Source: a virus
Reading direction: 5' to 3' (one strand)
IMG/VR virus record: IMGVR_UViG_3300031951_001245
Location: 1-23,202 of that record
Length of the DNA stretch: 23,202 nucleotides
Position numbers and translations under genes: made by a program. The notes under the pieces were generated by a model. That model made no database searches and was not told the origin of the DNA. It was given only the letters and a program-made list of their open reading frames with translations. Below are positions 1 through 23,202 of this stretch, piece after piece. Every line of letters begins with the position of its first letter. Position 1 is the first letter of the stretch.

Positions 1-920
1 CTAGCTCAAGCCAGTTCACTGTAAAAAGTGCTGCAGCTGACGGTGAAAGCTCTTTGTCAACCCAGACTGGAACTGTTACTGTTGTAACAGGTGCAGACCG
101 CTACTGGTCACAGACTACCAAGTCTGCAAGCGCTCGCCTAAACCCTGCTTTGGACAACCACAGCATTGTTGAAGCAGACTGGGCCGGTTACCCTGCTTAC
201 ACCCCAGCAGTTGGAAACTTCATTGTTACCGCCGCTACTGGTGACGGAACAACCGTAACCTATACTTCACAGAACAAGCTAGCTGCTGGTGACGTTGTTA
301 ACGTTACTGGTCTTACTGTTAGCGCGTTTAACCTATCTAGCGCTACTGTTGCTACCGCAAACGCTGTTTCATTTACTGTAACTGACGCAGCAGGTTCTGG
401 TGTTACTGTTACCGGACAGACTGGTAAAGTACAGGCTACCAACGCTCTTACTGCGTACGACGGTGCTGGCGAAGGAAACATCCTTGTTCCTAACGTACTC
501 GGTCTAACCACTGCTAACGCACTTGACGGTCTACAGGACCAGGGCTTCGAGCTAGCTAACATTACTAACACCACTGGCGTTACTAACACCGCTACTCAGC
601 TAACTAGAATCAACGTGACTACCACTACAGCTGCTACTGTATACGTAACTGGCGGTACCGGTACCTGGCCAGTAGGCACTAAGGTCACTATCGCTGCTGG
701 TACAGGAGTTCCGACTGCTCTAGTCGGTACCTGGTCAATTACCGGTGGTAGCGGAAGCACCCTAGTTATCGCAGGTTCAGGATGGACTGTAGCCGACACC
801 GGCGCAATCACTCCAGGAACTGTCCTAACAGGTGCCGCTGGTACTGTAAAGACTCAGAGTGCCGCTGCAAACTCTGCAGTTGCTACAACTGGAACCATCA
901 CGATTACTTCGTGGGCTTAA
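1..920 (+). CDS. Virion surface/structural protein with PASTA-like motif, 5' end outside window
   Basis: The reading frame is open from the left edge (frame starting at base 3), so this is the C-terminal part of a larger protein; the TTG at 54 is only the first possible internal start. The sequence is dominated by Thr, Val, Ala and Gly in beta-strand patterns, typical of phage head-fibre or tail proteins. Counting from the TTG at 54, residues about 56-124 and 183-265 look like repeated Ig-like beta modules (for example AAGDVVNVTGL). Residues about 144-170 read VPNVLGLTTANALDGLQDQG, which fits a PASTA domain, known in bacteria for binding peptidoglycan or muropeptides. A surface or wall-binding role in the virion is inference. 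A terminator follows directly, so this ends a transcription unit. An alternative is a capsid decoration protein. Structural assignment is fairly sure; the specific role is not. Confidence 0.7.
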   Translation, partial: SSSQFTVKSAAADGESSLSTQTGTVTVVTGADRYWSQTTKSASARLNPALDNHSIVEADWAGYPAYTPAVGNFIVTAATGDGTTVTYTSQNKLAAGDVVNVTGLTVSAFNLSSATVATANAVSFTVTDAAGSGVTVTGQTGKVQATNALTAYDGAGEGNILVPNVLGLTTANALDGLQDQGFELANITNTTGVTNTATQLTRINVTTTTAATVYVTGGTGTWPVGTKVTIAAGTGVPTALVGTWSITGGSGSTLVIAGSGWTVADTGAITPGTVLTGAAGTVKTQSAAANSAVATTGTITITSWA

Positions 921-936
921 TCAGCCAATTAGAGAG

Positions 937-967
937 ACCCCAGCCAAACGGCTGGGGTTTTTCTTTT
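937..967 (+). terminator. Rho-independent terminator
   Basis: CCCCAGCC (938-945) pairs perfectly with GGCTGGGG (950-957) around an AAAC loop and is followed by TTTTTCTTTT. It lies 17 bases after the stop of the PASTA-like protein and separates it from the small-gene cluster that begins at 1007. Confidence 0.92.
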
Positions 968-1006
968 GACTAGCGTAATTTATTATTTAGAGATACAATC
1001 GTACTT
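966..1006 (+). promoter_or_regulatory. Candidate promoter giving a leaderless transcript
   Basis: A TACAAT -10 hexamer (994-999, inside GATACAAT) ends seven bases before the ATG at 1007, which would place the transcription start on or next to the start codon. No Shine-Dalgarno sequence is present before this ATG. A TTGACT at 966-971 resembles a -35 box but sits 22 bases from the -10, which is too far for a standard spacing, so recognition may depend on the -10. The same TACAAT-to-ATG geometry recurs before the gene at 16331. This is a prediction from motif and spacing only. Confidence 0.45.
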
Positions 1007-1600
1007 ATGAGTGAAGAAACTGTATTCGGCAAAGGCGCTAAGCAAACTGTTGGCTCCCATAACATTGAGGGTAAAGGATTAGCTACGCTTGGAAAAGCTT
1101 ATTTGGCTAGTAAATTATTTGGAGACGGAGGCGGCAGAGGACGCGGAAAAGGCGGAGGCAGAGACTACGCTAACCAAGAAGAGCTACACAGACAAAAAAC
1201 TGCGGCAAGCGAAGAGTCTAAAAAGAACATCATTACTCATACGACTGATGAAAAAATCAGACTTGCTCGCGAACTCCAAAACATGAGAACTGAAGCTGCT
1301 GAAAGAAAATCAAAGTCGTCTCAAAATAAAAAAGATTTAAAAACTATAGATAGACAAGATTCACGTAGGCGCGGGACATCTACTAAGCCAGCCGATAAAC
1401 CTGCTGCTAAGCCAGCAGCTAAGCCAGCCGCCAAACAGCCGGGTAAAAAGCCAGCCGCCAAACAGCCGGGTAAAAAGCCAGCTGCTAAGCCAGCACCTAA
1501 GCCGGCCGCTAAGCCAGCACCTAAGCCCGCCGCTAAGCCAGCACCTAAGCCCGCCGCTAAGCCAGCACCTAAAAAGCCAGCAACTAAAACTAAAAAATAG
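1007..1600 (+). CDS. Histone H1-like Lys/Ala/Pro repeat protein
   Basis: A 197-residue very basic protein. Residues 1-50 contain a Gly/Arg-rich stretch (GGGRGRGKGGGR). Residues about 60-120 are charged and probably helical. From about residue 125 to the end the chain consists of KPAAKPAP-type units, like the tail of eukaryotic histone H1 and bacterial H1-like proteins. The DNA coding this tail is repetitive (see the repeat features at 1424-1477 and 1484-1579). Nucleic-acid binding or compaction is inferred from charge and repeat composition; no catalytic motif is seen. The ATG at 1007 has no Shine-Dalgarno but fits a leaderless promoter. It heads the small-gene cluster and is similar in style to the gene at 16874. 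Repeat number could vary among relatives. Coding is convincing; function is open. Confidence 0.8.
   Translation: MSEETVFGKGAKQTVGSHNIEGKGLATLGKAYLASKLFGDGGGRGRGKGGGRDYANQEELHRQKTAASEESKKNIITHTTDEKIRLARELQNMRTEAAERKSKSSQNKKDLKTIDRQDSRRRGTSTKPADKPAAKPAAKPAAKQPGKKPAAKQPGKKPAAKPAPKPAAKPAPKPAAKPAPKPAAKPAPKKPATKTKK
1424..1477 (+). repeat. Perfect 27-bp tandem duplication
   Basis: Two identical 27-base units, 1424-1450 and 1451-1477, each containing CCGCCAAACAGCCGGGTAAA. They lie in frame within the H1-like gene and each encodes a nine-residue unit containing AKQPGKK. Exact nucleotide identity suggests a recent duplication by slippage or recombination. Confidence 0.9.
1484..1579 (+). repeat. Four 24-bp tandem units encoding AKPAPKPA
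   Basis: Units at 1484-1507, 1508-1531, 1532-1555 and 1556-1579. Each begins GCTAAGCCAGCACCTAA; the first three differ by one base, and the last diverges at its 3' end. They encode the eight-residue AKPAPKPA/AKPAPKKP units of the H1-like tail. Confidence 0.9.
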
Positions 1601-1608
1601 TAGGTTTT

Positions 1609-1812
1609 ATGCCGCATCTTAAGGTTGATATACGTCGCCAGGGCCCTCTAGCGAGGCGTACAGGCTCAATTACCCCTAACGACGTGTTTGAACACGATTT
1701 ACGCCCTGTAGGACGCTCTAGAGAGTTTTCTGACGCACTTAAAAGAGTGCAGGGCCCAGTAATTTCCGGAACACCTACGCACATGAAAGCATGGCTTAGA
1801 TGGAATCCGTAA
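1609..1812 (+). CDS. Small basic protein of unknown function
   Basis: A 67-residue protein starting MPHLKVDIRRQ and rich in Arg. It begins eight bases after the stop of the H1-like gene and overlaps the next ORF by 13 bases, which is the dense arrangement seen for the rest of the cluster. The family is not recognised. No transmembrane segment, signal peptide or cysteine motif is seen. RRTGSITPNDVFEHDLRPVG looks like an ordered segment rather than low-complexity sequence, which supports real coding. An antisense ORF covers the same region but lacks context. Confidence rests on position, strand and packing. Confidence 0.65.
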   Translation: MPHLKVDIRRQGPLARRTGSITPNDVFEHDLRPVGRSREFSDALKRVQGPVISGTPTHMKAWLRWNP

Positions 1813-1964
1813 AACGCAGTAAAGAATTTAAGCAGCCGCTTAGCAAGCCTGCGCAGATAAATGATACGAGATTTGGTATTCGTAGAATATATTTAAACCA
1901 AAAAGAAAAGCCAACAACTTTTTCATACGCTAACCCTGGCCGTAATTGGTGGGGAACTAGATAA
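1800..1964 (+). CDS. 54-residue basic protein of unknown function
   Basis: An ATG at 1800 opens a 54-codon frame ending at TAA 1962-1964. The product begins MESVKRSKEFKQPLSKPAQ and ends SYANPGRNWWGTR. It overlaps the previous gene by 13 bases and fills what would otherwise be a gap before the holin-like gene at 1975, ten bases downstream. The product is basic with a C-terminal aromatic cluster (NWW). The family is not recognised. Its short length keeps confidence moderate, but the perfect fill of the interval argues for a real gene. Confidence 0.6.
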   Translation: MESVKRSKEFKQPLSKPAQINDTRFGIRRIYLNQKEKPTTFSYANPGRNWWGTR

Positions 1965-1974
1965 TTGGGGATTT

Positions 1975-2244
1975 ATGAGTACCGACCAGCTTATTGCTAT
2001 CATTTCAGCGCTTTGCGCCGTTCTTAGTCTCGGGGGAATCATTGTAGCTCGTTTAATTAAGGGCCATACAACCGAAGTCATAAATGAATTAATAAGAGAA
2101 TATTTATCTGAACTTAAACCAAATCATGGCTCTTCACTTCGGGATGATGTGCTATGTATTAAATCAGACATCACGGATATAAAAGTCGACTTGGCAAATT
2201 TAGAAGGTAAGTTTGACCAACATGTAAAAGAGAACAACGGTTAA
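1975..2244 (+). CDS. DUF2746-like holin-like membrane protein
   Basis: An 89-residue protein. Residues about 4-28 (LIAIISALCAVLSLGGIIVA) form one hydrophobic membrane segment followed by a positive RLIKGH. The rest is soluble with a PNHGSSLRD motif at about 49-57, then a regular heptad-like helix (CIKSDITDIKVDLANLEGK) suggesting a coiled coil. A single N-terminal membrane span, a PNxGSSxRD motif and a coiled-coil tail match the DUF2746 family of actinobacteriophages, usually found near lysis genes and called holin-like. A membrane-permeabilising role in lysis is inference from the family. No endolysin is visible in this window, so the lysis cassette, if any, lies elsewhere. A GGGG stretch 5-8 bases before the ATG may serve as ribosome binding site. 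Confidence 0.72.
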   Translation: MSTDQLIAIISALCAVLSLGGIIVARLIKGHTTEVINELIREYLSELKPNHGSSLRDDVLCIKSDITDIKVDLANLEGKFDQHVKENNG

Positions 2245-2248
2245 TCTG

Positions 2249-2261
2249 GTATCATTGATAC
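2249..2261. promoter_or_regulatory. 13-bp palindrome GTATCATTGATAC upstream of gene 2280
   Basis: GTATCA and TGATAC are perfect reverse complements around a central T. It lies between the holin-like stop and the AGGAG ribosome site of the next gene. It could be a protein-binding operator or part of a promoter; a GATACGA sequence also occurs at about 3704-3710, after the gene ending at 3702. Confidence 0.3.
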
Positions 2262-2279
2262 GAATTAATAAGGAGAACT

Positions 2280-2489
2280 ATGAAATGCTCAAATTGTGAC
2301 CAGGATGCTCTATATACTGTAGCTCCAGTTACCGCTAGTAAAGTTCATTACTGCAACAGAGATTTACCTGATTATCTAAGACTTGGTGCGTTAGAAGGAC
2401 TGTATCCGGTAGAAACCACGGCCCCTGTTTCTAGTAAAAAGAAATCAACTACTCCACCTGCCGAGGACACCCCAGCGGAAACAGAATAA
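2280..2489 (+). CDS. Small CxxC-motif (putative zinc-binding) protein
   Basis: A 69-residue protein. It starts MKCSNCDQDALYTVAP, with a CxxC at residues 3-6 and a YC pair at about 24-25, consistent with half of a zinc ribbon followed by a third cysteine. The second half (from about residue 45) is low-complexity Thr/Pro/Lys/Glu and probably disordered. An AGGAG at 2271-2275 lies four bases before the ATG. Its last base is shared with the start of the next gene (TAATG). Similar small CxxC proteins are common hypothetical genes of actinophages. Zinc binding is inferred from the motif; the function is unknown. Confidence 0.75.
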   Translation: MKCSNCDQDALYTVAPVTASKVHYCNRDLPDYLRLGALEGLYPVETTAPVSSKKKSTTPPAEDTPAETE

Positions 2490-2710
2490 TGCGAATTACT
2501 CGGAAACAAGCTTATCAAGCTCATCCGGTACCTTCACACGCATACTACCCTCCAGAGGACCCGCTAGAGCCTGATATTACACAACAGCCTGAAGTTGTGG
2601 TAGAATATGAAGATTCTGGAGAAGAAGAAAAAGCATTTAGATGCAGAAACTGCGGCGATGTAGTGTTTGAATCAGAGCTGGAGATACATGATTGCGGAAG
2701 TGAAGACTAA
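2489..2710 (+). CDS. Acidic protein with C-terminal zinc-ribbon-like motif
   Basis: A 73-residue protein, acidic in the middle (YEDSGEEEKAF) and ending CRNCGDVVFESELEIHDC. The CxxC at about 52-55 plus HxC at about 67-69 would give four metal ligands, as in C2HC zinc fingers. It overlaps the neighbouring genes by one base on each side, so translation is likely coupled. It follows another Cys-motif protein, which suggests a functional pair, but no function is known. Possible roles include nucleic-acid or protein contacts. Confidence 0.75.
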   Translation: MRITRKQAYQAHPVPSHAYYPPEDPLEPDITQQPEVVVEYEDSGEEEKAFRCRNCGDVVFESELEIHDCGSED

Positions 2711-3204
2711 TGCCTGATTACGGACCTGATGACCCCTGGAAAGATAAAACTCCTAAATATTCTTATACCCCAAAAACTGATAAGAAAAGCTCTGCGTATC
2801 AGCAGACTAAGAAGTGGCTTGATATCCTACTAGAAGGTAGCGATGATGCTCCTGATAAAGATTTTGAAGTAGACACCCCAAGTAATACAGTTTTATCTGT
2901 AACTACTTCTACAAATCCAAAAAAACCTAGGACTTTAAAAGCCGGATATGACTTTAAAACCCAAACACTTACGGTAGTTTTTAGAGACGGCACCTGGTGG
3001 GAGTATCGAGAAGTGCCAGATTATATGTGGTATGATTTTCAAGCAGCAACCTCTAAAGGAGAATTCCTTAGAGAATCTGGTTTAGACCAGTGGCCTGACA
3101 TGGGGCCAGCTGATGTAAGCTCTATGCCTAGAAATAGACGTGTTCAAATGAACGACGTAAAGCAGTTTGCAAAACAACTATACGAAGGAAATAAGAAAGA
3201 CTAA
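2710..3204 (+). CDS. KTSC-domain protein
   Basis: A 164-residue protein. Residues 1-55 are polar and Lys/Asp-rich. Residues about 63-120 match the KTSC domain pattern: a YDFKTQTLTVVFRDG strand pair, then TWWEYREVP, then the helix DYMWYDFQAATSKGEFLRES with the usual A.SKG.F signature. KTSC domains occur alone or attached to lysyl-tRNA synthetase or phage proteins; their biochemical role is poorly defined. The C-terminus is basic. It overlaps the previous gene by one base. The domain call is confident, the function is not. Confidence 0.75.
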   Translation: MPDYGPDDPWKDKTPKYSYTPKTDKKSSAYQQTKKWLDILLEGSDDAPDKDFEVDTPSNTVLSVTTSTNPKKPRTLKAGYDFKTQTLTVVFRDGTWWEYREVPDYMWYDFQAATSKGEFLRESGLDQWPDMGPADVSSMPRNRRVQMNDVKQFAKQLYEGNKKD

Positions 3205-3208
3205 TAAT

Positions 3209-3463
3209 ATGAAATCAGTCGGACCACTATACGTTGACACAATTAAACTAAAGCACCCAGTATTCCCTATGTTTGAGTGGGGCTGGAGTCAAGAAACAGA
3301 GCACCCATACAGAGAAAGCGCTACCTGTATTGTGTTTTGGGTTCCGTTTATTCCACGAGGATACGCTTTTGGTATATGGGGTAAGCCAATCGAGGAAGAA
3401 GAAGCTCTTGGCAAAGTTCTTAGGGGGATTAATACCGACCCCGAGGAGATTAAAAAATGGTAA
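3209..3463 (+). CDS. Small unknown protein rich in aromatic residues
   Basis: An 84-residue protein from the ATG at 3209, beginning MKSVGPLYVDTIKLKHPVFP. An in-frame upstream start at 3167 would add 14 residues and overlap the KTSC gene by 38 bases, so 3209 is preferred, although its ribosome site is weak. The middle (CIVFWVPFIPRGYAFGIWG) is hydrophobic and aromatic but contains prolines and glycines, so a membrane span is doubtful. The C-terminus is acidic and carries the GAGGAG that serves the next gene. The family is not recognised. Confidence 0.65.
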   Translation: MKSVGPLYVDTIKLKHPVFPMFEWGWSQETEHPYRESATCIVFWVPFIPRGYAFGIWGKPIEEEEALGKVLRGINTDPEEIKKW

Positions 3464-3702
3464 TGCCCTGGAAAAGAAAAAAGTGGGATAAGCCGTTTCC
3501 AGAAAAGATTGCTCGTAGAGTTTCTCGTATATCTACTTACGACCTTACAGTTTGGGCCGACCAGTCTTTGTACGAACTTGGCAGGCTATTAACTATTTAC
3601 GAACGCAATCACACTAAAGAAGCTCTAAAAGAATTGGTTACTGGTGCTGAAGCTTTTCACGCAGTGATTGAAGAATTAAATAAAAGAACTACCCAGTTGT
3701 AG
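3457..3702 (+). CDS. Small helical protein, conserved hypothetical in actinophages
   Basis: An 81-residue protein that overlaps the previous gene by seven bases. A GAGGAG at 3443-3448 is eight bases before the ATG at 3457; a second in-frame ATG lies at 3463 (ATGGTAATG). The N-terminus is basic (PWKRKKWDKP). The remainder is helical with WADQSLYELGRLL and GAEAFHAVIEELNKRT, a pattern I associate with small hypothetical proteins near packaging genes of actinobacteriophages. It sits directly before TerL. A small-terminase role is possible by position, but no helix-turn-helix is apparent. Confidence 0.7.
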   Translation: MVMPWKRKKWDKPFPEKIARRVSRISTYDLTVWADQSLYELGRLLTIYERNHTKEALKELVTGAEAFHAVIEELNKRTTQL

Positions 3703-3727
3703 ATACGAAGCATTTGTGGTATTCTTT

Positions 3728-3797
3728 AAGTGCCAACCATCTTCTCTCCCGTGTGGCACTTGGTGACCCTGAGTCAGATTGGCTCAGGGTTACTTTA
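3728..3797 (+). terminator. Two consecutive hairpins before terL
   Basis: AAGTGCCA (3728-3735) pairs with TGGCACTT (3754-3761) around an 18-base loop. ACCCTGAG (3766-3773) pairs with CTCAGGGT (3783-3790) around a nine-base loop and is followed by TACTTTAATTTAA. The second could act as a weak intrinsic terminator, or the pair could be a structured leader of the terL mRNA. The U-tract is interrupted, so termination is uncertain. Confidence 0.45.
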
Positions 3798-3810
3798 ATT
3801 TAAGGTTAAT

Positions 3811-5385
3811 ATGAGTGATATTGAAGACTTTGAAGAACTAGAAGGATATCTAGACGACGAATCATCTATGGATGAGCCGTATGATGACGGCTTAGATGAA
3901 CTATCACGCGAGGGTGTAAACCAGCTTATAGAAAAAATAATGGTCTTTATGAAAGCCTTAGTAGGGCATGACCTGAGAACATACCAAAAACCTTTAGCTA
4001 AAAGAATAATAGAGTCAGTAGTTATAAACGAAGGTGAGGAGATTACAGCTCTTGCCTCTCGTCAGTCAGGTAAGTCAGAGACCGTTGCAGACGTAGTCGC
4101 TGCTCTAATGGTTATCTTACCTAGACTTGCAAAAATGTACCCAGACTTGCTTGGCAGATTTAAAGACGGGTTTAGAGTAGGACTATTTGCCCCAGTTGAA
4201 AGCCAGGCGGAAACCTTGTTTAGCCGCGTTATTACCCGGCTTACTAGTGAGCATGCACTTGCCGTACTAGAAGACCCAGAAATTGATGATGAAGCTAAAA
4301 AAGTTTCTGGCGTAACTAAACAGGTAAAACTTAAAAACTCTAACTCCTCGGTTATGATGATGACCGCAAACCCTAGAGCAAAAATTGAATCTAAGACCTT
4401 CGACCTTATCGTAATTGATGAGTGTCAGGAAGCAGATGACTTCACCGTGGCTAAGTCTATTGGCCCTATGCTTGCATCTACAAACGGTACTATGGTAAAA
4501 ACCGGTACTCCAACTACGCATAAAAATAATTTTTATCGAGCTATTCAACTCAACAAACGACGTGCTACTGGTCGTTCCGGTAAGCAAAATCATTTTCAAT
4601 GGGATTGGCGAGACGTATCTAAAGTTAGCGAAGAGTACGGAAAGTTTATCCGTAAGGAGATGCTTCGTATTGGCGAGGATTCAGACGAGTTTCAAATGTC
4701 ATACAATTGCAAATGGCTACTAGAACGCGGTATGTTTGTGTCCTCCTCTGTAATGGATGACTTGGGTGACACATCACAAAAAATTGTGGACGCTTGGCAC
4801 CGTACCCCAGTTGTAGTAGGTATTGACCCAGCTCGTAAAATGGACTCTACAGTAGTTACTGTAGTATGGGTGGACTGGGACCGCCCAGATGAATTTGGGT
4901 ATTTTGACCACAGGATTCTTAACTGGCTAGAAATACAGGGGGATGACTGGGAAGACCAGTACTTTCAAATAGTCAGTTTTCTAGAAAACTACAATGTGTT
5001 ATATGTAGGGGTAGACGCCAACGGTGTAGGTGATGCGGTAGCTCAAAGATTAAGGCTTCTTTTGACTAGGTCTGAAGTTATATCCGTAGGTAGCAGCCAG
5101 TCTGAGCAGTCTAAGCGTTGGAAGCACTTAAAGACTTTGATGGAACGCAGACTTATAGGATGGCCAGCTCACGCTAAGACTAGACAACTGCGAAGATGGA
5201 AGCGCTTCTACCAGCAAATGACTGACTTGGAAATAAAGTTTCAAGGCCCAAACTTCTTAGCCCATGCTCCTGAAGAGGCTCACGCCCATGACGATTTTGC
5301 GGATAGTTTAGCTATAGCCTGCAGTTTAACAATGGATTTGACCATGCCCACCGTTGAAGTAAGTTCTAGCCCATTTTACAGATAA
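3811..5385 (+). CDS. terL: Terminase large subunit (DNA packaging ATPase-nuclease)
   Basis: A 524-residue TerL, the motor that pumps phage DNA into the prohead and cuts concatemers. The N-terminal ATPase has Walker A ASRQSGKSET (about 82-91), Walker B FDLIVIDE with the catalytic Glu (about 197-204), and coupling motif TGTP (231-234). The C-terminal RNase H-like nuclease shows VVGIDPA (Asp about 339), LYVGVDANGVGD (Asp about 402) and HAHDDFADSLA (Asp 494/495/498), the expected acidic triad. Length is normal for the family and no residue is missing. The first 35 residues are an acidic extension. The start at 3811 has an AAGG about seven bases upstream. The portal follows after two small genes. 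Confidence 0.97.
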   Translation: MSDIEDFEELEGYLDDESSMDEPYDDGLDELSREGVNQLIEKIMVFMKALVGHDLRTYQKPLAKRIIESVVINEGEEITALASRQSGKSETVADVVAALMVILPRLAKMYPDLLGRFKDGFRVGLFAPVESQAETLFSRVITRLTSEHALAVLEDPEIDDEAKKVSGVTKQVKLKNSNSSVMMMTANPRAKIESKTFDLIVIDECQEADDFTVAKSIGPMLASTNGTMVKTGTPTTHKNNFYRAIQLNKRRATGRSGKQNHFQWDWRDVSKVSEEYGKFIRKEMLRIGEDSDEFQMSYNCKWLLERGMFVSSSVMDDLGDTSQKIVDAWHRTPVVVGIDPARKMDSTVVTVVWVDWDRPDEFGYFDHRILNWLEIQGDDWEDQYFQIVSFLENYNVLYVGVDANGVGDAVAQRLRLLLTRSEVISVGSSQSEQSKRWKHLKTLMERRLIGWPAHAKTRQLRRWKRFYQQMTDLEIKFQGPNFLAHAPEEAHAHDDFADSLAIACSLTMDLTMPTVEVSSSPFYR

Positions 5386-5460
5386 ATCTAGTTTATCCTG
5401 CGAAAAAGCGAAAATCGTACAACACTTGTATATGAGGCCTCAACCTTTTAGGAGATATTA

Positions 5461-5859
5461 ATGTCAATTGCACCAGACCCACAATTCCCAGAGAACGCCC
5501 CAGTAACTTACGACCGTAAGATGGCTGCAGCAGTTCCTGGACAGCGCGGACCACTTCGTTTCGAAGAAGGAATCGCAACCGACACCGACGTTCCAAATGA
5601 GTTTATCCTTGGAGCACAGCAGGGTTACACCCCAGCTGCCGGTCGTCCAAACCGTAATGCCCCTGTACACACCAAGACAGCTGAAGAGACCATGCGCGAG
5701 CGTGCTCACGTTGGTTCTGCTGCTTGGATTGAAGCACAGGACTACCTAAGCGAGTTCTCCGGAGCTGCATTCTCAGACCACGGTTCAAACGTGTTTGAGG
5801 AAGTTTTCCGCGACGGTTCTCGTCAACAGCGTCCAAACCCAACTCAGGTTACGGACTAG
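5461..5859 (+). CDS. Unknown, probably abundant head-associated protein
   Basis: A 132-residue protein preceded by an AGGAG ribosome site at 5450-5454. No known domain is recognised. It is Pro/Ala/Gly-rich, with conserved-looking segments PENAPVTYDRKMAAAVPGQR and HVGSAAWIEAQDYLSEFSG. All arginine codons are CGT or CGC, as in the scaffold gene and nearly all of the capsid gene, whereas flanking terL uses AGA often; this suggests high expression. It sits between terL and the portal. A virion or capsid-decoration role is inference from codon use and position. The upstream region contains a short inverted repeat TACAA-CAC-TTGTA (5418-5430). Confidence 0.75.
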   Translation: MSIAPDPQFPENAPVTYDRKMAAAVPGQRGPLRFEEGIATDTDVPNEFILGAQQGYTPAAGRPNRNAPVHTKTAEETMRERAHVGSAAWIEAQDYLSEFSGAAFSDHGSNVFEEVFRDGSRQQRPNPTQVTD

Positions 5860-5877
5860 GTAAAATCTCTCAGGCCT

Positions 5878-5906
5878 CCCGTGTCCCACCGATGATGGGG
5901 CGCGGG
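5878..5906 (+). terminator. Possible weak terminator hairpin
   Basis: CCCGTGTCCC (5878-5887) can pair with GGGGCGCGGG (5897-5906) including two G-T wobbles, around the loop ACCGATGAT. It is followed by TGGTTTGAGTC rather than a clean T-run, so it may only attenuate or stabilise the upstream message after the gene ending at 5859. Confidence 0.35.
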
Positions 5907-5931
5907 TGGTTTGAGTCTTAGGCGGTGAATT

Positions 5932-6243
5932 ATGGCACTTATTAAGGGTAAAGAAGTACAGGAATCCCCCACACAATATCCTGCTAACCCTAAGCTGTGG
6001 AACACTATTACCACGCAAGCAAAAACTAAATTTGCCAAATACCCTTCTCCAGCAGCCGCCCACTGGGTTCATTCAAGGTATGTTCAACTAGGCGGAAAGT
6101 TTGTAGATAGCAAGAAGGAAATAGACCCTAGATTTAGGGACTATGCTCAGGAAAAAATGGACAAGCTAGAAAAAGACCGAAAGAATAAGGTCACTAAGCC
6201 GGTTGGAAAAGGCAGTATTGCTGGAGAGAGATTTAGAAAATAA
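5932..6243 (+). CDS. Conserved small phage protein (YPSPAAAHW...GGKF type)
   Basis: A 103-residue basic protein. The core about 25-60 reads WNTITTQAKTKFAKYPSPAA and HWVHSRYVQLGGKF. This KFxxYPSxxAxxWxxxxYxxxGGxF pattern is one I recognise from small hypothetical proteins widespread in phages, with no established function. The C-terminal half is Lys/Arg/Asp-rich (KLEKDRKNKVTKPVGKG). The gene precedes the portal. Nucleic-acid binding is possible because of the charge but not shown. The start at 5932 is preceded by a GGCGG at 5922-5926. Confidence 0.65.
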   Translation: MALIKGKEVQESPTQYPANPKLWNTITTQAKTKFAKYPSPAAAHWVHSRYVQLGGKFVDSKKEIDPRFRDYAQEKMDKLEKDRKNKVTKPVGKGSIAGERFRK

Positions 6244-6289
6244 TTGACTTCTATACGCTACACTATAAGTACTAAAAAATAATTTGACT
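6244..6289 (+). promoter_or_regulatory. Candidate promoter upstream of portal
   Basis: TTGACT (6244-6249) is followed 14 bases later by TATAAG (6264-6269); the spacing is short for a standard promoter. A second TTGACT lies at 6284-6289. The region is AT-rich and intergenic (6244-6305). The same TTGAC-14-TATA arrangement occurs at 8074-8099. Prediction only. Confidence 0.35.
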
Positions 6290-6305
6290 GGAAGTTCTGA
6301 GCAGC

Positions 6306-8027
6306 ATGTCTTCAATTGATTTTTCACCCCCCTCGTATAGAGCGGCATCTTCTGACCTTACAATCAGCATTTCCCCTCTGGGTCTAGTAGAACTTGCTGA
6401 CGAAGAGTTTGAGGTCCACGGTCCTCGTCTAAACCGTTACTCCCTAAACTGGGCCATGTATCTTGGCCACCACACATCTTATCGACGTCAGGCTGGAGAA
6501 CCGGCCGTAGTACTGAACTATTACCGCGCTATCACTGACTTTATTATTAATTTCACTTTTAGCAAAGGTGTTCAGTTCCGCAGCGTAAAGGCAACCGAAG
6601 GTATTGTACCTAATCTTTTAGAGAGAGTCTGGGAAGTGGACAATAATAAAGCCACTGTGCTTTGGGAGCTAGGGCAGCAGGGCGCTGTTTCTGGAGACTG
6701 CTTTATCAAGGTTGCGTATGAGGAGGGGTACGAAGACCCAGCTGGTGGAGTTCACCCGGGCCGTGTTCGTATATTACCGTTAAACTCATCTTTCTGTTTT
6801 CCAGAGTTTCACCCTCACGACCGTGAACGTTTAATTAGATTTAAACTAAAATACCGTTTTTGGGGCACATCTCTTGAAGGAACTCGTCAGGTCTACACCT
6901 ACACAGAAATCCTAACTGAGGACACAATTGAAGAGTACATCAATGATGAAATGATTGACTCTCGCCCAAATCCTATTGGAATGATTCCGGTAATTCACAT
7001 ACCTAATGTTAGAATCTCTGGTTCTCCATGGGGACTAAGTGACTGTAACGAAATTATCAGCATTAACAGGATTTACAACGAAACGGCGACAGACATTGCA
7101 GACATTGTAAACTACCACGCTGCTCCTGTAACTGTAATTATTGGCGCTAAGGCAAGCCAGTTAGAAAAAGGCGCTAATAAAGTTTGGGGTGGTTTACCAA
7201 AAGACGCTAGAGTAGAAAATCTTGAAGGTGGTAGCCAAGGCCTAAAGGGCGCTATGGACTTTATGCTTAAACTAAAGCAGGCTATGCACGAAATGACCGG
7301 TGTTCCAGAATCCGCTCTTGGTCAAGCACAACCTATTTCTAACACTTCTGGTGTTGCCCTTTCTATCCAGTTCCAGCCTTTGATGAACCGCTATCACCAA
7401 AAAATTGTTCAGTATGCTCACGGCTTAGAGCGCGTAAACGAACTAGTTTTACGTACGTTGGCGCTAAAAGAGCCAGAGACATTCTTGCTAAATCCAGATG
7501 TTGAAACTATGCCTAAGCCGGAGCAACTAGTTCAGCTAGACCCTAATGACCCAGAGACCTATAGGACTTACTGTCACTTTCCTCCGCCTCTTCCTCTGGA
7601 CAAACTTATTGTCCTTAACGAAGTTCAATCACTTCTATCCCTTGGTTTGCAGTCTAAAGAAGGTGCTTTGCGCGACCTTGGTGAAGAGTTCCCAGAGTCC
7701 AAGCTTCAAGAGATTCGTAAAGAACTTATTGATGATGCAGTTGCTGACGGAGCTTTGCGCCTTATTCAAGCTGAAATTGAAAATGAAATTATGACAATCA
7801 CCGGAGGAATGCCTGGCGGAGAGCCTGGCCCTGGCGGTGCTCCTGGAGGCGCACCTGGAGGCGGGCAGCCTAACGAAGAGGCTATGCCTCCTACTCAAAC
7901 TATGCTTGACCCACAAACGCTTGACAACGTAACTCTAGGTGAGGCAGAGCTTAGAAACAGACTTGTAACGCAAGCTTACGGAACTAAATTGCCTCAACGA
8001 CAAATTCCGCAAGATTACGAAAAATAA
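6306..8027 (+). CDS. Portal protein
   Basis: A 573-residue portal, the dodecameric ring at the capsid vertex through which DNA enters and to which the tail attaches. Recognised by overall length, position between terL and scaffold/capsid, and family-like segments: LNYYRAITDFIINFTFSKGV near the N-terminus, GMIPVIHIPNVRISGSPWG in the middle, INRIYNETATDIADIVNYHA before the central domain, and a helix containing MHEMTGVPESALGQAQPISN (fits the SPP1 gp6-like/HK97 portal pattern TGVPxxxLG). Residues about 498-528 are an unusual Gly/Pro-rich linker (GGMPGGEPGPGGAPGG). The ribosome site is weak (GGAAG 11 bases before the ATG). Confidence 0.9.
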   Translation: MSSIDFSPPSYRAASSDLTISISPLGLVELADEEFEVHGPRLNRYSLNWAMYLGHHTSYRRQAGEPAVVLNYYRAITDFIINFTFSKGVQFRSVKATEGIVPNLLERVWEVDNNKATVLWELGQQGAVSGDCFIKVAYEEGYEDPAGGVHPGRVRILPLNSSFCFPEFHPHDRERLIRFKLKYRFWGTSLEGTRQVYTYTEILTEDTIEEYINDEMIDSRPNPIGMIPVIHIPNVRISGSPWGLSDCNEIISINRIYNETATDIADIVNYHAAPVTVIIGAKASQLEKGANKVWGGLPKDARVENLEGGSQGLKGAMDFMLKLKQAMHEMTGVPESALGQAQPISNTSGVALSIQFQPLMNRYHQKIVQYAHGLERVNELVLRTLALKEPETFLLNPDVETMPKPEQLVQLDPNDPETYRTYCHFPPPLPLDKLIVLNEVQSLLSLGLQSKEGALRDLGEEFPESKLQEIRKELIDDAVADGALRLIQAEIENEIMTITGGMPGGEPGPGGAPGGAPGGGQPNEEAMPPTQTMLDPQTLDNVTLGEAELRNRLVTQAYGTKLPQRQIPQDYEK

Positions 8028-8073
8028 TTTGCATTTAGCAAGAAAATTCGGAGATATCAGGTAAAACTTGATA

Positions 8074-8099
8074 TTGACAACACATTGAGCGGCTATACG
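8074..8099 (+). promoter_or_regulatory. Candidate promoter upstream of scaffold/capsid genes
   Basis: A perfect TTGACA (8074-8079) lies 14 bases before TATACG (8094-8099), or 16 bases before TACGTG. It is in the 125-base gap between portal and scaffold, where a dedicated capsid-gene promoter would be expected. An inverted-repeat cluster follows immediately. Spacing is imperfect, so confidence is limited. Confidence 0.42.
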
Positions 8100-8100
8100 T

Positions 8101-8118
8101 GACACGTGTCCTAGACAC
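8101..8118. promoter_or_regulatory. Operator-like inverted repeats (GACACGTGTC)
   Basis: A perfect 10-base palindrome GACACGTGTC (8101-8110) overlaps a second inverted repeat GTGTC-CTA-GACAC (8106-8118). Both lie where transcription would start for the promoter at 8074. They could be a regulator binding site or a short mRNA hairpin. Confidence 0.3.
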
Positions 8119-8152
8119 ATTTGAAAAACGCCCCCGAGAATAAAGGAAATAA

Positions 8153-8953
8153 ATGAGTACAGCAGAATCACAACCAAATGCCGAGGCTTTTGAAGCCGAA
8201 GCAGGAGTAGCTCCAACAGTAGCAAGCCCTGACGCTGACGCGTCAATTGCTACGTCAGTGTCTTTTACCGAAGCAGCTGAAAAGAGTTCTAAGTTATTTA
8301 CTGATGAAGACCTCTCCAAGGCACGTGCCCAGGAAAAAGACAAACTTTATCCACAAATTGAGTCGTTAAAATCAGAACTCGCGGAGTTGAAAAAAATTCG
8401 CGATGAAGAAGCAGCGGCAAAGCGTGCGGAAGAAGAGGCTAAAAACGCTGAAGAGCGTGCTAAGGCCGAAGCTGATATGGATGTTCGCGACCTTCTAAAG
8501 CAGAAGGAAGCCGAATGGAGTGAGCAATTGGAGCGTGAACGTCAAGAACGTGAACGCGCATTTGCACTATGGGAGCGCGAAAAGTCTTATGCTGAACTAT
8601 CCAACTTTAAGCAGCAAGTGCTTGAAGCTGAGCGGGAAAATATAATTCCCGAGTTGTTAGACCTTGTATCTGGTGAAAGCCAGGAAGAGGTAATCTCGAG
8701 CGTCGAGAGCTTGAAAGAGCGCTCAGCTCGAATCCTTGAGAGTGCCCAGCAGGCTATGCAAAGCGCTCGAAAGGAAATGAAGGGAACGAGTATCACTACT
8801 CCTCCCACCGGGCCACTGGACATAAATTCGGAGCAACGCACGTTAACGGCACAAGAAATTGCTGCCATGCCGATGAATGAATACGCAAAATATCGTCAAC
8901 GTCTTTTGAGCGATAAAGCTCAAGGTCGCGGACAGGGCTTGTTCGGTAACTAA
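8153..8953 (+). CDS. Capsid scaffolding protein
   Basis: A 266-residue protein directly before the major capsid gene, the classic scaffold position. Residues 1-50 are Ala/acidic and disordered. Residues about 60-170 are a long charged coiled coil (LKSELAELKKIRDEEAAAKR; EWSEQLERERQERERAFALW). The C-terminus contains LTAQEIAAMPMNEYAKYRQR, a segment typical of scaffold C-terminal capsid-binding regions. Scaffold proteins template prohead assembly and are later removed. No protease domain is seen in it. All arginine codons are CGN, consistent with high expression. AAGGAAAT precedes the ATG by four bases. Confidence 0.85.
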   Translation: MSTAESQPNAEAFEAEAGVAPTVASPDADASIATSVSFTEAAEKSSKLFTDEDLSKARAQEKDKLYPQIESLKSELAELKKIRDEEAAAKRAEEEAKNAEERAKAEADMDVRDLLKQKEAEWSEQLERERQERERAFALWEREKSYAELSNFKQQVLEAERENIIPELLDLVSGESQEEVISSVESLKERSARILESAQQAMQSARKEMKGTSITTPPTGPLDINSEQRTLTAQEIAAMPMNEYAKYRQRLLSDKAQGRGQGLFGN

Positions 8954-8994
8954 CCCATAATCCAAAGTCAAATTCTATTTAGGAGACCATAAAA

Positions 8995-10083
8995 ATGGCA
9001 TCAGGTATTACGGGTACTGGCAACCTAGCCGCAGCCCCTACCTCTTACTCGGGTACAAATACCCAATTAACCCAGGCGATTCAGCAAATCTGGTCAAAGG
9101 AAATCCTTTTCCAGGCTATGCCGATTCTTCGCTTTGAGCAATTCGCTGTTAAGAAGACTGAACTAGGTGTTGCACCTGGTCTTCAGATTAACTTCTTGCG
9201 TTACAACAACCTTGGCTTCGCTTCGGCGCTTGTTGAAGGTGTTCGTATGCAGACCAACGCGCTAACAGCACAGCAATTCTCAATCACCGTTTCAGAGCAC
9301 GGATACGCACTTGCAGTTTCTGAGCTTTTGCTAAACGCATCATTCGATGACGTTATGGCATCTGCTTCACGTCTGCTTGGTCGTAACATGGCTCTTTACC
9401 TAGACAAGCTTAGCCGCGACACCCTTTACGGTGCTACTTCTAAGATTTATGGTGAAGACCGTACCAACATGCTCTCAATTACCAACGGAACCGGTACTTT
9501 CAACCAGTACGCTTACGGTACCCTAGGTACTAGCCGTGCATCTATGACTGGAAACTTCCATCTAACCCCTCGCGTGGTTAAGGACGCAGTCGAGACACTA
9601 TCAACCAAGAACATCCCAAGGCTTGGCGAAACTTATGTTGCTTTCGTTCACCCTCACCAGTCACGTCGTCTACGCGACACTGCTGAGTTTATTGAAGTAA
9701 CTAAGTACGCTGCTCCAGGTAACTTCATGCTAGGTGAAATCGGCCGTCTATACGACACCGTATTCATCGAAACCACTCAGGTCCGTAAGGTTACCGGTGG
9801 TGCAGGTACAAGCTACGTCGGAGATGTTGCTGTTTCTAACCCAACTGTAACCCCTGGTGGTGGTTATGTAACCCCAGACGAGTTCACTGGTGCAGGTTCA
9901 GCTGACCGTTATGACTCTATCTTCATTGGAGATAACGCATTCGGTCACGCAATCTCTCTTCCAGTAGAGCTACGCGATGGTGGTATTCTAGACTTCGGTC
10001 GTGAGCACGCCCTCGCTTGGTACAGCATCTTTGGTCTAGGTCTAATTACTGACCAGGCTGTTGTTGTAGCAGAAACCAACTAA
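8995..10083 (+). CDS. Major capsid protein, N4-gp56 family
   Basis: A 362-residue HK97-fold capsid subunit of the N4-gp56 type. Family-like segments are IWSKEILFQAMPILRFEQFA at about residue 33, FSITVSEHGYALAVSELLLN at about 97, ALYLDKLSRDTLYG at about 133, and YVAFVHPHQSRRLRDTAEF followed by APGNFMLGEIGRLYDTVFIE at about 216-259. An Ala/Ser/Gly-rich N-terminus precedes the fold and no long delta domain is present, consistent with a separate scaffold. Nearly all arginines use CGY, and AGGAG (8982-8986) precedes the ATG, consistent with very high expression. It follows the scaffold gene and is followed by alternative hairpins. Confidence 0.93.
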   Translation: MASGITGTGNLAAAPTSYSGTNTQLTQAIQQIWSKEILFQAMPILRFEQFAVKKTELGVAPGLQINFLRYNNLGFASALVEGVRMQTNALTAQQFSITVSEHGYALAVSELLLNASFDDVMASASRLLGRNMALYLDKLSRDTLYGATSKIYGEDRTNMLSITNGTGTFNQYAYGTLGTSRASMTGNFHLTPRVVKDAVETLSTKNIPRLGETYVAFVHPHQSRRLRDTAEFIEVTKYAAPGNFMLGEIGRLYDTVFIETTQVRKVTGGAGTSYVGDVAVSNPTVTPGGGYVTPDEFTGAGSADRYDSIFIGDNAFGHAISLPVELRDGGILDFGREHALAWYSIFGLGLITDQAVVVAETN

Positions 10084-10086
10084 TTG

Positions 10087-10132
10087 TCTGAGGGGGGTCA
10101 GCAATGGCCCCCCTCTACAATACCCCCTCAGA
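10087..10132 (+). promoter_or_regulatory. Mutually exclusive hairpins after the capsid gene
   Basis: GAGGGGGG (10090-10097) can pair with CCCCCCTC (10108-10115), giving hairpin A. The overlapping TCTGAGGGGG (10087-10096) can instead pair with CCCCCTCAGA (10123-10132), giving a 10-bp hairpin B. Both share the same G-rich strand, so they exclude each other. No T-run follows, so this is not a standard terminator. It may protect the capsid mRNA 3' end or set the ratio of capsid to the next gene. A TACAAT (10116-10121) lies between the two C-rich arms. Confidence 0.55.
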
Positions 10133-10155
10133 GATAATAATTAGGAGAACATACC

Positions 10156-10524
10156 GTGGCAACACAAAAGAAACCGACCGACTTTACTGGTCGTCAGCGC
10201 GACGCCCTCGCTCAGCAGGCTTTAGACGAACAGCAATCTCGCGCAAGCGAACTTGCAATGGCTACTGCGGAAGCAGCTATCAAAGCTGAAACAGAAGTTA
10301 TCGACGCTACAGAGCCAACTCGTGCTCAAGCAATTGTTGTTGATGAAGTTATTAAGACTAGCGGTAAAGGTAAGACAGTTACCATCCGCGTATCAGACAA
10401 CATTGAGTCTATGACCTTTGGTGCAGGAAACTACTACAGCTTTAAGGCTGGACAGAAGTACGAAGTAACCGAAGAGATTGCAACTCATCTTGAGGAAAAA
10501 GGCTACGTATCGGCTCGATACTAA
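10156..10524 (+). CDS. Small head-associated protein of unknown function
   Basis: A 122-residue protein with a GTG start at 10156, set by an AGGAG at 10143-10147 eight bases upstream. Residues about 1-65 are helical and Ala/Gln/Glu-rich. The C-terminal half (SMTFGAGNYYSFKAGQKYEV then ATHLEEKGYV) is a beta fold followed by a helix, similar to small phage proteins found directly after the capsid gene. All arginine codons are CGN, so it is probably expressed strongly with the capsid. It may be a minor capsid or head-completion protein; the exact role is unknown. A terminator follows. Confidence 0.72.
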   Translation: MATQKKPTDFTGRQRDALAQQALDEQQSRASELAMATAEAAIKAETEVIDATEPTRAQAIVVDEVIKTSGKGKTVTIRVSDNIESMTFGAGNYYSFKAGQKYEVTEEIATHLEEKGYVSARY

Positions 10525-10540
10525 AGACCTTGTAGGCGAG

Positions 10541-10569
10541 CAGCGGGTGTAGTGCCCGCTGTTTCGTTT
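10541..10569 (+). terminator. Rho-independent terminator
   Basis: CAGCGGG (10541-10547) pairs with CCCGCTG (10555-10561) around a seven-base loop, followed by TTTCGTTT. It ends the capsid transcription unit before the connector gene at 10634. Confidence 0.75.
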
Positions 10570-10633
10570 ATCCAGACTTTTTTTAATTTCTAGGTCATCA
10601 TAGAAGTGACTCGATTTTTAGGTTAGGCGTATT

Positions 10634-11695
10634 ATGGCAACACTCTCCGACCTTAGAAGTAAGGTACGATTAGAGCTAAATGACCAACCCCGTCAATTTA
10701 CTAAGACCTTTACTACTGACGGAACTACTAAAGATTTTAACCTAGGCGTAAAGCCTGTCGAAGCAACCACCTTGATGGTAACCGACAATGGAACTCCACT
10801 AGCAAACCCAGCAGGCTATACCGTAGAACCTATTTATGGCGTTATTCACACGGTAAACACCCTTGCGGCTAACAGAACTCTAAAAGTGACTGGTAGCGTA
10901 TTTAGGTATTTTACCGATGACCAGCTAGATTACTTTATAAATGTAGCTGTGCTACAGCACACCGAAAACCGCACAGACGGCTTTAACAGGGCCATAACTT
11001 TGGATACGCTTCCGGAGATAGAAGTATACCCAGTCGTCCTTCTAGCGACCACTGAGGCCCTGTGGGCCCTAGCTACGGACGCAGCTTTTGATATAAATAT
11101 CCAAGGTCCGGATGGGGTAGCAATACCTAGGTCTCAAAGATTTTCGCAATTAAACGCTATTATCGAATCTCGCAAAGAGCAGTATAGAAATATTTGTGCT
11201 GCGCTAAACATTGGTATTTGGCGAATTGAGATGGGAGTTCTACGCAGGGTGAGCCGTACCACAAACAAGCTTGTGCCTGTTTACGTATCCCAGGAAATTG
11301 ATGACTCAACCATGCCAGAAAGAGTCTACATTCAGCGTGACATTAATGGTCGTACCCCAATCCCAAGCGATGTACCAATCTACGATATTGTCTTGCAAAA
11401 GGGCGATAACTTCTCTGTTATCCTTGACTTCCCAGACACGTTTAACTTCAACGACCTAGTATTTAAGGCGCAGGTTAGAACTTATCCTGCATCGCCTAGC
11501 CTATGGGCTACATTTACAATCGCTGTGTATGACGCTAACCTTAGAAAACTTCAGCTATCGCTCAGCGCAGCAGATACTGTACGTATCCCAACCAGATGTT
11601 TCTGGGATATACAGGCCACATCTTTGTCCGATGCTAACTTCTCTAAGACATACTTGCGTGGACAAATATTTGCTTACCCACAGGTGACTCAGTAA
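10634..11695 (+). CDS. Head-tail connector with C-terminal BppU-like domain
   Basis: A 353-residue protein. Residues 1-30 ([20 protein letters not shown]) and the helices around 95-185 ([18 protein letters not shown]...) resemble a neck or head-tail adaptor protein that binds the portal. Residues about 20-90 are a beta module ([20 protein letters not shown]). The C-terminal about 250-350 ([47 protein letters not shown]) fits the BppU N-terminal-like beta domain normally found in receptor-binding baseplate or fibre proteins. The fusion of a neck protein to a fibre-type domain is unusual. Its stop overlaps the next start by one base (TAATG). Connector role is inferred from position and N-terminal style. 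Confidence 0.72.
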
Positions 11696-12120
11696 TGCCA
11701 GACCAAATTATAATTACCCCGTCTCCTGTTGTAGAAGTCACAGTAACAACGCCAGCTACCCCAGCTAGCCCGTCTACTGTAGTCAACGTTGAACCTGGAA
11801 ATCCTGGTCCTGCCGGACCTACGGGACCCGCCGGTCCCGCTGGTCCTACCGGACCTGCTGGACCTACTGGTGCAACTGGACCTGTTGGACCGACTGGACC
11901 ACAAGGCCCCGTAGGCCCAGCGCCCACTATAGCGTACACTCATACGCAAAATGCGGTATCCTCTACTTGGAGCATTACACATAATCTTGGCTTTAAGCCA
12001 AACGTTACCACTATTGATTCAGCGTCTTTAAATATTGAAGGCAACATTGTGCACGTAAATGATAACAGTTTAAACGTAGTTTTTAGCATAGCCACAACTG
12101 GTTTTGCTTATCTATCTTAG
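11695..12120 (+). CDS. Collagen-like fibre protein
   Basis: A 141-residue protein. Residues about 38-77 are Gly-X-Y triplets beginning [13 protein letters not shown] and including [16 protein letters not shown], a collagen-like triple helix. The remaining about 64 residues form a compact domain, [20 protein letters not shown]...[25 protein letters not shown], of the kind used as a trimerisation or receptor-binding head in phage fibres. The N-terminus is Thr/Pro/Val-rich. Start and stop overlap or abut its neighbours. A trimeric virion fibre is the likely product, decorating head or neck because of the position between connector and tail genes. Confidence 0.82.
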
Positions 12121-12128
12121 GAATGTAA

Positions 12129-14558
12129 ATGGCTCGTAATTTTCTAACCCCCATAAACCTGAATAGCCTTGAGTTACAGAACTTTATTGTTCATAACGTA
12201 GCCAACGACCCTACCGGTGTCACCGGTAGGCTGTACTATAACAGCACTAGCAATACTTTAAAAGTCTACAATGGCTCCTCTTGGCTAACCGTCGCTACCG
12301 GTGGCAGCACATTTACTCTAGGTAGTACATCTGTTTCTATTGGCGGAACCACTACAACTGTTAGCGGTCTGACGCTAGGCGCGTCTTCGGTATGGAACGG
12401 TGACACTATTGGCGTTGCTTACGGAGGAACCGGAACCGTTAATGGGTCTATAACCGGTACCGGAGCTCTTACATTTACAGCTGGTGGCTCAAACACAAAC
12501 GTTGTCCTTGTTCCTAATGGTACCGGTGCCGTAAACGTATCTAGCAAAACTATCATTAATCTTGCCGACCCCGTAAACGACACTGACGCTGCTAATAAGC
12601 GTTATGTAGATAACGTATCTTTGGGCGTAAACTCTCACGCTTCTGCGGTAGCTTTGATTGACTCTACGATTGCCGGTACTTATACAGCTGGTACCACTGG
12701 TGCCGATGGAGGTACTGGTGTAGGAGCGTACATCACCTATACCAATACTGGCGTAGTGACTGTGGACACCACTGTTACTTTAGCGCAGTATGACCGTGTA
12801 GTAGTTAATGGAGGTGTGACAGCTGACACTGGAACAGCGTCTATTGCAAACGGTATCTACGTAGTAACTACTGCTGGTGCTATTGGTGTTGCGGCTGTTC
12901 TTACTCGTGCTGCAGACTTTGACAACAGCAACTTTGGCGACGTAACTTCTGGTGACTTAGTATATATTGCTGGTGGGTCTAACTGGGGCGGAACTCAGTG
13001 GGTTCAAACAATAAAAGGAACCGCCACTATTGGTACAGGAGCGTCAACTCGTTACTCAGTGAAAATTGGTACTGATGACATTACTTTCACCCAGTTCTCC
13101 GGTGTTTCATCTGTAACCGCTGGTGCTGGTCTTGTAAAGAACGGTAACGCTTTTGACGTAGTAGGAACTACAGACAGAATTACTGTAAATAACGACTCCA
13201 TAGATATTTCTTCTAACTATGTTGGTCAAAGTACTATTACTACTCTTGGTACTGTGACAACTGGTACATGGAGCGCCACTACTATTGCCACAAATAAAGG
13301 TGGTACTGGTTTAACCTCGTTTACCAGCGGTGGAGCTGTTTATGCTACATCTACCTCGGCTCTTACTACTGGAACTCTACCAGTAACAGCGGGAGGTACT
13401 GGAGCAGCTACGTTTACCTCTGGAGGGTTACTTAGAGGAAACGGCACGAGCGCTCTTTCTGTTGCTAGCGCCGCTGATATCGTAGCCGCTATTGGTTCTA
13501 CTGCCGTAACTAACGCTACAAATGCAACAAATGCAACTAACTCTACAAACGTTGCGACAACGCTATCTAGTTCCTCTTCTACTTTTTATCCTACATTTGT
13601 AGCTAGCACTACTAATGGAAACCAGGGAATTAGTAATGCAACAAGTTTAACTTTTGTTCCATCTACTGGAACTTTGTCAGCAACTGTGTTCAGCGGTTCT
13701 GGTGCAAGCCTTACTAGCCTTAATGGTTCTAACATCTCTTCTGGAACTGTTGCCTTTGCTAGACTAGCAGCTCTCTACATAGGTACTACTACTGTTCAAT
13801 CCTCTTCGACAACTCAAGCATTAACTGGCATTTCTTCCGTTACTGGTGGAACAACCATTTCAGTAAACGGTGCTGGAAATGCGGCAGGTTCAGCATATGG
13901 TGTTACTATTCAGGGTGGCGCAAATACCTCTAGCGGTATCCACAGCGGTGGTTCTGTAACCATTACTGGTGGTGCAGGTAACGCTACCCAGGGTATCGGT
14001 GGGTCTATAAGTATAACTGCAGGTTCTGGAAGCGCTACTAGTGGTGGTGGAGGCATTACTATCAATGCTGGTGCGGGTAATACTGACCCAGCAGTTAGCC
14101 TTATTAATATTGGTACCGCTAATACTTACGCAATTTCTCTCGGTATGTCTGGTGGAGGCACCACTACAACAGTAACTGGAACTGTAAAACTTCCTACAGT
14201 AGGTACTTCTGGTTTTGTAAAATTGGGTGCGGGTGGGCAGTTATCTGCTGACACAAACACTTACCTAACTTCTACTACAGGTGTTACTACCGTAAACGGC
14301 TCTTCAGGCGCTATTGGTGCTACAGCTAACTCTAATGGTGCGATAACTCGTTACTACAGAGCTACTAACTCCGCTGGAACTACAACCACTATCAACCACG
14401 CTTATGGTCAATGGGTTTTGGTTCAGGTTTACAAGACCAGCGACGGTACATTAGTAGAAACTGATGTCGCTAACACAGCTACTTCTGGTGGTACAACTAC
14501 AATAACCTTTGCTGCATCTCAAACTGCTGGAGACTACACAATCGTAATTATCGGCTAG
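12129..14558 (+). CDS. Large fibre-like protein 1
   Basis: An 809-residue Thr/Ser/Gly/Val-rich protein. The N-terminus MARNFLTPINLNSLELQNFI followed by GRLYYNSTSNTLKVYNGSSW is typical of phage tail-fibre adhesins. Residues about 143-162 carry NLADPVNDTDAANKRYVDN, a common fibre module, followed by a beta-prism-like region with VYIAGGSNWGGTQWVQTI. The middle contains repetitive Gly/Thr motifs such as NKGGTGLTSFTSGG and TAGGTGAATFTSGG. The last about 85 residues (TTINHAYGQWVLVQVYKTSD...GDYTIVIIG) resemble the C-terminal domain of the collagen-like protein just upstream. An AGGA precedes the start. It forms the receptor-binding or decorating fibre set with the neighbouring genes. Confidence 0.85.
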   Translation: MARNFLTPINLNSLELQNFIVHNVANDPTGVTGRLYYNSTSNTLKVYNGSSWLTVATGGSTFTLGSTSVSIGGTTTTVSGLTLGASSVWNGDTIGVAYGGTGTVNGSITGTGALTFTAGGSNTNVVLVPNGTGAVNVSSKTIINLADPVNDTDAANKRYVDNVSLGVNSHASAVALIDSTIAGTYTAGTTGADGGTGVGAYITYTNTGVVTVDTTVTLAQYDRVVVNGGVTADTGTASIANGIYVVTTAGAIGVAAVLTRAADFDNSNFGDVTSGDLVYIAGGSNWGGTQWVQTIKGTATIGTGASTRYSVKIGTDDITFTQFSGVSSVTAGAGLVKNGNAFDVVGTTDRITVNNDSIDISSNYVGQSTITTLGTVTTGTWSATTIATNKGGTGLTSFTSGGAVYATSTSALTTGTLPVTAGGTGAATFTSGGLLRGNGTSALSVASAADIVAAIGSTAVTNATNATNATNSTNVATTLSSSSSTFYPTFVASTTNGNQGISNATSLTFVPSTGTLSATVFSGSGASLTSLNGSNISSGTVAFARLAALYIGTTTVQSSSTTQALTGISSVTGGTTISVNGAGNAAGSAYGVTIQGGANTSSGIHSGGSVTITGGAGNATQGIGGSISITAGSGSATSGGGGITINAGAGNTDPAVSLINIGTANTYAISLGMSGGGTTTTVTGTVKLPTVGTSGFVKLGAGGQLSADTNTYLTSTTGVTTVNGSSGAIGATANSNGAITRYYRATNSAGTTTTINHAYGQWVLVQVYKTSDGTLVETDVANTATSGGTTTITFAASQTAGDYTIVIIG

Positions 14559-14567
14559 GATTAAATC

Positions 14568-16166
14568 ATGGCTAAAAGTATATTAACTCCGTTCACATTC
14601 ACTACTGGTGGCAATAGCATAACCAACGCTGATGCTGCAATTGTTCCGTTAACAATTAAAGGTGCATCTGGGCAAAGCACAGACATCTTTAGAATCCAAA
14701 ACTCAACTCCAACAACTCTGTTCTCTGTAAGCCAATTCGGTAGAACAAACATTGCAGGTTCAACGTTTATCACGCCTACTGGAGCATCTGAAGTAGTTGC
14801 AACTATTCGTGGTGCAGCAAGCCAAACCGCAGATGCCTTACAACTGCAAGATTCAGCAGGTAATACTTACCTAAATATGACGGTCTTTGGCGGATTATCT
14901 TCTAACTTATCTGGCACTTATCCAGGTCGTTGGTCTGTCGGAACTGGTACTGCTGGAACTATTGGTTTAGTAGTTCGTGGTGCAGCAAGCCAATCAGCCA
15001 ACCTTCAAGAATGGCAGTCAAATACACCTGCAATTGTGGCGAGGGTTGACTCTGGAGGCAATTTAAAAGCCACTAACGTAGCAACGCTGAACAGCATTGC
15101 TCAAATGGCTGAATCTAACAGCGGTGCTTTGTTTGTTATGGGTAGAGCAACTGCTCAGGCGTCTAGCCCTGGACTAAATTTTGGTACTCTCTATTTCCGT
15201 GACGGTACAACTGCAGGAACACTGCGACTTGCAACAAGAACTGGTGCTTCAGGTGTAGAAGAAACAATTGTCGACAACTTGTCAAGCACAGGCTCTACAG
15301 CAGGGGCAAGATTTACTGGTGCTGGAGGTGTAGTAACTACAGGAACACTGACATCTGCTGGATTAGTTTTATCCAGCACAACTTCTCCAATTACGCTAAA
15401 TGGTTCTGTTGGTACTTCTGGTCAAGTATTAACTTCTGCTGGTGCGGGTGCTACCCCTACATGGACTACCGTTGGTGGAACATTTACTGGTGGAACACTT
15501 ACAAGCGGGTTAGTTCTTGCTGCTGGAACAAACGCCCCACTACTTCCATTAAGATTCCAGGCAAACGCATCCACCCCAGCCGCTACTGCTGGTGCTATGG
15601 ACTATGACGGTGACATCTTTTACGCAACTACATCTGGTACTGCTACTGGAAGACTAATGGTTCCAGCAATTGCTCGTGTATTTTCTAACGCAAACGCAAC
15701 TGCGGCTACCACTAACTCTTCACAATCTATTTTCCAAGCAGGTGCTAGGGCGCTCACTTTAGAAGCGGCTAAGACTTACTACTTCCGTTTGAATTTAGGT
15801 GTTAACTTTACATTCTCAGCAGTACCTGCGGCTATTCAGTTAGTACCCACATTTAGCCAAGTGCCAGTTGCCATAAACTACAGCGCGGTTTTTGCGTCTG
15901 GTACTTCTGGTGGTGTTCAGTCATTTAGAACTACTTCAACTTCTGCTGTAAGCATCAGCCCCACACTGGGTGCAAGCGTAACTGGAGCCACCATTATAGT
16001 AGAAGGCTTCTTCCGTACTAACGCTACAACGGGTGGAACCGTGGAATTTAAATATCAGATTTCTACTGGTGGTGGCTCTTCTGCTACAGCGCAAACAGGG
16101 ACGCTTTTGGAAATTCAAAAAATTGGTACAGGAGCACCTGGAATTATCTCTGGAGCGTGGGCTTAA
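14568..16166 (+). CDS. Large fibre-like protein 2 with internal repeats
   Basis: A 532-residue protein starting MAKSILTPFTF, sharing the MA(R/K)xxLTP start with the previous fibre. Three copies of a roughly 33-residue unit lie at about 25-58, 76-109 and 132-164 (for example LTIKGASGQSTDIFRIQN and ATIRGAASQTADALQLQD, LVVRGAASQSANLQEWQS), a shaft module found in phage fibres. The C-terminal part from about 360 (KTYYFRLNLGVNFTF, TIIVEGFFRTNATTGGTVEF) resembles a compact jelly-roll-like trimer head. The stop codon overlaps the next start (TAATG). A fibre or appendage role is likely; the receptor is unknown. Confidence 0.85.
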   Translation: MAKSILTPFTFTTGGNSITNADAAIVPLTIKGASGQSTDIFRIQNSTPTTLFSVSQFGRTNIAGSTFITPTGASEVVATIRGAASQTADALQLQDSAGNTYLNMTVFGGLSSNLSGTYPGRWSVGTGTAGTIGLVVRGAASQSANLQEWQSNTPAIVARVDSGGNLKATNVATLNSIAQMAESNSGALFVMGRATAQASSPGLNFGTLYFRDGTTAGTLRLATRTGASGVEETIVDNLSSTGSTAGARFTGAGGVVTTGTLTSAGLVLSSTTSPITLNGSVGTSGQVLTSAGAGATPTWTTVGGTFTGGTLTSGLVLAAGTNAPLLPLRFQANASTPAATAGAMDYDGDIFYATTSGTATGRLMVPAIARVFSNANATAATTNSSQSIFQAGARALTLEAAKTYYFRLNLGVNFTFSAVPAAIQLVPTFSQVPVAINYSAVFASGTSGGVQSFRTTSTSAVSISPTLGASVTGATIIVEGFFRTNATTGGTVEFKYQISTGGGSSATAQTGTLLEIQKIGTGAPGIISGAWA

Positions 16167-16309
16167 TGAACCTCAATGAACTATTAGAGCAATTTGGTAA
16201 AGACGGCTATGTAAGCCCTGAAGACTTGGAAACCGTTGCTAACGTAGTGAAACTGCTTGTGGCTAAAGTTGAAGAACTAGAAGCTCAGGTTCAGGCTTTA
16301 TCTAACTAA
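16166..16309 (+). CDS. 47-residue coiled-coil protein
   Basis: Begins at ATG 16166, overlapping the fibre stop by one base, and ends TAA 16307-16309. The product starts MNLNELLEQFGKDGYVSPED and continues with a leucine-zipper-like helix (VVKLLVAKVEELEAQVQALS). The length, coupling to the fibre gene and clean heptads support real coding. It could be an oligomerisation factor or assembly chaperone for the fibre, but this is inference. Family unknown. Confidence 0.65.
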   Translation: MNLNELLEQFGKDGYVSPEDLETVANVVKLLVAKVEELEAQVQALSN

Positions 16310-16318
16310 GACAGGTCT

Positions 16319-16330
16319 TACAATAAAACT
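16319..16330 (+). promoter_or_regulatory. Candidate -10 element giving leaderless mRNA for gene 16331
   Basis: TACAAT (16319-16324) ends six bases before the ATG at 16331, so transcription would start at the start codon. The only purine-rich run upstream (AGG) is about 17 bases away, too far for a normal ribosome site. It mirrors the arrangement at 994-1007. Confidence 0.4.
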
Positions 16331-16864
16331 ATGCGCGCTTATACTCCAGGTGGAAGATTTGATGCTGACTTTGAGTCAGACCACATTAGCGAAGGCGCTA
16401 CCTCAGACATCACTAATCCTGTAGGTACTACGGCTGAGTGGTGGAGGCTAGATGCCGTCAACTCAACAAGAGACGCTATCTATGACGTAGAGCCTGTAGG
16501 AACTGGACGTATTTGGCTTGGACCTAAAACTCTTTCCGTGCTTAGAGTTTCTCTTTCTCAGGGAGCATCTATGCTTAATGAGCGCGGTTTCTATAACGCA
16601 GATACCATGCACTTAACCTTAAACGTAGACGACGTTCAGGCAGTAGCCCCTGAAATCTTTAATAACGTAGGTTCCGTAGTGTCCGCTGTAGACCAGTTAA
16701 ACAAGTACCGTGTTGTCTTCCGGGGACAGGTGTATAGGCCAATTAAGACTCAGCCTGCGGGGCTAGTCGCTAATCGCTATACTTTAATTATTATGGACTT
16801 GACTCAGCTTGCTCCAGATGAACTGGTCAATGACGCTCAATTCTTAACCTACGCTCAACCCTAG
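16331..16864 (+). CDS. Neck / head-closure candidate virion protein
   Basis: A 177-residue protein. It begins MRAYTPGGRFDADFESDHIS and contains IWLGPKTLSVLRVSLSQGAS, RGFYNADTMHLTLNVDDVQA and YRVVFRGQVYRPIKTQP, a beta-rich pattern of small phage virion proteins. Located after the fibre genes and before the tail module, it may close the head or link head and tail; this is inference from position. No catalytic motif is seen. The start has no clear ribosome site but a TACAAT just upstream suggests leaderless expression. Confident as a gene, less so for role. Confidence 0.7.
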   Translation: MRAYTPGGRFDADFESDHISEGATSDITNPVGTTAEWWRLDAVNSTRDAIYDVEPVGTGRIWLGPKTLSVLRVSLSQGASMLNERGFYNADTMHLTLNVDDVQAVAPEIFNNVGSVVSAVDQLNKYRVVFRGQVYRPIKTQPAGLVANRYTLIIMDLTQLAPDELVNDAQFLTYAQP

Positions 16865-16873
16865 GAGATATAA

Positions 16874-17155
16874 ATGCCAGACCCAAATAAGACACCAAAC
16901 AAAGGCTACGGAAAAGGCCCTATTCTTGGACCTAATAACAAGCCTATTTCACAAGCAGATGCTGATAAATTCAAGAAGGTGGACAACGCGCAGACTGCCA
17001 GTCTAAAGAAAGAAAACAAGACTCGTTCTGCTAAAGCCAAGGCTGTAAAGGAAGCAGTTGCTCTTGCTAAAAAGCCTGCTGCAAAGAAGCCTACACCTGC
17101 CAAGAAGGCTGCGCCTAAAGCAGCCGCTCCTAAAAAGGGTAAAACAGGTTACTAA
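16874..17155 (+). CDS. Lys/Ala-rich H1-like small protein
   Basis: A 93-residue protein. Residues 1-45 are polar (MPDPNKTPNKGYGKGPILGP). Residues about 48-93 are an H1-like basic tail (KAKAVKEAVALAKKPAAKKP then PAKKAAPKAAAPKK). An AGGAGATATAA precedes the ATG. The stop overlaps the next start by one base. It opens the island of small basic genes and resembles the tail of the H1-like gene at 1007. DNA or RNA binding is inferred from composition only. Confidence 0.75.
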   Translation: MPDPNKTPNKGYGKGPILGPNNKPISQADADKFKKVDNAQTASLKKENKTRSAKAKAVKEAVALAKKPAAKKPTPAKKAAPKAAAPKKGKTGY

Positions 17156-17337
17156 TGGACAAAAGAATGTCCGGTAAATCTAAGGTATCTAAGGTCATGC
17201 ACGAGTACGGTGCAGGCAAGCTAAAGTCCGGTAAACCTGGCCCTGGTAAAGGTCCCGTAGTTAAGTCCTCAAAACAGGCTATCGCTATTGCACTTTCTGA
17301 AGCCGGTATGGCTAAAAAGAAAAAGGGTAAGAAGTAA
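17155..17337 (+). CDS. DUF6496-like small basic protein
   Basis: A 60-residue protein. KVMHEYGAGKLKSG followed by SSKQAIAIALSEAG matches the DUF6496 pattern (VMxEfxxGxLxSg...KQAIAIALSEA), a small family found in phages and bacteria with no known function. The C-terminus is a Lys run (KKKKGKK). It is linked to its neighbours by one-base stop/start overlaps at both ends. The family match is from memory of the motif. The role in the virion or infected cell is unknown. Confidence 0.75.
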   Translation: MDKRMSGKSKVSKVMHEYGAGKLKSGKPGPGKGPVVKSSKQAIAIALSEAGMAKKKKGKK

Positions 17338-17714
17338 TGGGAATTATTAGAGGTGTTGCCCGTGCAGCTAGAGTTGCAAGTAAAGTCAACAAGGTAAGAA
17401 AGCAAGTAAAAGAAGCCGGCGGTGGACAAGAAGCTGTAGCACAAGAAATTGGTAAAGGTGCCCGTAAGATAGTTAGAAGCGGTTTACCGTTTGCTACTGG
17501 AATTATTGTAGATAAAATAGCTGGCCAAAAAATAGAAGACTTTGCTACCAAAAAAGCAAACCAAGGTATGGGCCAGGTTAGAGGCGCTGTACAGGGCAGG
17601 CTTAACGAATTTACAGGTGGAAAAGACTCTGCATCTAGCAGCGACCCTTGGGCTGATTGGGATTCCCCATCTACTCCTCCCGCTCAGCCTAAAAAAGACG
17701 AGTGGGACTTTTAA
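17337..17714 (+). CDS. Small protein with helical basic half and acidic tryptophan tail
   Basis: A 125-residue protein. The first half is basic and helical (GVARAARVASKVNKVRKQVK) with a moderately hydrophobic segment at about 48-60 (SGLPFATGIIVDKI). The last 30 residues are acidic and Trp/Pro-rich (DPWADWDSPSTPP, ending EWDF). A basic body with an acidic C-terminal peptide suggests a docking tail. It is the only gene of the island with this pattern. The family is not recognised. One-base overlap with the gene before and zero-base spacing to the next. Confidence 0.7.
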   Translation: MGIIRGVARAARVASKVNKVRKQVKEAGGGQEAVAQEIGKGARKIVRSGLPFATGIIVDKIAGQKIEDFATKKANQGMGQVRGAVQGRLNEFTGGKDSASSSDPWADWDSPSTPPAQPKKDEWDF

Positions 17715-17921
17715 ATGCCAAACAGCAAAAAGCCTGCTTCTAAATCAAAGAAGTCTGGAGTTAATGCTGCCGGAAACTATACCAAGCCCGGTATGCGTAA
17801 AGCGCTTTTTAATAAAATAAAGGCTGGCACTAAGGGTGGAGACCCTGGCGAATGGTCAGCTCGTAAAGCTCAACTTCTTGCTGCTGAATATAAGAAAAAA
17901 GGCGGAGGCTACAAGAGTTAA
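17715..17921 (+). CDS. Small conserved basic viral protein (AGNYTKPGMRK type)
   Basis: A 68-residue protein. The core is NAAGNYTKPGMRKALFNKIK followed by GTKGGDPGEWSARKAQLLAA and KKKGGGYK. I recognise this AGNYTKPxxRKxLFxxIKAGxKGG...WSARKAQxLAxxYKxxGGGY pattern as a family recurring in many phages of aquatic bacteria, without known function. It begins immediately after the stop of the previous gene. The sequence conservation argues that it is not merely low-complexity. Nucleic-acid binding is possible because of charge. Confidence 0.75.
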   Translation: MPNSKKPASKSKKSGVNAAGNYTKPGMRKALFNKIKAGTKGGDPGEWSARKAQLLAAEYKKKGGGYKS

Positions 17922-18157
17922 TGGCCAAGGCTAAATCTCAGCAATCACTAGATAAGTGGACTAAGCAAAAGTGGAGAACCTCCGACGGTAAGCCGTCTAA
18001 GGGAAAGAAGCGATATCTTCCAGATGCTGCTTGGAATGCTTTAAGTCCTGCTGAGAAGAAAGCGACCAATAGAGCCAAGGCTAAAGGTAATAAAAAGGGT
18101 GACCAATTTGTTCCTCAGCCTAAAAAGATAGCTAAGAAAGCAGCGAGATACAGATAA
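17921..18157 (+). CDS. Small conserved basic protein (WTKQKWRT...RYLP type)
   Basis: A 78-residue protein. SLDKWTKQKWRTSDGKPSKG then KRYLPDAAWNALSPAEKKAT and KGNKKGDQFVPQPKKIAKKA form a recognisable family pattern seen in phages and in large eukaryotic viruses; the biochemical role is undefined. It is highly basic. One-base overlaps join it to both neighbours. Recognition is from motif memory and should be tested with profile searches. Confidence 0.75.
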   Translation: MAKAKSQQSLDKWTKQKWRTSDGKPSKGKKRYLPDAAWNALSPAEKKATNRAKAKGNKKGDQFVPQPKKIAKKAARYR

Positions 18158-18375
18158 TGGCTAAAGTAAAAACTCAAGACGGTGTGCGCCACACAGTTAC
18201 TAAAAATAAAAAGGGCGAGATAATCGTTGACCACACTGATAAAAAGGGCGGCAAGTACGATAAAATGAATCTTACTAAAGTTGCTGGCTCTAAGACCGTT
18301 AAACAAGGCGTAAAGGCAACTCGTAAGTGGCACAAAGAGAATCCGCAAAAGAAGGTAAAGAAAAATGGCAAGTGA
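18157..18375 (+). CDS. Small Lys-rich protein
   Basis: A 72-residue protein. The first 30 residues (VKTQDGVRHTVTKNKKGEII) look like a short beta hairpin, followed by a basic helix (KTVKQGVKATRKWHKENPQK). It overlaps the next gene by 11 bases. The family is not recognised. Its composition and coupling fit the rest of the island. Confidence 0.7.
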   Translation: MAKVKTQDGVRHTVTKNKKGEIIVDHTDKKGGKYDKMNLTKVAGSKTVKQGVKATRKWHKENPQKKVKKNGK

Positions 18376-18694
18376 AGCATGGCAAAAGAAAGCCGGTAAA
18401 AACCCAAAGGGTGGCTTGAACGAAAAGGGCCGTAAGTCCTACGAAAGAGCCAACCCAGGCTCTAATTTAAAATCACCGGTAAAGTCAGGCGACAATCCTC
18501 GTAGAGCCTCTTTCTTGGCACGTATGGCTGGTAACCCAGGTCCAGAACGTAAGCCTAACGGTGAACCTACAAGACTTCTATTAAGCCTACAGGCTTGGGG
18601 TGCTTCATCAAAAGCAGATGCTCGCAAGAAAGCTGCTGCTATGTCTAAGCGCCTAGAAGGTAAGAAAAATGCCGGAAAAAAGAAGTCTAAATAA
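18365..18694 (+). CDS. DUF6321-like basic protein
   Basis: A 109-residue protein. AWQKKAGKNPKGGLNEKGRK, then RRASFLARMAGNPGP and GEPTRLLLSLQAWG match the DUF6321 pattern (KNPxGGLNxKGR...RxSFxARMxGxPGPxxxxxGxPTRxxLxLxxW), found widely in phages with no established role. A basic tail follows (KKAAAMSKRLEGKKNAGKKK). It overlaps the previous gene by 11 bases and the next by 26. The family match is recalled, not searched. Confidence 0.78.
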   Translation: MASEAWQKKAGKNPKGGLNEKGRKSYERANPGSNLKSPVKSGDNPRRASFLARMAGNPGPERKPNGEPTRLLLSLQAWGASSKADARKKAAAMSKRLEGKKNAGKKKSK

Positions 18695-18845
18695 GGCTGC
18701 TCAAGCTAGACGTAACGCAGAATCTAAAGCTTTGCATGAAGTTAGCAGACAATTTAAAACTGGGCCTAATGCAAACCCCAGCACTAAAAGAGCTAGAACT
18801 CGCTCAGCGGCTAATAAAAAAGCTATAACTGACTTTGATAATTAA
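18669..18845 (+). CDS. 58-residue basic protein
   Basis: An ATG at 18669 opens a 58-codon frame ending TAA 18843-18845. The product begins MPEKRSLNKAAQARRNAESK and ends RSAANKKAITDFDN. It overlaps the previous gene by 26 bases in another frame. It fills the gap before the AAGGAG that serves the next microORF. Arg/Lys/Ala-rich and probably helical, family unknown. Identified by reading the frame directly. Confidence 0.6.
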   Translation: MPEKRSLNKAAQARRNAESKALHEVSRQFKTGPNANPSTKRARTRSAANKKAITDFDN

Positions 18846-18853
18846 GGAGAAGT

Positions 18854-18910
18854 ATGTCAGACTGTAAATGCGAAAACTGTAAGTGTGGAAAGGAACAACC
18901 AAATGGCTAA
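18854..18910 (+). CDS. 18-residue Cys-rich microprotein (CxCxxCxC)
   Basis: ATG 18854 has a strong AAGGAG at 18844-18849 and encodes MSDCKCENCKCGKEQPNG, ending TAA 18908-18910. Four cysteines in CKCENCKC resemble a metallothionein-type metal cluster. It overlaps the next gene (ATG 18903) by eight bases, so it might also act as a translational leader. Coding is plausible because of the strong ribosome site and Cys spacing, but its 18-codon length keeps confidence low to moderate. Confidence 0.5.
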   Translation: MSDCKCENCKCGKEQPNG

Positions 18911-19298
18911 ACAGCATAAGTGCGGAAAATGCGCTGGATGTAAAAAGGGCCTTAAGTGCACCATGGATTGGATGGACGAGCGCGAAAACGGCAAGAAGAG
19001 CAAGAACACCCCTGAATACATGAAGGGCAAGTACACAGAGACTAAGGATAAGCCTAAAGACAAGGCTATGCTTAAGAAGCGTGGTTTGACATCTAAGGCT
19101 GATGAAGCCGCTTTTGAGAAGGCAGATAAAGCCCATGCTGCTAAAAAGAAGCCTACCACTATGAAGCAGGACGCTAAGATTGATGCTAAAATCATGAACA
19201 AGCTTGCTAAAAAGAAGGAAGCCGCTCATGAGAAGCGTGAGGGTAAAAAAGGCGAGAAAGCCGAAAACAAACGTGAAAAGAAGAATGGAAAAAAGTAA
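18903..19298 (+). CDS. Cys-motif, strongly Lys-rich protein
   Basis: 131 residues from ATG 18903, supported by AAGGAAC eight bases upstream; a GTG at 18885 would add six residues but lacks a ribosome site. The N-terminus HKCGKCAGCKKGLKC has four cysteines (7, 10, 13, 19), a likely metal-binding knuckle. The rest is a highly charged Lys/Ala/Glu chain (KADKAHAAKKKPTTMKQDAK, EGKKGEKAENKREKKNGKK). It follows the CxCxxCxC microprotein and is probably coupled to it. Function unknown. Confidence 0.75.
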   Translation: MAKQHKCGKCAGCKKGLKCTMDWMDERENGKKSKNTPEYMKGKYTETKDKPKDKAMLKKRGLTSKADEAAFEKADKAHAAKKKPTTMKQDAKIDAKIMNKLAKKKEAAHEKREGKKGEKAENKREKKNGKK

Positions 19299-19300
19299 TT

Positions 19301-19618
19301 ATGGCTGGCTATAAAAAATTAAGTCCTTCAGAGCAGAAGATACGTAATAAAGGTAGAAAAGACAACATTAAAAATGTAGCTGATAATGAGCTACGGTCTC
19401 AGGGTATTGCGGTTAAAAAAGGTGTGCCTCAAAGCAAAGATGGCGCAGGTTATGCTAAAAATTCCGTGGTAGCTTCAAAATTTGTGCCAAAGACTGATGG
19501 AAGTAAGTCATCTGGTAAAGTAACAAATCATTTAAAAAGAGTTAATCAGTCCGTAGTTGCCCGTGGAGGCAAGCCAGGGTCTACAGTTCCGGCAAATGTA
19601 AAAAAGAAAGCTAGGTAA
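19301..19618 (+). CDS. Small basic protein, paralogue of the next gene
   Basis: A 105-residue protein. N-terminal LSPSEQKIRNKGRKDNI is basic and helical. The C-terminal RVNQSVVARGGKPGS is repeated almost exactly in the following protein (RVNQSVVAKGGKPGS), although codons differ, so the motif is under protein-level selection. Two bases separate its stop from the next start. Family unknown. Confidence 0.72.
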   Translation: MAGYKKLSPSEQKIRNKGRKDNIKNVADNELRSQGIAVKKGVPQSKDGAGYAKNSVVASKFVPKTDGSKSSGKVTNHLKRVNQSVVARGGKPGSTVPANVKKKAR

Positions 19619-19620
19619 TT

Positions 19621-19896
19621 ATGCCTACAAATAAAGGCAAGGTAAATAAGGTACGTTCAAAAGACGACAAAGCTACCGTTAAAGCAATGTCCACTGAAAG
19701 AGTTTCAGGAGAGGTTGCTGCAACAGGGCCATACCGTAAGGCAATTAAGGCAGGTAGTGCTGTAAGTAAGACTGTAAAAAGTTCGGTTTTAGGGACTAAA
19801 AGCAGTTGGCCAAGTAAGAAAATAAATAAACGTGTGAATCAGTCGGTGGTTGCAAAAGGCGGTAAACCCGGTAGCCTTTATAAGAAAAGTGAGTAA
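19621..19896 (+). CDS. Small basic protein, paralogue of the previous gene
   Basis: A 91-residue protein that ends the basic island, followed by a strong terminator. It shares KRVNQSVVAxGGKPGS near the C-terminus with the upstream gene. The rest (KVNKVRSKDDKATVKAMSTE, GPYRKAIKAGSAVSKTVKSS) is basic and Ser/Lys-rich. It is probably related to 19301 by duplication or domain sharing. Function unknown. Confidence 0.72.
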   Translation: MPTNKGKVNKVRSKDDKATVKAMSTERVSGEVAATGPYRKAIKAGSAVSKTVKSSVLGTKSSWPSKKINKRVNQSVVAKGGKPGSLYKKSE

Positions 19897-19910
19897 TTAA
19901 ACAAGTTTAG

Positions 19911-19935
19911 CCCCCCGAAAGGGGGGTTTTCTTTT
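19911..19935 (+). terminator. Strong rho-independent terminator
   Basis: CCCCCC (19911-19916), GAAA tetraloop, GGGGGG (19921-19926), then TTTTCTTTT. It ends the basic-protein island and separates it from the tail module. Confidence 0.93.
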
Positions 19936-20008
19936 ATCCTAGAACTAGCTCCATGCGGGGGCTGAACCAAATTTGCGCTGTACTTTGCCTATTTCTATGG
20001 AGATTACC

Positions 20009-20173
20009 ATGGCTGATTTTGACAAGGATAAATACCGTCAGGTGTCTAGTCCTAGTGAAAGCGATTTTTTGCAGGGTGTAACAGACAGCGCTAAGCAAAA
20101 AGAGCTTGAAAAATTAATGCCTTATATAGCGGTAATCGTAGCAAATAGGTACAAAGCACGGCGGTGGAAATGA
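20009..20173 (+). CDS. 54-residue protein at start of tail module
   Basis: From ATG 20009, served by GGAG at 19999-20002, giving MADFDKDKYRQVSSPSESDF... and ending ANRYKARRWK. An upstream TTG at 19973 in the same frame would add 12 residues but has no ribosome site. An amphipathic helix (DSAKQKELEKLMPYIAVIVA) occupies the middle. Its stop TGA overlaps the next ATG (ATGA). Probably a small tail or neck assembly component by position; family unknown. Confidence 0.65.
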   Translation: MADFDKDKYRQVSSPSESDFLQGVTDSAKQKELEKLMPYIAVIVANRYKARRWK

Positions 20174-20496
20174 AAAAAGAATTAGATGATTCTTTAAATA
20201 TTTCTCTAAAGTCTATGGAGCCTGACCTTACTGTAAGTTTACGTAAAGAGGCTATAGACAAAGGTTGGCCAGAAGAGTTGGCTTCGTACCTAAATGTACG
20301 TATTAAAGACAAAGCTATCCTCGTTTCTTATGAGGACGCTGTAGCAGACCAAATAGAAGACCTAGAATACGGCTCAAAAATTGAAGGGCCAAAACCAGTA
20401 TTGCGCTTCTTTGCGTCTAAAAATCAAGAGGTAATCGCTAATAAAATCAGCGAATGGTCTGTAAATTATTTATTTGAAAAAGGTATTTTGCCATGA
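20170..20496 (+). CDS. Tail-completion-type protein 1
   Basis: 108 residues from ATG 20170 (a GTG at 20164 would add two). It starts MKKELDDSLNISLKSMEPDL and contains WPEELASYLNVRIKDKAILV, then a C-terminal WSVNYLFEKG. Small proteins in this position, between neck and sheath genes, commonly complete or link the tail to the head. It overlaps both neighbours through ATGA. No specific family is recognised, so the role is from context. Confidence 0.68.
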   Translation: MKKELDDSLNISLKSMEPDLTVSLRKEAIDKGWPEELASYLNVRIKDKAILVSYEDAVADQIEDLEYGSKIEGPKPVLRFFASKNQEVIANKISEWSVNYLFEKGILP

Positions 20497-21107
20497 GTTT
20501 TATCCTTAGCGAAGACCAGGCTCTTAAGAATATCTTGTCAGGTATTACAGTAGCTGATGAAAAGAACCCTACTCGTACAGTGGGGGTGTGGTTTGCTAGC
20601 CCGGATATTGAGTCACGTTCTCAAAGCTACCCTTATATGACCATCGAGCTTTTGGATTTTGTAAAAGCCGGATATCGCCAGCACTCAGGATTATTTGAAG
20701 ACCCAGACAGACAGGGTACCGTTGCTCCCGTTAATAACGTTCTGTATACCTACGAAATTCCTGTGCCGTGGGATTTGGTGTATCAAATAACTAGCTATGC
20801 TAGACACCCAAGGCACGACAGAAAGATAATTGACCATATGCTGAATAAAGTTGTGGTAGGGCAACGAGGTTATCTTCCAGTGCCAAATGATTTAGGTACT
20901 GAAACATCCTACCGTCATTTGATTTTAGAAGAATTTACCAAACGCGACACGATAGAAGATAACCGCAGGTTATATAGAAATGTGTTTACCGTAACGGTAA
21001 GTAGTGAGGGAACCGCAGCAACTGTTGTAACATCCCTTGCAGCCCAATCAGTTGAAATTAACGCTAATCCAAATAACTCAATTCCACCCGGTCTACAACC
21101 TATCTAA
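20493..21107 (+). CDS. Tail terminator / neck-type protein
   Basis: A 204-residue protein beginning MSFILSEDQALKNILSGITV. It has RSQSYPYMTIELLDFVKAGY, YTYEIPVPWDLVYQITSYAR and NRRLYRNVFTVTVSSEG, a beta-rich fold in the size range of tail-terminator and neck proteins of contractile-tailed phages that lie directly upstream of the sheath. ATG overlaps the previous stop. The role is inferred from position and style; no catalytic motif is seen. Confidence 0.72.
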   Translation: MSFILSEDQALKNILSGITVADEKNPTRTVGVWFASPDIESRSQSYPYMTIELLDFVKAGYRQHSGLFEDPDRQGTVAPVNNVLYTYEIPVPWDLVYQITSYARHPRHDRKIIDHMLNKVVVGQRGYLPVPNDLGTETSYRHLILEEFTKRDTIEDNRRLYRNVFTVTVSSEGTAATVVTSLAAQSVEINANPNNSIPPGLQPI

Positions 21108-21149
21108 TATTCGCACTAATCCAATTAAATATATCTAAGGAGAAAAATT

Positions 21150-22661
21150 ATGGCGTATTTACGTCCCGGAGTTTACGTTGAAGAAGTCGCAACGCTTGCT
21201 CCAGTAACTGGTTCTGTATCAGACACAGTTGCTGCATTTATTGGTGCCGTTGACCGCGGGCCAGTAGTTCCAACCCTTGTAACTTCTTGGGCTAATTACA
21301 CAAGCCTTTATGGTTCTTGGGCAACTTACAACAAGGTCACTAACGCTGTTTATATGTTTTTTGCAAATGGCGGTAGCCAGTGCTATGTACACAGGGTATT
21401 GGGCACCGGAAGCCCAGCAACGGCTACTCGTACGTTTAACGATACTAATACCACCCCAGCTAACACTCTAACTATTAATGCAAAAAATCCTGGAAGTTGG
21501 GGTAACAAGATTTCTATCGAAATCCTTGCTTCGGCTAGAGGAGCTAACTACTTTAACTTAGTTGTTTACTACAATGGAAACACTTCCAGCAATGTGGTAG
21601 AAAGATTCAGCGACCTTACCATGAACGTGAACGATGGGGTAAGTTATGCAATTACAGTAATTAACGCAAACTCAAGTTACATCGTTGCTGTGGATGCAGT
21701 TGCTAACGACTCTTTTGAAGCTGCGGATAACCCAGCTGTTGTTGCGCCATCAGCAGCTACTGAGCTTGCTGGAGGAACAGATGGAACTGCACCTACTGAC
21801 ACAGTTATTGCCGCTGCAGTTACAAACTTCGACAGCATCACTAACTCATTGGTGTTAAACGCCCCTGGAGTTACTGCATCTGCAAACGTAAACTCTTTGA
21901 TTACCTATGCAGAAGGACGCGGAGACGTGTTCTTAGTTGTAGACGGCGATAGCGGCTCGACAACTGCTACAGCTGAGGTTAGTACTGCAAGCGCGTACAC
22001 TGCAAGCGCAAATGCTGCCGTATACTACCCTAACTTGGTTATCCCAGACCCTACTTCAAACGTGGCTGGAGCTACCGTCACTGTTCCTTCTGGAGCAGCT
22101 GTTGTTGCTAAATACGTTACCACTGACGCATCTAGGGGAGTATTTAAGTCCCCTGCGGGCCTAGAAACTAGACTAGCCAACGTGGTTTCTGTTGCAAAAT
22201 TGTCAAACGCAGACCTAGACAACATGAACAGCGCTACAAAGCCTGTAAATGCTATTCGTTATATTCCAGGTTCTGGAATTGTAGTAATGGGAGCTAGAAC
22301 TCTAAAAGCTACTTACAATGACCGCTATGTAGCGATAAGAAGAACGCTTATATTCCTTCGTAAGCAGCTAAGCGAGCTATCTGCATTTGCTATCTTTGAG
22401 CCAAACAACGAAGCGCTATGGGCCAGAGTAACTAATACAATTGAGTCAGCACTAGTGACCTTCTGGCAACAGGGTGGTTTGCGTGGGGTTACTCCTCAAG
22501 ACGCGTTCTACGTAAAATGTGATTCCACCACTAACACAAACAACTCTATTCAAAATGGAGAGGTAAATGTAGAAGTTGGAGTTGCTCTTCAGCGTCCCGC
22601 TGAATTTATAGTTATCCGTATTAGCCAGTACGACAGCGGGGCTGTTGTAACAATTTCCTAG
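21150..22661 (+). CDS. Contractile tail sheath protein
   Basis: A 503-residue sheath subunit, the outer cylinder that contracts during injection. The start MAYLRPGVYVEEVATLAPV fits the sheath N-terminus (YxxPGVYxEE). SVSDTVAAFIGAVDRGPV at about 22-39 is characteristic. Residues about 388-500 form the conserved C-terminal sheath domain (YNDRYVAIRRTLIFLRKQLS, NEALWARVTNTIESALVTFW, INxGEVNVEVGVALQRPAEF-type). The middle, about 90-330, is a variable insertion rich in Ala/Thr/Val. AAGGAG lies seven to eight bases before the ATG. The tail tube follows immediately. Confidence 0.93.
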   Translation: MAYLRPGVYVEEVATLAPVTGSVSDTVAAFIGAVDRGPVVPTLVTSWANYTSLYGSWATYNKVTNAVYMFFANGGSQCYVHRVLGTGSPATATRTFNDTNTTPANTLTINAKNPGSWGNKISIEILASARGANYFNLVVYYNGNTSSNVVERFSDLTMNVNDGVSYAITVINANSSYIVAVDAVANDSFEAADNPAVVAPSAATELAGGTDGTAPTDTVIAAAVTNFDSITNSLVLNAPGVTASANVNSLITYAEGRGDVFLVVDGDSGSTTATAEVSTASAYTASANAAVYYPNLVIPDPTSNVAGATVTVPSGAAVVAKYVTTDASRGVFKSPAGLETRLANVVSVAKLSNADLDNMNSATKPVNAIRYIPGSGIVVMGARTLKATYNDRYVAIRRTLIFLRKQLSELSAFAIFEPNNEALWARVTNTIESALVTFWQQGGLRGVTPQDAFYVKCDSTTNTNNSIQNGEVNVEVGVALQRPAEFIVIRISQYDSGAVVTIS

Positions 22662-22672
22662 GAGGAAAATAA

Positions 22673-23202
22673 ATGCCAAAACCATCAGCTACAAGCGCAA
22701 TTTCGAGATTCTCTAAATTGCAGACTGACCCGTTACGTAATTTTAGGTTTATTGTTAACTTTAGAGTTACTGCGGATGTTCAGGGACCAAACAGCTTTAC
22801 GGAATTCCGAGGAGGTTTTGCCTCTGTGAGTGGTCTATCAATTACTACTCAAGGTATTGCGTACAGAGAAGGTGGTATGAATACTACCCTTCATCAAATT
22901 CCCGGTATGACCACGTTCCAGCCAATTACTCTAACTAGAGGAGTAATCCTTGGTCAGGATGAGGCAATTAACTGGATGAAGCAGCTATTTGCTGCTGCGT
23001 CTGGTGAAGGAATTCCAGGAGCAGATAAAACCTCGTATAGATGCGATGTCGATATATTTGTTCTTGACCACCCAATCACCGGTACTCCGCTAATCACATC
23101 TAATGACGCAGTAAGCAACGCGGCTAGAAAGATGAAGTTCACCGTTCACAACGCATGGATTACATCTCTTAATTACTCTGACCTAAACGCTACTGGAAGT
23201 GA
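22673..23202 (+). CDS. Tail tube protein, 3' end outside window
   Basis: An ATG at 22673 follows a GGAGG at 22661-22665 and opens a frame with no stop up to 23202 (about 176 codons visible). The sequence begins MPKPSATSAISRFSKLQTD and contains DPLRNFRFIVNFRV, FASVSGLSITTQGIAYREGG, TLHQIPGMTTFQPITLTRGV and DEAINWMKQLFAA, the pattern of the T4 gp19-like tail tube family. It forms the inner tube inside the sheath. Position directly after the sheath is standard. The C-terminus is missing only because the window ends. Confidence 0.92.
   Translation, partial: MPKPSATSAISRFSKLQTDPLRNFRFIVNFRVTADVQGPNSFTEFRGGFASVSGLSITTQGIAYREGGMNTTLHQIPGMTTFQPITLTRGVILGQDEAINWMKQLFAAASGEGIPGADKTSYRCDVDIFVLDHPITGTPLITSNDAVSNAARKMKFTVHNAWITSLNYSDLNATGS

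Follow-up and report, generated by a model that had tools for sequence, protein, structure and literature searches.

A conserved, exchangeable cassette of tiny basic genes in a metagenomic phage and its possible role in the virion

Comparison of a metagenomic virus genome with its relatives confirms that a run of twelve tiny, mostly basic genes is a real cassette and not a chance array, since homologous cassettes occupy the same site in other viruses and dN/dS ratios are low. The cassette is furthermore an exchangeable set in which half of the genes are orphans, an aspect that the initial annotation of this DNA had not foreseen. The window, by which we mean the whole stretch of 23,202 nt that was analysed, is metagenomic virus record IMGVR_UViG_3300031951_001245 (IMG/VR); its source phage is from freshwater. 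Genes g01 to g12 lie end to end on the plus strand in one presumably late gene block at 16874–19896 (Table 1), joined by four TAATG junctions (1 nt overlap), one zero gap, overlaps of 11, 26 and 8 nt and gaps of 8, 2 and 2 nt, and the block closes with an intrinsic terminator (AGCCCCCC GAAA GGGGGGTT TTCTTTT; −17.3 kcal/mol, z −2.4 by RNA fold). The arrangement is as first annotated, from the TAATG, zero-gap and short-overlap joins to the strong terminator, and the accompanying proposal of one co-translated set is likewise supported.

Table 1. Genes of the cassette and its flanks in the window
Feature	Position	Strand	Description
p177	16331..16864	+	Left flank, conserved cassette boundary; BRock gp142 relative (tblastn map, BRock annotation)
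g01, 93 aa	16874..17155	+	Lys/Ala-rich; no relative found
g02, 60 aa	17155..17337	+	DUF6496; family F4, 19/32 islands
g03, 125 aa	17337..17714	+	Weakly basic, acidic C-terminus; no relative found
g04, 68 aa	17715..17921	+	AGNYTKP..WSARKAQ family, phrog_17747, F6; N-terminal half of DUF5872-like protein
g05, 78 aa	17921..18157	+	WTKQKW..RYLP family, phrog_14910, F7; C-terminal half of DUF5872-like protein
g06, 72 aa	18157..18375	+	Family F1, 26/32 islands
g07, 109 aa	18365..18694	+	DUF6321, family F3, 21/32 islands
g08, 58 aa	18669..18845	+	Arg/Lys/Ala-rich; 26 nt overlap with g07; no relative found
g09, 18 aa	18854..18910	+	Cys-rich frame MSDCKCENCKCGKEQPNG, preceded by Shine–Dalgarno-like AAGGAG
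g10, 131 aa	18903..19298	+	30% Lys, N-terminus Cys-rich; family F0, 28/32 islands
g11, 105 aa	19301..19618	+	g12 paralogue; common segment RVNQSVVA[RK]GGKPGS
g12, 91 aa	19621..19896	+	g11 paralogue
Intrinsic terminator	19909..19934	+	Cassette 3′ end; hairpin sequence and RNA fold
p54, 54 aa	20009..20173	+	Opens next unit; position matches family F2 of relatives
p110 + p204	20164..21107	+	Right flank, ahead of tail sheath
Tail sheath gene	21150–22661		Right of p110/p204

In both lysine content and net charge the twelve genes exceed the 23 other genes of the window (Mann–Whitney, p ~1e-5 each). The earlier description of nearly all products as rich in lysine and alanine holds in that ten of the twelve are strongly basic (net +0.16 to +0.24 per residue), but it does not fit the two exceptions, g03 (just 10% Lys, net +0.06 per residue) and g09 (net charge zero), the latter likened to MCxxCGC mini-ORFs of sibling islands (families F13, F15 and F21), nor does it fit the Arg/Ala-rich g08 (12% Lys). 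The last eight residues are 34% Lys, compared with 20% in the body; a role for Lys-rich C-termini as source of the ribosome-binding site of the next coupled gene was rejected, as the enrichment is the same whether or not the following gene is coupled (p 0.34).

Runs of AAA and AAG would yield high lysine content anyway, and the frames might therefore be a non-coding artefact of A/G-rich sequence, an explanation to which we attach a vanishingly small probability. The six window families having relatives show median dN/dS values of 0.07 (g04), 0.09 (g05), 0.12 (g02), 0.19 (g06), 0.23 (g07) and 0.27 (g10), there are matches to Pfam and PHROG families, and the terminator position is conserved; by these sequence comparisons the artefact reading is refuted for g02, g04–g07 and g10. 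Relatives of g01, g03, g08, g09, g11 and g12 were not found outside this genome (g03 and g11 were searched directly, and g09 is too short to test), so that the coding status of these six rests on position, coupling and composition, with the additional basis, for g11 and g12, of 11 synonymous and 2 nonsynonymous differences in the 16 codons of their common C-terminal segment. Conservation in related phages and coding-type substitution, on which the initial annotation had made its reading depend, are borne out for half of the genes.

Thirty-two non-redundant IMG/VR islands, the window counted in, were compared, and in all 32 a tblastn map placed tiny basic ORFs between p177 and p110/p204/tail sheath. 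These islands hold 373 ORFs (a few of them flanking genes) with a median of 64 aa, 21% Lys and a net charge of +0.19 per residue; the recurrent families number about 22, keep part of their order although the block is reshuffled between relatives, and are under purifying selection, and a terminator-like hairpin lies within the p177–p204 interval at 42 of 45 loci, mostly directly 3′ of family F0 (g10). The cassette is accessory, because Streptomyces phage BRock has the flanking genes without it; it is also absent from L084. BRock gp140 and gp141 were considered as fused basic proteins and rejected, being fibre-like with 3–6% Lys+Arg.

Such high turnover, the six orphans in the window, the missing cassette in BRock and L084 and the presence of HNH-endonuclease-like families F11 and F17 among the sibling-island ORFs would all be expected of an accessory-gene hotspot, that is, a permissive intergenic site gathering unrelated tiny genes of no common function, whose basicity would be the composition of small phage genes in general. 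We consider this explanation unlikely, however, given that the recurrent families are partly ordered, consistently basic and under purifying selection. Moreover, the families of g04 (AGNY) and g05 (WTKQ) occur together in 79 of 80 loci found via WTKQ alone, are adjacent in 61 and are fused in many genomes, and the DUF6321 and F16 modules are fused within the cyanophage protein GC119.

Two domain assignments made at the outset were confirmed with the Pfam curated cut-offs (24 bits for PF20106, 28.5 bits for PF19846 and 27.5 bits for PF19197): g02 is a DUF6496 protein (PF20106; 43.3 bits, E 4.7e-11) and g07 a DUF6321 protein (PF19846; 87 bits, E 1.4e-24, profile 1–72 of 72), both over cut-off. 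The AGNYTKPGMRK family recognized in g04 proved both real and widespread (phrog_17747). Not foreseen was that g04 and g05, as judged by alignment, are halves of one DUF5872-like protein that is also present fused in bacterial chromosomes. In fused proteins matching DUF5872 (PF19197), g04 aligns with the first half and g05 with the second, and hhalign supported homology of the window proteins to full-length fused phage proteins (99.9% for g05, 99.6% for g04). The window differs from DUF5872 proteins in that its gene is split and the pair misses the Pfam model: PF19197 was matched by neither g04, g05 nor the two concatenated, and the fusions score 21.4–25.9 bits in phages, under the cut-off, and 27.8 bits in Roseomonas, over it. 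DUF5872 has been reported from an algal giant virus (PMC12085832). Fused bacterial genes were found in Sphingomonas, Methylobacterium, Aureimonas, Roseomonas and SAR11; the bacterial fusions have a Rho_N-like C-terminal tail (match under cut-off, E 0.015–0.02), and several SAR11 loci adjoin DUF1365/CMAS/DUF3833/SDR genes, a furan-fatty-acid-like photo-oxidative stress cluster (PMC7380195). A PDB sequence search with g05, g07 and the fused protein returned no solved structure, only uL2 at E 0.42, and AlphaFold models of the fused DUF5872-like protein (pLDDT 74) and g07 (pLDDT 80) gave no PDB fold match and no DNA-binding fold. None of the papers searched names DUF6321 or DUF6496.

The DUF6321 domain of g07 is also the C-terminal domain of cyanophage T4-GC119 (S-SM1 SSM1_115, Syn9 gp114, P-HM1 PHM1_110), a string of such modules encoded in cyanomyoviruses between TerS and TerL, close to the sheath gene. 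The g07 family profile matches T4-GC119 C-termini at E 1e-29 to 2e-33 and S-CREM2 gp137, in which the domain is likewise C-terminal and the neighbourhood likewise late structural/packaging, at E 2.6e-9. The Syn9 and S-E7 versions also hold the sibling-island module F16 (E 1e-10 against Syn9 gp114). T4-GC119 is, however, one multidomain chain of 233–708 aa in T4-like cyanophages, whereas the window modules are separate, tiny, coupled genes between p177 and p110. Profile comparison did not detect the g02, g04, g05, g06 or g10 families in T4-GC119, and blastp of the cassette proteins against GC119 gave, apart from g07, only weak matches of low-complexity type. Neither the window protein p103 (5932–6243) as a relative of the GC119 CYHKVKSRYSVWPSAYASG module nor the LRDWF-GWVQ module of GC119 as a WTKQ homologue was upheld, the F7 profile having no match to the latter.

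DUF6321-bearing proteins have been met in virion proteomes. Mass spectrometry of CsCl-purified S-CREM2 virions detected gp137 (4 unique peptides, 4.1% coverage) and its Lys-rich neighbour gp136 (8 unique peptides; PMC10665884 Table 3), with the authors' warning that abundant infection proteins may co-purify with virions. In P-HM1, the GenBank note 'similar to Synechococcus phage S-SM1 protein' stands on 19 of 241 features, GC119 among them; others so marked include gp4, 5, 14, 21, 25, 48, 53, GC190 and GC15, exactly the proteins named as newly found in S-SM1 virions in PMC3037559. These annotation notes imply that GC119 is present in S-SM1 virions. The text of that paper calls GC119 hypothetical, and the Syn9 record gives it no structural label.

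Members of these families recur in other phage types. In phages unrelated to this one, genes for terminase, portal, head and tail proteins adjoin the AGNY/WTKQ pair, and small-gene clusters of pelagiphage HTVC033P, Methylophilales phage MEP401, Roseobacter phage CRP-9 and HMO-2011 share the AGNY, WTKQ, DUF6321 and F18 families as tiny same-strand genes, often immediately 5′ of the terminase gene or within late regions; they differ from the window in genome position, and none has been assigned a function.

We tentatively propose, at slightly below an even chance, that the cassette encodes late, translationally coupled, nucleic-acid-binding, virion-associated basic proteins acting like the internal proteins of T4 but unrelated to them. 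In this BRock-related myovirus the accessory cassette sits between the head/neck and the tail genes; late expression and translational coupling would give large, matched amounts during particle assembly, and most products would probably bind nucleic acid and be carried in the virion, most likely in the head with the DNA, which they would neutralize and organize and may accompany into the next host. A single cyanophage polypeptide, T4-GC119, strings together some of these modules, which here come from separate coupled genes. This reading, close to the internal or injected proteins suggested at first annotation, is supported because DUF6321-bearing relatives have been detected in virions and because the families have late/packaging neighbourhoods in unrelated phages; for the window's own proteins we infer both DNA binding and virion location. 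Each of the T4 internal proteins numbers ~300 copies in a head; at low salt they bind DNA, and many are ejected (PMC9026906). IPI, IPII and IPIII resemble the cassette proteins in being small, basic, several per phage and poorly conserved between relatives; they differ in having a processed capsid-targeting propeptide, and no sequence relation was found. No motif common to the N-termini of the twelve proteins, and hence no shared capsid-targeting sequence, is visible by eye. Counting against a virion role are that BRock manages without the cassette, that the DUF5872-like proteins of cells function with no virion involved, that the detection of gp137 is weak and that the models yielded no DNA-binding fold.

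The bacterial fusions would fit a different function. DUF5872-like proteins encoded in bacterial chromosomes, in several SAR11 loci beside the photo-oxidative stress cluster (PMC7380195), must function inside the cell, and the cassette proteins could similarly be late intracellular chaperones that bind phage DNA or RNA for protection, concatemer handling or translation, any presence in particles being carry-over. We regard such a non-structural role as rather improbable, though worth keeping in view, as unrelated phages carry the families among structural and packaging genes and DUF6321 proteins occur in virion proteomes. The location of the cassette between neck-type and tail genes, and that of GC119 in cyanomyoviruses, close to the sheath gene and flanked by TerS and TerL, might instead suggest head–tail junction or tail assembly factors, such as completion or stabilizing peptides of the contractile tail machine. 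This is very unlikely, since podovirus-like phages that showed no sheath gene (MEP401, pelagiphages) also encode these families, whereas the sheath-bearing BRock lacks them.

The cassette families abound in viromes from fresh and marine waters (at least 587 relatives of g05 in IMG/VR and 490 phage records with DUF6321), and none has an assigned function. They may have been missed because Lys-rich proteins yield few usable tryptic peptides (one for g06, none for g09 and 18% coverage for g10). The cassette shows that these families move together in the company of late genes, that a virion-detected protein contains some of them in fused form and that two are halves of a family that bacteria also use, which provides concrete, testable hypotheses. 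More broadly, and as a doubtful proposition at present, aquatic phages of unrelated lineages may draw on a common, exchangeable set of more than 20 tiny basic modules, some of them also present in stress-associated proteins of bacteria, which would form a virion nucleoid of DNA-organizing proteins packed with the genome, encoded either as coupled mini-genes or as one beads-on-a-string polypeptide.

The window, a single virus record of 23,202 bases, encodes a terminase that shares 52–53% identity with those of Streptomyces phage BRock and its allies. Because the portal, major capsid, fibre, tail sheath and tube genes are present in BRock order, the phage is contractile-tailed; it is probably of freshwater origin and with an actinobacterial host. 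The twelve consecutive same-strand frames (g01–g12, the cassette) reported by the initial annotation were all found, as was its terminator, a GC hairpin followed by a U-tract. Most of the eleven junctions are tight, as that annotation described: four are TAATG, one has a zero gap and three overlap, by 11, 26 and 8 nt. The remaining three are gaps of 8, 2 and 2 nt. As g01 begins 10 nt behind the left-flanking gene p177, it seems that the cassette forms the 3′ portion of a longer operon; no promoter excess was seen. The cassette genes exceed the 23 other window genes in Lys content and net charge (p about 1e-5 each), in keeping with the lysine-rich label, which fits g03, g08 and g09 less well.

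IMG/VR scans with tail sheath and with g05 gave 160 loci, 45 with both flanks (32 non-redundant, the window among them), in which the interval between p177 and the right-flanking p204 (the island) is filled by a run of mostly 8–15 tiny ORFs. The 373 interval ORFs, a count that takes in a few genes of the flanks, have a median length of 64 aa, 21% Lys and a net charge of +0.19 per residue. ORF tiling favours dense ORFs; the recurrence of families is independent of it. Conservation and coding-type substitution, on which the initial annotation had made its proposal depend, were both observed: families F0, F1, F3, F4, F6 and F7 recur at the same site, and median dN/dS was 0.07–0.27 in these six window families with relatives. 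No relatives of g01, g03, g08, g11 or g12 were found in the sequences searched, and g09 (18 aa) is too short for homology testing. Order is partly fixed (F10-F4-F9-F1-F3-(F12/F16/F6-F7)-F15/F13-F5-F0-terminator-F2-F8), the window departing from it in having g04-g05 ahead of g06-g07, and a terminator-like hairpin is present in 42 of 45 loci, mostly directly 3′ of F0. The cassette is accessory, because BRock carries two fibre-like genes at its site and locus L084 is without it. Sibling islands also hold families beyond those tabulated. Many open with a tiny, extremely acidic ORF, which is absent from the window cassette and is possibly a charge partner of the basic proteins; HNH-like ORFs, assigned from motifs judged by eye, are possibly linked to cassette turnover.

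Features of the window, sibling islands and related loci (occurrence is among 32 non-redundant loci)
Feature	Location	Occurrence	Description
Cassette	window 16874–19896		g01–g12
Lys-rich ORF	window 1007–1600		Left-end area, outside cassette; 197 aa, 19% Lys, PAAKPAAKQPGKK repeats; weak PHROG matches only
KTSC-domain protein	window 2710–3204		Pfam 1.5e-12; BRock counterpart upstream of terminase, 49% identity
F0		28	g10
F1		26	g06
F3		21	g07 (DUF6321)
F4		19	g02 (DUF6496)
F6		17	g04 (AGNY)
F7		17	g05 (WTKQ)
F5	L053:3161–3304		EF-hand-like ORF; EF-hand/dockerin-like loop DVNKNGKLDKDDF; weak Pfam matches
F10		12	Acidic first ORF, net −0.43 per residue
Acidic first ORFs (examples)	L018:6540, L061:6714, L104:8812		F10 and similar unclustered ORFs
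F11 (examples)	L157:2103, L161:3908		HNH-type
F17			HNH-type
HNH-like small ORFs besides F11	L146:11812, L063:3541, L157:2814		Inside sibling cassettes
F13, F15, F21			Cys-rich mini-ORFs
F16			CW..NCVP
S-EIV1 upstream-extended frame	L179:5992–6270		AGNY fused to first part of WTKQ
SAR11 chromosomal WTKQ-AGNY	L318, L304, L310, L311, L312, L326, L343		In/beside DUF1365/CMAS/DUF3833/SDR cluster

The AGNY (g04) and WTKQ (g05) families are, on sequence grounds, two pieces of one family. Among 80 loci found by g05 alone, only 10 of them within this phage clade, g04 was present in 79 (the exception being a 657-base stub), always on the same strand and within 30 nt in 61. Single ORFs of 128–134 aa join the two, g05 (99.9%) and g04 (99.6%) each matching one half in profile comparison; in pelagiphage Hodr the 132-aa fusion lies near a terminase-like gene, assigned by eye. 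Phage fusions scored 21–26 bits against DUF5872 (cut-off 27.5), and no direct match of the window pair to this model was found. The CDS annotated at this locus of Synechococcus phage S-EIV1 begins within the AGNY domain; its open frame continues upstream and joins AGNY to the first part of WTKQ, the remainder of which forms a separate ORF two genes further on.

Relatives of g05 are also encoded at 237 places in GTDB genomes. Fused proteins occur on chromosomal contigs of Roseomonas (27.8 bits against DUF5872), Methylobacterium, Sphingomonas, Aureimonas and Croceibacterium, with a C-terminal Rho_N-like tail (pattern in nine loci; weak in Pfam, E 0.015–0.02). SAR11 genomes have the order swapped, the gene lying at several loci within or beside an amine oxidase, DUF1365, CMAS, DUF3833, SDR and TspO cluster. 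ChrR is part of the singlet-oxygen response. Furan fatty acids are made by DUF1365/UfaO and partners, and have been studied in a Rhodobacter ChrR background (PMC7380195). As the SAR11 cluster, with DUF1365 and partners, resembles these furan-fatty-acid photo-oxidative stress genes, the cellular version adjoins genes of that type, and its role may be nucleic-acid protection.

These cellular relatives bear on the second-ranked reading, that the cassette encodes intracellular nucleic-acid chaperones, which we consider rather unlikely. In unrelated phages WTKQ keeps late-gene company rather than that of early takeover: at loci outside this clade the nearest large downstream gene (n=44) most often matched terminase large subunit families (phrog_2 in 7, phrog_38 in 5, phrog_979 in 4, and further families), followed in frequency by head closure, portal and virion proteins, with virion structural, fibre and head proteins upstream. 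An accessory hotspot without common function, as the exchangeable site might suggest, ranks third and is less probable again, the families recurring in partly fixed order.

We tentatively favour, at somewhat below even probability, virion-packaged DNA-binding proteins. DUF6321, the g07 domain, also ends cyanophage T4-GC119 at its C-terminus; this protein, encoded between TerS and TerL, strings several small modules together. S-CREM2 gp137, in the same slot and with a C-terminal DUF6321 (3.5e-10), was detected in CsCl-purified virions (4 unique peptides, a weak coverage of 4.1%), as was the neighbouring Lys-rich gp136 (8 peptides, 24.1%) (PMC10665884, Table 3); the S-CREM2 authors note that proteins may co-purify with virions. 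The P-HM1 record marks 19 of 241 features as 'similar to Synechococcus phage S-SM1 protein', namely baseplate, neck, tail, portal, capsid and protease proteins, GC15, GC190, GC400 and GC119; no replication gene carries this mark. Since it also stands on all nine proteins named as newly detected in S-SM1 virions (PMC3037559), we infer that GC119 is among the 41 S-SM1 virion proteins. The virion link applies to DUF6321-bearing relatives and would reach the standalone cassette proteins by extension.

Coupled stop-start junctions favour matched synthesis, and the operon groups the cassette with assembly genes. The likeness to T4 internal proteins, present at roughly 300 copies of each per head (PMC9026906), lies in the way of working. 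One copy of each cassette protein sums to a net charge of +176; at T4-like numbers of about 300 copies each, by arithmetic on this assumed copy number, the set would neutralize about one-quarter of the phosphates in a genome as large as that of BRock (112 kb). The individual families are already catalogued as unknown (Pfam DUFs, PHROGs), and no paper naming DUF6321 or DUF6496 was found in the literature searched. New here are the conservation and exchangeability of the cassette as a locus, the equivalence of its coupled genes with the fused GC119 chain, and a split DUF5872 that connects the phage pair to bacteria.
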